Shown here: positions 1 through 64,000 of the stretch, piece by piece
Numbering within the stretch: the stretch's first letter is position 1
How the letters are laid out: each line of letters opens with the position of its first letter
Source: Thraustochytrium sp. TN22
Lineage: Eukaryota; Sar; Bigyra; Thraustochytrida; Thraustochytriidae
Length of the DNA: 64,000 bases
NCBI GenBank assembly: GCA_013306675.1
Contig: JABLUY010000196.1
Location: forward strand, 1 to 64,000
Direction: 5' to 3'
Position numbers and translations under genes: made by a program
Notes under the pieces: generated by a model
What the model was told of the DNA's origin: nothing
The model's database searches: none
Seen by the model: only the letters and a program-made list of their open reading frames with translations

Positions 1-756
1 ACTCCAAAAGGTCCACACAAACGCCTACTACGAATACCACTGACTCGGTGTTAAAGCATACGAAGCACGCCTTGGCCGCCCTTGGCCTGCGAAGGACAAC
101 GCTCTCCGTGGCTTGGACTTGACGCAAACCAACAGCGTCAAGGGCTCGGGGCAGCGGCGCTTCGAAGCATGGCTCAGAGCGCAAATCGCTTTGCCGCGAT
201 CGCAAGACATGACAATTCACCTTCCGGTTCACCGTTCAGCAGCGATGTTGTCTTGCTTTTGCTTGGCATTTGCGATCTTCGATCTTGGAGTTTGCCCGTC
301 CGAGGGGAAGTCTGCAGGCTCAACCTCACCCCAAAGTGATCATGAAGCTGACTTGGAGGACATTCCGGGTTGTAGGCGTAGGCCTAGAGGACAAGCAAGA
401 GCTGCTCACTCGACGGTTGCTCACTGCTGGGTCCTCCCAAGGAAGTCCTTCTGCCGAAGTGCGTGTATCGCTCGGTCCACAAACGGCCTCAAAAGCACTC
501 GAGGTGGCCCTGGGGCGGCGGAGGCCGCGGTCGCGCGGCCTGGTGACTGATGCACGGAGATCGAGCGTGGTCTGCTCTAACAGTGAGGCCGCGCCGCGGT
601 CTGCGCAACGCTCCGTCCCGTTGAACTTCTCTTTGTCTCTCTCTCTGCCCGAGTCGTCAAGCGGTGCAATGGAGAATTTGAGGCCGAGGCGGGGAGCGCC
701 TAGAAGCGCGACGCAATCTCGCTCGTCTTGGCGTGCTCGCCTGCGCAAGCGTCGCG
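1..756. other. Left-edge region without a recognisable gene
   Basis: Open frames here are short, overlap on both strands and show no domain. The last part is presumably the promoter and 5' leader of the RNF32-like gene. The longest frame running through the region simply reads into the RNF32-like gene in another phase. Nothing else was seen. Confidence 0.5.
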
Positions 757-1835
757 ATGCAGCCGCGGCGGCCGGCACCTCGTACGTCGGCCGGTCGCAC
801 GGGGCTGAACGCGGCGGCGCTGCAGGACCACTTCGCCCGGGCGCTCAAGCTGGACGTGCAGCTGCACAAGCAGAAGCCACGGCGCCGGCGCGAGGCTGCG
901 GTCACCGAGGAGGAGCGCAGGCAGCGAGCCCAAGCGCAGGCGCAGACGCAGACGCAGGCGCAGGCGCAGACACATTCAGGGTCGCAACCGCAGCCGGAGG
1001 AAGCATGGACGTGCGAGAGATGCACATTCTACAACGCGGACGGGGCCGCGCTTTGCGGGACGTGCGCGAGCTCGCGGAGGGCGCAGCTTCGGCAAATCGC
1101 GCGCAACAGCAAAGACCAGCGCACGCTCGCGCAGCGGCTCGGGCTCATGGCTGGCCCGCCCGCGAAGCTGTCCAAGGTGGAGTGGCGCGAGCTCGAAAAG
1201 TCCTCGGAGGCGCGCAAGGACTCCTTCGAGCCGTGTGCCATTTGCCAGGAGAACTTTGGCGCCGGCGAGCAGCTCCTGCTGAGCTGCTCGCACGTCTTTC
1301 ACAAGGCTTGCCTGGAGAGCTTCGAGCGATTCGTGCGCAGCAAAGACCGCTGCTGTCCTCTGTGCCGCAAGGCTAACTACGAGAAGCGCGAGGTCAAGCT
1401 CGGGCTCAAGGCGCATCGGCAGCGCTCCGCGACCATGATCCAGACCGCCTTCAGGGGCTATGTCGCGCGACGAGGCTTCCGGACCATGCTCTCGGCGCTC
1501 TACGCCTCGGGCGGCGGCTCGGAGAATCGGCGCCGCAAGTTCTTCGCGCGCAAGCTCGAGTCCGTCTCGGGTCGCCTCGAACGCGCGGTCCGCGCGCAGG
1601 AGGACTCCATCGACCGTCTCTTCGCAGAGCTAGACAGCTCCGTTTCGGCCTCGCGGCGCGTTTTGGGTGCGCCTGGTGAGTCGCTTCCACAGCGTATCGA
1701 TGCGGCGCAGTGGGAAGTCATTCTTGGCCAGCTTCGCGCCCGCGAGAACGACGAGTGCGAGTGCGCCATCTGCATGTGCCCCATCGACTTGTGTCGAGCG
1801 TCGTTGCAGCTCGGCCCCGAGGACGAGGAGGATGG

Positions 1836-1869
<34 letters not shown>

Positions 1870-2058
1870 GAGGCGGACAAGCGCGCGGCCTGCCTCCTCA
1901 GCTGTTCGCACTGTTTTCATCAATCTTGTATTGACGCCTTCGAGCGCTTCAGCCTCGAACGCGCCGTCTCGTGTCCGATGTGCCGCGCCCACTATGCAGG
2001 CAAGGCCAAGCTTTCACTGGCAGTCACAGGCGAGTCATCGTGGAAGAGAGAAATGTAG
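757..2058 (+). CDS. RNF32: RNF32-like protein: RanBP2-type zinc finger, two RING-H2 fingers separated by an IQ motif
   Basis: Predicted E3 ubiquitin ligase of 433 residues. A RanBP2-type zinc finger (WTCERCTFYN, then CGTC) lies near residues 83-105. A first RING-H2 (CAIC...CSHVFHKAC...CPLC) spans about 159-208. An IQ calmodulin-binding motif (MIQTAFRGYVARRGF) lies near 225-243, and a second RING-H2 (CAIC...CSHCFHQSC...CPMC) spans about 335-413. RING-IQ-RING order is the hallmark of RNF32, a protein expressed in testis in animals. The leading RanBP2 finger is not part of that plan as I know it. The second RING carries an acidic and glutamine-repeat loop between its second and third metal ligands. 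The frame is open upstream from a GTG, but 757 is the first ATG. The gene ends 43 bp from the convergent CFAP221 gene. Confidence 0.8.
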
Positions 2059-2101
2059 TTCACATGTTCCGTGGTTACTTAGGACCCCGCTACGTTTACA
2101 A

Positions 2102-5100
2102 TTAGCGTAGGCTGTTGACGTTAAATCGTAGCAGAGGGTCGCGAATGGCTTCCTTGCAGTGCTCCAAGCGCATCTCGAGGCGCAAAAAGCGCTCCCGCCG
2201 CGATGCATCCACCTCGGCCTCGAGAAGGGACCGATGGTACGCCGGGTCCGCGAAGCGGGGCTCTGCACCGTCCTCCGGCGTCGGCGCCACCTCCACACCG
2301 AGGTCGGCGAAGAAGGCACTTTCGACGTTTTCAAAGGCGAGCTGGGCGCGCGAGACGGAAGCGGAGACCTCCGCCTCCGGCAGGCCCTCGCGCGCCCGGA
2401 GCTCCTCATCATCCTCATCCTCATCGTCGCTGAGCTGGTCCTGGTCTCGGGCGCCCGCCAGGAGGTCGTCCGGGCTTGCCCAGAGGCGTGCCTCGCCCGC
2501 GAGCGCGGTCCGTGTCGGCCGAAAGCGGTCCGAGATGGTTGGCTCGATGGCGAGCGCGAGCGCGCTGGAGATGCCCGCGGTCCACGCCTCGCTGGCGGCG
2601 CGCGTCTGCGGCGGGCCGAGCTGCACGGGCCGCGGGCGCAGCGCAAAATCGTTGTCCGCCTCGGTGAGGCCCGAGGGTGCCTCAAAGACTCGCAGCTGGC
2701 GCTGAGGCAGCAGGAGCTCCAGCGCTGGCGCGCCACGCGGCGTACGCCACGCCGCCGGCATTTCGGCACGCAGCAAGGCCTCCGGCACGACCTCGCCCGG
2801 GTCCTTCCAGCAGGACTCCTCCGCAGCGCCGTGCCGTAGCACCTTGTCGTCGCAGCGCGGCAGGTACTGCGTCAGCTGCGGGTAGGGGAAGCGCTCGTAG
2901 CCGCACAGCTTGGCCTCCTCCGGTGCGCGCAGCTTGAAGTAGCCCAGGTCCTGGAAGCCCTGGACCGGGGCCGTGCGAACCGGCTTGGCGTCAAAGACCG
3001 TCGAGTCATTGAAGAGCGGGAAGGACACCAGGTGCAGCTCCGCCGCGTCTCGAAGCGCCGCCGCCATGATCTCCGAGGTCCCGGGCGGCTCGTCCGTGAA
3101 GGCGGCGGCCATCTCGTCGTCCGGGTCCACGTTCCGGTGTAGAGCCGCGCCGTCCGAGCCATCTGCTGCTGCTGCTGCTGCTGCCGACGCCGAGGACTCG
3201 AGTGATGCCTGGCTCCCGAGCGGCGTCACGGTCGCGGGCGGCAAGCTCGCTTGGCTGTCTGAGAGCTGCGCTAGCACGGCGTTGGTACCTAGGCGCTTCA
3301 CCAGGTTGGCCGGCTTCTTCATGATCTCGCGGCGGTGCCGCTTCCACGAAGGCTCCTGCTCCGCCGTCTTGTCGGGCTTGCTCGGCACCGACAGCTTGGC
3401 GCGGATATGGTCCTCCTCGACAAGCGCGCGCACGGCACTGCGCGTGCGCGCCGACCCGAGGCGCTTCCAGATGGCAGCCAGGCGCCGCTGCGCACGCTTG
3501 CGCACAAGAATCTTGCCGATGATGCGGATGAAGCGAACTGTGACAGCCTGACGCCGACGCCAGTCATCGTTCACGAAGGGGTCGAAGGTGGGCTCGTCCA
3601 ACTCGTGCTTCTGCTCGGCTTCGACGTTCCCAGGCGTAGACGGCGCGGGCGGCGCGGGCGCGGGCGCGGGCGCCGCCACGCGTACAGGCGGCACGCTGCC
3701 GGGTCCCAAGCAGCGCGTGCCAAAGGCTAGGCGCTCCTCCGCCCGCCTGGCTAGCGCCGCCGCGCGCGCCCGGCGCTCGCGGTCCTCGAGGATGGTCTCA
3801 ATGTCGAGATTTTCGAGGCGCTGCTCCCCAATGCAAACAGCCTGGCTGGCGAACTCGCGAGACTTCTCCTCATCCTCGATCTCAACCACCTGCTGCAAAA
3901 AGACCATCTCCTTGACTTGCGCCGTCGTGGACGGGTCGTCGGCACGCATGTCGTCGTTCATGATGCGCTGCGCCGGCTGCAGGCCGCCCGCGCTCCCGAA
4001 CTTTTTCTGCGCCGCCTCCTTTGCGCGGCGCTCCGCGTCGCGCGCGCGGCGTTGCTTGGAGATGGCCACCTTGAGGTCCTTGGGCTTGAGCTTCCCGGGT
4101 TCCTGCGTCAGGACGAAATTCGTCGCCTGCACGCCCTCCAGGCGGCGCGGGAACTGCAGGCCCTCGATCGTCACCATCTGCTTGGCGCTCTCGCCGTCCC
4201 CGCCCGCCTCTGCGGCAGCCGCCGCGCGCTCGTCCTCCTGCTGGTTGCCGCCGTGTGCGCTCTTCTTGCGCGCGAGGCGCTCGGCGCGCAGCGCCTCGCC
4301 GCCTGGGTCGTGGTGCGCGTCGCGACGCGCGAGCGCCACGCTCGCGTCACCGTACGTTTCGAAGCGGACCTGCTTCAGCGCGCGCACCACCTCCGGGTGC
4401 TCGTCACCGAAGCGCTCGTCGAGCTCCTCGTGGTGCGCCTTCTCCTCACGGTCCGTCGCCGCAGCGCGCAGCAAGCCGGGCCGCGAGCTGCCGGTCACCG
4501 TGCAGACGATGGGCTCGAAGCCAAACTGCGCCACCTTGAGCCGGAAGGCGTACGAGCTCACCTGCAGTCGGTGCGGACGGTACTCCACCACAAGCTTGGC
4601 TTCGCCGTTCGCCGGGATGGTGCCCGCCGAGGGCTGGACGGAGAACTCCGCGTGCGGGGTGAGCTCCATCACCTCAAAGTCGAAGGAAACCGGGACCTTA
4701 CAGCGCAGCGAGAGGGTGCGCCGGTGTGTCTCCTTGAGCGCGCACGCGCCGAAGTCCAGCAACCGTGGCACGTCCACCTGATTTGCCACCGGGTATGCGT
4801 GAAGAGGGATCTCTAGCCTGGCCTCGTTAGCGAGCACGACCAGCGTGTCCTTGTACACCCTCCACTCATCCGGCCGGAAGCTGACGCGCACCACCTCGCT
4901 CAAGCCGGCAGGCAGCCGCTCGTGCGGCGCAAACGACGAAGAAAAGGCCGCCGTCTCCGGCGGGAGGACGCGGACGCGCATGTTACCTGCCGACGCATTT
5001 GTCACGCGCACCTTGAGAACATGTTCCTCGCCCACCGTGTACCCTCCAAAGTGCAGCACCGAGGGCGCGACGACCACCTCGGCCTCGTGCAGCTCGTCGT

Positions 5101-5314
5101 CCTCGCCTGCCCCGGGTGCTGCTCGCCGCCGCGAGGGTGCCTGCTTCCACTGCACCTCGCGCACGAAGTCCACCGGGCCTTTGAGCTTCGCCGGCGCGGC
5201 CGCGACCTCCCCCGCGTCCGGCTGGGCATCTTCCTCTCGCGCAGCCCCGTTGCTCGGGCGGTGGTCCTCCTCCGCCAGGTCGCCGCGCGCCTCGTCCTCG
5301 ACTCGTGCGTCCAT
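2102..5314 (-). CDS. CFAP221: Cilia- and flagella-associated protein 221 (PCDP1)
   Basis: CFAP221/PCDP1 is a calmodulin-binding protein of the C1d projection of the ciliary central pair. In animals its loss causes primary ciliary dyskinesia. The first third contains Ig-like (ASH/MSP-type) beta domains. It includes the family signature of a VRVSFRPDEWRVYKDT strand followed by EIPLHAYPV. The middle has the FDPFVNDDWRRRQ segment and a basic IQ-like helix (RIIGKILVRKRAQRRLAAI). The C-terminus is acidic and low complexity with an alanine run. The frame stays open to about 5626, but that extension is an alternating Leu-Glu/Leu-Lys/Lys-Pro repeat made by a hexamer DNA tract. I therefore place the start at the ATG reading MDARVEDE (1070 residues). 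It is divergent from the SFI1-like gene and convergent with RNF32-like. Confidence 0.82.
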   Translation of the reverse strand: MDARVEDEARGDLAEEDHRPSNGAAREEDAQPDAGEVAAAPAKLKGPVDFVREVQWKQAPSRRRAAPGAGEDDELHEAEVVVAPSVLHFGGYTVGEEHVLKVRVTNASAGNMRVRVLPPETAAFSSSFAPHERLPAGLSEVVRVSFRPDEWRVYKDTLVVLANEARLEIPLHAYPVANQVDVPRLLDFGACALKETHRRTLSLRCKVPVSFDFEVMELTPHAEFSVQPSAGTIPANGEAKLVVEYRPHRLQVSSYAFRLKVAQFGFEPIVCTVTGSSRPGLLRAAATDREEKAHHEELDERFGDEHPEVVRALKQVRFETYGDASVALARRDAHHDPGGEALRAERLARKKSAHGGNQQEDERAAAAAEAGGDGESAKQMVTIEGLQFPRRLEGVQATNFVLTQEPGKLKPKDLKVAISKQRRARDAERRAKEAAQKKFGSAGGLQPAQRIMNDDMRADDPSTTAQVKEMVFLQQVVEIEDEEKSREFASQAVCIGEQRLENLDIETILEDRERRARAAALARRAEERLAFGTRCLGPGSVPPVRVAAPAPAPAPPAPSTPGNVEAEQKHELDEPTFDPFVNDDWRRRQAVTVRFIRIIGKILVRKRAQRRLAAIWKRLGSARTRSAVRALVEEDHIRAKLSVPSKPDKTAEQEPSWKRHRREIMKKPANLVKRLGTNAVLAQLSDSQASLPPATVTPLGSQASLESSASAAAAAAADGSDGAALHRNVDPDDEMAAAFTDEPPGTSEIMAAALRDAAELHLVSFPLFNDSTVFDAKPVRTAPVQGFQDLGYFKLRAPEEAKLCGYERFPYPQLTQYLPRCDDKVLRHGAAEESCWKDPGEVVPEALLRAEMPAAWRTPRGAPALELLLPQRQLRVFEAPSGLTEADNDFALRPRPVQLGPPQTRAASEAWTAGISSALALAIEPTISDRFRPTRTALAGEARLWASPDDLLAGARDQDQLSDDEDEDDEELRAREGLPEAEVSASVSRAQLAFENVESAFFADLGVEVAPTPEDGAEPRFADPAYHRSLLEAEVDASRRERFLRLEMRLEHCKEAIRDPLLRFNVNSLR

Positions 5315-5861
5315 CTCCAACAACCAGCAGCGAAGCGACTTGGCGGACTTGTCGGCACCCAGGCCAGATTCCGCGCCCGGGCCCGGGGCGGGCTCGAGCT
5401 CGAGCCTGCGCTCGAGCACGAGCTCGGGCTTGGGCTTGGGCCTGGGCTTGGGCTTGAGCCTGAGCCTGAGCTTGAGCTTGAGCTCGAGCTCCAGCTTGAG
5501 CACGCATGGGTAGGGCCACGGCCCTCTCCGCAACGGTCTTGCGGTCTGGCCGGCCGGTCCGGCGCGAGGTCCCGGTTCGCGGTACCGTGGGTGTCCGGTG
5601 ACGCCGCACGCACACGGTGTCCCCACGCGGAACTGCGATCGGCGCGTGCCGAGGCGTGCCGAGGAGGACGCGCGAAGCCGCCGTGAAGAAGCCGCCGTGT
5701 AGCACTGTAGCCGCAGCCGAGCGACTCAGCGACTCGAACGCGTTGGTAGGTTTACTGGGTGTCTTCGAGGTCAGACATCCTGCTGGAGCTTGCTCGTCTG
5801 GCTCGCTGGCTGGCGCGCTGGCCGGCCGCCGGCGCGTGGGCAGACCTGCGCAGCGGCCAGG
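5315..5861. promoter_or_regulatory. Shared upstream region of the divergent CFAP221 and IQ/SFI1-like genes
   Basis: About 550 bp separate the two chosen start codons, and both genes belong to the ciliary or centrin world, so a bidirectional promoter is plausible. No TATA box or other core element stands out. The left half holds a hexamer repeat tract. Confidence 0.35.
5391..5503. repeat. Degenerate hexamer repeat (GAGCTC/GAGCTT/GGGCTT type)
   Basis: About 19 imperfect 6-bp units (gagctc, gagcct, gggctt, gagctt) run without interruption. On the minus strand they would encode Leu-Glu, Leu-Lys, Leu-Arg and Lys-Pro dipeptides upstream of CFAP221. The tract is more likely leader or promoter DNA than protein, but an extended N-terminus cannot be excluded. 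Confidence 0.75.
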
Positions 5862-8800
5862 ATGGACACGCGACGGCGCGCGGCGGCCGAGGCGCTGCCG
5901 GACGCGCCGCGGTCGAGCGTGCAGGTGAGCCGGAGGTCGCAGTACGACGGGCCGGCGTGGCTGGAGCGGCGCAGGTCCGGCTACAAGGGCAGCGCGTGGT
6001 TTGACCTGCCGGAGGGCAGGCGGGCGACGTCGGACCAGGACCACCGCCAGCAGCAGCAAGAGCAGGAGGAGCGGCGGGCGACAGGCGTCTCGGTACTGGG
6101 CGCCCGTGCCGCTGATCTGCGACCTGTTGCGGCCATTCTCGAGGCGCTCAAGGCCAAAGAGAAGGTACAGGCAAGGCCTGACACACGGCACGAATGCAGC
6201 ACGCCGTGCGCAGCGACGCATCGCGGGTCGAACGCAGAGGCGTATTGCTCCTGCAATGCGGCAGCGTCCGCGGCAGTGGAAGCCGCGGCCGCGGCAGCCG
6301 CAGGCCTGCAGGCGATCCGCGAGCAGGCGGAACTGGCGGCAGACGAGGCGCTGCAGGCGCGCTTGCGCGACATCGTGTTGCAGCGGGCCGAGGCGCGGCG
6401 CATGGAGCTGCGGTTCTTTGAGCGGCTGGTGAACGGCTACGATATGGACGCCACAAAATTAATCAAGTCGCCACAGTACCACCTGCCGCGCACGCTCAAG
6501 CTGATGGACGCCAAGGACGCAAGCGAGCGCGCCCAGGAGTCCGGCGTGCGGCGGAACTGGGGACGCATCAAGATTGCCTTCGACCTGCACGGCGGTGTGC
6601 TGGCGCTGCCACAGCTGCGGGACGCCATGGTGCACGGCGGTTTGACGGAGGCGCACGCCGGCCGCGCCGTCCTGCGCGCGGCCGGCCTGCTCCTTCCAGG
6701 CGAGGACCTGGTCACCTACGAAGACCTACTCGCGTATTACTTCGGTGACCAGGAAGACGCGTACGAGACGGACTCGGATGCAGAGGTCGAGATGTATGAC
6801 CCCGGCCAGGATGAGGAGGAGCCGCACCACACGCGGAAGATGTCGCGAGAAAAGAGCTTCAGCGGGCTCGGGTCCGGGCGAGACGGCAAGTTCCTGCGGC
6901 CCGGGCGCGTGCGGCGGCTGCGTATGAAGATCAAAGCGGCCGTGCAGTCCAAAGGCGTGCCGCTTATGCCGGGGGGGTCTCAGGCTGCGGTGAATGCTGA
7001 CGCCGAGGCGGACGACATCCTGGACGAGGTGGGCATCTCGGTCAAGTACCTGAAGCAGATCGACAAGGAGTGGCTCGCAGAGAAGCCGTACCGCAAGTCG
7101 AGCCTGCTGGTCCAGGGCGCGGGCGGCGCGGGCTCCCCGGGCGCAGCTTTGCCGGCGCTGGTGCAGCGCGCTCCGACGGCAAGCCCGGACTGGCTGCCGG
7201 GGCGGCGGAGCGATTCGCAGCTGCGCAGCAAGGCGTCTCTGGCGGAGGCTGTCCTGGTGGTGCGCGTGCGCGCGGCGACGTGCATTTGCGCCGTGGCGCG
7301 CGGGTGCCTGGTGCGGTGGCGTGCGCGAGCCATCTTCGAGGAGAGCATGGTGGCCAAGGCCTACCACGTGCGCGTGGTGCGGCTCGTGCGCAGGTGGTTC
7401 GCGTGGTCACGGCAGCTGCAGTTCATGAACAAGAACGTGCGCAAGGTGTTTTGTCGGTGGCGCAGCCACGTGCGGCGGCTGACCAAGTCGCGCGAGTTCT
7501 TCCGGCTCACGTTCTGGCCCTTTTACATCTGGAGGCGCTATGCGCACAGGCGCGCCGTGGCGACGCGCAAGGCGCGGCACCTGAAGCGCGTGTGGCGCAC
7601 GCTAACGATGCTGCGGCACTTTCGCGCGTGGCAGGGCCAGGTGACGCGCGCCAAGTCGGGCTTTGGACGCGCGCTCAAGCACCTGGCCCGACGCCAGGGA
7701 CGCGAGCTGCAGGTGCACTTTGAGGCGTGGCGGCGCTGGAGCGGGCAGGCGCGACGACTGAGCGCCTCGTGGGAGATGGGCGGCGAGGCTCTGCGGCGCA
7801 AGGTCCTGCACGATCGGACGCGGCGCGCATGGTGCGCGTGGAAGGTCTTCGCGCGCGTGTCGCAGCGCTCACGGCGCACGGCGCTGCGCTACTACAACGT
7901 GGTCCCGGAATGGTTTGCCAAGAAGCAGGTGCACTTTCGGCGCCAGCGCAGGCTGAGCCCGCGGTTGTACGCGACGGACAAGGAGGTGCACGTGCCTGCG
8001 TGGCCCTCCCTAGCGCTCACGCTCGGACCCCAGTGCGACGGCTTCGCGCGGCGGCACCCGCAGCTGGAGGCGGCGCTCTCGCAGTTTGATGAGGACATGC
8101 GCGAGGACACGCTGCGGCAGCGCAAGGTAATCTGCATTGAGCGGAACCGGCTGGGCGGCGGCGTGCTGCGCAACTGGCGGCTCGTTGTGGAGGCCGGCCA
8201 GAAGGACCGCTACGCATGGCACCACTACGTCCGCGGCGTGCAGCGCCGCGTCTTCGCGGCCTGGGACGCCTGCACCACGCACGCGGTGCGTCCGAAGCGG
8301 CGCCAGCAGCGAGACTCGAGCGGCTTCGGCAAGCCGGCGCCCCAACCTCGCACGACGCTCTTCATCGCGGGCTCCAAGGGCGCGCGCGGGGCGGGCGGCC
8401 GAGGCGTGGAGAACGGAGATGGGAAAATGCACGCGCGCGGGGACGAAAAGGCGACAGCGACGGAGGGCGACGACGCGGAGCGCGGGCCGTCGTCGCCAGC
8501 GGGCCAGCGGCAGCCGCGTCGGCGCGAAAGCTACGAGGAAGCGACGGCGCGGCGGCGGTCATCGCTGCGCGAGAAGCAGCGCGCGCGCATGAATTCGCTG
8601 GGCGACTTTCTGGGCGACCCGCAGGTGCGGCGGCAGAACCTGCGGCGCGCGACGACCCAGGCCGCTCAGGTGCGGCGCGATCGGCTGAGCCGCGTGGTCC
8701 AGCTGCGCGAGCACGCGACGCGGCTGGAGCTGGCGCGCGAGAACCTGGCGCTGAGCGAGTCACACGCCGCGGAGCTCTTGGAGGAGCGGCGGCAACAGCT

Positions 8801-11075
8801 TGAGGAGAAGAAGCGCCTGCAGATGGAGCACGCGGAGCACCTGCGCGCGATGCGCGCGCGCATGATGCACAACGCGCTGTACTCCGTCTTCGAGCAGATG
8901 GAGCGGCAGCGCATGGAGGAGGTGATGCGCACGTGCTTCCGCATGCTGCGCTTCCCGGTGATCGCTCGCAAGTCTTTCGGCATGCTGCAGTACAAGCGGC
9001 TGCAGAACTGGGTGCGCATCTGCGTGCGCTTCCGCAAGCTGTACAGGTCGATGCCAACGTACTACCGCGTGCGGCTCAAGTGGGTCACCTTCAACCGGTG
9101 GCTCGCCTTCGTGGACGCGCGCATTCGCGGCGAGACGCCCGGCCTGCGCGAGGAGCTGCTGCGACGGCGCTCGCGCCTGGGCTTGCTCAGCGCGTACGTG
9201 CGCGAGCGCGGCGAGAACGTCATGACCGACCCGGGCGACACGCGCGTGTGGTTCCTGCGCTGGGTGGAATTCGCGCAAAGCGCGCACATGAGGCAGCGTA
9301 TCGGCGCGCTCGTGCGGCGGCGGGGCGACCTGCTGCTGCTGCAGCGCGTGCTGGCCAGCTGGCGCGCGGGGCTCAAGACTGCGCACACCGTCCCACTGCG
9401 CGAGGCCACCGGCGGCGAGCCCTTCGCGGCGGCGCGCTGCGCCTTCGACCTGGACAAGTGGCGCTGCCGCATGCTCGTGCTCGAGCGCAGCCTACTCACG
9501 TCGCGCCTGCGCCGACGCAACCGCTTCGTGGACTCCGCCGTGCGCGCTTCGGTGCTGGACGTGACGCGCCAGCCGCTCACGCTGCTCAAGCGCGTGCTGG
9601 ACGAGCACGTGCACAAGACGACTCGCCGCCTGGAGCTCGAGGTGCGCCTGCTGTGCTCCGCCTTCAACGAGCGCGGCACGTACTCGTATGCGGACACGCG
9701 CACGCCGATGGTCGGTCTGCCGCTGGCCGAGGCCAGCGGCGCGCGGGCCTTCACGGACACGCCGGCGGAGACCAGCGTCAACATCGAAAGCGTCATCGTC
9801 GCGGTGAGCGAGGGCATGGTGGTTGGCCTGCAGTTGCGCCTGCGCAGCGGGCCAGTAGGCGCGCCCAGGCTCTGGCTGGGGCCTGTGCATGGCTTCCGTG
9901 CCGGCGGTGGTCTGGACAGTGGCGGTGTTGGCGAAGACGGCGGCGACGGCCTGGACGGCGACGAGGACTTCCTCCAGGTGACCGGCCTCGGTGGCGGCGC
10001 CTCGACGGGCCCGCCGGCAACGCGGGCGGCCAAGCACGGCTTCGGCAACGCGCCGGGTCTCAAGACGTACGAGTTCCGCATGCAGGACCCGCACGAGCGC
10101 ATCACGCAGGTGGAAGGCTTCGCGATGCACAACATGGTGGGCGGCAAGCTGCGATTCCGCACGAGCAACGGGCGCGTATCCCCGTGGTACGGCTCCTGCG
10201 AGACTGGCAAGCGGTTTGCGCTGCCGGGGCCGCCCGAGATGACGAGCTTCGGCAAGCCGCGGTATGAGGAGGAGTTCGTGGTGGGCTTTTTTGGCGCGTG
10301 CACAAACAACTCGATTCTCTCGCTGGGCGTCCTGCTACGCCAGGTGGACAAGAAGAACGTCTTCTCGCGTTGCTGGCTGGACCGCGTGGACTCGCTCATG
10401 GACGTGACGGACGACGCTGGAGCTGGCATGGACGAGACCAACATCGAAGAGCAGCAGGCCTTTATTGAGCAGCAGAAGCTCGAGCACCAGCGGCAGTTCA
10501 ACACGGTGCTGGCGATGCGCCGCACCGACGTGGAGGTGGCACTGCGACGGTCGACGCAGCTGGCGCGGCGCGTGCGCTATGGTGACACGGTGCCCCCGGC
10601 GCTGGCCACGGTGCGCGTGGCCGGCGCTCTCATGCGCTGGTTCTTCAACGCGCTCTCGCGAAAGCTCGTGCGCTTCAGCGCGCGCACGCACCGCATGGCT
10701 GCCGTCAGCATGCAGGATGCCTCGCTCTCGCGCGGCTACATGATGATCCAGCAGGGCAACTCGCGCCTACGCAACGCCAAGAAGCAGTTGCGCCGTCTCG
10801 AGAGCCTCGCGTATCGCCGCTCCGGCGACCGCGCCGCGCACAAGCGCGCCTGCCTCACCGAGGCGGAGATCGGCGCCAAGCGATTCCACGAGCTGAAGGC
10901 CGCCATTGAGCACCAGCAAAAGGAGCTGGGTGACGCCCAGGCTCTCATTCTCAAGGGTCGCACTACTGTGGACCACGGCCTGCACAACATGCCGAAACTG
11001 GAGACCTCTTTGCCGATCCTGGCTTACTACGAGGACCTCGTGCGCTTGGCGCAGATCAAGGACCAAATTGGTTAA
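5862..11075 (+). CDS. Giant IQ/SFI1-like repeat protein with a jacalin-like domain
   Basis: A 1737-residue protein not recognised as one known orthologue. Residues about 231-296 form a weak EF-hand-like pair. An IQ motif (CICAVARGCLVRWRARA) lies near 470-490. Two blocks (about 506-670 and 1022-1180) have tryptophan-spaced basic helices such as VRRWFAWSRQL, FCRWRSHVRR and LRHFRAWQGQV. This is the pattern of SFI1 repeats, each of which binds a centrin. A coiled coil lies near 942-990. From about 1305 to 1495 a beta-rich region matches the jacalin-like fold: ESVIVAVSEGMVVGLQLRLR, then ITQVEGFAMHNMVGGKLRF and EEEFVVGFFGACTNNSILSLGV. It has a glycine-rich insertion. The C-terminus is helical. I infer a basal-body or axoneme-associated scaffold. 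The upstream frame from 5790 starts at a non-ATG codon, so the first ATG (MDTRRRAAAE) was chosen. Confidence 0.6.
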   Translation: MDTRRRAAAEALPDAPRSSVQVSRRSQYDGPAWLERRRSGYKGSAWFDLPEGRRATSDQDHRQQQQEQEERRATGVSVLGARAADLRPVAAILEALKAKEKVQARPDTRHECSTPCAATHRGSNAEAYCSCNAAASAAVEAAAAAAAGLQAIREQAELAADEALQARLRDIVLQRAEARRMELRFFERLVNGYDMDATKLIKSPQYHLPRTLKLMDAKDASERAQESGVRRNWGRIKIAFDLHGGVLALPQLRDAMVHGGLTEAHAGRAVLRAAGLLLPGEDLVTYEDLLAYYFGDQEDAYETDSDAEVEMYDPGQDEEEPHHTRKMSREKSFSGLGSGRDGKFLRPGRVRRLRMKIKAAVQSKGVPLMPGGSQAAVNADAEADDILDEVGISVKYLKQIDKEWLAEKPYRKSSLLVQGAGGAGSPGAALPALVQRAPTASPDWLPGRRSDSQLRSKASLAEAVLVVRVRAATCICAVARGCLVRWRARAIFEESMVAKAYHVRVVRLVRRWFAWSRQLQFMNKNVRKVFCRWRSHVRRLTKSREFFRLTFWPFYIWRRYAHRRAVATRKARHLKRVWRTLTMLRHFRAWQGQVTRAKSGFGRALKHLARRQGRELQVHFEAWRRWSGQARRLSASWEMGGEALRRKVLHDRTRRAWCAWKVFARVSQRSRRTALRYYNVVPEWFAKKQVHFRRQRRLSPRLYATDKEVHVPAWPSLALTLGPQCDGFARRHPQLEAALSQFDEDMREDTLRQRKVICIERNRLGGGVLRNWRLVVEAGQKDRYAWHHYVRGVQRRVFAAWDACTTHAVRPKRRQQRDSSGFGKPAPQPRTTLFIAGSKGARGAGGRGVENGDGKMHARGDEKATATEGDDAERGPSSPAGQRQPRRRESYEEATARRRSSLREKQRARMNSLGDFLGDPQVRRQNLRRATTQAAQVRRDRLSRVVQLREHATRLELARENLALSESHAAELLEERRQQLEEKKRLQMEHAEHLRAMRARMMHNALYSVFEQMERQRMEEVMRTCFRMLRFPVIARKSFGMLQYKRLQNWVRICVRFRKLYRSMPTYYRVRLKWVTFNRWLAFVDARIRGETPGLREELLRRRSRLGLLSAYVRERGENVMTDPGDTRVWFLRWVEFAQSAHMRQRIGALVRRRGDLLLLQRVLASWRAGLKTAHTVPLREATGGEPFAAARCAFDLDKWRCRMLVLERSLLTSRLRRRNRFVDSAVRASVLDVTRQPLTLLKRVLDEHVHKTTRRLELEVRLLCSAFNERGTYSYADTRTPMVGLPLAEASGARAFTDTPAETSVNIESVIVAVSEGMVVGLQLRLRSGPVGAPRLWLGPVHGFRAGGGLDSGGVGEDGGDGLDGDEDFLQVTGLGGGASTGPPATRAAKHGFGNAPGLKTYEFRMQDPHERITQVEGFAMHNMVGGKLRFRTSNGRVSPWYGSCETGKRFALPGPPEMTSFGKPRYEEEFVVGFFGACTNNSILSLGVLLRQVDKKNVFSRCWLDRVDSLMDVTDDAGAGMDETNIEEQQAFIEQQKLEHQRQFNTVLAMRRTDVEVALRRSTQLARRVRYGDTVPPALATVRVAGALMRWFFNALSRKLVRFSARTHRMAAVSMQDASLSRGYMMIQQGNSRLRNAKKQLRRLESLAYRRSGDRAAHKRACLTEAEIGAKRFHELKAAIEHQQKELGDAQALILKGRTTVDHGLHNMPKLETSLPILAYYEDLVRLAQIKDQIG

Positions 11076-11105
11076 AATACCCGATGTCAGGTTCGCGCTC
11101 AGTTG

Positions 11106-11160
<55 letters not shown>

Positions 11161-11609
11161 TTGCCGCGCGCTTCGAGCCTCGCCAGGTCGTTTGTTGGTC
11201 TGGACTCTGGTCACGTCACGCCCGTGACCGGCGCGCCGGCCGGTCCGGGCAGCGCCTCAACCTGCCATGATGAGAAAGATACCAGCCAGCAGGTAGGCCT
11301 AACTTAAGTTAGAAAGAAACTCTCTCTGTACGCCACGGCACTGCAATTGTCGTTCGTAGGCTAGGTAGCTACGCGCAGTCGGCACTTCATGCAGGTACCA
11401 CCGCGGCCAGCGAAGCGCGACGCTGCGCGGCGCGTCAAGCGCACTGAAAAGCTGGCAGCTGCCACGCTGGCCGGCCAGCCACGACAAAAAGCGGTCAAGA
11501 TCCTTTTTGTGATTGAGCGGCTCATTATCGCAGGTCCTGACCGATCTTCTCCTCTCGCTCTCGCTCTCACTCTCTGTCTCTCCTTCATTTTTTATGCACG
11601 CACTCAGTC
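11076..11609. other. Intergenic region between convergent gene ends
   Basis: It contains a TGCC tract, a CT-rich microsatellite near 11545-11585 and no convincing coding frame. It probably holds both 3' untranslated regions. Confidence 0.5.
11104..11160. repeat. (TGCC)n tetranucleotide tract
   Basis: About 14 perfect TGCC units lie just downstream of the SFI1-like stop codon. It is the only long tract of this kind found at gene 3' ends; the other long ones lie upstream of starts. Confidence 0.95.
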
Positions 11610-12683
11610 TCACAGGCGCGGCCCAAGGGGGCGGCGCTCAAAGAGCCAAGGCTCCGGCTTATTGCGCAAGATGCGGTCGATCTTGGCCATGTGGTCGTCG
11701 GTGAGCTTGCGGGCGACCGGGATGGCGCCGAGGTTCTCCTCAATCTGTTCGGTCTTGGTGGCGCCCAGGAGCACGGTGCTCACGTTGGGGTTTTTGATGC
11801 ACCAGGCGAGCGCGAGCTGCGACATGGAGCACTGAAACTCCTTCTCGGCCATGTTGGAGAGTTGCTGCACCTTGTCGATGGACCCGTTCTTCTTCCATGA
11901 CTCGAGCATCTTGACGAGCCAGCCGTAGCCGGCCTGGGCGAGGCGCGAGTCCTCCGGGATGCCGTCCTTGTACTTGTTGGTGAGCAGACCAGACGCGAGC
12001 GGGCTCCAGATCGTGGTGCCCATGTTGTAGGGCTGCCGGTAAAGCGGGAAGTACTCTTGCTCGAAGCGCTGGCGGTGCATCATGTTGTACTGGGGCTGCT
12101 CGAAGGCAGGTGCGATCATGCCGCCGCGCTGCGCGATGAAGTACGCCTCGGTGATCTGCTGCGCGCTCCACTCGCTGGTGCCCCAGGCCGTGGCCTTGCC
12201 GGAGCGGATCAGGTCCGTCATGGCCTGCACGACCGTCTCCGTGCTGGTATACGGGTCGGGGCGGTGGCAGAAGATGAGGTCCACGTAGTCGAGCTGCAGG
12301 CGCTTGAGCGACGCATCCATGCCCTCGTTGATGTGCTTGCGACTCAAGCCCTTTTCATTCACGTTGCCCTCGTCATCCTGGGCACACCAGAAGAGCTTGG
12401 TCGTGATGACGAGCGCGGAGCGACGCCACAGCGTGGGGTCCTCCTCGCGCAGCTGCGCAAGTGCCTCGCCCATGATGCGCTCCGCCTCGCCGGAGGGGCT
12501 GCCGTAGACCTCGGCGTTGTCGAAGAGGTTCACGCCGGCCTTGCGCGCCACGCGCAGGCAGTCCTTGGCCATGTCGATGCCCTGCTGCTCGCGCAGCGTT
12601 GTCTTGACGCCAAAGGTTGCCCAGAAGCCATAGCTCAGCACAGACACCGCCAGGCCCGTGTTGCCCAGCATGCGGTAGTACAT
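11610..12683 (-). CDS. Aldo-keto reductase, voltage-gated K+ channel beta-subunit type (AKR6)
   Basis: An intact 357-residue NADPH-dependent aldo-keto reductase resembling Kv-beta subunits and bacterial YghZ/AKR14 proteins. The start MYYRMLGNTGLAVSVLSYGF is the canonical N-terminus. The catalytic tetrad is visible as Asp and Tyr in FDNAEVYGSPSGEAE, Lys in VITTKLFW and His in IFCHRPDPYTS. WSPLASGLLTNKY and LLGATKTEQIEENL are the cofactor-binding stretches near the C-terminus. The family reduces aldehydes and ketones in the cytosol, and in animals it can sit on Kv channels. No channel gene is in the window, so a channel partner is unproven. The start lies 110 bp from the divergent seven-helix gene. 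Confidence 0.88.
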   Translation of the reverse strand: MYYRMLGNTGLAVSVLSYGFWATFGVKTTLREQQGIDMAKDCLRVARKAGVNLFDNAEVYGSPSGEAERIMGEALAQLREEDPTLWRRSALVITTKLFWCAQDDEGNVNEKGLSRKHINEGMDASLKRLQLDYVDLIFCHRPDPYTSTETVVQAMTDLIRSGKATAWGTSEWSAQQITEAYFIAQRGGMIAPAFEQPQYNMMHRQRFEQEYFPLYRQPYNMGTTIWSPLASGLLTNKYKDGIPEDSRLAQAGYGWLVKMLESWKKNGSIDKVQQLSNMAEKEFQCSMSQLALAWCIKNPNVSTVLLGATKTEQIEENLGAIPVARKLTDDHMAKIDRILRNKPEPWLFERRPLGPRL

Positions 12684-12704
12684 CTTGGTCGCCTCGGCCG
12701 CCAG

Positions 12705-12760
<56 letters not shown>

Positions 12761-12793
12761 CTTGGCTGCTAGTACTTGGGCGCGCGCGAGGCC
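12684..12793. promoter_or_regulatory. Short bidirectional promoter region with a TGCC tract
   Basis: Only 110 bp separate two divergent start codons. Over half of that is the tetranucleotide tract at 12704-12761, so both leaders must be very short or the tract is transcribed. Confidence 0.45.
12704..12761. repeat. (TGCC)n / (GGCA)n tetranucleotide tract
   Basis: About 14 uninterrupted units. On the sense strand of the aldo-keto reductase gene it reads (GGCA)n and ends about 20 bp before the ATG. Confidence 0.95.
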
Positions 12794-14548
12794 ATGTCGT
12801 TCTACCTGTGCCAGCGCTCGACGCGGTCGGTGCCCATCGGCGTGGCGGTCTTCTACATGGTGCTGTACGTGGGCTTTGTGGCGCTGGCGCTGGTCATGGC
12901 GGCGCGGCAACGCGTGTACGCGTTCTGGATCGCGCCCGTAGTGACCTCGCTGATGCTTCTCAATGCCGTGTACCTTGTGGCGGTGACGCCCGAGTCGCTC
13001 ACGCTGCGCGGCGCGACGTACTCGCAAGCGCTGCTGGTCCTGAACGCCTTCATCACGCCGCTCTACGTGCTGCAGCTGTTTGAGCTCACGTTTATGGTTC
13101 ATAGAAATCGTGCCGTGAACTTCTGCTGCGTAAGACTCGAAGAGTACGGCCGCCGCCGGTCGGTCCGCGGCCTCACGGCGATGCGAGTCACCGTGCGCGG
13201 ACTCATCCTCACGCTCGCCGTTCTGGAACTCACCAACCACTCGCTCATGGTCGCGGACCTTTCGCCCGAGGACCTCGTGGCCCAGAATCTCACGCTCTGC
13301 TCGCGCGGTGTCTTCGCGCCCATGCTGTACCCGAGCCTGGATAACGCGTACACGGCCAACACGCCAGAGACCCTGGACAGGGTCACGAACTTCTTGCAGC
13401 CACTCGTGCTGCTCGTCTCGGCCGGGTATCTGGGAGTGCTGCTCTGGCGCTACGGCACCTTTTACGCCTTTCGCCCGAGCTCCACCTACCTGAACCCGTG
13501 GGTCGCGCTCTCCATCTTCGCACTCGCCTATTTGGTGGCCATGTTCTTCTACACGTCCTTCAGCGCCTTCACGCTGGCGCTCATCATTCTGCAGATCGCC
13601 TGCTTCCTCATCAGCAAGCTCGTCTTGGACGAGTTCCGCGCCTTCCACGACCTCGACGACTACCTGCGCCGCTCGCGCGGGTCCATTCCTTCGCAGCCGC
13701 TAGCCGGGCCCAAGGAGCGCCACCCACACTCCTCGCGCGTCTCGCACGGCGAGGTGGACATTAATGTGGACGCCGACGCGCCCGCCGCGCGCGACGCGGA
13801 CGGGACCCTGCCGCCGCCACCGCCGTCCACGCCGACCTCGCCGCGCTCGCCCAAGGTCGCCGTGGCGCGCTCGCAGTCGCTGCCGCTGCAGCTTCTCGCC
13901 GCGCACGACGGCAGTGGCGGCGGTCAGGTCGGCGTGGTGGTCCCTGGTGCCGGTGGCGCTGGCGACCACGGCTCAGATTCGGCGAGGGCTTCGCTCTTCA
14001 AGAGCCAGACCGCCAGCGGCGTAAGCTCCGACAAGGTGGTGCCCGAGGAGAGCTTCTCGGGTGTCCTGGCGGCGGCCGCAGCAGCTGTTGCGGGGGCTCC
14101 GCCCGCAACGCCGGAGTCCAGAGACGAGCCGGAGGGCTCCCCACGCATGCGCATGAGTTTTGATGTCGGCCATGATGAGGGAGGCGTTGGCGGTGGCCGG
14201 CAGCGGCGCCAGTACAGCGAATCCACCATTTTGGACGACGAGGAGGAGGACGAGATTGCGGACCCCGAGGACGCTTTTGGCAATGATGGCCTCGATGCCG
14301 CGCCAGCTTCGGCCGCGGCCCTGGCTCTGGTTGCGGGCTCGGCCCGCTCCGCCCGTTCGGCCGCATCGGCGCACGCTTCCGTGCATGTGACCCTGGACGT
14401 GGCCGGGACGGCCTCGCACTCGCCCAAACCGAGTGTGGACCTTCACGGCGACTGCACCGACAGTGACGAGGATAATGTTGGCGCCCCGGACAACGCGGCG
14501 GCAGATTCGTCACCGGGGGCGGGCGAGCTCTCCCTGCGCCTGAGCTGA
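12794..14548 (+). CDS. Seven-helix membrane protein with long acidic, serine-rich cytosolic tail; function unknown
   Basis: A 584-residue protein that I do not recognise. Seven hydrophobic segments are visible in the first 290 residues: around VAVFYMVLYVGFVALALVM, IAPVVTSLMLLNAVYLVAV, QALLVLNAFITPLYVLQLF, GLILTLAVLELTNHSLMV, LQPLVLLVSAGYLGVLLW, VALSIFALAYLVAMFFY and LALIILQIACFLISKLV. The last ~290 residues are disordered and rich in Ser, Ala and acidic residues. The tail contains an EDAFGNDG motif near residue 492 that also occurs in the RGS-PDZ-DENN protein of this window. Seven helices and a long tail invite comparison with receptors, but no GPCR signature such as DRY or NPxxY is seen. The first ATG (MSFYLCQRS) was chosen; the preceding in-frame TTG is not credible in a eukaryote. 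Confidence 0.65.
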   Translation: MSFYLCQRSTRSVPIGVAVFYMVLYVGFVALALVMAARQRVYAFWIAPVVTSLMLLNAVYLVAVTPESLTLRGATYSQALLVLNAFITPLYVLQLFELTFMVHRNRAVNFCCVRLEEYGRRRSVRGLTAMRVTVRGLILTLAVLELTNHSLMVADLSPEDLVAQNLTLCSRGVFAPMLYPSLDNAYTANTPETLDRVTNFLQPLVLLVSAGYLGVLLWRYGTFYAFRPSSTYLNPWVALSIFALAYLVAMFFYTSFSAFTLALIILQIACFLISKLVLDEFRAFHDLDDYLRRSRGSIPSQPLAGPKERHPHSSRVSHGEVDINVDADAPAARDADGTLPPPPPSTPTSPRSPKVAVARSQSLPLQLLAAHDGSGGGQVGVVVPGAGGAGDHGSDSARASLFKSQTASGVSSDKVVPEESFSGVLAAAAAAVAGAPPATPESRDEPEGSPRMRMSFDVGHDEGGVGGGRQRRQYSESTILDDEEEDEIADPEDAFGNDGLDAAPASAAALALVAGSARSARSAASAHASVHVTLDVAGTASHSPKPSVDLHGDCTDSDEDNVGAPDNAAADSSPGAGELSLRLS

Positions 14549-14662
14549 GGCGTTTGCCGGGCGTCGTCGACTATTTTCCCTTGCACGATTGCTATAGTAG
14601 CTAGCTCCTTGTTTCCCTCCCCATCAGAAATAGTCTCCCCCCATGTGTAAGATGTTACCTCC

Positions 14663-14707
14663 TGTCGTTGGCACAGCCAGCGTCTCGACTACTTGTCGTT
14701 GGCACAG
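14663..14707. repeat. 14-bp direct repeat in the 3' spacer
   Basis: The word tgtcgttggcacag occurs at 14663-14676 and again at 14694-14707, in the short spacer between the ends of the seven-helix gene and the FNDC3-like gene. Its significance is unknown. Confidence 0.8.
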
Positions 14708-14765
14708 ACTCAAGCCGTACGACGCTGCGCTGGGAGACAGACACAAAAAAGAAAAGACTCTTGCA

Positions 14766-15987
14766 TCAGTTGTGTACAACAAAGAAAAACCAAAAGACAA
14801 TGCCAAAGCAGCTGGCGCAGAGCGCTGCGAAGCGTGGGTAGCGAAAGTACCACGCGAGGCGCTTGCGCTTGAGCGCGTAGTCAGGAGCGACGAGGGACGC
14901 GCTGCTGCTCGAGGAGGCGGAGCGTGCCGTCCGCATGCCCTCCTGCGAGGCCTCGGAGGCGCTCCGAGCAGGGCGCGCCTCCGTGGCCTGAGTCGCCGCC
15001 TCGACTGCCTCCGTTGACCTCTTTTCGTCCACCGCTTGCGTCGCCTCCTCGGCGAGCGAGAGAGCACGGGCGAGAGGTGAAGGCACAGCGGCCGTGGCGG
15101 CGGCCGCGGCGGCGAGCGAAGCCGTCTGTACCGTGCAGGCTTGGCTGTACGGGGTGCAGACGCCGTCAACGACGGCCTGCACGCGAGCCCTGTACATGGA
15201 GTTAGGCTGGGCGGCGGCGAAGACAAAGGCCGAGGACGGCCCGCAATAGACCTCCGCGAAATCCGGGCGCCGGTCGCGCTTGGACTTGATGAGCGCCACC
15301 TGGAGCCGGAAACCGAGCGCGGCCGCGTCCTTCCTGTCCGACTTGCCCCCCGAGGGCGGCGGCATCGTCCAAGTAAAGGTGAGTGGGTCTAGTGAGCTGG
15401 CCACGAGCGACTCTGGTGCTTGCGGCGCTTTGGGCGCCTCGGGCGTCGTGAAGCGCGCCCAGGCCGAGAACGGCCCGCTGCCAGCCGAGTTGACGGCGCG
15501 CACGCGGAAGCCGTACGCAGAGGCCGCGCGAAGCTTCTTGAGCACGGCGCGCGTCGTGGCGCCGGCATGAAAGACCACGGCCCCGCCAGCGTCGGCCCCC
15601 AGGCCGCCCTCGTCGCGCACCACCTGCGTCTCGTAGCCGAGGATGCTATCACCGCCGTTGTCCTCCGGCGCGTCCCATTCACAGACCGCGTTGGAAGCCT
15701 GCTCCACCTTGACCTGGACCGCACCACTTATGGGGCCTGGCACGGCCACGGGCATGCGCATGCTGGCCGGCTCCGACGCAGGGCTCTCACCCAGACGCGA
15801 GACAGCCACGACGCGCACCGCGACGCGACTGGCCGGCGCCACGCGGTCCAGAACGAAGTCAGTCGCCTCGGCTGGCAGCAGCGGCACATCCGGGTGCGCC
15901 GAGACGAAGTCGTCCTCGCGCTCGCGCGCGGACACACCGCCGCGGGACTTGCCAGTCTGCGAGGAGGAGGAGGCGGAGGCGGAGGAG

Positions 15988-16019
<32 letters not shown>

Positions 16020-19000
16020 CTTACGGCGCGACCGCAGCTTCGACGCCGGGGCGACGCTCGAGGTGCTGGAGGTGGTGGCGCTCGAGACCTCGACACGATA
16101 GCCGCAGAGCTTCTCGCCACATGCCCAGGGCGCAGTCCAGCGGACGCGAAGGGCGGGGCGGGCATTGGCAACCTCGTGGACTTGGAGCGACACCTGCTCC
16201 GGGGCCTCAGGCGGGCAGGCCGCGGACCGCACAGCGCAGGCCGCGGACCAGGGCGCCGCCAGGCCGTCGACCCAGTAGCGGAAGCGGAAGGCGTAGAGCG
16301 CGCCGCTGCGCGCGACGCTCACGGTGGCAGTGCGGTCACCGCGCCGCGGCGTGGCCACCACGCAGAGGTCGGTGCTCGCGACGGACTGGCCGAGGGTGGG
16401 CAGCTCCGCATCGCTCATGGCGATTTGGAAGCGGTCGGCCTCGAGCGGGACCTCGGGAAGAACGAGCATTACAGAGCGCTTCGTGACGGTCTTGTGCCGC
16501 GGGGCAGAAGCTCGCGCGGGGCGCGCGCGGCCTACCTCAAGGGGCGTACTGGCCTCACTTGGGTCGCTCTGGCCCGAGGCGGAGACCGCCACTGCATGGA
16601 ACTCGTAGACGGCGCCCGGCGCCACGGCGCCGAGGACGCACGAGGTCTCCGCGCCCCGGTACAGCTCGACCCAGGCGCTCGCGGGCGCATCCAGCGGCGT
16701 CGCGGATACCAGAGCCTCGTCGGACCCAGGATCATCCTGGACGCGCAGCACCTCTGCGAGCACGCACTCGGTCACGTGGTGGTCGTCGGAGAACTGGACC
16801 CAGTAGCCCTCAGGCGTGGCACGCAGGACGCGCGCCGGCGCCCAGTCGTCGGCGAGCGCACCGTAGCGCGGGCGCAGCGCGCTGCAGCGGTCGCCAGGCG
16901 CGAGGGGCGACTTGGGGGCGGCGACCTCCTTCTTGTTCTCGAGCGCGGCGGCGGTGTTGGCCCAAGCAGGTCGCTGCTGGTCGAGGCGGCGGCCGAAGAC
17001 GACATAGTCCACGTCGGCCGAAGGTGAGGACTCCCAGCGCAGGTGGAGCTTGCCGTTGCAAAAGTTGGCCCGCACGCAGCCGCGCGGCGCGGCGGGGCGC
17101 GGGGGCGCCAGCGTGAAGAGGACCGCCTCGGACGGGTCCGACCAGCCGAACTCGTTCATGGCGAGCACGCGAAAGGCATAGGTTGCGCCGGCCGCGAGGT
17201 CGCGCACGGTGCAGGACTGTAGCGCGCCGGTATAGGCGAGCGTAAAATCAGTGGCGTCCGAGGCGCGGTGCTCCAGCGCGAAGGAGCGCACCAGCGCCCC
17301 AGCCGGGGCCTGCCAGCGCACGCAGGCCGCTGGGCTGGCCGCGGACGCGTCCTGGGCGACCGCGGGCGCGGGCAAGCGCTCGGGTGCCGCCCCAAGCGTC
17401 TGGAAGCAAAGGGCGGCGGAGAAAGCAGAGCGGCCGACCGCGTTCTCGGCGCAGACGCGCACCTCGTAGGGAGAGGCCGGGGCTAAGCCGGAGAGCGTGC
17501 AGTACTTGTCGCGCCCGGAATACGCAGGGACGAAGGTGTCGCCGCGCTTGAGCTCGACGTGGTACATGGGTTCCGCGTCCGACGAAGTGATGGCGTTCCA
17601 TCGCACAAAAGCCCCAGCACAGTCCACCGCGCAGGCGACCGGGGCACTGGGCGCCGCGGGCGCCGCGGCGGTGAGCGTGACCGGCAGCGAGGCGGACCAG
17701 GGACCGCGGCCGGCGGCAGTGAGCGCGCGAACACGGTACGCGTAGGTGCGGCCGCGCGAGAGACCATCGGCGCAAAAGGAGTGGTCGGTGCCAGCGTGAA
17801 CGAGAACGGTCCGACCGCGCGGGTCCGTCTGCTCGACCTCGAAGCCAGTGAGCGGGGCGCCGCCCAGGCAAAGCGGGTCCTCCCAGAAGAGCTCGCAGAC
17901 GCCCGGCTGGACGTCCGCCAGAGCGCCCAACTCGCACGGCGCCAAAGGCGGCAGCAGCGGCGTCTGAATGGTGTTGCGCGGCGCGTGGATGCGCAGCTCG
18001 TTTCCGCGGACGTCGTCGTCTTCGTCCTTCTCGCCGAGGTCGTCCTCGAGGTCGTCCTCGAGGTCGTCCTCGAAGTCATCCTCGTCGTCGCTGTCTGCAG
18101 CCGGGAGCGGCGCGGGCGGCGCGCAGCTGCCGGCCGCGGCGCCGGCGAGCACCTCAAAGGCATAGCTCTCGGCGCCGAGGCGCAGGCCGGCGACGCGCAC
18201 GCGGAAGCGCGCGGAGCCATCGGATGCGCGGGACAGCGCGGCCGGGTCGAGCTGCAGCCGCTGCACGAGGTCCCAGTGGTCTGAGTGGTCAGCACGATCG
18301 TCGCGGTGCTGGCGCTCGAGCGCCACGAGCACGTAGGTGTAGTCGTTTTGGTAGCAAGTGATGACGCCCGAAACGAGGGCCGCGCAGGTGCGCCCGAGAC
18401 CGCGCGAGGCGCCATCGACGACGGAGAGCTTGAAGGGCAGGAAGCGCAGGCGGCACGGGGCCGCGCGGCGCTGGCGGCGGTGGGCCGCCAAAGCGAGGGC
18501 GTCCTCGTGCTCGTGCTCTTCTTCGTCGCCCGGCGTAGTCTTTTGCTCCGCCAGGGCGAGCGAGTCGATCTGGAACAGCGCGCTTGCGCTGCTTGCGCTG
18601 CAGGTGCTGCTGCAGCGGCTGGTCACTCCGCTGCCGTAGGGCGAGGAGGTGCGGCGCGGGCGGCGCGGCTGCGCGCTGCAGGCGCGCGTGTGCGGCTTGC
18701 CGAGCAGAAGCATCATGTCGGCGTCGCGATCCGCGTCGTCGTCGTCGTGCGTGTACATGGCGGGCGAGGAGGACCTGCGCGCCAGGCGCTGAAGCGCCTT
18801 GGTGGCGACGTCGCACACGGGCTGGTCGCCGTCCAGCGCGGGCGGGGAGGGCGTCTGACAGGGGCGGGTCGGCGGCCCGAAGAAGAGGCGGCCCCTCGCG
18901 TCGTCGAGAGCGAGCGCGGCGCGCCCGGTCTCCCTCGCAGCGGCCAGGCTGCTGCACGGACTGGACGGCTTCTCCTCCGTGCAGCTGGAGCCCGTCGCGG

Positions 19001-19205
19001 ACCCCGCCTCGCTGCTGTCTGTCTCAGCGCCCGAGTCGGACGCCGACGCGTCTGCGTCGGGCGGGGGCGACTCGTAGCGCTGGCCTCGCACCCCTTGCCC
19101 GCTGCGCCGCCGCCGCCGCGTCCTCGGCGGCGCGTCCATGCCCTCGCCGTGTCCGCGCGGGATGCCGCCGGCCATCATCACGCCGGCCTCCTCGGGCCAG
19201 CCCAT
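14766..19205 (-). CDS. FNDC3-like tail-anchored protein with eight or nine fibronectin type III repeats and a Tudor-like insert
   Basis: A 1479-residue protein. The N-terminal ~250 residues are low complexity and charged. Eight or nine fibronectin type III repeats follow. Each ends in a typical Y-x-F/V-R-V-x-A-x-N-x-x-G-x-S stretch, for example YAFRVLAMNEFGWSDPSEA and YGFRVRAVNSAGSGPFSAW. The final ~28 residues are a single transmembrane helix with almost nothing after it (ALCASCFGIVFWFFFVVHN), which indicates tail anchoring in the ER or Golgi. The number of repeats plus a C-terminal anchor is the plan of animal FNDC3A/B. The fourth repeat is split by an SH3/Tudor-like module at about residues 770-816 (WAPARVLRATPEGYWVQFSD). 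Poly-Gly and Ser/Ala-rich loops interrupt another repeat. The frame is open ~250 codons further upstream in GC-rich repeats. The first credible start is MGWPEEAGVMM. Confidence 0.68.
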
Positions 19206-19312
19206 GCTCGCCGTCGCCGCCGCTTGACCGCCGCGAGACCGCCGCGGCCGCGACCGGCGCCCGCGTCGGCGCCCGCGTCGGCGCTGCGCCCTGTCCCGTC
19301 CCGGGCGTCTGT

Positions 19313-19529
19313 CTGCCTGCCTGCCTGCCTGCCTGCCAGCCTGTTTCTTTTCGCCGCCGCTCGCGCGCCGCGCGCTCCGCGCTCGCTCGCTCGCTCGCTC
19401 TCGCGCGCGCCGTCGCCGGCTCGCCGCCGCTCCGCCGCGCTCCGCTGCGGCTCTGCTGCCACTCCTGCGCGCGCTCACTCTGCACCGCACCGGCGCAGTG
19501 GGCCTGCCTGCCTGCCTGCCTGCCTGCCT
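19313..19529. repeat. Two TGCC tracts upstream of the FNDC3-like start
   Basis: Short (TGCC)n arrays at 19313-19337 and 19502-19529 read (GGCA)n on the sense strand of the FNDC3-like gene. The nearer one is ~110 bp before its ATG. Confidence 0.85.
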
Positions 19530-20121
19530 CTCTGCTGCCGGCTTGCCGGCTGCCTCCTTCTCGCCGGCCGACTCGCGCTCCGCCGCGCGCTCGCCCGCGC
19601 GCTCAGCGAGCGAGGCGAAAGCGCCGGCTCGCGGCCGCGCGCTCCCTCGCCGCGCCGCCGCCCAGCGCCGCGCCGCGCCGCGCGAGGCGGCCGAGGCGCG
19701 CCGAGGCGGCCGCCGCCGGGCTGCCGCCTGCCTGCCTGCCTGTCGCTGGCGCTGCGCCGCCGGTCGCGGCCAGGCCAGGCGAGGCGAGGCGAGGCGAGGC
19801 GACCGGCCAACTCCGCCGCGCCGCGCCGCGCCGCGCCGCACGCCGCGCGCTCCTCGCTGCAGCGCCGCGCCGCGCCGCACCGCGCAGTCGGGTCTGCCGC
19901 GCCGCTGCGGCGCTGCGCGTGCACAAGCGGCGGAGAGAGAGGGAGAAGTCAGAGAGAGAGAGAGAGACCAGCCTGACAAGTTGATCTGGCTGGCGTATCG
20001 TTAGTTTCGTTGCGCGCGCCTCCGCGCGGCTGCCGCCAACCCGCGGGTCGCGCCGCGTACCTCGACCAGCAGCGAGGCTCGACAGCGCGTGGTACAGTTA
20101 GTACCTCGAGATCTGACTCAT

Positions 20122-20139
20122 GACTCATCATGATGAGTC
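20122..20139. promoter_or_regulatory. 18-bp perfect palindrome with overlapping AP-1/GCN4-like sites
   Basis: The sequence gactcatcatgatgagtc is its own reverse complement. It lies next to another tgactca at 20114-20120, and a further atgagtc follows at about 20157-20163. TGACTCA is the known bZIP (AP-1/GCN4) site, so a cluster of bZIP sites is inferred. The nearest gene start is ~900 bp away. Confidence 0.35.
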
Positions 20140-20848
20140 GCTGCAGCTGGCTCGCCATGAGTCGGCCAGCCCGCACTGCACGCGATGGCGAGCGTCGCGA
20201 GGACCTACGCCTTCGGCAGCCTTCGGCAGCCTGCCTGCGGTTTGACGCGGGCGCGAGGCGAGCGCGCTGTGCAAGGGGAAGTGACGCGGGCAGCGCCGCG
20301 CCGCGCCGCGCCGCGAGCGCAGCGCCGCGAGCGGCGGCTCGTGCCTCTCTCGCCTGCCACTGCCTCGAAGGGAATCCACGGCGGGAAAAGTGAGGGGCGC
20401 CACTTCCTGCCACTGGCAGTCAGTCGGTGTCACAGGCTGCAGTGTTCGTGGGCGAGATGGAGTGCCAGTCACCATCACTGGTCCGGCGACCGCCGGCGCT
20501 GTGTGGCCGCCGGCGCGGGAGCGGGAGGAGCCCGCATGCATACACTGACGACCCGAGTCAACCGCGTGCCTCGGAGGTTCTGGGCGCCGGTGGCCGCGCA
20601 AAAGCATGTGCACGCGACGAGCGTGGCGTCTCCAAGTGGCGGTGCCTTGCACAAGGCTTGCAGTGCAGTGCGGCGCAATGCGTGCGACGCACCGGCCAGG
20701 CGCAGTCACGCGGAGTCTGTCACGGCGGCACAGTGCGGCACGCGGCGGCGTGCGGAGTGCACCCGCCGCCACGCGGCGAGCCATTCCATTTTGTTTGACG
20801 GACGGGAGCGGCTCCAAGCAAGCAAGGCGGGCCGGGCACCGCAGCGTG

Positions 20849-20858
20849 CGTCTAGGGG
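20849..20858 (+). repeat. Left terminal inverted repeat of the candidate transposon
   Basis: CGTCTAGGGG matches the reverse complement of 24726-24735 exactly. The next two bases match at one position (AC versus TC). Confidence 0.5.
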
Positions 20859-21455
20859 ACCAGTCTGACAGGGTGTAGCCCGGAGGCCTGGCCGGGCCGG
20901 GCAATGTGAAAAAATCCGGTCCTGGCCCGGTGGCGCCACTGGGAGGGGGTATTCGCGGCGCAACGCCGGGCGCTTTATTTTTCCGGTCCCGGTCGCGCGA
21001 CGGGGCGCAACCCGGTGAGGCGGCGGGGCGTGGCAAGGTGATGGGGCGGGTCAGGCTCGGCGGAGCGGCGAGCCCAGCCCGGAGGGGGAGTGGGCCAGGC
21101 TCGGTCATGCGAACGAGTCGAGCCCGGCCGGGGCCGGCCGGGGTCAGCTCTGTCAAGGGCAAGAGCGAAGCTCGGTCTCGAGACCGGGCAAGTTTTGTTC
21201 CTTTCAAGTTCCTAGCTAGCTAGCTACCAGGTAAGGTCGCGGTTATCTGCGTGCGAGAGGGTGGCAGGATACTCTTGCTCCTGCCTGGCGCGCGTGGTGC
21301 TGTGCTTTTCCTCGGCCCTCTTGCGCTTCTCGTTGAGCTCCTCCTCCGCCTTCTCCTTGGAAGTGAGCATGTTATTCAAGGACGCGCCAACATCGAAGGT
21401 CCTAGTGTCTGCCTTGTCGTTGCCGGGCTCCTCGTTCCTCGTGAAGTGCTTGAAC

Positions 21456-22890
21456 TAGGCATAGCAGCGGTCGAAAAGGGCAAAGGCCTGGCCGTGAGCG
21501 CCTTTGTGCGCATGGGAGCCCTCAGCTGTGCCCTTGGCGCGCCGCACGATGCATGCCCAGAGCCACGCAAGCTGGACGCGGGTCACCAGGCCAAGGAACT
21601 GCGTCGTGGTGACGTCGGAGTTCTTAAGCGTCGTCCACGCAGGTGCGGACGGCGGCAGGAAAGCGACCGCCGCCCAGGCCATGAGGAGCTCCATCACCTC
21701 CTTGTCGACCTCTGCGCTCTTAGTCAAGTGCTCGCGTTAGCTCGCCATCTCACAAGTCTTCGCCGCATCTCGCCTCTTCACCACTTACTGGAGTCCCAAC
21801 GGAAGATGCATGCCTTGTGCACGCCCTCGGCGTCCCTCTGCAGCGAGGGGCTGATCTGGAGCGTGCCACGCTGGTCCGGCGTCTCCAGCACTGGAAACAG
21901 GCGCTTGTCCTGGTGCGGTGCCCACTCCTTGGCGCTGGCGGTGTTGTCCAAGCCGCTGGGCACGCCTGCGAGCGCCACAGCGGAGTGCTGCTCCTCGCCG
22001 TGCACGCTGCAAATCGCCTCGTACTGGTCCAGGAAGAGCTGGAGTCGCTGGGTGACGTCCTTGCTGAACTTGGTGCGTACCGCGGACACGTAGACGCCCA
22101 CGCCCTTCAGGATGCGCTCATTGCCGGCGAGCTGGCGCCAGAAGACGGTGTAAACCTCTTCGTACATCTTCTGCTTCGCGGGTGTGGCCCGCGACAGGAC
22201 GCTCTGCGCCCGGCCTGGTCGCTCAAAGAAGCGCTGCCGGTGTTCCGTCGTCACGTCGCGCGCGGCCTCCATCGCCTCGCCCAGGTACGTACGCAGAAAG
22301 GCGGCCTCCATCGCGCTGATGAAACACTCCTTCGCCCCGCGATAACGTTGACGCCATGCCGTCGAAAAGATCATGCCGCCGTCCCTGAGGAGGTCTGCGC
22401 CGAGGGCAACGAGCTGCCGTTGGATCAGGACAGTCAAGTCGGCCTCCGTGCGCTTTTGAACCTGCTGGAGGTGGGACGCGTGGAGCTTCGAGACACCGTC
22501 AATCGCGGACACGGCGGCAATGGAATCCGCCATCAGGCGCACGTCCTGCAATTGTGACTTGGCGATTGCGAGGATCCGCATGCCAATGGACTCCATCTGC
22601 GAGGCAGCCATGACGGCATCCTGATCATGGGTGTTGGCTGGAGTCGGCGTCGCCGACCGAGAGCTCGAGTACTCCGTGGCCAGAGAAGGCGAACGTTGCT
22701 CCGGTGGAATGGGGGGCGGTGACCACGGCTGCTGCGGCTGGTGATGGTCTTGGTGCTGCTGCTGCTGGTACTGGTGCTGGTGCTGGAGCTGGAGCTGGAG
22801 CTGGAGCTGGAGCTGGAGCTGGAGCTGCTGCTGCTGCTGCTGGACTTGCTGGGTTCGGCTCTTGGTGCTGGTCTGGCAGCTGGTGCTCAT
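21456..22890 (-). CDS. Unknown Q/L-repeat protein inside the candidate transposon, probably spliced
   Basis: Not recognised. The first exon (21789-22890, 367 codons) starts at the ATG of MSTSCQTSTK. It carries Gln runs and Leu-Gln/His-Gln dipeptide repeats, then a helical region (LMADSIAAVSAIDGVSKL, VYTVFWRQLAGNERILKGVG). A good intron is visible at 21712-21788: GTAAGT donor, GCTAACG branch-like word, GCAG acceptor, in phase. It leads into KVDKEVMELLMAWAAVAF and a stop at 21456. The same frame then continues open to 21224 with clearly protein-like text (FKHFTRNEEPGNDKADTRTF, then a KEKAEEELNEKRKRAEE helix). A second intron at 21456-21586 (GTGACC...CCTAG) would keep phase and remove the stop, giving an end at 21224. 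Which form is real is open. Confidence 0.4.
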
Positions 22891-23112
22891 CCAGCTTTCC
22901 ACGCCTCTTCGGCGGCTTACGCTGCGTTTGCTTGCGCGGCATTCTTCGTGGCGAGCTCGACGAAGATATGCAGCTAGAACGCGACGAGCACAGGCTCTAC
23001 GTGATCGCAGCTTCGACGCTCAGCCGCGCCTCGCCCCGCGTCACGGTTCTGTTCGCCCTGCGGCGTGCGCAGAGGGCGCAACCATCGTCCCGAGGATTTG
23101 GGCGCGAGGAGC

Positions 23113-24045
23113 ATGGTCCATGGTTGGAGGTCGCTACGCGCGAGAGCGGCCGGCGCGCGAGAAGGGCCACGCGCGTGGCCGTCGGCAGCACGCTGTGCCG
23201 CGCTCTCGCGTCCGCGCTCAGAGAGCAATCGCCGCCGCCGCCGTCGCCGCCGCCGCCGCCGCCGCCGCGACTCGCAGCTGGTTGAGTCCTTGAGAAGCTT
23301 CGTCAAGTGGCATTGGAGAACGCTGCCACTTCTGGAGCGCGCTGGGATCAAGGCCGAGGCCCAAGACACCACGAGCCTCGCGGCCCTCATCTACTCGAGC
23401 CTGCGCAGGCATTTCGCTGAGAACACTGCGCTTCGTCTCTTCGAGAAGGCATCGCTCCGCGAAGGCAAGCTGGAGACCCTGCCGGGCGCTCGATGCACAG
23501 GCGCCGGCATGGGCGTGAATCGCGACCTCCCACCTTCAATCTTCATCACCGAGACTGAGCAGCTCCTCATGCCTTTGGGCTTCGTACAAGCAGTGGATGA
23601 GCGCGACGGCCATGAAGCCATCTGCGTAGTGGTTCGGGTTCGCCCTGATCGCGATGCACACGCTCGTCTCACGCGGCACCGTTTCCGTGGCGCGCACCTC
23701 TCAGGGTTCTGCGTGCTCGACCTCGACAGTCATCGCAGCATCAGAGACACGGACATCACCGTCACAACGCTTGGCAAGCTCAGCGGCGGCGATATCCTGT
23801 GGATCGATGGAGAGGGCTCCGGGAGGCGGCGCATTGCCTTCTGGCCCTCTGGCTCCCTCGCTTTCGGCTCGTGGACCATGCACCCCTTCGGGACGCATTT
23901 CGCTGCTGCGACAGCGACGCGCGGCCATTCGGTCCGGGCGCCTGGTACGCAGCGCACAGAGAGCACAGGTACCGCCGGTGAATCAGTGCTTGTTGAAGAC
24001 GTTCATCTCGTTGACGATGACCACGACGACGAGATCGAGTACTAG
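23113..24045 (+). CDS. Unknown protein, second divergent gene of the candidate transposon
   Basis: An open frame of 310 codons from the first in-frame ATG. The first ~55 codons cross a CCG trinucleotide run (poly-Arg) and are doubtful; a start at 23509 (MGVNRDLPPSIFITETEQ) or an upstream exon is equally possible. The later part reads like real protein, for example LVESLRSFVKWHWRTLPLLE, FVQAVDERDGHEAICVVVRV and GRRRIAFWPSGSLAFGSW. It ends in an acidic stretch. No domain was recognised. It is divergent from the Q/L-repeat gene across ~220 bp. Confidence 0.35.
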   Translation: MVHGWRSLRARAAGAREGPRAWPSAARCAALSRPRSESNRRRRRRRRRRRRRDSQLVESLRSFVKWHWRTLPLLERAGIKAEAQDTTSLAALIYSSLRRHFAENTALRLFEKASLREGKLETLPGARCTGAGMGVNRDLPPSIFITETEQLLMPLGFVQAVDERDGHEAICVVVRVRPDRDAHARLTRHRFRGAHLSGFCVLDLDSHRSIRDTDITVTTLGKLSGGDILWIDGEGSGRRRIAFWPSGSLAFGSWTMHPFGTHFAAATATRGHSVRAPGTQRTESTGTAGESVLVEDVHLVDDDHDDEIEY

Positions 24046-24116
24046 AGAAGCCTTCCCAACTTCCTGTCCAAGCATGACCAAGGAGGCCGCTTCAAGGACA
24101 CCGGCAACCGAGCTAG

Positions 24117-24341
24117 CTCGATGAAGAGGCGCAGAAACGTGCAGCCCGCCAACGCGAAGCGAAGGTCGCCCTTGGTCCGCCAGACCCAGACCCAGACAAC
24201 CAATACCACGAGCGCTGCCAGCAGTGCGCCCTAGCAACGCAGGCCCGCAACGTCAAGTTCTGCACAATCATCAACATGTTCCTTCTCTATCAGCTTGGCG
24301 CCCACGGCAAACGCGGCGCAGCATCACGGCCGAGCGGTTGA
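24117..24341 (+). other. Possible last exon of the transposon's plus-strand gene, with a CxxC pair
   Basis: After an AG at 24115-24116 a 74-codon frame is open to TGA. It is protein-like: a basic helix (LDEEAQKRAARQREAKVAL), a Pro-Asp linker, YHERCQQCALATQARNVKFC, and INMFLLYQLGAHGKRG. A C-terminal Cys-rich finger is common in transposases, but the match is only suggestive. The joining donor was not identified. Confidence 0.3.
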
Positions 24342-24725
24342 GCACCGCTCTGCCGCCCGGTACCGATTCGCACAAACGTCCCTTGACCATGAGCAGGCTG
24401 CCTGCCCGGCCGCCGCTCTTATGCTCGCCCTCTCCGCAATCAGCTGATTGTGCCGAGGCAAGGCAATGACCGGGTCAGACCCGGTGGTTGCGGCCTTCGA
24501 CCTTGCCAGTTCCGGTCGGCGATCTCCATCACCGAGCGCAACCGCGGCGACCGAGTCGCCCAGGACCCGAATCGGGCCAGCCTCGGTGAGGGCGCCACGG
24601 CACCCGAGTCAGCCCGGTCGCGCAAAGACCGAGACAGCCCCCGTCCCCGAGTACCGCTGCACTCGGTGCGCACCTTGGCTGGGCCCGGAGTTCATCCGAG
24701 CCACACGCAGTCCCTCCCAGGATGA

Positions 24726-24735
24726 CCCCTAGACG
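24726..24735 (-). repeat. Right terminal inverted repeat of the candidate transposon
   Basis: CCCCTAGACG is the exact reverse complement of 20849-20858. It lies 101 bp beyond the end of the neighbouring FCF1 gene. Confidence 0.5.
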
Positions 24736-24836
24736 TGGACGACGAATGGCAACCACGATTGAGTTTGAGTTTTCCAAGGTGGGCGGGCAGCGAGAAGAGA
24801 AAGAACGGCCCGGGGGCAAAGCAGCAAAAGGTCAAT

Positions 24837-25525
24837 TCACTTGGGTGCGCCAAACGCCTCGGGCATGCGCTCGACAGTATACTGATGGTGGGAAATGTAC
24901 ATGATGGGCACGCCCGGGATCTTGCGCAGGCGGCGGCGCAACTCCTTGTCGCATGTGGCGACGATGAAGCAGCGGTGCATCTGCACCATCTTGACGATGT
25001 CGTCGTCAGCATAATGGCCCTTGTCCAAAAACCCGGGCATGCGCAAGAAGCGCGGGTCCTTGGCGAGGCGCAGCGCCACGCGGTACTTTTCGCCAAGCTT
25101 CTCAAGCTCGGCCATGACGCTGTCGAGGATGACGGGGATGCACTTGGCGTACAGGCAGTCCATCATGCTCTTGACAATGTCGAGCTTGTTGCGGATGCTG
25201 CGATCGCGAACGGAGCGAGCCGGCCTGTCAGCTGTCTGTTTACCTTCTCGCCTGCCTGCCGGCTTGCTTGGTGCGCGAGCTCGAAAACGTACCTCATGTT
25301 GATAAAGTTGGTGTCCACGATGACATGGTACGGTGGGCCCAGCTGCTCGTTGTAGTGAAAGAACAGTGCCGTGGGCGCCCGCTCCACGAAGCGCGGGCCC
25401 TCGCGCGCCTTCTTCTCCTTTTCCTGCTTCTCCTTCTTCTCCTTGTTTTGCTTCAGCCGCACGTCCGAGGTCTTGAGCACGCGCTTGACCTCGGCAAACT
25501 TGCGCGTCTTCTTCGCCTTGGGCAT
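24837..25525 (-). CDS. FCF1: rRNA-processing endonuclease FCF1/UTP24 (PIN domain), two exons
   Basis: FCF1/UTP24 is the PIN-domain endonuclease of the small-subunit processome that cuts pre-18S rRNA in the nucleolus. Exon 1 (25293-25525) encodes [17 protein letters not shown], a charged helix, and [13 protein letters not shown] with a catalytic Asp. Exon 2 (24837-25197) continues [58 protein letters not shown] and [20 protein letters not shown]. The intron (25198-25292, 95 bp) has GTACGT and CAG ends and splits a Ser codon. The spliced protein has 197 residues, close to the human length of 198. Acidic PIN residues in VDTN, VMAELE and VATCDKEL are present. The intron itself contains a short GGCAGGCAGG run. 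Confidence 0.93.
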
Positions 25526-25580
25526 CCTCCTTCCTGGCCGTCCGCCCTGGCCCGCGCCGCGCCGCGCCGCGCCGCAAGCC

Positions 25581-25611
25581 CGCCTGCCTGCCTGCCTGCC
25601 TGCCTGCCTGC
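25581..25611. repeat. (TGCC)n tract upstream of FCF1
   Basis: About eight units, 56-86 bp before the FCF1 ATG, reading (GGCA)n on the FCF1 sense strand. Confidence 0.95.
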
Positions 25612-26582
25612 TCCGCCGCCGCCGCCGCGCGCCGCCCCGCGCCGCCGCCGCCCTCGCCGCTCTGCCGCGCCGAGCCAGCCACCCGCTCGCCGCCGCGGGC
25701 GCCGGTTCCCCGCGTTGCGCCCGCCGCGCCTCGCGTTGCGCGGTTCCCGCGTGCCAGCTGGCCTCTGACTGCAGTCACTGCCACTAGGCTAGGCTAGGCC
25801 TAAGCAGCCACTTCAAGTTGTGACGGAAGAAGCCGCGCCGAGGGAGCCTCCCGGCGGCCGCCTCCGCCCCGCCGCGTCGCGCCTTGAAGACAGTGAAGCC
25901 GCCTGCCTTCGCCCGGCGCGGCCCTGCCAGGCGCACGCCACGCCACGCCGCGCACGCGCGCGCCACGCCGCTGCGGCTGCGCGCCCGCCCCTGAAGTCCG
26001 CCGGCCCCTCGCCTGGCTCGCGCGCGCGCCGCTCGCTCGCGCGACGGTCTCCGCCCAGGCCAGGCTGTGCTTTGCGGCCTGCCTCCGCCCGGCCGGCGCT
26101 GCGCTGGCGGCGCCTGGCGGCGCTCTCGCCCGCGCGCTCGCCGCCCCGTGCGCGCTTTCTTTCCGCGCTCCGCCGCGCTCCGCCGCGCGCCGCCGCGCGC
26201 CGCGCCGCGCGGCGGCGCCGCCGCCGCCGCCGGCCGGGGCGCTCTGCCCGCGCGCGCGCCGCCGCGCCGCCGCGCGCGCCGCCGCCGCGCCCGCCCGCCG
26301 CCGCGCCGCCGCCGCCGGCTGCCGCGCCGGCGCGCGCCGGCCCGCCACCCGCGCGCCCGGCGCGGCCGGCGGCAAAGCGGCAAGCTTCCGCGCGCGCGGC
26401 GGCGGCGCGCGGCGGCGGCGGCGGCGGCGAAGCGGCGCGCGGCGAAGCGGCGGGGGCGCGGCGGCCGGCCCGCGCGCGAGCGGCAACGCGGCGCGAGCGG
26501 CAAAGCGGCGAGAGGCGCGGCGGCGGCGGGCGCGTGCGCGGAGCGTGGACGGGATCCGCTCGCAGGGCAGGAGCTCGTAGCA

Positions 26583-26620
26583 CGCAGGCAGGCAGGCGGG
26601 CAGGCAGGCAGGCAAGGCAG
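26583..26620. repeat. (GGCA)n tract upstream of the CASTOR-like gene
   Basis: Imperfect GGCA array on the sense strand of the CASTOR-like gene, ~380 bp before its ATG. It is the only one of these tracts that reads GGCA on the plus strand. Confidence 0.85.
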
Positions 26621-26997
26621 GCGCGCCCGCCCTCGCGCTGCGGTGGCAGGCACGCACGCGCGCACGCACGCACGCGCGCGCGTACGCTCGCCTCGCCTCG
26701 CGTCGCGCGCGGGCGCGGCGCGTGTCGCGAGGGACCGGAGGCCCGGACCGCGCGCACGGCGGCCGGCGCAAAGCGGCAGCGAGGAAAGCGCGGAGAAGTT
26801 AGACGAGGAGGAGGCCAAGCATACGCCCTTCTTTTCTTTTCGTTTCCCTTCCTCTCGTTTCTCTCAGGCAGGCCGGGCCGGGCCGGGAAGGGGGCGTCGG
26901 CTTGCTCGCTCGCGCGCTCCCGAGGTAGTCGCTGCAGCTGAGGATTGGGCTGGACTGGAACGCGGAGGTCTACACGGAGAACAAGGAGAAGAAGAAC

Positions 26998-28608
26998 ATG
27001 GAGGTCTACGCAGGCCAGGATTCGTGGACCACCGGCCACTTCGATGCGACGCTGCTGGCGCACTCGCTGCGCGTGGGCTACATCCCGGCGGACCGGCTGA
27101 CGCAGTGCACGCACGCGCTGGTGAAGCTGTTGGTCCTGGACGCCGAAGAGTCGGAGGCGTCCTCGCTCTATGACGTGGGCAGCAGCGCGGATGGCGCGCC
27201 GTCGAGCCCGGCGAACGCGGGCGGCATCATGGACATTGGCGGCCTGGGCGCGCCGAGCGGTGAGAACAGCGGCGTCAGCATCATGCTCGTGCAGGACATG
27301 GGCGGCGTCACGGTCATCGTGAACGAGCGCTACTACGTGCAGCTGCAGCTGGCCGGCGTCGTGCACCTGATGCGATGGGCGCCCAAGCCGTGGCGCGCGC
27401 TGCAGATTCACCTGGGCCCGGCCAGCGCCGACGCGCCCGGCATCATCTCCTACCTGTCGACCATGCTCAGCGAGGCGGACGTGTCGATCCTCAACTTCTC
27501 CACCTTCGAGGCGGACCTCATCCTCGTGCAGGACCCGGACCTCGCCACCGCCAGCGAGATTCTCATCCGTTGCGGCCATGACGGCGTCACCGGCCTCAAG
27601 GAGCAGATGGAGGCCAAGAGCCAGGGCGCGCGCCACGCGCGCACCTCCTCGCGCCGCGCCGACGGCATGCCGTCCCTTGGCGCCGACGACACGCCCGCTT
27701 CGCCCGTGCGTAGCAAGGTCCGCAGCAACTCCACCTCTTCCGAGACCATCACCAACGCGGCGCTCGCCGTCGTGCAGACGCCGCTCGTTCTCGCCACCAT
27801 CAAGCGCATCATGCTGAAGCAGTCCATGTATGCGCTCATGAAACAGCTCACGCGCAACATCGACGCGAACCTCATGCAGCGCAACACCTCGGCTTCGACC
27901 TCGGCCGGCGCCGCTGCTGGCGCCGGCGCCGGCGCCGGCGCCGGCGCCGCCTCGGCCGCTGCCACGGACGCCTCGCTCGGCGAAGTTGGCGCCGCCTCGG
28001 CTGCCGCGCAGCAGCAGGCCGTCAACTACGACCACGACTACCTCTGGGCCTACTTTAGCACCTCTGAGGAGGTCTCGCTGCTCATCGACGAGCGCGAGCT
28101 CACCGACTTTCCCGAGGACTCGCTCGTGGTCTGCGGCGAGCGCTGGAAGGCCATTCGCCTCATCGGCAAGGACATCCCCTTCGATGAAACTGGCATCGTC
28201 AAGATCATGTCCAGCCCCTACGACCTTGGCGTGCAGCTCCTCAACATGTCCACCTACGGCACCAACATCTCCCTCGTCATCGAGGACGCCGTCGAGGACG
28301 CCGTCGAGCGCCTGCGTCTCGAACTCAATGGCAAAGACACCAAGGTCTACGGTCTCCAGCGTCGCGCCATCAAATCGCAGGCTGTCGCGGCGCAGCACGC
28401 GCTCCCGCCTCTATCCGGCACCCCTCCCATTCCGGTGCCGCCCGCGGCGACGCACTCGCAGTCCTCGCTCTCCCACGCGCCACCGCACTCCAATGCCCCT
28501 TTGCGTGACGGCTATGCCCCGCCCACCTTTGGCTCTGGCCGCCTCGCCACGCCGCACGAGCTCTCCGGCCACTCTAGGCCAATGCCTGTCATGAGCGAGC
28601 ACCGGTAA
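26998..28608 (+). CDS. CASTOR-like ACT-domain protein (GATS family)
   Basis: A 536-residue protein with paired ACT domains like animal CASTOR1/2, cytosolic arginine sensors that restrain GATOR2 and so mTORC1. Residues ~18-190 show the family order LRVGYIPADRLTQCTHALVKLL, then VTVIVNERYYVQLQLAGVV, WRALQIHLGP, IISYLSTMLSEADVSILNFS and TFEADLILVQDPDL. The second ACT unit (about 340-450) shows YLWAYFSTSEEVSLLIDERE, WKAIRLIGKDIPFDETGIV and LLNMSTYGTNISLVIEDAV. The linker is long and low complexity, with an alternating Ala/Gly run. The C-terminal ~85 residues are Pro/Ser/His-rich. Animal CASTORs are ~330 residues, so linker and tail are additions. Whether it binds arginine cannot be told from the text. 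A start further upstream through an in-frame leader is possible but not needed. Confidence 0.68.
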   Translation: MEVYAGQDSWTTGHFDATLLAHSLRVGYIPADRLTQCTHALVKLLVLDAEESEASSLYDVGSSADGAPSSPANAGGIMDIGGLGAPSGENSGVSIMLVQDMGGVTVIVNERYYVQLQLAGVVHLMRWAPKPWRALQIHLGPASADAPGIISYLSTMLSEADVSILNFSTFEADLILVQDPDLATASEILIRCGHDGVTGLKEQMEAKSQGARHARTSSRRADGMPSLGADDTPASPVRSKVRSNSTSSETITNAALAVVQTPLVLATIKRIMLKQSMYALMKQLTRNIDANLMQRNTSASTSAGAAAGAGAGAGAGAASAAATDASLGEVGAASAAAQQQAVNYDHDYLWAYFSTSEEVSLLIDERELTDFPEDSLVVCGERWKAIRLIGKDIPFDETGIVKIMSSPYDLGVQLLNMSTYGTNISLVIEDAVEDAVERLRLELNGKDTKVYGLQRRAIKSQAVAAQHALPPLSGTPPIPVPPAATHSQSSLSHAPPHSNAPLRDGYAPPTFGSGRLATPHELSGHSRPMPVMSEHR

Positions 28609-28672
28609 AAAGACATTGACAACCCGGCGGTTATGGACGAGAGAAGAGGGAGGTAGAGAGAGAGAGACAGCG

Positions 28673-28718
<46 letters not shown>

Positions 28719-29231
28719 GACGCAGACGGGAGACCGAGCGAGTGACAGACAACACATGCGACGGAAACAACCTTCGACCGGAGCGCCACATGCGGTCGCT
28801 GCAGCGCGGCCCCATGTGCCCACCAAACTTACCCGACAATCGGACGCGTGGAAAGCAAGCAAAGCAAGTGGACAGACGCGTCTGGGCGACGTTTATGCCG
28901 CTCGCTCTGCAGCTGTAGAATGTGGAGCAGCCAACTTGAATGCCTCTAGCAAGCAAGCAAGGATGCACGAGGGTCTCACGGCCTGCACCCCGTGCCCACT
29001 TCGCTCCCCGCCACCTGCCGCTCGTGGCGGAACCTGCCAGCGGACCATCACATGAACATGGCGACGATGGGCCTTGTTTCGGATAAGCATGCATGCGCTG
29101 CGGCGTGGAGGCGTGTGCGTGTTTGAAACAAAATGATTTTGGCTTGGAATGAGCCCCACCTAGGCCTACAGCACCGAAAGCGAGGATGGATGGGAGGGAG
29201 ATTGGAGGGACTGGATGGATCGATGAATCGA
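28609..29231. other. Intergenic 3' region with purine and alternating GC tracts
   Basis: It lies between the convergent CASTOR-like and PRA1 genes. It contains the GA/GC/GA tract described separately and no convincing frame. Confidence 0.5.
28655..28715. repeat. (GA)n-(GC)n-(GA)n compound microsatellite
   Basis: A GA run is followed by about nine alternating GC/CG dinucleotides and another ~14-unit GA run, ~45 bp downstream of the CASTOR-like stop codon. Alternating GC favours Z-DNA and purine runs favour triplex. Confidence 0.95.
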
Positions 29232-30269
29232 TCACTTGGCAATCTCCGCGTTGACCGCGCGCGCAGGGACGTGGAGATGGACTGAAGGCCGCTTCTTGGC
29301 GGCCGAGGAGGCGGCGCGATCCGCAGCGTTCTCACGCTCCGCGGCGTCGGCGTCGACAGAGGTGGCGGAAGAGGAACGCGCCACGGCGGGTTCATCGACC
29401 GCAGGGCCGGCGGCGTCCTCATCCTTGGATTCGGTCACCTCGTGCGTCTCCTCGGCCCACATGTTGCGAGCGGCAAGACCCGTCGCGCGCTGCGCGGTGC
29501 GCTCCTGCTGAATAACCTGCCGGCGCCGCGACGCGTAGGCGTCCTTGCGCGCCTGACGGGCAATCTCGTCGACATGGGGAGCCGCCACGGCCGCATCCGA
29601 CGCCAAAGACGCCGGCGTCATCGACATGGGCTGCATCACCACCGGCCCGCGGTACGCCGCGCTCAGATGGATGCGCTCCGTCTCGACGCCGCCATCCTCC
29701 ACGTCCAGCGCGGTGCGCACCGGGTTGGCGCCCATCGTGCCGAAGCGGCTGCGCGTGCTGCGCGGGCGCAGCACCGCGTGCGCGCCCACGATGCCGGCCG
29801 ACAGAATAGCGAAAGCCAGCGTCGACACCACCGTTGAACCGAAGAGAATCTGCATCACGAGGACCTTGGCCGCGACCGAGCCGGCGAAGATTGCCTTCTT
29901 GTCTTTCTCGCCAAAGGCGTGGCCCGCCACACGCAGCGGCCGCAGCCGCATGTGCTGGAACATGTACACGCCCTGCAGAAACGCGCTGGCCGCCACAAAG
30001 AGCGGCGCCGTCGACCACAGCAGCGTCGTCGCCGCCAGCAGCGCCGCACACACCAGGGCGTAGTTCACGCGGTAGTAGATCAGGTTGATCACCACTCGCT
30101 TGCGGATCACCGCCCCATTCCGCTTTGGCACCGAGAAGGCCTCCACGAACTCGAACCAGTCCCGCCGCTCCGTGCGCCACAGCATCTCGCCGTACGAGAC
30201 CACCTCGCGCAGGTCCTCCACGAAGCGCACATGGCTCGACCGCCGGAAGACGTCGTCGAACGCCGGCAT
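29232..30269 (-). CDS. PRA1 family protein (prenylated Rab acceptor)
   Basis: A 345-residue protein of the PRA1/PRAF family, ER/Golgi membrane proteins that bind prenylated Rab GTPases. The PRA1 core covers about residues 15-175. It includes SSHVRFVEDLREVV, the conserved INLIYYRVNYALVCAALLAA, two hydrophobic hairpins (APLFVAASAFLQGVYMF and VLVMQILFGSTVVSTLAFAI) and AILSAGIVGAHAVLRPR. The core is followed by an unusual ~170-residue hydrophilic tail rich in Ala, Glu and Arg, where most PRA1 proteins end. The frame continues upstream to 30419 without ATG through CTG repeats, so MPAFDDVFRRSS is taken as the start. Confidence 0.78.
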   Translation of the reverse strand: MPAFDDVFRRSSHVRFVEDLREVVSYGEMLWRTERRDWFEFVEAFSVPKRNGAVIRKRVVINLIYYRVNYALVCAALLAATTLLWSTAPLFVAASAFLQGVYMFQHMRLRPLRVAGHAFGEKDKKAIFAGSVAAKVLVMQILFGSTVVSTLAFAILSAGIVGAHAVLRPRSTRSRFGTMGANPVRTALDVEDGGVETERIHLSAAYRGPVVMQPMSMTPASLASDAAVAAPHVDEIARQARKDAYASRRRQVIQQERTAQRATGLAARNMWAEETHEVTESKDEDAAGPAVDEPAVARSSSATSVDADAAERENAADRAASSAAKKRPSVHLHVPARAVNAEIAK

Positions 30270-30789
30270 CCTGCTCGCCTCTTGCGCGTCTGCTGCTGCT
30301 GCTGCTTCTGCTGCTGCTCTTGCTGCTGCTGCTCCTGGTCCTTGCCGCGTGCCAATGATGTGTCTTCTGGCACCGACACTCTCCGCCGGCCCGCCACGCC
30401 GAGACCTCGACTGCGCCACCGACTGCGGCTGCGCGCGACCTCGCGGCCAGCCGCGCGAGCGCGCTGCTGCGGAACTGCCGTCGTCTGCGCGCGCGTCTGC
30501 CGGAGTTCTGGGCTGTCGCAGGCTGCGGCGCGGCTCGCTGTCATCTCAGCTAGCTAGCCGTTGGCAGTTCTGGGGCCCGTGGCTACCGACCGACCGGTCA
30601 CAGCGCCCGACTCGACTCTCGAGCCTTGCCTCGCGTCGCGCAGCATCAGCTACTAGCTAGCTAGGTAGACGCGTTGAAAAGGCGTTCGTTCGTTCGTTCA
30701 GGCTCTTCGCGAGAGCTGTGATTATACCGGGGCCAAATTGAGCTGCGAGTGGGACCTGCACGTGGCCTTTCAACGGTCAATGGTCCATC

Positions 30790-30827
30790 AAGACAAGCCG
30801 ACACGCACAAGACAAGCCGACACGCAC
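30790..30827. repeat. 19-bp perfect tandem duplication
   Basis: aagacaagccgacacgcac occurs twice head to tail in the promoter region. It is probably a recent slippage duplication. Confidence 0.9.
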
Positions 30828-31253
30828 GTATCAACTTTTTGATAATAACAAACGATTGCGAACCTGGCTCGGATGTGTCTCGACAGCTCTCCACAGTGAC
30901 AATCTGGGCCGCCAACTTGACGTGCAGCAGGTTTAGCACCACCAACTAAAACGCAAAGAAGCCTGCCCTCATTCTGCGTTCAGCCTGCACTGCCAGTGGT
31001 AACGTTGACGTCAAATTTTTTTTTACTGCACTGCGTCGGCGCGGCCGCTGCCATTGCAGGCCCTTGCACTAGCCTACTTAGCATTGGCACACGAGGCTCG
31101 AGGCAAAAAAGAAGCGGCCTATCATCCGAAGAAGGCCGCTTGGGCCGGGCCGCCTCCTCGGCTGCTCGATGACAGACGAAGTGAATGATCAAATCAAATC
31201 CAACAAAGCCAAGCAGCAGGCCGGCGGGACCGGCGGCCGCGGCGCAAGGGCGG

Positions 31254-31307
31254 CACGGCGCGGCGCGGCGCGCGGCCGGGCACGGCGCGGCGCGGCGCGC
31301 GGCCGGG
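31254..31307. repeat. 27-bp perfect GC-rich tandem duplication
   Basis: Two identical 27-bp copies (31254-31280 and 31281-31307) end 13 bp before the ATG of the RGS-PDZ-DENN gene, so they lie in its leader. Confidence 0.9.
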
Positions 31308-31320
31308 CACTCGGGCGCGC

Positions 31321-34300
31321 ATGGCGTCGGCCGGGCTGGCGCACGCCATGGACTACGCCATGGAGGAGGAGGATGACTTGTCGTCGGGTGCGAGCCGCGC
31401 GGGCGAGCGCGAGGATGAGGACGAGCTTGCAACGGCGCAGCAGCACCAGCTGCGCAACCACGAAGAGCTGGGGGACTTCGAGGACGAGGAGGAGGAGCGC
31501 GAGGCGTTCCAGGCCGCGCTGGATCAAGGGCTGGACGAGGTCGTAGAGAACATCGACGAGGTGCCCTTTAGCTTCGTGATTCACGACCCGCAGTCGAGCC
31601 TCTTCCTCTTTGAGTACTTGTCGCAAGGCGACAAGCTGGACCTGCTCATGTTTTGGATGGGCGTCGAGGAGTACAAACAGGCTGTAGGCCAGGCGCGCTC
31701 GCTCACGTCTCAGGCGCAAAAGATCTGGGACCGCTACCTGGCGGTCTCGCCCAGCGTGCTGGACCGGGTCGAGTTCAAGAGCCCGGATTACTCGCAAGCC
31801 GCCGACTTGCGCCGCATCTCCAAGATCATTTCGCGCGGCGTGGCGGTCCTGGATTTATTCTCGCCGGCGCAGCACGAAGTCGAGCGCGAGCTGCGCAAGC
31901 TCTACCGGTCAGGCTTCCGCGGCAGCTCTTCGTTCCGCGCGCTTGTGGCACAGCTGCGGGATTCATACCGGGTCAGCTTGCGCCAGGTGCTCAACTCCGT
32001 GCACTACACACCATTCCTGGCGCGCTACATCCAGCGCACCATGCCGGGGCACTTTGGCAATTACCTGTTTTTGACCGAGGCCAACGAGAGCTACCGCGCG
32101 CGCGTCACCGCGCGCCTCTCGGGCACGGCGCAGTCGCCCAAGCGGCTTGGCTCCTACAACACAACCGGGTCGGAGCCGTCTGGGTCCTTTGGGCGCGGTG
32201 GCGCCTCAGCGCGCACGCGCCTCGCGGCCACCGCGGCGGCGCAGCCCACGCGCAACATGCTGGCGGCTGCCGCGTCCTCGTCGGAGCGCCAGATCCAGAG
32301 CTTCCGCGGTCTATCCCGGCTCGGCAACGGCAGCGAAGGCGCGGCGGCGGGGGCGCTGCCGCCATCGCCGCCATCGGCCGGGCAGACCGCGCTGCCTGTG
32401 CGCGCATCAAGCACTTTGAGCGCCGGGTCCAGGCCGCGCCTCGACCCCGCCAAGCCCGTGCCGTTGGCGCGCCAGCACTCGGAGCTCGCTTCGAGCGGTG
32501 CCCGCGAGCACACGCGGCAGTCTTCGCTCATGGATATGCTCCCTGTGAGCGCAGCGCCCTCGGCCGCCGCACACGAGCTGCGCCTCGAGCGCCAGCAGCT
32601 CCTCGACCTCCTCAATGCCGCCTACGCCATTCTCGACAGGTACCTCAGTCGCAGCTCGAGCGTCGAAGCCACCCTGGTGAGCGACGCGGCACGCCGGCTC
32701 GCGGCGCAGCAGCTGGACGCCATCTCCGCGGAGCTGGGTGGTGCTTCAGGCAAGCTGGCCTCCGTGAGCAGCTTCGCCTCCATCAACGCGAATCGCGCCA
32801 TCTTGGACCAGCTCGCCTTTCGCCTGCAGAATGTCTTCAATCTCTCGTTGCAGGACGTCATGCAGTGGATGCAGAACAAAGTCTTCCCGGAATTCCAGCT
32901 GAGCGAGGGCTACGCCGCGCTTCTTGCGCTCGTGGCGGAGGAGAAGTCCGAGGTACACCGGACGCGCAATCGCCTGAGCCTCATTCTCGGCGGCCGCATT
33001 TACTCCGAGCGCCTGCTCGTGCTGCGTCTGCCGCCGCGCCCACTCCCGGAGGAGGACGCCTCGCGAGCGGAGGAGGCCGAGGCCGAGGCCGAGGCCGAGG
33101 GCGTCGTCCCGCTGGGTGGTAACCTTTCGCCCGCCTCGCTCGTTCGCCATCAGCAGAAGCCGCGCGGGCTGTACGCGGGCCATGGGGCCGCCTCGCACCA
33201 CTCGCTGCACGCGCAGCACCAGCGTCACCTTGCAAGCCAAGCGCACAGCCAGCATCCTCACCACCATCATCATCACGGCCAAAACCACAACCACAACCAC
33301 CCCCACCATCATCATCATCATCACCATGGGCACGGAAGCGGCCACCGGCTTGGCGGGCCACATGGGGGCTCGAATGGGTCGCTCAAGACGATGCTGCGCT
33401 CGCACTCGCTCGGGTCCATGAACCGCATCTCTTCTGCCGCCGACCTGGCGTCGCTGCGGCGGCAGTCAAGTATCACCAACCTGGCCATCTCGCGAACACG
33501 TCGCCAGCACGACGGCAAGTCTGTGCAGCGGCGGCGCGAGTCGAGTTTCCTGTGGAACGGCGCCCGTGAGGCGGACGAGGAGGTGCCAGCCATCACGGGC
33601 GTTGTCAAGGTGGCCTGTGAGGTGTTGGCGAACGAGCGCTTTCTGGAGGCCGACCCCATGGTATGCGAGTGCGATTGCCACTTCACCTGTGCCAAGACCA
33701 AGTGCGCGTGCTCGTGCCCAAACCCGTCGCTGTCCTTTCGCGGCGGCGGCATGCTCTTCCGCACGCGAACGCGCCTTGCCATGGACCCACAACCCTCGTC
33801 CTCGGCGTACGGCGGCGCACACATGCATCCGCACGGGATGCTCTCTGCGAGCGGGCTGCGGCCGTCGCGCGGCGGCGGCAGCGGATCCTCCAACGCCCCG
33901 GGCTACCGCGCCCGTGTAGATACGTACGAGGACGAGGAGGACTCCGAGGAGGACACCGAGGGATTCGAGGACGAGGAGGACGAGGAGGACGATGCGGGCC
34001 GTACGTCCTCCAGCGGGAGCCGCGACGGCAGCGAGGGTGGTCTTTCCGGCCTGCCGCCCGACCTGCACGCCTACCTCTTCCCAATGGGGCTCAACGTCCG
34101 CGTCGTGGATCTGGAGAACGCCGCCTGGGAGACGCCCGAGAAGCGCAAGGTGAACCTGCGCCTGCGGCCCAGCGCCGACCCGGAGAACATTGCCGGCTTC
34201 ATTGCACCCACGCCCAAGCCGCGGCGGTCCTTCACGCGCATCACCATCCAACAGATCATCGACGAGAGCACGCTGACGCTGACGGCCTCGGACAAGACCA

Positions 34301-36818
34301 CGGAGATCTGCCGCGTGCGGGAGAGCCGCATGGACGAGGAGGAGCGCCAGGAGTGGGACGCACGCGTGCGCGAGCAGGTGCAGGCCATGGTACCGCCGCC
34401 CACCGTGCATCCGTGCGTGATCCCGTGCCGGCAGCTTCGGCGCCGCGATCGCGCGAGCCGCGTGCGCTTCTGGCACGGCTCCGTGCGCACCTCGTACCGC
34501 CTGGTGCAGATCGACTGCCCGAACGTGGCGCTGCGTGCCGCCGCGGCACGTGAGGCCGAGGCCGAGGCGGCCGCGGCAGACGCGGCGCGCGAGGCGCGGC
34601 GGGAAGCGCGCGCGGCGCGGCGCGAGGCCGCGGCTGCCGCGGCCGCCGAGCGCAGCGACGGCGGCGAGGGCGGCGAGGGCGATGCCGACGCGGACGCGGA
34701 CGAGGAGAGCATGACCGGCTTCGAGTCCACGAACGAGGCCGACGAGGTCAACACCACGGACGACGGCTATCACGAGATTGTCGTGCGCCTTGCCAAGCAC
34801 CCCAAGTACGGCCTGGGCATGAACTTGGCGCTCACGCAGTCCGGTATCGTGGAGCTTGAGTCCTTCATCACACGCGTCGACGGCAACATGTGCCCCGCGT
34901 CGCGCTGCGGGGCGCTGAAGATCGGCGACGTCCTCATCTCCGTGAACGGCCGGTCCATTGCGAACCGCCGCTTCAGCGACGTCATCGAGCAGGTGGTGCG
35001 CAGCCCGAGCCCGGTCACCTTTGCCTTTGTGCGCGGTTACACGCACCGAGTGGAGCGCTGCCTGGCCTGCGGCAAGACGCGCTGCGAGCCGACCTTTGCC
35101 TTTGTGCCGGAGGCCTCGGCGCTGCTCTCATTCGCGCGCCCGCTGTACCGCGAGCTCCGGCGCGCGCTCGAGGAAGCGCGCCCGATTCTGGAGGCGACTA
35201 CCGTCGACACGGGCCGGCTGCGCAACGTCGTGCGCAAGATGAACGCCTACCTGCGGCACGAGGCGTCCAACGCTGCTTCGTCGCGCTCGTCGTCGTCGTC
35301 GCCAGCGCCTGCCGCCCTCGAGAACGCTGCGCTGGGCGCGGCGCGACGACCCGGCGGCCTGGTCCCGGGCCCGGCGCGCCCGCACTACCCGTTTGAGCAG
35401 CTCTTCCGCTTCGTGCGCAAGGAGCACGTGGCGGACGTGCTCGCGAGCCTGCTCCTGAACCGGCCGCTGCTCCTGCTCTCAGACAGCGCCTCGCTCCTCG
35501 TGTTCGTGGCGGAGGCGCTGCGCTCGCTCATGTGGCCCTTTGTGTGGAAGCACGCCTACCACCCGCTGCTGCCGCTGCCCCTGTGCCGCGCCTTTGCGCG
35601 CCAGCGCGCCAAGCGCCTCGACGGTCTCGAAGGCATCCGCGCGGACCCGTCCGCGGCGCAGAAGCAGCACTTCCTCGGCGTTCCCTTCTTGGCGGGCGTG
35701 TGCACGCGCAGCCTGGGCGCGCGCGACGGCTACCTGGGCGAGTTTGCCGGCTACGACGACCTTCGCGACTACATGCTGTACGAGCACGACAACCTGCGGC
35801 CCATGGACCGCTTCCTGGCGGTGCGCGCGCTGGAGCCCATGCTGCGCGACGGCACGCTCGTGCTGGATCTGGACGCAGACCTTCTCGACATCCCGCGGCC
35901 CTCCAAGGAAGACCTGCAGACGCTCAGGGAGCGCCAGGGCGCTGGCGGCCGCGCCGCCGACCCATACAATGGCACCAACGACCCGGCCGAGTGGGCGCGC
36001 AACCGGCACGCGCGCCTGGCGCAGACGCGCTTCAGCCATCCGCTCTTCCGGCTCGACGACACCGTCGTCTCGCGCCGCGCGCGCACGTCCTCCATCAGCT
36101 CGGCCACCTCGACGCTGAGCATGGGCACGCCGCCCGTGGCGCAGGAGACACTCATCCCGAGCTTCCCGGAGAGCCTGCGCGACCGCCTGCTCGAGGAGTG
36201 GGCCGCCATCCCGGAGGGCGAGCGCTCCCTGGCCAACTACCATGAGAAGGTCATGCACGTGCACGCCAAGCTCCTCAAGAACTACCACGCGTACTGCCTC
36301 ACCTACGACCTCAAGTCCGAGGCCGTCGACGACGAAGCCGACGAAGAGGGCAACGCCATCGTCTGCAGCTTCAACGTGCGCGCCTTCCTCTCCAAGTGCC
36401 TGCGCCTGCACCGCCCGTACTTGAACGTGTTTTTGCGCACCAAGAGCTTCGCCACCTTTCTCTCGGAGTCCATCTACACGGGGAGCGACCTCTTCGAGGG
36501 CCTCTTGCCCCCGGCCGACGACCCCTCCATGCTCTCCATCGACACGCTCGACTCCTACACGCGCCCGCGCTCCTCTTCGGGCTCCTCCTCGCACGCTGCG
36601 CGCCGCCCCAGCCTCTCGGTGCTGCGCGAGGAGCCGCCCTCGGCGCACTCCACCGAGGATGCCCTCCCGCCCCCAAAGCTCAACCCTGTCATTGGCGGCC
36701 GCAGCTTGGGCTCCAGTGACGACGACGGCTGGGCCGCGAAACCTGACGACATGGACGATGGCGATCTTGACGAGGAGGACGAGGTCGATGATGAAGACGA
36801 GGAGGGGAACGAGGAGGA

Positions 36819-36863
<45 letters not shown>

Positions 36864-37230
36864 TGAGGAGGACAACGAGCTAGACGAGGCCATCCGATCC
36901 CTTCCCCCGGTCAGGAGCCAAGGCAGCGGCGTCGCTGGTGCGGGTGTCGACGTCGCGATCGATGCCGATGCCGATGCCGATGCCGATGACAATGACGATG
37001 AAGATGACCGCTACGTAGAGGACGAAGGCGAGGACCTCGGCGTGGAGGACGACCAAGCCCAAGACGAGGATAGCGAGGACGCCTTCTCCAATGATGGCAT
37101 CCCGCACGACCTCGACCAGACCCCGGAGCCCACGCCGCGAGGTCCTCACGCGAAGTCCGGCGCCTTTAGCGCCGCCGACGTCGACGCCGAGGAGACCTTC
37201 TCCAACGACGGCGTCCCGGACGACCTCTGA
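31321..37230 (+). CDS. RGS-PDZ-DENN multidomain protein
   Basis: A 1969-residue single-exon protein. Residues about 81-245 form an RGS domain (DPQSSLFLFEYLSQGDKLDL, DLFSPAQHEVERELRKLY, HYTPFLARYIQRTM), which accelerates GTP hydrolysis by G-alpha. A His-rich run lies at about 625-680, and a Cys cluster (CECDCHFTCAKTKCACSC) near 781-802. A PDZ domain spans about 1149-1239 (YGLGMNLALTQSG, CGALKIGDVLISVNGRSIA). The DENN core covers about 1261-1527 (LFRFVRKEHVADVLASLLLN, LMWPFVWKHAYHPLLPLPL) and dDENN about 1611-1720 (LNVFLRTKSFATFLSESIY). DENN modules activate Rab GTPases, so the protein may link heterotrimeric G-protein and Rab signalling. The C-terminus has an Asp run from (GAC)n and two copies of an AFSNDG-type motif, one at the very end. 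The start is the first ATG after a GC-rich duplication. Confidence 0.72.
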
Positions 37231-38044
37231 GTCTCTGACCCTGACCGAGACTGTGAAAAGCATTCTCTACTTTACCACGTTCTTCAAAACTTCAACTTGA
37301 CAGCGCCGCAGACGTCCATCCATGGCTAACGTTAGTTATCTTCCACGATCCATCCCGCAAGCTCACACCGTGCCACGCCACACGGCTACATGAGCGCATC
37401 CGCACGGCCACTTTGGAGCCTTTGCTGCAGAGCCTGGCTTCCGCGGATGACGACCAAGACCTGCAGCTCGCGCTCGCGCAGGTCCACGCCGCGCGCTGCA
37501 CTGGTGCTGGCAAGGCACCTCCCAGACTCCGTCGCTCCTTCGAGCACGCACTGCACTGCAGCGTCCCCAGTCACCGTCACTGAGCGGGATCACAGCACAC
37601 GCCGCGCAGCCGCACCCTGCGCCACCCTGAGCACCCTCGCCGGCCGTGTCTACGCCAGTGTCGACGGCGGGCGCGCTTCGCCGCCAGGCGCGCCGCCTGG
37701 GAGCCATCCGAGTCGAGCTCGGCTGCGCCGCGCCTCCCTCCCCGCGCCTCGCGCGCGCGGGCGGCGCGCGGCGGCGCGCGGCGCGGCGCGGGCGCGGCGG
37801 CGCGGCGGCGCGGCAAGGGCGATCGATCGCGCCGAGCGCGGCGGCCAGGCGCGGGGCGAGGCGGGGCGGGGCGAGCGGGCTTGGCGGGGCGGCGGCGGCG
37901 GTGGTTGGGCGGCGGGCGGCCAGCTGAGCAGCGAGAGGAGGAGAGGAGAGGAGGAAGGAGAGGCGGCAGAGAGAGAGAGAGAGGAGGAGGGAGGAGAGGC
38001 GGGTGGATCGCGGGCGCGCGGGGCGGCAGAGCGCTCGGGCGAGG
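37231..38044. promoter_or_regulatory. Region upstream of eIF3L
   Basis: About 800 bp. The first part is the 3' end of the DENN gene. The last ~350 bp is purine- and GC-rich (GAGAGG-type runs near 37930-38000) and likely the eIF3L leader. No gene was seen. Confidence 0.4.
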
Positions 38045-39646
38045 ATGGCGTCGTTCGCGGAGGAGGGGTTCGGGCAGGGCGAGGGGTACGATGAGGGCGG
38101 CGAGTACGGCGGCGGCGAGTACGGCGAGTACGGCGGCGGCGAGTGCGGGGAGGACTACGGCGATGGCCTCGCGAGCGACTTCAACCTGCTGGACCGCGTG
38201 CGCACGTTCGTGCAGGACTTCCACGCGAAGCTGAACGCGAACAAGGTGCTGGACGTGCGCAACCTGTACTGCAAGGAGTGGTCCAGCATCACGAGCGCGT
38301 ACTACAAGGACACGGAGTGGCCGCGCGCGGACGAGGTGGCCGGCCTGTGCGAGAACGACCAGACGTTCCTGCTCTTCTACAAGGAGCTGTACTACAGGCA
38401 CATCTTCGTGAACTGCGAGCCGCTCATCCACCACCGGTTCGAGTCGTGGAACAACTACCGCGCGCTCTTCGACAAGGTGCTGGAGGACGACGAGCTGCGC
38501 GGCCAGCTGCTGCCGAGCGAGTGGGTCAACGACATGGTGGACGAGTTCCTCTACCAGTTCCAGGACTTTTGCCGCTACAAGCACGACCTCGGCAGCCTGT
38601 CCGAGGACGAGAGCCGCCTGCTCGAGGAGAACCCCAATGTGTGGGCGACCGAGACGGTGCTGGGGTACCTGACGTCGTTCGTGCAGAAGTCCGGCATCGT
38701 GGGCATGCTGGAGGCCAGCAGTAACCTTCAGGGCGCGCGCCTCAACGTGCTGCAGTCGCTCGGCTACTTTAGCATCTTCGGCCTCTGCCGCATGAACTGC
38801 CTGCTCGCCGACTACCGCCGCGCCGTCTCGGTGCTCTCGCCGGTCGACACCGACGACAAGCGCGCGCTCTTCACGCGCGTGCCGGGCTGCCACGTCACGC
38901 TCTTCTACTACCTCGGCTTCGCCTACCTCATGATGAGGAGGTATGCCGACGCCATGGCCGTCTTCTCGGCCGTCCTGCTCGCGCACCGCGGCGCGTCTAA
39001 GGACCGCAACACCTCCTTCGCTGACGGCCAGATCCACGGCAAGTACGACCGCATTCGCGCGCTTGCCGCCATGGCCACCTCGCTCAGCCCCGGCATGCGC
39101 GTTGATCAGCAGGTGCAGTTCGCCATTGCCGAGAAGCACGCTGACAACCTCAGCATGCTCAACAAGCGCGACGAGTCCACCTTCGAGTCGCTCTTCAGCT
39201 ATGCGTGCCCCAAGTTCATCGTCCCGGGCAACCCCAACTACCACGACCTGGCCAACCGCCACCAGGAGGCCTACCGCCTGCAGCTCAAGCTCTTCCTCTA
39301 CGAGGTGCGCCAGCAGGCCGCGCTCCCCACCATCCGTTCGTACCTGCTGCTGTACACCTCCATCCCCATCACCAAGCTCGCCAAGTTCTGCGAGATGCAG
39401 CCCGAGCGCTTCCGCGAGTATCTTTGCCTGCTCAAGTCCACCGCCAACCAGACGGTGCACCAGGACGGCACTCCGGCGCTCGATGGCTCCCTTATGGTTG
39501 TCAACGACATCCACTTCTTCATCGTCGGTGACATGGTCTTCATGGACGAGACCAAGCAGCCCCAGCGATTCGCCCAGTATTTCATGACCTACGCGCTCAA
39601 GTTCCAGCAGACCATCGACGACATGGCCGAGCTCAAGGCCCGTTAG
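38045..39646 (+). CDS. EIF3L: Eukaryotic translation initiation factor 3 subunit L
   Basis: A 533-residue subunit of the eIF3 complex, which recruits the 40S ribosome to mRNA. After a short Gly/Glu/Tyr-rich N-terminus (EYGGGEYGEYGGGE), the whole length aligns by eye with eIF3l. Landmarks are FLLFYKELYYRHIF, HRFESWNNYRALFD, SEWVNDMVDEFLYQFQDFC, LGYFSIFGLCRMNCLLADY, CHVTLFYYLGFAYLMMRRY, FIVPGNPNYHDLANRHQEAY and the PCI-like end IPITKLAKFCEMQPERF. The frame is open upstream from a GTG at 38003, but MASFAEEGFG at 38045 is the first ATG. Codon use is strongly GC-biased. It is convergent with the sulfatase gene. Confidence 0.95.
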   Translation: MASFAEEGFGQGEGYDEGGEYGGGEYGEYGGGECGEDYGDGLASDFNLLDRVRTFVQDFHAKLNANKVLDVRNLYCKEWSSITSAYYKDTEWPRADEVAGLCENDQTFLLFYKELYYRHIFVNCEPLIHHRFESWNNYRALFDKVLEDDELRGQLLPSEWVNDMVDEFLYQFQDFCRYKHDLGSLSEDESRLLEENPNVWATETVLGYLTSFVQKSGIVGMLEASSNLQGARLNVLQSLGYFSIFGLCRMNCLLADYRRAVSVLSPVDTDDKRALFTRVPGCHVTLFYYLGFAYLMMRRYADAMAVFSAVLLAHRGASKDRNTSFADGQIHGKYDRIRALAAMATSLSPGMRVDQQVQFAIAEKHADNLSMLNKRDESTFESLFSYACPKFIVPGNPNYHDLANRHQEAYRLQLKLFLYEVRQQAALPTIRSYLLLYTSIPITKLAKFCEMQPERFREYLCLLKSTANQTVHQDGTPALDGSLMVVNDIHFFIVGDMVFMDETKQPQRFAQYFMTYALKFQQTIDDMAELKAR

Positions 39647-39795
39647 AAGACACACCATCACCATGACAGCTCACTGTGCTAGGCTAGCGACCAAGCAAAG
39701 CTGCCACGCGCCGGCGAGATTCCGAGATCAAGACTTCTTCTTCCTCTTGCCGCGACTTTTCCCCTTTTCATCATCATCACCACCACCACCACGAC

Positions 39796-39796
39796 C

Positions 39797-39828
<32 letters not shown>

Positions 39829-39829
39829 C
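39796..39829. repeat. (CAA)n trinucleotide run in the 3' spacer
   Basis: About 11 CAA units, preceded by CAC/CAT units, between the convergent eIF3L and sulfatase genes. No coding frame is supported in this 264-bp spacer. Confidence 0.95.
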
Positions 39830-39910
39830 CGTGCCGCCATGGGTGTGCTCGCTCTCATTGACTGACCTACGACCTGTGTCATTTACCCGAGCCTCGGCGG
39901 TTCCCTTTTT

Positions 39911-41539
39911 CTATTGATTCTCCTTGGCGAACGAGAGAGAAAAGTAGCCCGGAAGCTTCCCCATGGAGCGGGTCGCACGCGCTATCCGGTTTTCGAGCTT
40001 GGCGCAAATGGCAGTCTTCGTCGAGTGACCATTGCTGCGAATCTCGCGGATCCCGTTTCGGGCGAGGCGCCGTGACGCTTGTGACAACCTTGGCCGGTAA
40101 CACGCGTCCTCAGCCGGCCACAGGTCGAGGTTGTAAAGCAGCGACATCTGCGACGGGTTATACTTCAATCCGTTGCACCGCAGCGCGTGCTTGCCGGCGG
40201 TGTCCTCGATGAGAATTGGCTGGCCTTCACGGATATCCATGGTCTTGGCCGCATCGATGTCACACATGACAGGCCACACACTGAAGCTGTCTTGGCCCGC
40301 ACCCTCGGGCCGCCTCACCTTGATCATGTCCGCGAAGGTTGCCATGAGGTCCACTTGGCTCACAGGCTCGTCCCAGGTCAAGCCGCCCTTGATCACGTCC
40401 GGCCAAGACATGATGAAGGGCACGCGGTGGCCGCCCTCGTAGAGGGAGCGCTTGCCGCCCGCAAAACCGGCCGTGGTGTCAAAGCCGCCGGTGTAGAACT
40501 TCGCCTTGCCTTCGGTGCCGTTGTCGCTCGAGTAGACGATGAGGGTATTGTCGAGGATACCCAGTTCCTCCAGCATGGACTTGATCTGACCCAGTCGGAA
40601 GTCGATCTCCTCCAGGACATCGGAGTGCTCGCCATACGACGTGGTGCCCTTGAAGTTCGGGTGCGGCGCGTGCGGCACATGCGGGCCATTCACCGCCAGG
40701 TAGAGAAAGAAAGGCTGCGAAGCGTCCCGAGCCCGATGCTCGGTGATCATCGCGATTGCTTCGTACGTGAAGTTGGACATGGCGTACTCCTCGCGGAAGC
40801 TCTTACCAACGGAGATATCGCCTCTTTTGGACGAATACGGCCTCTGGAGGCTGAACGTGTTGCAGCGCTTGTCCTGCTCGGCGGGACACGACTCGTGTCC
40901 ACGGTGATACTTTGCCGTCCTCCATACCGGGGGCTCCGTGAAGCTGTCGCCGCGGATGTAGGCGAGGTAGCCGTAGTTCATCGACGCAGGGATGCCAAAG
41001 AACTCGTCAAAGCCGGCATCGAGCGGCCCACCCCTTATCTCCCCTCTTTCGAGGTCTTCCGGCATGTCCATGCCGAGGTGCCATTTACCGGACATCATAG
41101 TATGGTAGCCGGCATCGCGAAAGAGCGAAGCCAGCGTGTAGTAGCCCCGCACCATCGGGTCGCCATCGGCGTCAATGGAGCCACCCTCCGGCCTGGCCCG
41201 GTATGCGTAGGTGCCGGTAAGCATGGCGAAGCGCGACGGAGTGCAGACCGTCGCTGCGCTGTGGCCGTCAGTGAGCTCAAGCCCGCTGGCTGCCAGAGCC
41301 TCCAGGTTCGGCGTTTTCACGACGTGTGTGTTGAACTTGGACCGCTCCCCGTAGCCTTGGTCATCGGTGTAGAAGATGATCACGTTGGGCCTTTGCGCCT
41401 TTTCACATACAGATGTGGCAAGCGTTCTCGCTTTCTCCTCGACCTGCCGCCCCGCGTCAGGGCCAGTGGCGGCCACGCTCGCGGATACGTTCGCGGCGAT
41501 CCTCACTGCAACGATGATGGAGCTCCAAGGCAATCGCAT
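39911..41539 (-). CDS. Secreted or lysosomal sulfatase (arylsulfatase family)
   Basis: A 542-residue formylglycine-type sulfatase that hydrolyses sulfate esters. A hydrophobic N-terminus (LPWSSIIVAVRIAANVSAS) suggests a signal peptide. RPNVIIFYTDDQGYG supplies the metal-binding Asp pair. The active-site signature CTPSR lies near residue 99, where the Cys would be converted to formylglycine. MMSGKWHLG, VNGPHVPHAPHP and VYSSDNGTEG complete the catalytic set, and GGKRSLYEGGHRVPFIMSWP is the usual downstream block. All key residues are intact. Base composition and codon choice are less GC-biased than in eIF3L next door, and there are no introns, which would fit gene transfer or faster evolution. 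The start is the first ATG (MRLPWSS); upstream codons lack ATG. Confidence 0.88.
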   Translation of the reverse strand: MRLPWSSIIVAVRIAANVSASVAATGPDAGRQVEEKARTLATSVCEKAQRPNVIIFYTDDQGYGERSKFNTHVVKTPNLEALAASGLELTDGHSAATVCTPSRFAMLTGTYAYRARPEGGSIDADGDPMVRGYYTLASLFRDAGYHTMMSGKWHLGMDMPEDLERGEIRGGPLDAGFDEFFGIPASMNYGYLAYIRGDSFTEPPVWRTAKYHRGHESCPAEQDKRCNTFSLQRPYSSKRGDISVGKSFREEYAMSNFTYEAIAMITEHRARDASQPFFLYLAVNGPHVPHAPHPNFKGTTSYGEHSDVLEEIDFRLGQIKSMLEELGILDNTLIVYSSDNGTEGKAKFYTGGFDTTAGFAGGKRSLYEGGHRVPFIMSWPDVIKGGLTWDEPVSQVDLMATFADMIKVRRPEGAGQDSFSVWPVMCDIDAAKTMDIREGQPILIEDTAGKHALRCNGLKYNPSQMSLLYNLDLWPAEDACYRPRLSQASRRLARNGIREIRSNGHSTKTAICAKLENRIARATRSMGKLPGYFSLSFAKENQ

Positions 41540-42511
41540 CGTGCGACTCTTTGCTTTCTGCCGCAATCCTGCCACCCCACCAAACCACGCGCTCTCAAGT
41601 GCTGCCCATGCGCCTGCTCACGCGCCGCGGACAGGACTGCACTGACCGCGGACTGGATCCGAACAGCCTCTGGCTTTGCCGCGAAACGAAGAGACCGAGT
41701 CCGCGCGGAGGGTGCGCAGCGTCATCCGTGACTACCAGGCGTTGCGCGCCGCGCGGCGGCCGCGGCAGCATTCACAGCGCGGAGCCCTCGGCACTCATGG
41801 CAAGCTCTGGGCTTGCTGTGCGCGGGAGCGCCCGAATGCCAGGATGATGAACTGTCAGCACGTTTGCACAGCACGCATGCTGGCTTCACCTCGGGCGCAC
41901 TGATCGAAGCAGAACCCCTGGGCAACACCGGTATACAAGCAGCGGATCCTGGCGAGGCCTGCCTGGCTCGATCAGATCAATGGATAAAGCTCTGACGAGT
42001 ACGACAGCCTCCATGCCATCGGCAAGTGCTGTGCTACGTAAGCCACGGCTCATTTCCCAAGCGCAACGTCACGCAAGATCCACGTGGTTGACGGCAACTT
42101 TACCTCGCTAACAAGCGATAGAAAACCCCGGCAAAGCCCATCGCTGGCCTGATCGCCACGACGACGCGGCTCTGACTGAGAACTTTTTCTGCTCAGCCAA
42201 GGCAATGTCGAAAGACTTTCTTGCGGGGAAGCGCGCTGCACTGGGTCCTCCCTGTCAAGAAGCGGCCTTCTCTGCTGCTCTGCGCTGCTCTGCGCTGCTC
42301 CGTACTGCGCGTCCGCGCCCTGCGTGGCCTCGTCCTCGTCCTCCTCCTCGTCCTCGTCCTCGTCCTCCTCGTCCTCGTCCTCGTCCTCCTCCTCCTCCTC
42401 CGCCTTGGGCTCCTCGTCGTTGGCGGCTCGCGCTGCCAGTGCCAAGCAGTCGCCCAAGGCAGGCGGGCGCGCGGCGGGCGCGGGCGGCGGCGGCGGCGGG
42501 CGCGAGGCGCG
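41540..42511. promoter_or_regulatory. Divergent upstream region of the sulfatase and CBP20 genes
   Basis: About 1 kb with no supported gene. A CTCGTC/CCTCCT pyrimidine tract (about 42327-42408) lies ~100-185 bp before the CBP20 ATG. Confidence 0.4.
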
Positions 42512-43264
42512 ATGGCGGCGCTGCTGGAGCAGACGCGGCCGGTGCCGGCGCGCGAGTACTTCGACAAGACAGTGTTCTCGTCGCTGGGCGAGCATCGCGC
42601 CGCCAAGGCGACGTCCAGCACCGTGTACGTGGGCGGGCTGTCGGAGTTCACCATGGAGCAGCAGCTGCACGCGCTGTTCTCGCGGTGCGGCACGGTGCGT
42701 AGGGTCATCATGGGGCTGCACAGGGTGGACCGCAAGCCGTGCGGCTTCTGCTTTGTGGAGTTCGAGAAGCGCCAGGCCGCTCTGAGCGCCGAGCGCGTGC
42801 TGTCCGGGCTGACCTTCGACGGCAAGGTCATCAAGGTGGAGATCGACCCGGGCTTCAGGGAGGGCAGGCAGTTCGGCAGGGCACGTAGCGGCGGTCAGAT
42901 GCAGGAGGAGCGCCGCCGCGAGCAGCAGGGCCATGTCGCGCTCGGCTTTGGCGGGGCGCCGATGCCGCAGGGCGCGCGCGGCGGTCGCAACCGCCGCAAC
43001 CGCCGCGGCCGCGGCGGCGGCGGCCATGATGACGCTCGCAGCCTCCCGCCAGTCTCTGCGGCGGCTGTGCCGGCCTCCTACGCGCCGGCACCGGGCTCGA
43101 GGGCGGTGCCCAAGTCCGACGCCGAGGCGCCGCCCAAGCGGCCCCGGCTCGGGTCCAACGATAGCGCTGCGTCGGACGACGAGGCGGAGATGCAGCGCCG
43201 GCGCGACCGGCGGCGCAGGCGGAGGCGGCGCGATGACTCGGACTCGGACTCGGACTCGGACTAG
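42512..43264 (+). CDS. NCBP2: Nuclear cap-binding protein subunit 2 (CBP20)
   Basis: A 250-residue homologue of CBP20, the RRM subunit of the nuclear cap-binding complex that binds the m7G cap of nascent RNA. The N-terminal helix (YFDKTVFSSLGE) and RRM (about residues 35-115) contain STVYVGGLSEFTMEQQLHAL (RNP2) and KPCGFCFVEFEKRQ (RNP1). They are followed by the family tail DPGFREGRQFGRARSGGQ that closes over the cap. Human CBP20 has 156 residues. The extra ~95 here are an RG/RN-rich stretch, a basic nuclear-signal-like patch (PPKRPRLGS) and a basic run ending in Ser-Asp repeats. It ends 75 bp from the convergent CCDC180-like gene. Confidence 0.92.
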   Translation: MAALLEQTRPVPAREYFDKTVFSSLGEHRAAKATSSTVYVGGLSEFTMEQQLHALFSRCGTVRRVIMGLHRVDRKPCGFCFVEFEKRQAALSAERVLSGLTFDGKVIKVEIDPGFREGRQFGRARSGGQMQEERRREQQGHVALGFGGAPMPQGARGGRNRRNRRGRGGGGHDDARSLPPVSAAAVPASYAPAPGSRAVPKSDAEAPPKRPRLGSNDSAASDDEAEMQRRRDRRRRRRRRDDSDSDSDSD

Positions 43265-43339
43265 GCCTACGGGCCTGCTGGCTTATTCAGTCTGATCAGG
43301 AAACAAAGGAATGATTGTAGTGAACCCTAACAGGCATCC

Positions 43340-46300
43340 TCACGTGGAGGACAGCGCAGTAAGCTTGGTGAGCTGCGCTTGCCAGTGCGCGGCCCAGCGG
43401 TCCTCCTCGTGCCAGAGGCTGCGGAACTTGGCGTCAACGTCCGACGAGGCCTGGCGGAGCCACTCGACAAAGGCGTCGTATGCGCGGTGCCGCTCGAGAA
43501 CCGCGCCGCGATGCTGCACCGTGTTGAGCGTCTCCACGGCGCCCACGAGCGGATCGGTGTTTGACGCCTCCTCGTGCTGGCCGTCCGCCGTCGAGGCCGC
43601 CGCATCCGTCTCCTCGGTGCCCTCGGTGCCCTCGGCACCCAGCGCGCGGCGCGCGGCACAGAGCGCGAGGAGCTCGCTCTGCTCCAGCACGGGCCAGATC
43701 TTGGTCGCGATGCCACGCGGATTCGTCGCAGCGCCGTCGGTGTCATCGTCGGGCGCCGCCAGGCCCGCGTTCTTGGCTTCGGCCTTGAGGCGTGCCTTGC
43801 GCAGCTTGCGAAGGCCCATGCGCTTGGTGACCACCTCCTCGTCGCCCGGCAGAGCGTTGAGATCCCCGGGGAGCACCGTGGTGTCAAGCAAGCGCAGCAG
43901 TGTGCTGGACGTGAGCTGCAGCGAGCTCGCGAATGTCTTGGCCTCGGCACGCAGCGCATCCAAAATGCCAGCGTGCGTAGCCGCGAGATGCTCGCGCGAC
44001 GTGTGCAGGCGGTCGTCCTCGCTCGCGCACAGCTGCGCGAGGTCGGCCTTGTGGTTCGGGTCGCCCATGATGGGCCGCAAGAGCTTGCTGTGGCCCTCGC
44101 GCATGCGCTCGCAGCGGCGGAAGTGGTCTGCAAAGCTGGACTCCAGGTCCTCTCGCGCCACGTCTCCCCGGCGTTGCGCACGAAGGACGAGATGCTGCAG
44201 CGCCACGCCAGGCGCGTCCAAGAAGAGGTCCTGTGCACGATTCACCTGGTCGCGCAAACGGCGCGAGGCGTCCTCGCGCGCCTGCCGCCCCTTGTCTTGA
44301 AAGTCGCGCAAGAAAAGAACCAGGGACTCAGGGAGCAGCTCGCCATCCGGGTGCAGACGCTTCCCTGACTCCAGCAGCTCGCTCATCATCCCCTCCGCCT
44401 CGAAGAGGTCGGTGGTGTCCTTGCGGCACTGCGTCTCGGCGGCCACCACGACCGCCTCAAAGGTGGCGCCCGGGTCCGCCGAGGTCGCCATGGCAACCGC
44501 CACTGCGTCCTCGTCCATGCCCTCGTTGACGAGTTCGTCCGGAAGATCCTGCAGCACGCAGGCCTCCGGCACGGGAACTACCTCCGGGTCACGGAAGAAC
44601 TCCAGGTACTTTGCTCGCCGCCATAAGCACTTGCGCACCGCATCCATGAGCTCCTTGATGCGCGTGCTCAGCGGCCGCTCATGCTCCAGTGCCTCCTGCG
44701 CGTCGGTCTCTCGCACCAGCTGCTGCAGTTCCTGGAGCAGGCCGTCAATAAAAGCCTCGGCCTTGTTGGATCGCGCGATCTCGGAACGCAGGCGTTCTTG
44801 CGCCTTGCGCCGTGGCGCGCCGTACTTGCGACCTAGGCCTTCGCGCACCGACAACGTCTGCAGGCACCGCTCAAAGTCGCGCGCACACTCGGTGGACATG
44901 TTCACGCGCACGTCCTTGATGAGGCCAAAGAGCTCATTCAGCTCTTCGGCGCGGGCCTGAATGTCTCGAAGCAGCGTTTCCTCAACCGCAGCCAGCGCGC
45001 GCTTCTCGATCTCAATCTCGTCCTCGTTGTAATCGCCGCCCGCTTCAAAGGGTGTGCACGATGCGATGAACTGCCGGTTCATGTCGAGCAGCTCGTTATT
45101 GCGCCGCACAAACGGCATGAGCGCCTCCTTCTCCTCCTCCATGGCGCTCTTGAAGCTCGCCGCTGCGTCCTTGGCCTTTTTGGCCAGACCCTGAAGCGCT
45201 GCAGCGTTGCTCTGCGCCTCCAGATGCAGCCGCAGCCCGTTCATGTACTGCTTGAACTTGCGCAACGCCTCGCGTGTCTTGACCACGCGCCGCTCAAAGG
45301 TCTGGCCCTGCGACTTGTTGCGCAGCTGCACAGCGCGCACGTGTCGGTCGTGCCGCTGCTGGTGTTGCAGCAGCTCGCCTGCGCGAGGCTGTTGAAACTT
45401 GACATCCGTGCGGCCCTTGCGTGGCCAGTGCAGGCGGAGCCGCTCCTCTAGTTCCTCCGTGTACTCGTCGCAACGCTCCGAGCACACGCGCTGCATCTCT
45501 GCCTCTCGCGCCGCGCGCGCCGCGCACAAGGTCACAAGCACCGCGTTGCGGAGGCGCTCCACGAGCTCGCCCACGAGCTCTGTGCTCACGTGCAGTGACG
45601 GCCACCGCGGCAGGTCGGCCCGCGCCTCTTCGCATGCAGGCTCCTGCTCCAAGGCGTCGGCCTCGACGCTCGCCGAGCGCTCTACGTCCTCGTCGCCCTG
45701 CGACACACGGGCCGACTGCGCATCGCCGGGGCTCGAGTCCTCTGCGTCGTCGGCATTCACCGGCTGCTGGACTGCCTCCAAAGTCTGCCCGTCCTCGTCC
45801 TCGCCCGGCCCGTCCTTCTCTTCGTCCTCTTTGTGTTCCCCGTTCTCCTCTTCGTCTTCCTCTTCGTCTTCTTCTTCCTGCTCAGAGTCGGCGTCCAGAA
45901 ACCGAGGTACCTTGAGCAGCTCCTGCGCCACCTCCTCCGTCGGGACGGTCTGCACAAAACGGTACTTGCCCTGGAAGGTCAGCATGGCCGGACCTTTGGC
46001 CATCGGCTCGACTTCGTCGGTCGGTTCCGTCTCGGCTTCGCTGGCGTCTTCTCCGGTCAACGCAGTCGTGGACGGGTCTGCACTGCCATCCGCGCCCATG
46101 TCTTTTTCTACTGCTTCGGCAGCTTCCGTCGCATCCGCAACAGGAGGATCCTCCCGCTCCTGATTAGGCTCGTTCGATGCCTCGTCCTTCGCATCCTGCA
46201 TCCTATTTTCCTCCTCGGTGCTGCCATTTGCTGCGTCCTCGACGGCTGCATCTTGGGTGGACACCGGCAGCGTTGCGGTCTCTACCACGTGCTCAAAGCC

Positions 46301-48967
46301 AAAGTGCACCGCGACTTGGGAGTGGCTGCTCATTGCTTCCGCCTCAGCTCGGACCGGGTGATCGCGAGAAATCATCACGCCATCGTGATGGTAGGCACGG
46401 TAGCCCGCGTCGATCTCCGCGAGGACCTGAAGAGCTTCCTCGAAGTTCTCCTGCAGGGAGGCGCGATCGGGAGCGTGGCGGAGACGGTCCACGGTGTCGT
46501 CGAAGCGGGCCTCGCGCTCCGCATCCTCGGATTCAAAGCGCTCCAGGAGCTGGTCTAGGGCGCCCTCAAACTCCACATCGGTGGCGTCCTCGGTGGCTCG
46601 AAACTCCTTGAGCATCTGCGCAATGGCCTCCACATAGTCGCAGACACGCGTCTCATTGGCTGCCAGCCGCATTTGCTGCTCCCGCATATGAGCACCGAGC
46701 GCCTCGCGGTACTCCTGGAGCTCCTCATCTCGTCGTGCGATGCGCGCCTGGCAGTGCTCGAGGATGATGGCGTCCACGGCAGCGTTAACGCCGACCTGGA
46801 TGCGCAGCGTGTCACGGCAGGCGCTGAGCTCTTCAAGGAGCGCGACGGGAAGCCCGGAGACGTGCGCGACAGTGCCGAGCAGCTTTTGCGCGGCCCGGAG
46901 ATTTGCGAGGTCGAGCGGCTTGGCCTTGTAGGCGAGCTCCGCCGAGTTGAGGTCCGGCGCGGGCCGGCCGGCCTCCTCGAGTGAGCTGTCTGCGTCAAGC
47001 TTGGCCTCACTAGACGCCACGGAGGCAGCCTCTGCGGCCTCCCCGATGTCGGTGGCGGCCTTGTCGTCTGGCGTGGCGAGCGTCGGGTCCACCTTCTCGA
47101 GGAGGGCGAGCGCCGCGCGAATCTCCGCCTCGAGCGTAGTGCCGAGTGGCGACACGTTCGCGAGGAAGCGGCTCGCCTGGCGATGCAGCTCGGGTACGAG
47201 AGGGGCGAGGTCGGCGGTGGCGCCGACTCGGAGTTTCTCGAGCGTCGCCTGCAGCGCTCGCAGGTCCGAGGTCTTGCCCTCGTCCTCGTGCAGCTGCGCA
47301 ATACCCGTGGCCTCTACCATGAGCTGCAGACGTCCCAAGAGTGCCTCGAGGTGCTCGTTGTGGATCAGCTCTGGCTTGGCCAAGGTCGAGACCGTGGAGA
47401 CGAGCTCCGCCTTGAGGCCGCCTGCGCGGCGAAAGAAGTCCTCCAGGCTGGGGTCCTCGCTCACGAGCTCGTGCAGACGAAAGCGGTGTTGGGCGCCCTT
47501 GCCTCGCTCGCCCTGTGTGAAGATGTCACCTTCCTCCGCGTAGGCCGCGAACTCGTGCACGAGGGCGCGCAGCGCCTCGCGCGTCTGCAGCATCTCGGCG
47601 TGCATGCGCTCGTGGTGCGCTTGGAGGTCCTGCGCGAGCTGGGCGCTGGCGATATTTTCGGCCGTGTCAAGGGCCTCAAGTCGCTTGCGAATCTCCGCCA
47701 CGCGATCCGCGGTGAGCTCGGGAAGGACGTCCTGCGCCGGAGGGTTCGGGTCGTGCGGGTCGAGCGCGGGAACAAGGCGCATGAGGTCAGCCAGCAGCTC
47801 GAGACGCTCCTGTTCGTGCCGAAGGCGCTGCGTCTCGTGCACCTCGGCGACAAGCGCCGCGCGTTCTGGTGGCTGCGTGAATCGCTCAGACTCGAGGAGG
47901 TCGGTCCACTCGTTCAGGGCGCGCTCGTGGCGCAGAAAGCGCCAGCGCGTTTCGGCGCGCTCCCAGTGCGCGCGCGTATGGTGCACGACCGAGACCTGGT
48001 GGCGGAGCATGCGCGCGGCCAGGTCGCTCTTGGTCTTGAGGTTGCTGATGACGACGAGATTGATCTCGTGCGCCTCGCGCTCAACGAGGCGCGCGATCTC
48101 TCCCCGCAGCTTGTAGCTGATGGCGACGAGGTCTTCCACAAGGTTCGAAAGCTTGGTCCCGGTCTCCGCGACGCGCGTCTGCTCGACAGAGGCGAGGTCC
48201 GTCTCGAAGTCAACAATGGCCTGCTTGCGCTTGGCGCACATGGCCTCGAGCCGCGTCCAGGCATTGCACACGTAGGTGTAATCGCGCGAGCGCAGGCTTT
48301 CCTCGTCTCGCAGCTCCAGAACGGCCTCGCGGAGCGCCTTGTCCATCTCTTCAAGGCGATCGCGCAGCTCGCGGCCGTGCTCAATGACGCGCGCTTCGAG
48401 ACTGTCCGAGATGCCGGCTACCTGCTCCTTGAAAGTGCGCAGGGCCTCGTCATGGCGCAGCTGGCGTGACTTGGTCATGTCTTTGACGCGCGCAAAGGCC
48501 GTCGAGGAGACAGCCTTCTCAATCTGCCGCGGCAGGACCTGGACCAGCGCCAGCTCGACCTCACGGCCCTGGCGCTCGCGTTCCTCCTCGATTGGAACCT
48601 CGGGCCGAAAGCGCTCAAGCTCCTTTTTAGTCATGGCCAGGTAGTCGGGTCGCATGCGGCGTTCCAGGTCCGCCTCGGCGGCGCTCAGCCACGGCTTCTC
48701 CTCCGGCGCGCGCGCCACGGAGACGCCCTCCTTGGCCAGCGCCTTGCGGGGCGTGGCGATGCCGCGCAGCACCTGCAGTTCCGCTTGATACTTGGTTGCG
48801 CGTCCATTCACACGGAATGCGTGCGCATGCGCCAGGTCGCTGCCCTTGGCCTCCTCGTCATCCTCACTGTCGCCTTCGCCGTCCTCGTCGCCGCCCAGCG
48901 CGCTGACCAGCGCGCGCTGCTCCTCGGCCTCCTCCTGCGCTACGCGCGCCGCCTCCACGTCTTCCAT
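43340..48967 (-). CDS. CCDC180: CCDC180-like giant coiled-coil protein (DUF4455/DUF4456 type)
   Basis: A 1875-residue, mostly alpha-helical protein. The N-terminal third resembles the DUF4455 region of CCDC180: KDMTKSRQLRHDEALRTFKE, GISDSLEARVIEHGRELRDR, YTYVCNAWTRLEAMCAKRKQ. The C-terminal third (WRRAKYLEFFRDPEVVPVPE, AHWQAQLTKLTALSS) would be the DUF4456 part. The middle has a long acidic, low-complexity stretch (about residues 990-1140). CCDC180 proteins follow ciliated lineages, and a ciliary role is inferred. The frame is open to 49168 from a GTG. MEDVEAARVAQEEAEEQRAL is the first ATG-led start. Family assignment is by motif memory and is less certain than the reality of the gene. Confidence 0.6.
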   Translation of the reverse strand: MEDVEAARVAQEEAEEQRALVSALGGDEDGEGDSEDDEEAKGSDLAHAHAFRVNGRATKYQAELQVLRGIATPRKALAKEGVSVARAPEEKPWLSAAEADLERRMRPDYLAMTKKELERFRPEVPIEEERERQGREVELALVQVLPRQIEKAVSSTAFARVKDMTKSRQLRHDEALRTFKEQVAGISDSLEARVIEHGRELRDRLEEMDKALREAVLELRDEESLRSRDYTYVCNAWTRLEAMCAKRKQAIVDFETDLASVEQTRVAETGTKLSNLVEDLVAISYKLRGEIARLVEREAHEINLVVISNLKTKSDLAARMLRHQVSVVHHTRAHWERAETRWRFLRHERALNEWTDLLESERFTQPPERAALVAEVHETQRLRHEQERLELLADLMRLVPALDPHDPNPPAQDVLPELTADRVAEIRKRLEALDTAENIASAQLAQDLQAHHERMHAEMLQTREALRALVHEFAAYAEEGDIFTQGERGKGAQHRFRLHELVSEDPSLEDFFRRAGGLKAELVSTVSTLAKPELIHNEHLEALLGRLQLMVEATGIAQLHEDEGKTSDLRALQATLEKLRVGATADLAPLVPELHRQASRFLANVSPLGTTLEAEIRAALALLEKVDPTLATPDDKAATDIGEAAEAASVASSEAKLDADSSLEEAGRPAPDLNSAELAYKAKPLDLANLRAAQKLLGTVAHVSGLPVALLEELSACRDTLRIQVGVNAAVDAIILEHCQARIARRDEELQEYREALGAHMREQQMRLAANETRVCDYVEAIAQMLKEFRATEDATDVEFEGALDQLLERFESEDAEREARFDDTVDRLRHAPDRASLQENFEEALQVLAEIDAGYRAYHHDGVMISRDHPVRAEAEAMSSHSQVAVHFGFEHVVETATLPVSTQDAAVEDAANGSTEEENRMQDAKDEASNEPNQEREDPPVADATEAAEAVEKDMGADGSADPSTTALTGEDASEAETEPTDEVEPMAKGPAMLTFQGKYRFVQTVPTEEVAQELLKVPRFLDADSEQEEEDEEEDEEENGEHKEDEEKDGPGEDEDGQTLEAVQQPVNADDAEDSSPGDAQSARVSQGDEDVERSASVEADALEQEPACEEARADLPRWPSLHVSTELVGELVERLRNAVLVTLCAARAAREAEMQRVCSERCDEYTEELEERLRLHWPRKGRTDVKFQQPRAGELLQHQQRHDRHVRAVQLRNKSQGQTFERRVVKTREALRKFKQYMNGLRLHLEAQSNAAALQGLAKKAKDAAASFKSAMEEEKEALMPFVRRNNELLDMNRQFIASCTPFEAGGDYNEDEIEIEKRALAAVEETLLRDIQARAEELNELFGLIKDVRVNMSTECARDFERCLQTLSVREGLGRKYGAPRRKAQERLRSEIARSNKAEAFIDGLLQELQQLVRETDAQEALEHERPLSTRIKELMDAVRKCLWRRAKYLEFFRDPEVVPVPEACVLQDLPDELVNEGMDEDAVAVAMATSADPGATFEAVVVAAETQCRKDTTDLFEAEGMMSELLESGKRLHPDGELLPESLVLFLRDFQDKGRQAREDASRRLRDQVNRAQDLFLDAPGVALQHLVLRAQRRGDVAREDLESSFADHFRRCERMREGHSKLLRPIMGDPNHKADLAQLCASEDDRLHTSREHLAATHAGILDALRAEAKTFASSLQLTSSTLLRLLDTTVLPGDLNALPGDEEVVTKRMGLRKLRKARLKAEAKNAGLAAPDDDTDGAATNPRGIATKIWPVLEQSELLALCAARRALGAEGTEGTEETDAAASTADGQHEEASNTDPLVGAVETLNTVQHRGAVLERHRAYDAFVEWLRQASSDVDAKFRSLWHEEDRWAAHWQAQLTKLTALSST

Positions 48968-49667
48968 GCTGTTTTGGCGACGGCTGACGCCTCTGCTCAG
49001 CACGCCGCCACCGCCGCCGCCCGCCTCAGCCTGAAGCGCGCGCTCACGCGCGCGCGCAGCGCTCTTCTCTTGCCGCTGCGCCGAGCGGACACAGAGACGC
49101 CGTGAGCGCTTCGATCGCGGGGAGTGCCCGCCCTGGTTCGGAAACCCCAACCGATCCGTGTGCGCCACTGTAAGTTAGCCCGAGTCACCGTGACTCGGAT
49201 AGTCCCGACTCGGGGTCACTCGCGCCCGCACCTGGTTTGGGACGGTCACTCGAACCGCCTCAGACTCAGACGAGAGCCACGGTGCAGGTCGCAGCCCCGG
49301 GCCGTGGAACTTGGCTTCTTGGAGGCCGCCCATCTGGCAGAATCGAGGCCGTCCTTTTGGCGCTCAAGCTTGCGGCGATCGCCGCCGAGCGGCCTGCGCA
49401 GAGCCCTCGTCATTCGCAAGGACAAGGACGAGCACCGGCGCCACGGCAGGCGAGGCGCAGGCGCGCAGTGCAGCGCAGTGCAGTGCAGAGCAGTGCAGAG
49501 CAGAGCAGCGCGCAGCCTAGTGCAGTGCAGTAGGAGGCCGAAGTTGCCAGCCTGATGAGAGCGTGCGCGCGAGGTGTCGAGATGTCGTTGTCGTCGAGGC
49601 GGCCCGGAGCGAGGCCCAGTCCGGCAACCCGCCTCCAAGGCGCGGCGCGGCCCGCGCGCGCGGGAGC
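48968..49667. promoter_or_regulatory. Divergent upstream region of CCDC180-like and the ROK kinase
   Basis: About 700 bp with no supported gene. Near 49470-49530 is a run of GCAGT/GCAGA pentamer-like repeats. A GTAAGT-like word at 49169-49174 on the plus strand has no associated exon. Confidence 0.4.
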
Positions 49668-50849
49668 ATGTGCGGCACGGCGCGCGGCGCGGCGGCGGCG
49701 GCGGCGGCGGTAGCGGCGGTGGCGGGCGCCGTGGCCGCAACGGCGCTGGGCGCGGCGGCCTGGCGCGGGCGACGGCACGCGCTCGGCACGGCGGGCCGCG
49801 AGCTCGTGCTGGTGGGCGTGGACGTGGGTGGTACGGCTATCAAGGCCGCCGTCGTGGACCTGCAGGGCCGCATCCGCGCGCGCGCGGAGGAGGCCGTGCG
49901 AGACGCGAGCTGCGAGGGCGTATGCGAGCAGATCGAGCGCATGGTGCAGGGGCTCTTGCAGCAACAACAGCAACAGATGCAACAACAGATACAGCAACAG
50001 CAACGGCAACAGCAAGGCCTGCTTGAGGCCGCAGCAAGGGCGACGCAAAGCCCGCTGCCCGAGGTGGCCGGCTTGGGCTTGTGCATGCCAGGCATCGTCG
50101 ACGCGAAGAGTGGGCAGGTGCTTTTTGCGGCAAACTTCCCGCTCTGGCCGCGCCCGGCGCCTCTGGCGGACATGCTGGAGGCTCGACTAGGGATGCGGCC
50201 GCGCCTGGACAACGATGCGAACGCAGCGCTTTTGGCAGAGATCTGGGTGGGCGCTGCAAGGGGGCACAGGGATGTAGTCATGCTGACTTTGGGCACGGGC
50301 ATCGGCTCAGCCATTCTCACGGGCGGCCGCCTACTGCGCGGCGCGAACAACCAGGCTGGTGAGCTGGGCCACACAATTCTGTTTCCTAACGGGGAGCGCC
50401 TCTCCGAGGCCACCGGGGTACGCGGCATTCTGGAAGACTACGCAAGTGCGCGCGCTGTGGCACGCCGCGCACGAGAGGCCGCCGCAAGCGAAGACGAAGC
50501 GTCCACGGCCCTTCCTCATGACACCGACATTACTTGCGAGCAAGTGTTTCTGCTGGCCAAGGACGCGCAAGATCCGCTGGCCAGCCGTCTAGTTGCTGAG
50601 ACTGGCGAGTATCTTGGTGTCGCTGCGGTGAACATTACGCGATCCTTCGATCCAAGCGTCATTCTGTTTGGAGGTGGCATGACTCGCGCCGGTCCCTATC
50701 TCTTGGACGCCATCGAATGTGGCTTCAAGAAGCATTATTGGACCCTGAGTGCCCCGGCCTGCAAGTTGCGCCTTGCAGGTCTCGGCGCAGAGGCTGGCGT
50801 GGTTGGTGCTGCCTACCTTGCACATCCCGAGGCGGATAGTCTGACCTGA
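49668..50849 (+). CDS. ROK-family sugar kinase, atypical, with hydrophobic N-terminus and polyglutamine insert
   Basis: A 393-residue ROK (repressor, ORF, kinase) family protein; members phosphorylate glucose, N-acetylmannosamine and similar sugars. The ATP phosphate-binding GVDVGGTAIKAAVVD lies near residue 50, CMPGIVD near 137, the catalytic LDNDANAALLAE near 183, LTLGTGIGSAILTGG near 207 and GELGHTILFPNGE near 232. A second glycine-rich stretch (VILFGGGMTRAG) follows later. Two oddities stand out. The usual zinc-binding CxCGxxGCxE after the GH motif is replaced by a cysteine-free RLSEATGVRGILEDYAS. A Gln-rich run (about 95-125) lies between early helices. Residues 8-35 are Ala-rich and hydrophobic, possibly an anchor or targeting signal. 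The frame is open upstream without ATG. MCGTARGAAA is the first ATG. Confidence 0.8.
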   Translation: MCGTARGAAAAAAAVAAVAGAVAATALGAAAWRGRRHALGTAGRELVLVGVDVGGTAIKAAVVDLQGRIRARAEEAVRDASCEGVCEQIERMVQGLLQQQQQQMQQQIQQQQRQQQGLLEAAARATQSPLPEVAGLGLCMPGIVDAKSGQVLFAANFPLWPRPAPLADMLEARLGMRPRLDNDANAALLAEIWVGAARGHRDVVMLTLGTGIGSAILTGGRLLRGANNQAGELGHTILFPNGERLSEATGVRGILEDYASARAVARRAREAAASEDEASTALPHDTDITCEQVFLLAKDAQDPLASRLVAETGEYLGVAAVNITRSFDPSVILFGGGMTRAGPYLLDAIECGFKKHYWTLSAPACKLRLAGLGAEAGVVGAAYLAHPEADSLT

Positions 50850-51948
50850 GGCTGGTACTATTTTGAAAGATTCACACATGCCGGGCCTGTACTCCTGAGG
50901 GCAACTGTCGGTTTCGGTGTGCCAAATAGCCATCCCCTTTCCTTCGGTGGCCTATTCGAGGCGCGGGGAAAGAAGATCAAGGGCATCATTTAGCTGCAAG
51001 TTACGAACCGATCGGTATGAACGTCAGTCCCAGTGCGAGGGATAGATTTCGCTCGTGCGCTTGCGCCTCGCAACCTCTGCTAACTTTATGCGTCTCCTGT
51101 CCTGCTGCGTGTTGTGTTGGTTGTGTAACAAAAGCGACGCCAGGAGCCTGAGATGCCAAGCCAGTGCTCTACTTCGAATGACCTTTGACAACTAAAATTA
51201 CAGTTGGGCTAGTAGTGAAGATCCGTTCGCCCGCCCGCGGCAGCCTCACCGCAGTTTCACCCGTCGCTGGCTGGTGGGACACTGGCAGGGTTGGCTGGCT
51301 GGATGCAATCGAGACAAGACCTGCCTACAAGGCGCTCAGCTTGGGAACGACACGGCTTGATAACGAATGCCTCCCATGGTTTCCCTACCAATCTTTGGTT
51401 GTTGCTTGGATACAGCTTCAAGCATGTGCGCAAAGTTGGCAAGGGCTTAATTAAAGTGCGTGCCCGGCTCACACGATAGTCGTCGGCGGCGACGGCGCTA
51501 CAGAATGCTCCGCCCCACCAGCAGCGTTGCCACGGCATTCACAGCCAAGCAGACGTGTGCGAAGGAATGCGCAGCCAATCTCGCTTAACTACGGAAGATC
51601 TCGTTCATAACGTACGGCAAGGAGAGAGCAGCTACTCCGCCGGCAGCGCGGGCAGCCGCTTCGTTCTGCGAGGCGATAGCGCGCCACAAGTGGAGTCCGC
51701 ATGTCTCAAACATCGAGGGGCGAAGATGAAGGGCCTTTCGGGCGGTCACACCCACCCGCCGCTCAACACAATTACTAGGTTAGTTACAGCAAGCAGCCGG
51801 CTCACTGGTTGCTCGTGTAGTTCGCTGGCTAGCGAGCCTGGCTGGCAGGCCAGGCAGGCGGACAGGCGGGACTGACAGGCAGATAAGATGTGCCCCTTTC
51901 GGAGCGCGATCTTTGCACCACGTCGCACCGAGATTGCTGCCCCGCGCG
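50850..51948. other. Intergenic region between convergent ROK and VAP genes
   Basis: About 1.1 kb, visibly less GC-rich than the genes. No frame, RNA gene or element was recognised. A GGC/AGGC-rich stretch near 51835-51880 lies just past the VAP stop codon. Confidence 0.45.
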
Positions 51949-52926
51949 CTACACAATGAGCCGGCCCATGAGGTAGGCAAGCACAGCGACGAGCATGAGC
52001 TGCCAGAGCGCGAAACCGGCCTGGCCAACCACGGCAGTGGTGTCACCGCCGGAGGTGCCCGAGGAAAGCTGAGCAGCATGGGAGAGCTTGCTCGTGTCGC
52101 CCTTCTTGAGCAGCGCAATCTCCTTGGTGGCGTCCTTGAGCGAAGCCCTGAATCGGTCGCGCTCGGCAGTGAGCTGCACGGTGAAGTTGATGAGCTCCTG
52201 GTACTTCTTGCGCAGCTCCTGGTACTGCTCATCCGGCAAAGTCGCGTCGCCGCCGGTCTTGTCGGCAACCGCCCCGGCGCCGCCCGCCACCTCCACTGCG
52301 TACGGGACCTCCGCCGAAGGCACACTGTTGGCCTCCAGGAGCACGCCAGGATCCTCCGGGTAGTTGAACGTGCACGTGAGCTTCTTGTGCACGAGCTCAT
52401 CGCGCGTGCACTCGCCCCACATCTCCTTGAGCAGGTCGCCCAGCTGCTTCGTCTCGTGCTCCTTGAGCATCTCCGCAACCTGCGATCCATATTTGCCCTT
52501 GACCACGGCGCACTGCACCAGGAACTTGTTGTTGGCGCAGTCTTTCGTAGCGGTCTGGTTACTCCCGGTGATACGCTCTTGCCGCAGCAGCTTGGCGTCC
52601 TTGATCTGCAGGCTGATGAGAACCGACGACACGCCGCCAATGGGGATGACGCCCTGATTTGGTCGCACTAGGTACCGCTTCGGGTGCGTCGTCTTCACCT
52701 TGAAAGCCACCAGCTTCTCCGACCTGCGCCGCGCCGCCTCCGTCAGCCACCGTTCGCTCCCGCCGCCCGCGCGCCTGCTCGCCCGCGCGCTCGCGCCCTG
52801 CGCCCCGCCCTGCGCCTCGCCGACCTACGTGTTATGCACCTTGAGCGAGACCGAGGGCTCCTTCTCCCCCATGGGAAAGTCCACGCTCGTCGGGTCCAGC
52901 CGCACGAGCTGCGCCTTGGCCGCCAT
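51949..52926 (-). CDS. VAP (VAMP-associated protein) with MSP domain and C-terminal anchor, two exons
   Basis: VAP proteins are ER tail-anchored receptors for FFAT-motif proteins and organise membrane contact sites. Exon 1 (52829-52926) encodes MAAKAQLVRLDPTSVDFPMG and EPSVSLKVHN. Exon 2 (51949-52723) resumes with SEKLVAFKVKTTHPKRYLVR and PNQGVIPIGG, the core of the MSP domain (residues 1 to ~130). The 105-bp intron (52724-52828) has GTAGGT and CAG ends and splits a Thr codon. A coiled coil (about 180-235, DEQYQELRKKYQELINFTVQ) precedes the final transmembrane helix (ALWQLMLVAVLAYLMGRLIV). The spliced protein has 290 residues, a usual VAP length. Without the first exon the MSP domain would lack its first strands, which supports the splice. 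Confidence 0.92.
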
Positions 52927-52944
52927 GCTGCCTCGCCGCCGCGC

Positions 52945-52975
<31 letters not shown>

Positions 52976-54422
52976 GCCGCCGCCCGCCGCCCGCCTGCGC
53001 GTTCGAATTTGAATTGCGGAGGACTCGCTCCTCTCCTCTTCCTTCCCAGCCGAACAGCCGGCCAGGCGGCCAGACTTCACTTGCGTTCACTTGCGTTCGC
53101 TTGGGCCCACTTGGGCTGCGGCGCGTCCACTGTCGGCCGGCCCTTTTCGAGCTCCAGTTCGGGTTCGAGGCGCCGGTTGCCCCGCCCGGCGCGAGCGGCC
53201 TCTCCAGAGCCCGCCGGCGGCGCCGCGATCAACCTACTCCGAGGCGTGCAGTGCAGTGCAGCGCCCGGGCTCCCTCGCGCTGCATTGAACGACCGCCGGC
53301 CAGGCACTGCAGGCCCGGCCGCTGCAGCCTGGCCAGACTCGGGCCGGGGCTGCGCAACTTGAACAAGGCGCTGTGCGCGGCGGCGGTTGCTGCCGTGCGG
53401 CACCCGCGCTGCGCGGAAAGAGCCCTTTGCGGCGCCGCGCGGCGCAGTGCGGGAAAGGGCCGCAGCCGGATGCGGCACTTGCGCCGCGGCAATGGCCGAC
53501 TTGCGCGCGGGAGAGCTCCCCGGGCTGCGACGCGCCTCTGCGACCGTGGAGGGCGGCGGCGGCGCCCGCAGAGGGGGCACCCACTGGCGCGATGGGAGGA
53601 TGAGGTTCCAGTGGAGGGAATAGTTTTACGCGGAGGGGAAAACGGCGAAATGGTGATTTCATGCCAGTGGAGCAGGGAGGGAACGTAGGGGAAGGATGGG
53701 TGCGGGCCAAAGCACAGGTTTGGGGCCAGTGGAGGAGGGGGTGGCCGGGCCAGGCGAGCTCCGGGGGCGCGCGGCTGATCGGCAACGGTCTGAAGGCTCA
53801 AGTGAAGCAAACGGGGAAGGCCTGCGATACTCCCTGCAAGGCTCCCCCGAAAGACCGAGCGCAGGTCCACGAGAGGGCGCGCGGAAGCCCCGCGGGGGCA
53901 GGAAGCGCGCGGAGAAGGGCCGACAAACGGCCCTCGGCGCAGGCGAGAGGAGCGAGAGGAGCGAGAAGCGCAAACCAGCTTCGACGAAGAGGACTCCGCG
54001 AGCGAGCGCGGGCGGCGTGCTGCCAGCGGGCGGGCTTGCGTGCTTGCCTGCTTGCTTGCTTGCTTGGGCTCGAGAGGAGGTACGTGCGCTCGACGCGAGG
54101 TCCTGCGCCCTGCGCCTGGAGCAAGGCGGCTGCGCGGGGCGGGGCGGCGCAAAAGGAGATGGATGAGGATGATCGAGCGAGCGCGCCTGGTGCTGTGTGC
54201 TGGTGTGCGGAGCGCGCGACCAGGGAGGCAGGCAGCCACGCAGGCGAGCTGCGGCAGGCGCGGCGCGGAAAGGCGCAGCGTCTCGCCGCGTGCTCGCGTG
54301 CGCCACGAGATGGACGTCGAGTGCGAACGCGGACAGGGAACTGACATACGTGCATACGTGCTGGAACGGTACTCTTTCGCTCGCTCGCTCGCGCAGGAAA
54401 CCAACCACCAAACCCACACACG
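52927..54422. promoter_or_regulatory. Divergent upstream region of VAP and centrin
   Basis: About 1.5 kb. It holds GCC runs just upstream of the VAP start, GTGCAGTGCAG words near 53247-53260 and a TGCT tetranucleotide run near 54041-54066. Long minus-strand frames (for example 53229-54524) have no domain and are treated as composition effects. Confidence 0.4.
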
Positions 54423-55136
<714 letters not shown>

Positions 55137-55876
55137 CTCTCGCTGTTGGGCTTCGCCCTGCCTCCTCTCTGTGCGAGATGACGTGCAATGTCAAGCGTGA
55201 GCTCTTGTGCCGCGTCGCTTTGAAAGGCGCGAACAGCTTACGTTGCCTCGCATGATTCCTCTCGAGCTAGCTCTTAGCTGCATGACGACAAGTCTCTGTT
55301 GCATTTTTTTCCCTGTTGTGAGCTTTGGTGAACGGAGTGATGAGGCTCCGTCTGGTATCGTTGGCCCGGCAACATGGCTTGACAGTGAGCCGCACCGGGA
55401 GAGTGGGCTGCGATTATCGCAGCGATGAGCACGGAGAAACGGCCAAACAAATTTGATAGGGTCGACAAGAGGGACACGCAACGTCGGGCTTCCCTTGGTT
55501 GACCCGGGGGCGAGTTAACATTGATGAAGGGACCCTCCGAATCGCTTCACTCGGGCGGCTGCCACCGTGGCTTGCGTCGTGTGCGGGGGCTAAGGAGGTG
55601 GCAGCGGTCAACACGGAGAATCGGTCGATCCATTCTGAAAGTATCGACGAGAGAAGCACCCAACACAGGGCTTTCTTTCCTTGACTAACCTTTGCGAGCT
55701 GAACGAGCACTCGCTTCTACGCCCAAGACTCGCATTGCCGACGTGGCTTGCGCCGCCCGGGGCCGGGGTCGCGGAGCTGGCAGCAGCACTCAACACGGAG
55801 AAACATTGTTCGCATGTGCAACGAGAGACGTCATCGTGCTTTCTAATAAATTGACGCCGTGCTCAGCGTTGGGCGT
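55137..55876. other. Intergenic region with degenerate tandem repeat
   Basis: It is centrin's 3' region followed by the ~182-bp tandem repeat (separate entry). It is lower in GC than the surrounding genes and no gene is supported. Confidence 0.5.
55371..55830. repeat. Degenerate ~182-bp tandem repeat, about 2.5 copies
   Basis: The anchor word acggag recurs at 55431, 55613 and 55795, exactly 182 bp apart. Around it the copies share, in order, an rTGGCTT word, a GC-rich stretch, a CACGGAGAAnC word, a cAACGAGAG/CGACGAGAG-like word and a cttTCCTTGnnT word. Divergence between copies is high, so the array is old. Confidence 0.6.
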
Positions 55877-56395
55877 TTAAGCACCGACGTTTGACCACTT
55901 CGCGAGTCCTGCGGTCGTGGCTGCAGCTTCCTCAAGCTCCTTGTCGGCCTCGCCTGGACTGCGGAGTTCATCTTCTGGTCCAAGGTCAATCATCCTGACC
56001 TCGCCTGTCTCGTTGACAACCACGTTGCGCAGCGCAACGTCCCCGTGGGCGTACGTAGCCCGCGGCGTGCAGCTGCTTCAGCACGGCCTGAACACGGGCC
56101 ACCAGCGCGGCAATATTTCACCGGCACGTTCAACCCGGCGCGCGACCTCGACATTGCCACTGGCGAGGGAGACGCCCTCCTGGGTCGTCAGCACGGCACG
56201 TGCTCCGAAGAAGTCGTCATGCACGGCCCATGACGACAGTCCGCAGCACTCCGCCCTGCAGGTGCTGGAGTTCGCTGTGGACCGTGGCCTCTTTGAGAAG
56301 CTCACGGTTCGCGTCCTTTTTTCCGGAGAACGGCACGGCCTTGAGCCTGAGTAGCGAGGAAACAAGTCCGCCCACCGACGTCCACGCTGGCCATC
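55877..56395 (-). pseudogene. Decayed protein-kinase-like gene
   Basis: Minus-strand frames carry pieces of a kinase-like fold in the right order. These are a helix-C-like EATVHSELQHLQGGVLRTVV, then FGARAVLTTQEGVSLASG, then ARVQAVLKQLHAAGY. The catalytic loop AHGDVALRNVVVNETGEVRM and IDLGPEDEL follow; HGD-x4-RN and IDLG are the HRD and DFG equivalents. The pieces lie in different frames, with about three breaks, and no N-lobe glycine loop was found, so the gene is not functional. The LQG and HGD spelling resembles the divergent kinase-like proteins common in fungi and oomycetes. It may be a remnant of an expanded family or of transferred DNA. Confidence 0.6.
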
Positions 56396-56619
56396 GCGAG
56401 GCCCTCGAGGCCAGGCGCGTCCACGCCCTCGCCCCTGTGCTCGGCTGCGCTCGCTCGCCTTGCCTCGCCTTGCGCCGCCTTCGCTGCAAGTTGCCTCGCC
56501 TCGCCTCGCCTCGCCTCGCCTCGCCTCGGCTTGCAGTGCAGCGCAGTCCTGGCCGGAGCGCCTGCGGCGCGCGGCGCGCGCGGGGGCGGGCGCAGCGGCG
56601 CGCGCGCGCGGGCGGGCGG

Positions 56620-59600
56620 ATGGCGACGCTGGGGCGCGCGGAGGTGGCGCGCGGCGTGGACGTGCTGCGGCGGCTCCGCGATGCGGGCGGCGGGCGGCGG
56701 CTGGGCGGCGAGCGGCGGTCCAAGGTGGACGCGCTGACGCAGGACACGGTGGCCGGCTGCGTGGCGCTCGTGGGCGCGAGCGAGGCGAGGCGGGGCGCGC
56801 AGGAGGCCTTCGCGTGGCTCGTGTCCGCGCTGGACAGCGTGCGCGAGTGCGGGCTGGATATGGATGTCACGCTGGCCAGGGCATGCAGCGCGCTGCAGGC
56901 CGCCGGCGACCTGCCGGCTGCCGCGCCTGCCACGCTGCTCTGGTGCCTGGCGCAGGCCGTCGCCAGCGCGAGCGAGCCGGGCCCGCTGCAGCCACAGCCC
57001 GGGCAGACCGGCGACGAGCGCAGCGCCGCCGAGCCAGCGCCGGTCCCGGCGCGGGCACAGGCTGCCGTCCTGCGCTGCTTCGTGGCCGTCTGCCGCCTTG
57101 CGCTGCTCAGCCACGCCTGCTCGCTGTGCCAAGCCGCCGGCGTGAGCGCCGACACGCTCGCGGCGGCCATGGCGTCGTCCGCAGACCCGGTGCGCGCCGT
57201 GCTGGGCAAGCTCAGCAGCGGGCCAGGCGGGGTACGGAGCGAGCGCGCGTTGGAGCGCACCTCGCGCTTCGCTACGGCCTTCGGCAAGGTGCTGCAGCAG
57301 CTTGCCTACGCGTCTGCGGAGCGCGGAGCGCTGTTGTGCTCTGCGCAGAGCCTGGGCCGCCTGCTCGTCCCCTTTGTGGAGCTCGGGTACCTGGCGCGCC
57401 GACATGGCGCCGACACGGGCGGCGTGCGCTGTCCGTGGCGCGTGGCCTGCTCCGGCACTGAGGCAACGCTCGAATTCTTGCTGCAACGCGGCGACGCGCT
57501 GGGCCTCGAGGGCTGCGCAGCGGCCGAAGTCTTCCTCACGCGCGCACAGGACTGGCCGCTGGGCGACCACCCCTTTTTCATGCAGCTCGCCGCGTTGCTC
57601 CTCCGCTGCACGGCCGAGCCCATTGTGGCGGCCGCCTCGCGGGCCGCGGCGCTCGCCACGGCGCTGCGCAACGATGAAGTCGGGGCCGAGGACGAGGCCG
57701 GCCTGCAGCATCTGCGCCGGCTGCTGCGTCTCTTTGCGGCAGCCATCGACCTCACCTTCAAGGCAGACCGGCGTCGGGCTGCCAGCCAGGCGGCGCATTC
57801 CTCGGCCTATGGCCTGGCGGCTGCCTTCGCCGCGCAGGCAGGGGCGTCCACCGCCATCGCCGCAGGTCCCTCGCTCTCGTACCTCGGCGGGGCGCGTCGT
57901 GGCGGTCGGGACCTGCAGTACCTCAAGGCCAGCGGGATCGGAGCGCCGCCGGCTCCAGGAACGAGCGGGGCGCTCTACCTGGATGCCAACGAGAAGGCCG
58001 TCATGGACGTGGTCACGGGCATCGCCTTTGGTATCTTCCGCTTGCACGCCCAGTTTCTGCACGCCGAAGCGAGTACCGCGCCCTCCTCGCCGCGAGCGCC
58101 TCCCACCACCAGGCACCAGAGCCCGCGCTCGCGCAAAGATTCCACGTCCGCGGCGCGAGTCGTTTTGCCAACGCAGGAGCTGCTGCGCGCCGCGGAGGCC
58201 TGCTTTGCCCGCCTCGGCACCAGCGACGTGCATTGGAAGACGATCTGGGCGACGGGATCTCGCCAGGGCTTTGCCACGGACTGGGCCTCGGCCGACTTTG
58301 AGGTCTCGGCCGCCATTCTGCGTAGTGCCGTGGCCTGTGCGGCCGCCGAGTCCGCCTCGGCGCCCGCGCTGCGTGGCATGGCTTCCGCTCTGCTCGAGCT
58401 CGCGCAAGACGACCTCACCAGCATTCAGCAGGTTGTGCAGCAGTCGCAGCGATACCACGCAGGCGTGGCGGCCAGCGGCGAGTACACCGTCGGGCTCTGT
58501 GCGGCGCGCCTTTTGGCCGTCCTGCTCTTCGGTCTCGCCAGCCGGCCAGCGCCGGCGTCCCGCGCCGACGCGCAAGACGCCGCGGCTCTGGCCGGCCACC
58601 TCGCCAGCGCCATGCTCACGCTCGTGCAGCGGGCCTGCAGCGCGCGAGTCGTCTACGATCTCTCGCTCAACGTCGTGCTTGCGTACATGCCGGCAGTTGC
58701 CTTGGCGCTCGGTAGCCCAGACGAGGCGCTCGCGCCCGCGGCGCGCAGTGCGCTGCTCGAGATTTTCCAAAGCGTCGCGGTCCGTGGCACCCTCTTTGGA
58801 CCCGAACACAAACGCGAAAGTGAAAGCGAACGCGATCGCAATCGCACTCGCGTCGCCGGCGCGGGCGAGGACGTCGAAAGGACCGAAGCTGCCACGGATG
58901 CAGACCGTGAGCGCGACATGGACGCCGTCACGCTGCGGCTCCTCGATGTGTGGCACGCGCTGTACGCGACGGGTGCGCTGCCGCGCTGGGCCGGAGACCC
59001 GCTCGAGTCCGCGGCCGTCGTTGACCCGGTGCCCTGGTCGGATGATTATGCAGAAGACCTCATGCTCATGATCACGCGACACCACCAATTGGCCGCACAG
59101 GCCGCGCCGGATTGGTTCAAACCCTTCGTTGCGGTGCGCCAGCTGCGCGCCATGCGCCAGGCGCTCGAGGCGGACCTGCGCGCCAACCTGCTCCCGTTCC
59201 GCACCTTTCCCGGCGCCTTCTTGCATAACACCGAGTTCGCCGGACTCACGAGGGCCGGCGCGCTCATCGTGCCGCGCCTCGGCGCGATTTCCGCCGCCAT
59301 GGAGCACTTTGCGGTGCTGTGGCAGGCGCAGCGCGCCGCGCGCCGCGGCACCGCGGGCGACCCGCTCCGCCGCCTGCAGGAAACGATGCAGGCGGGGATG
59401 CTCAGCACCTCGCGCGCCGCCGAAGACCTGCCAGCCGGCACGCTTGGCACGGCCGTGCAGTCCATGCACGCGCTCGCCGAGACCATGGCGCTCTTTGACT
59501 GCGCGCGTGGCCGCCTCGGCGCCGCATTCTACATGCACGCGGCGGCTCTCCTGCTCCGTGACGCGGGCGACCTCTGGGAGGCCGCCAACGCGCTCGCCAC

Positions 59601-61998
59601 GGTCGCAAACTGCATCATCGGCCGGGACCGGGCCTCAGGCGACCAGGCCGGCCGCCTGCCGCGCAGCGCCCGCGACGACGTGCACAGATCCATCGCGGCC
59701 GCCTTTTTGCGAGAGGCCATCGCAAGCTTTTTGCGCATCGGCGCCAACCCGGAGGCGAGGCGCATCGCCGACAACCACGAGCGGGTCTCCAGCGCAACGC
59801 AGGGGAGCCTTCCTGCGCCTCCCGCGGTGCCCGCGGAGGGGGCACCTCAGGAGGCCGTCTCTTTCTACTTTTTGGTGGGCCGCACCACGCCGGCGGCCGC
59901 TGGCGAGGACGCGGGTCAGCCGCCTTCGCCGCACTACCGCTCTGTGCACCCGTGGGCGCGCATCGCGTTGGCCACTGACCTCAGCATCGTGCGTATCGTG
60001 GGCTACGTGCCGACGGACCGCGCGCCTCAGGAGGCCTTTGCGCAGCACGAGACCGCCCTCATTGAGCGCCTGCAGTCTGGCACCGGGCTTGCGCTGACCG
60101 AGGGCCAGCTCATCTGGGAGACGCGCGAGGTCTTTGAGGCGAGCGAGACGTCGACGGCGCCCAGCGTCCGGCTCGAGCTGGATCCCGTCTTCCGTAGTGC
60201 AGCGACGCCGGGCGGCCCGGGCAAGGACGCATTCTTCGTGCGCCGGTTGTGGCCCGTGCGCTCGCGCCGCACCTCGGCGGCGAGCACCATGCTGCGCTGC
60301 CCGGAGGAGTTTGTCCTTCTCCCCAACAAGCTCGACGCCCCTGTTGTGGAGAGCCCGTCCACGGCGCCACACCTGTTGCAGAACACGGGCTTCGGACCTG
60401 AGCGCCATGCGCGCGCCGCGCCTGACACGGTCGTGCTGCGCTGCGTAGACGCGCTCACGCCTGTAGTGGCCATTTGCGGGGCGCGGGCCTACATGCCGGA
60501 CCAGGATCCCGCGTTTGCTGAAGCCTCCAACCCTACTTCGGTGGCCTCGCTCCTCGCGTCTTCGCCCTTTGGCTACCCGCTGGGCGCCATGGTGCCGGAC
60601 CAGGGTATGGACGACCATGTGCTAGAGGCGTCCCATACCGAGCGACACCTCGGCGGCAGCAACAGCAGTGACGATGGTGGTGATGACGATGATGACTCTG
60701 TCGACCCGCAACCGCCCTCGTACCCACCACCGGACCACGAGGAGGGTGAGGATCGCAGCCCGCCGCCCGGCACGCCTCCCTTTTCGTCGCCGGGCACGCC
60801 CGCCCGGTCCATGGCGCCACCAGGCCATCCGCCGCCGGCGCACGAAGACCCAGGCGCGCCGCCAGTGCCACGGCTGGGTGATGTGCTTCGGCAGCTGTCT
60901 GGGTCGCGCGCCTCGCTCAAGCCGGTTGCTGAGCGTGACGAGGGGGGCAAGAACAGGGGCAAGGCCGGGAGCAAGCTCATCGCTCGCGCAGACAGCTACG
61001 AAAGCGTCATCTCGGAGATGTCGGACAAGCTTCGCGACCGGCGCCGCATCGTGGACGAGGCCACGGGCGAGCTCATTCGTCCGTCCGCGTCAGAGAGCGA
61101 CAAGGGGGGGCCGACCGCCCGAAAGGACCAGGAGAGAAACGAGGAGGTAGATCGGGAGAATGGGAAGCAGGAGGCCCTGCCAGTGCTCCCTCCCAAGCCA
61201 GCGCAACTGCGATCCGGCGTCCAAGTGGCTGCCGAGGTGCCCGCCGGCGGCTCAGAAGGGAGTACACTGACGGATGCTGTGGATGGGCCGCTCGTTGAGT
61301 ACGGCAATCCTTTGATGCTGAAGTCACCTTCAGAGGCGGCTGCGGCGCCCCAGTGGCCGCAGCGGCTGCCACGCGACACGGCCCGAAAGGAAGTAGGCGG
61401 CGTGCAATTGACCTGCGAGCAGGCGGCGCGCGTGGAGCGCATGCTCTCGGACCAGGACGGCTGGTTCCAAGGGTCCATTGTGGACCCGAGCGGGCTCAAG
61501 GAGGTGACCGTGCGTGTGGTCGGGACGCCTGACCTGTCGTCGCCCGGCAGCGAGCCGGGGCGGCCGCGGCGGCGGCCGAGCATGCTGGCCTCGATGCTGG
61601 CCGCATCATCGCCTGGTCGGCCGCGGGGTGAGAGCTTCTCGTCGAGCGCCAGCCCACGCCACCGTAGGTCGCCTGGGAGCATGGACGGCGACGAGTGGTC
61701 GCGGGCGGAGGAATCGCGCCAGGAGCTGCTGCAGGGCGGCGACAAGCCGGTGGCGCGCTGTGTGCAAATCTGGGTAGGCAAGCACGGCCATGGGCTCATG
61801 CGCCGCCGCAGCCGTAGCTTCAAACTTGTAGACCAGCTCGATCTCGACCAGCTCCGAGTGGCCGAGTCAAGCGCCCCGGGCGTTGTCAAGCTTCTGGCGC
61901 AGGAGCGCGTGCGTCGCGGCGAGAACCCGCTCCTTATTCAGACGGAGCATCCGGCGGAGCTTGTCGCTGCGCTCCAGGCCTTTCGCGCGCAGGTTTGA
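56620..61998 (+). CDS. Very large protein of unknown function
   Basis: A 1792-residue single-exon protein that I do not recognise. The first ~1150 residues are alanine-rich and helical with leucine-rich amphipathic stretches (QAAVLRCFVAVCRLALLSHA, FGKVLQQLAYASAERGALL). This suggests a helical-repeat scaffold. A TPR-like stretch follows near residue 960 (AAFYMHAAALLLRDAGDLWE), then a beta-rich region at about 1075-1310 (HPWARIALATDLSIVRIVGY, DAFFVRRLWPVRSRR, PDTVVLRCVDALTPVVAICG). The last ~450 residues are Pro/Ser/charged and disordered, with a closing conserved-looking block RCVQIWVGKHGHGLMRRRSR. It starts at the first ATG after a GC-rich leader (MATLGRAEVARG). A 1078-codon antisense frame overlaps it but covers only half the length. 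A large trafficking or signalling scaffold is one possibility, without direct evidence. Confidence 0.6.
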   Translation: MATLGRAEVARGVDVLRRLRDAGGGRRLGGERRSKVDALTQDTVAGCVALVGASEARRGAQEAFAWLVSALDSVRECGLDMDVTLARACSALQAAGDLPAAAPATLLWCLAQAVASASEPGPLQPQPGQTGDERSAAEPAPVPARAQAAVLRCFVAVCRLALLSHACSLCQAAGVSADTLAAAMASSADPVRAVLGKLSSGPGGVRSERALERTSRFATAFGKVLQQLAYASAERGALLCSAQSLGRLLVPFVELGYLARRHGADTGGVRCPWRVACSGTEATLEFLLQRGDALGLEGCAAAEVFLTRAQDWPLGDHPFFMQLAALLLRCTAEPIVAAASRAAALATALRNDEVGAEDEAGLQHLRRLLRLFAAAIDLTFKADRRRAASQAAHSSAYGLAAAFAAQAGASTAIAAGPSLSYLGGARRGGRDLQYLKASGIGAPPAPGTSGALYLDANEKAVMDVVTGIAFGIFRLHAQFLHAEASTAPSSPRAPPTTRHQSPRSRKDSTSAARVVLPTQELLRAAEACFARLGTSDVHWKTIWATGSRQGFATDWASADFEVSAAILRSAVACAAAESASAPALRGMASALLELAQDDLTSIQQVVQQSQRYHAGVAASGEYTVGLCAARLLAVLLFGLASRPAPASRADAQDAAALAGHLASAMLTLVQRACSARVVYDLSLNVVLAYMPAVALALGSPDEALAPAARSALLEIFQSVAVRGTLFGPEHKRESESERDRNRTRVAGAGEDVERTEAATDADRERDMDAVTLRLLDVWHALYATGALPRWAGDPLESAAVVDPVPWSDDYAEDLMLMITRHHQLAAQAAPDWFKPFVAVRQLRAMRQALEADLRANLLPFRTFPGAFLHNTEFAGLTRAGALIVPRLGAISAAMEHFAVLWQAQRAARRGTAGDPLRRLQETMQAGMLSTSRAAEDLPAGTLGTAVQSMHALAETMALFDCARGRLGAAFYMHAAALLLRDAGDLWEAANALATVANCIIGRDRASGDQAGRLPRSARDDVHRSIAAAFLREAIASFLRIGANPEARRIADNHERVSSATQGSLPAPPAVPAEGAPQEAVSFYFLVGRTTPAAAGEDAGQPPSPHYRSVHPWARIALATDLSIVRIVGYVPTDRAPQEAFAQHETALIERLQSGTGLALTEGQLIWETREVFEASETSTAPSVRLELDPVFRSAATPGGPGKDAFFVRRLWPVRSRRTSAASTMLRCPEEFVLLPNKLDAPVVESPSTAPHLLQNTGFGPERHARAAPDTVVLRCVDALTPVVAICGARAYMPDQDPAFAEASNPTSVASLLASSPFGYPLGAMVPDQGMDDHVLEASHTERHLGGSNSSDDGGDDDDDSVDPQPPSYPPPDHEEGEDRSPPPGTPPFSSPGTPARSMAPPGHPPPAHEDPGAPPVPRLGDVLRQLSGSRASLKPVAERDEGGKNRGKAGSKLIARADSYESVISEMSDKLRDRRRIVDEATGELIRPSASESDKGGPTARKDQERNEEVDRENGKQEALPVLPPKPAQLRSGVQVAAEVPAGGSEGSTLTDAVDGPLVEYGNPLMLKSPSEAAAAPQWPQRLPRDTARKEVGGVQLTCEQAARVERMLSDQDGWFQGSIVDPSGLKEVTVRVVGTPDLSSPGSEPGRPRRRPSMLASMLAASSPGRPRGESFSSSASPRHRRSPGSMDGDEWSRAEESRQELLQGGDKPVARCVQIWVGKHGHGLMRRRSRSFKLVDQLDLDQLRVAESSAPGVVKLLAQERVRRGENPLLIQTEHPAELVAALQAFRAQV

Positions 61999-62361
61999 GA
62001 AAGGAGTGGGCTCCGAGAAGAGGCCAAAGCTCGGGAAAGGAGTACGATAGTTCCAAGAGTTGCGTAGGCTTAGAGAGACGCTGTGCGGACGTGGAAGCCA
62101 GCCAAAATCATCAAGAGTGCATGCAGCTGACGCCGCCCCGCCCCTTTCCCTCTCTAGCGCAATTCCCCGGGCCTCACCGTGACCCGCCTGTTGTAGTGAT
62201 AGAGAGAAAAGACGCAAAAGTGATGAAGCGAAATGCATGCATGGATTTTCACCCACTTGACGGTCGCTGGGGGTACCGGTAGGTGGCGCTGCGAAAGGAG
62301 AGGGGCATTGGTCGCCAAGTCCGTCCGGCTAAACGATCGAGGGACGCACACGCGCCGTCGT
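61999..62361. other. Short convergent spacer before MTFP1
   Basis: About 360 bp between two convergent genes, lower in GC. Nothing was recognised. Confidence 0.5.
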
Positions 62362-63131
62362 TCACTCGTGCTTGGACTTGTGGTGCTCCTCAGGCCAAAA
62401 TTTGTCAAAGCCCATCTCCACGAGGTGCTCGACGGGCTCATCGATGACGACGGGCATGAGCGGGATCTGTGCGCGCAATAGGGATCAAATTAGTGAGCTG
62501 GGTCGCCGCGTGATGCGTTTGGATCGTCTCAGCGGAAATGCGCACGAAGCACGTACCATGGCGAGGCCGGTGATGACCGGGCCCCACTTTTGAAAGCGGC
62601 CCATCTTGCGAAAGACCCTCTCCGACATGTGCACGCCCTGGTGGATGACAATGCTAGGCAGCACGAGACTACCAAGCGTCTGGAAGGTGAGCTGCGACGC
62701 GAAGGCGCGGCGATAGTCCTCCTGCTTCTTGTACGCGCGGTGCGTGACGAGCCCAACATCCGCCACCACGTAGGCAATGGCCACGCCGTAGCCGGCGCGC
62801 ACGTAGCGCTGGTCGATGACCGGGCGGAAGGCCTCACCCACATCGCTCGAGTACGCGATCTGCGCGAGCAAGCCGACGCGCGTTAGCCAAGCAAGCCATC
62901 CGCGAACCACCAAGCAACCCCCAAGCCGAGACCGCAGAACAGTCAACTCACGTAGCGGCTGCCCTTGGAGAAGGCCATGCCGGCTAGCCTACCCAGGCGG
63001 CCAAAGTAGCCAAGAGCGCGCAGCGGCGAGTCCTCCAGCAGCTCCTGGCCCTCGGTCTCCAGGCTGACGACCTGCGCCTCACTTGGCGCCGCCGCCGCCG
63101 CCGGCGGGCTGCCGGCCTCATCCGTGCCCAT
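62362..63131 (-). CDS. MTFP1: Mitochondrial fission process protein 1 (MTP18), three exons
   Basis: MTFP1 is an inner mitochondrial membrane protein needed for fission. Exon 1 (62952-63131) encodes MGTDEAGSPPAAAAAPSEAQ and ALGYFGRLGRLAGMAFSKGS. Exon 2 (62557-62859) has IAYSSDVGEAFRPVIDQRYV, GYGVAIAYVVADVGLVTHR and FQTLGSLVLPSIVIHQGVH. Exon 3 (62362-62466) encodes IPLMPVVIDEPVEHLVEMGF and ends HHKSKHE. Introns are 92 bp (62860-62951, GTGAGT, GGCTAACG branch word) and 90 bp (62467-62556, GTACGT). Both fall between codons and restore the family alignment. The spliced length is 195 residues against 166 in human. The family core AYSSDVGEAFRP and the closing IPIIIHPID-like block (IPLMPVVIDEPVE) are intact. 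Confidence 0.92.
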
Positions 63132-64000
63132 CTTGCCTCCGCGCGCCTCGCCCGCGCGAGCTCGCTCGCGCCGCGCTGCCTCCGCCGCTGCCGCTCGCCC
63201 GCGCCGCCGCTGCCTCCGACTCCGCGCGCGCCGAGCGTTGGTTGCGGCTTTGCGGCTCGTCGTCGCTCAGGCTGCTCAGCTGACGATCAGACGAGCTAGG
63301 CCTGCTGCATCAGTGCATCCCATCTTCACCTTCACGTGAGCCAGACCCAGACTCACTGTCAGGCAAGTCACTTGTCCGCTCGGGCACTTGTCCGCGGCGT
63401 GCCCGCCAGCAGCAGCAGCAGGAGCAGCAGCAGCAGCAGCAAGCGCGGCGCATAGTGCGGGCAGGCTGCCGCGTCCGCTCGCACGGGCAGGGGCTCTCGT
63501 CGCGTTGGGCTGCCTGCGGCTGTCAGAGCGGCTGTCAGAGCGGATCAGCTGCGAGTGGCCGTGGCGAGCGCTCTTGCAAGGCCAAGGCGCGGAACTTGCC
63601 TGAGAACCCCGGCGAGCCTTGGCGGGCGTGGCGGGCTGGCGGGCGCTGGCGAGCGCTGGCGAGCTGGCAAGCACGCGCAAGCACGCAAGCACGAGCAGGC
63701 AGTGACTGCGCAGTCAGAGGGGAGAAAGAAGCAAAAATGCACAATGAATGGTCGCAAGAAATGGTCGCATGCGAGCAAGCATGCAGTGTATGCGAGCAGG
63801 TTGCCAAGCGAGCAGGTTGCCAAGCGAGCAGGTTGCCTAGCGAGCAGGTTGCCCAGGTTGCCAAGCGAGCAACCAGGCAAGGAACCACCCTGCCAAGCGA
63901 GAGCAAGCAAGCAAGCAAGCAAGCAAGCAAAACAAGCAGGAGACGAGATAAGAACCGGAGATGTCGCGTTTCTTGCGCTGCTGGCTTTTAGCTGCAGTCG
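63132..64000. other. Right-edge region with minisatellites
   Basis: It holds the MTFP1 leader, GCA/CAG runs near 63408-63445, a 16-bp minisatellite and an AGCA tract. No gene was recognised before the window ends. Confidence 0.45.
63792..63874. repeat. 16-bp minisatellite (GCGAGCAGGTTGCCAA)n
   Basis: Four to five imperfect copies in direct orientation, with one shortened unit (cccaggttgcc). An AGCA tetranucleotide run follows at 63902-63930. Adjacent units and the absence of unique spacers rule out a CRISPR array. Confidence 0.85.

Follow-up and report, generated by a model that had tools for sequence, protein, structure and literature searches.

The question raised by positions 20849–24735 of the window, the 64,000-nucleotide stretch of Thraustochytrium sp. 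TN22 DNA analysed here, is whether this segment is a transposon, whether it is complete and to what family it belongs. A first-pass annotation regarded it as a two-gene DNA transposon of about 3.9 kb whose family could not be named. Very probably it is non-autonomous and arose by internal deletion from a cut-and-paste DNA transposon that belongs to the CMCT clade (CACTA/EnSpm-Mirage-Chapaev-Transib) and stands closest to Plavaka.

Ends and genomic copies of the element

Direct reading of the sequence confirms a perfect 10-bp inverted repeat, CGTCTAGGGG, at both termini of the element (20849–20858 on the plus strand and 24726–24735 on the minus strand), with a 2-bp target-site duplication, TG, on each side (20847–20848 and 24736–24737). 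Taken alone, the repeat and the TG flanks are weak evidence for a transposon because such inverted pairs are numerous in this low-complexity window: the chance background amounts to 2,939 perfect 10-bp inverted pairs spaced 1–6 kb apart, 435 of which have equal flanking dinucleotides, or 31 once low-complexity words are filtered out, though such filtering also removes the repeat of the element itself. Genome-wide, CGTCTAGGGG has 17 exact occurrences as against 28 for a reversed control. Ten of the 17 are the termini of the five copies described below and seven are single, and its use as a genome-wide marker revealed no additional copies among these exact matches. The dense subterminal words noticed in the first pass are borne out by counts of ACCGRG, in which the left (20859–21208) and right (24446–24725) subterminal regions are rich. 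This word, picked post hoc, occurs 14 times in the 630 bp of the two ends versus 4 times in the 3,237-bp middle, and shuffling gives a mean of 1.2 and a maximum of 6 in 500 shuffles; two further words counted in the window were rarer (9 and 5).

A genome search for copies sharing these ends found three short copies and one long copy. The element is matched end to end, with exactly the same ends, on C418, C206 and C77. Because exact-ended copies occur at other sites, the element is a real transposon, and the correct placement of its ends is confirmed. Each of the five copies, four short and one long, starts exactly at CGTCTAGGGG. The duplications flanking the short copies are TG in the window and GG/GG, GC/GC and GC/GC in the others, and their 200-bp flanks are unrelated (23–36% ungapped identity). 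The C418 and C206 short copies are identical across 3,871 bp. There are 3 base differences between this pair and the C77 copy, and 26–29, plus indels, between the window copy and the other three. A search of the assembly for an empty allele of the window site returned only the window's own two flanks.

The long copy (C206:12106–18944; 6,839 bp) shares both ends with the window element, and its two halves end at the same bases. It is flanked by GC/GC, one GC being common to the adjoining short copy on C206, and is 95.6% identical to the window element over 2,482 bp and 97.1% over 1,402 bp. An open frame of 1,293 codons spans the segment that is absent from the short copies. Codon comparison of the copies gives pN/pS values of 0.24–0.59, on few changes, and carries no weight here. 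A 2-bp target duplication is present in seven of seven insertions with known ends, namely the five copies of the window family and the diverged elements C222 and C450, equal flanks having been a selection criterion for C450. C133 contains a relic homologous to the left subterminal region and right end of the window element.

The transposase and its deletion

Alignment of the long copy covers element positions 1–2457, 2460–2486 and 2486–3887, which places the internal deletion junction at 23334–23336 of the window. At this junction the window element lacks about 2.9 kb present in the long copy, including the start and catalytic core of the transposase. The long copy encodes an open 1,279-aa transposase (P0001), and a single open frame runs through its extra segment into the part common to the window. 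The plus-strand "gene" of the window (23335–24231) is the C-terminal remnant of this transposase after the ~2.9-kb internal deletion; it corresponds to residues 982–1279 with 93% identity and contains an in-frame stop at 24043–24045. Thus the two divergent protein-like units of the first-pass annotation hold as reading frames, while the plus-strand one is no gene, which corrects a tempting annotation error. Nor is the element a whole two-gene transposon, since the transposase core that it has lost survives in the 6.8-kb C206 copy.

Diverged relatives of the transposase are found in the same genome on C222 (36% identity), C432 (34%), C161 (30%) and C450 (41%), and those on C222, C432 and C161 still have the C-terminal part attached. 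The C222 element is 7,741 bp long and has an open transposase frame, a 14-bp terminal repeat, CGTCTAGGCTATCG, CT/CT flanks and its own subterminal word, ACTGCSA, of which 11 lie in its ends (the motif was also picked post hoc). The C450 element has a 15-bp terminal repeat, CGTCTAGGGTTCCAG, and TC/TC flanks. Ends with CGTCTAGG are common to three subfamilies, those of the window, C222 and C450. Terminal repeats were also searched for in C432 and C161, and none was found. In viral contigs, 61 pattern matches were obtained and 0 relatives were confirmed.

The transposase of the complete form would be a DDE-type enzyme that has CxxC/C2H2-like fingers at its N terminus and a conserved domain at its C terminus. 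It contains the CMCT signature D..D..C(2)C..H(3)H..E, represented by D456, D561, C577-x2-C580, D671-x2-H674, H836-x3-H840 and E860, which is kept in three of the four aligned sequences (C206, C222 and C432). The C161 sequence keeps CRAC and H(3)H, has K in place of the last E, and aligns no D at the first D. The predicted model has an RNase H-like strand order around D456/D561 with modest confidence (block pLDDT 47–78). This AlphaFold2 model has a low overall quality (mean pLDDT 45.8, with the two catalytic D residues in blocks of 55 and 48) and is too poor for use beyond strand order. A PDB sequence search with the transposase gave 0 matches, and the best of 4 PDB matches to its profile was a C2H2 finger at E 0.11. 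Neither the window plus-strand frame nor P0001 has a match in Pfam.

The accessory gene

The minus-strand gene of the window, gene 2, is accessory and interrupted by a premature stop. Exon 1 and a 77-bp intron occupy 21712–22942 (exon 1 ending at 21789, the intron at 21788–21712), and exon 2 occupies 21227–21711 with an in-frame stop at 21457–21455, a position at which the homologues have no stop. The ATG at 22942–22940, which matches the start in the long copy, is out of frame in the window, and the in-frame ATG is at 22890–22888. The N-terminal tract is glutamine-rich. The host-pattern intron proposed earlier is supported as a 77-bp intron (GTAAGT..GCGCAG) because this acceptor keeps the frame of the long copy open to 546 aa and a homologue on C111, which lacks the intron, has an uninterrupted frame at that position; a 70-bp intron with the acceptor CTAAG was rejected, as it breaks the frame. 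In both C222 and C432, a relative of gene 2 again lies in divergent orientation to the transposase. As with the plus-strand frame, the first-pass remark that no family is matched stands for gene 2: Pfam searches with the exons of the long copy and with homologues gave nothing better than E 0.014. In a PDB fold search with a model of the C111 homologue, the best of the 238 matches within E ≤ 10 had E 0.21, so that none reached E ≤ 0.001.

Proposed mode of transposition and alternative explanations

The complete form would be about 6.8 kb long, with two divergent genes encoding the 1,279-aa transposase and a mostly helical predicted protein of ~546 aa. The transposase presumably cuts at the CGTCTAGG ends and would join the cut ends to targets staggered by 2 bp, and the gene 2 product may bind the family-specific subterminal words, by analogy with TNPA of Spm/En. 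The window element was probably moved in trans, and the short copies in general might have been moved by a complete copy such as C206:12106–18944. It is not likely that something else mobilised them, such as the C222 transposase or an unassembled copy. C222 is long, with an open transposase frame and ends of its own, and copies may be unassembled in an assembly of 453 contigs; against C222 as the source, its terminal repeat beyond CGTCTAGG differs from that of the window family, as does its subterminal word (ACTGCSA versus ACCGRG).

The short form, which makes up four of the five copies with these ends and has two divergent reading frames, could be taken for a complete autonomous transposon of an unknown superfamily, the additional 3 kb of the C206 copy being an unrelated insertion. 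This is very improbable. The autonomous two-gene element is rejected because the transposase core is deleted, and both frames of the short copies contain stops. Against an unrelated insertion, the frame of the extra segment continues without a stop into the sequence that the window also has, and the transposases of C222, C432 and C161 likewise include the C-terminal part. The two adjoining copies on C206 might instead suggest that a pair of host genes was duplicated, segmentally or in tandem, with no transposon involved. This explanation has a negligible probability: the ends are identical at four sites whose 200-bp flanks are unrelated, a 2-bp duplication accompanies each insertion, a transposase is present and relatives have the same ends. 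An ordinary CACTA/EnSpm derivative with drifted termini would account for the CMCT signature, for subterminal word clusters that differ among subfamilies and for a two-protein design, as in soybean and maize CACTA elements in the accessible part of PMC2613891. It is nevertheless improbable, since the termini are CGTCTAGG and not CAC in three subfamilies, none of the four transposases scanned (C161 in its C-terminal frame only) has a Pfam CACTA match, and Plavaka, below its cut-off, is the only transposase family matched.

Family placement and comparison with known systems

The deletion derivative can be placed in a family, contrary to the first-pass view, because its transposase has the CMCT signature and one relative weakly matches Pfam Plavaka. 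This profile (PF18759) matches one of the four transposases, that of C432, at E 4.8e-5 and 23.2 bits, below the 26.3 cut-off; a PF18759 search across the organism's own genome gave 0 matches. The Pfam CACTA transposase gave no match at E up to 10 in the four transposases (for C161, in the C-terminal frame only). That the termini are not of the CACTA type was correctly recognised: in three subfamilies they are 5'-CG..CG-3', versus CA..TG as usual, though not strict, in CMCT. Judged by its sequence signature, the transposase nonetheless appears to share this clade with CACTA, which suggests that CMCT transposases are able to work with CG..CG ends.

The element seems to represent a branch of the CACTA/Plavaka kind of transposon that has seldom been described. 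No published name was found for a Plavaka-like CMCT lineage with these ends, and a literature search pairing the terminal word with "terminal inverted repeat" found nothing; among the matches listed for EnSpm with labyrinthulomycetes, no paper named both. It is conceivable, if somewhat short of an even chance, that this labyrinthulomycete harbours a distinct CMCT lineage that is sister to Plavaka and is active still or was until very recently. Such a lineage would be characterized by CG..CG termini (5'-CGTCTAGG) and an obligatory protein pair from divergent genes: the large transposase and a novel partner, mostly helical, that binds the ends and has diversified alongside subfamily-specific subterminal words. 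The locus adds a clearly bounded Plavaka-like lineage in a thraustochytrid, represented by one copy that appears complete and by deletion derivatives that are nearly identical, and offers a family of second genes that could be tested for pairing with subterminal words.

The likeness to Plavaka lies in the D..D..C(2)C..H(3-4)H..E signature, the 2-bp duplications and the sub-cut-off Pfam match of C432. As far as the accessible text of Kojima (2025; PMC12730594) gives them, the termini are 5'-TGT..ACA in PlavakaA and 5'-CATCA..TGATG in PlavakaB, neither of which is matched by the 5'-CGTCTAGG..CCTAGACG ends here; moreover, a divergent second gene is present and the host is probably no fungus. EnSpm-Plavaka cut-and-paste elements in the green alga Auxenochlorella, as described in the accessible part of PMC12633428, are likewise of Plavaka type outside fungi. 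With CACTA/EnSpm, of which soybean and maize elements (Spm/En, Tgm) have a two-protein design, the element shares the transposase clade by signature and family-specific subterminal repeats at both ends (ACCGRG in the window, ACTGCSA in C222, both post hoc motifs). According to the portion of PMC2613891 available, the likeness would extend to a second protein binding the subterminal repeats, as proposed here, and to internal-deletion derivatives moved in trans, as is probable here. It differs from CACTA in that its ends are not 5'-CAC.. and no Pfam CACTA transposase is matched; the same portion of that source gives a 3-bp duplication in Tgmt, as against 2 bp here, and alternative splicing in place of the separate divergent second gene. 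The 2-bp duplication also differs from the target-site duplications of two groups of KDZ (Kyakuja, Dileera, Zisupton) elements, which are 7 bp in Kyakuja and 8 bp in Zisupton in the accessible text of PMC12730594.

Ends, copies and insertion sites

The element at 20849-24735 is bounded by a perfect 10-bp terminal inverted repeat, CGTCTAGGGG, at 20849-20858 on the left and 24726-24735 on the right, with TG on both sides, as claimed in the first-pass annotation. Taken by itself such a pair says little, since the sequence is repetitive and GC-rich: the window contains 2,939 perfect 10-bp inverted pairs spaced 1-6 kb; flanking dinucleotides are equal in 435 of these and in 31 after low-complexity words are dropped, a filter that the element's own repeat fails. 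The element is real and its ends are settled because the genome search proposed at first pass, over the 37.9-Mb assembly (453 contigs) to which the window belongs, found end-to-end copies at C418:138438-142308 (GG/GG flanks), C206:8233-12103 (GC/GC) and C77:149839-153709 (GC/GC), beside the window copy on C106 (TG/TG). The 200-bp flanks of these short copies are unrelated. The C418 and C206 copies are identical over 3,871 bp, the C77 copy differs from them at 3 positions, and 26-29 substitutions, with indels of 12 bp, 5 bp and 1 bp, separate the window copy from the other three. Copy similarity and insertion sites together form a pattern of recent transposition.

The long copy and the internal deletion of the short copies

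A 6,839-bp copy on the minus strand at C206:12106-18944 has the same two ends and GC/GC flanks, and abuts the short copy C206:8233-12103 with a single GC between them. The pair (C206:8233-18944) shares this one GC as if one copy had inserted into the target duplication of the other. The outer parts of the long copy are 95.6% and 97.1% identical to the window element, and the ~2.9 kb between them is absent from the latter. An open frame of 1,293 codons spans this extra segment without a break and continues into the shared right part; counted from its first ATG, it encodes a transposase of 1,279 aa (P0001). Both divergent protein-like units described at first pass are present in the window, although neither is intact: the plus-strand frame matches only residues 982-1279 of P0001 and carries an in-frame stop, and the minus-strand accessory gene (gene 2) is interrupted by a stop codon in frame at 21457-21455, a position at which the frames of its homologues continue. 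In the three sister copies, too, both of these stretches contain a single stop. The transposase remnant, the stops and the missing ~2.9 kb show that all four short copies are internal-deletion derivatives, and make the long copy the candidate autonomous form. At C133:155402-155977 (L050) lies an eroded relic, homologous to both subterminal regions of the window element and without recognisable ends. It is probably an old deletion derivative, which would mean that the activity of the family goes back some time.

Gene 2 and the subterminal words

The intron claimed for one of the genes is borne out as a 77-bp intron of gene 2 (21788-21712, GTAAGT..GCGCAG); its removal opens the long copy's gene 2 frame to 546 aa, and an intronless homologue on C111 supports it. 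A Pfam scan of eight gene 2 sequences gave a best match of E 0.014. The C111 homologue is predicted to be almost all helix (mean pLDDT 64.6), and a PDB fold search with this model returned nothing at E <= 0.001 (best 0.21). At L057 463-1944 (C111) and L059 364-1971 (C260), long open frames homologous to gene 2 have no transposase found beside them, and exact CGTCTAGG is absent from ~3.4 kb around each; they are possibly deletion derivatives or host-adopted genes.

GC-rich subterminal words in both ends, likewise noted at first pass, are recovered. ACCGRG occurs 14 times in 630 bp of the window element's ends versus 4 times in its 3,237-bp middle, and in the related C222 element ACTGCSA occurs 11 times in 880 bp of ends versus 5 times in a 6,841-bp middle. 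Of those five internal occurrences, four fall at 2476-2771, in the interval that separates the putative start points of its gene pair. Shuffle averages for ACCGRG and ACTGCSA are 1.2 and 0.2, respectively, for motifs picked post hoc after inspection. The words are thus end-concentrated and differ between subfamilies. In excerpts of PMC2613891, TNPA of Spm/En is described as binding subterminal repeats, and by this analogy the gene 2 protein would bind the subterminal words.

Relatives in the same genome

Diverged relatives of P0001 are encoded on C222 (36% identity, 1,230-codon frame), C432 (34%, 1,307-codon frame), C161 (30%, split frame) and C450 (41%, fragments), with further short fragments on C413, C124 and C159. 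The C222 element (7,741 bp) has a 14-bp repeat, CGTCTAGGCTATCG, with CT on both sides, and the C450 element (3,964 bp) a 15-bp repeat, CGTCTAGGGTTCCAG, with TC on both sides; terminal ends were not found around the C432 and C161 transposases. In C222 and C432 the gene 2 homologue and the transposase are divergently oriented; weaker gene 2 matches lie on C4 and C16. Ends and duplication length recur in three subfamilies and the divergent gene arrangement in three elements, so these are features of the family, not of a single locus. The C432 element (L045 and L062) has long open frames for both transposase and gene 2 without detected terminal repeats; possible readings are that it is truncated, immobile or host-adopted. 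The split-frame relative at C161:44000-53999 (L046) has lost the catalytic E, and on its 5' side ELGAQ/SLVLN words form an extended in-frame repeat tract.

Transposase class

The signature residues of P0001 (D456, D561, C577-x2-C580, D671-x2-H674, H836-x3-H840 and E860) are all kept in the aligned transposases of C206, C222 and C432. Together they make up the D..D..C(2)C..H(3)H..E signature of the CMCT clade (CACTA/EnSpm-Mirage-Chapaev-Transib; see Kojima, PMC12730594). In C161 the C and H pairs are kept, K replaces the last E, G replaces the D of DxxH, and no D is aligned at the first position. The structure model of P0001 is of poor quality, with a mean pLDDT of 45.8. Where it is better (blocks of 47-78), the order of elements is that of RNase H, a long helix standing between strands; D456 comes directly after the first strand and D561 directly after the strand following the helix, in blocks of pLDDT 55 and 48. 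Pfam Plavaka is matched by one of the four transposases that were scanned, that of C432, with an E value of 4.8e-5 and a score of 23.2 bits, below the cut-off of 26.3. The other three do not match it, and this Pfam model found nothing over the whole assembly. Plavaka types A and B have the termini TGT..ACA and CATCA..TGATG in excerpts of PMC12730594, whereas those of the present family are CGTCTAGG..CCTAGACG. The family is best described as a Plavaka-like member of the CMCT clade with termini of its own. As stated at first pass, the ends are not of the CACTA type; the family, left unnamed there, can be placed.

Plavaka elements have been reported outside fungi before; examples come from a green alga (PMC12633428) and from Amoebidium, where they lie next to giant repeats (PMC11244446). 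No title among the matches listed for Plavaka named thraustochytrids, and Plavaka with stramenopile gave fungal work only. The family may already have a Repbase entry.

Host and genomic neighbourhood

The host is probably a thraustochytrid: it has a full PfaA-type polyunsaturated fatty acid synthase and spliceosomal introns, and a search for the light-harvesting family PF00504 found no member. The synthase frame of 3,044 codons scores 2,539.7 bits, frame neighbours included, versus a cut-off of 1,010.1; among 14 control genomes, 10 match below the cut-off and none above. At C124:26703-39024 the synthase frame lies beside a divergent long frame of 2,083 codons. The window element itself is situated between a fibronectin type III frame and an Fcf1 gene; the former, a minus-strand frame of 1,744 codons with four fibronectin type III stretches (14766-20000), adjoins the insertion.
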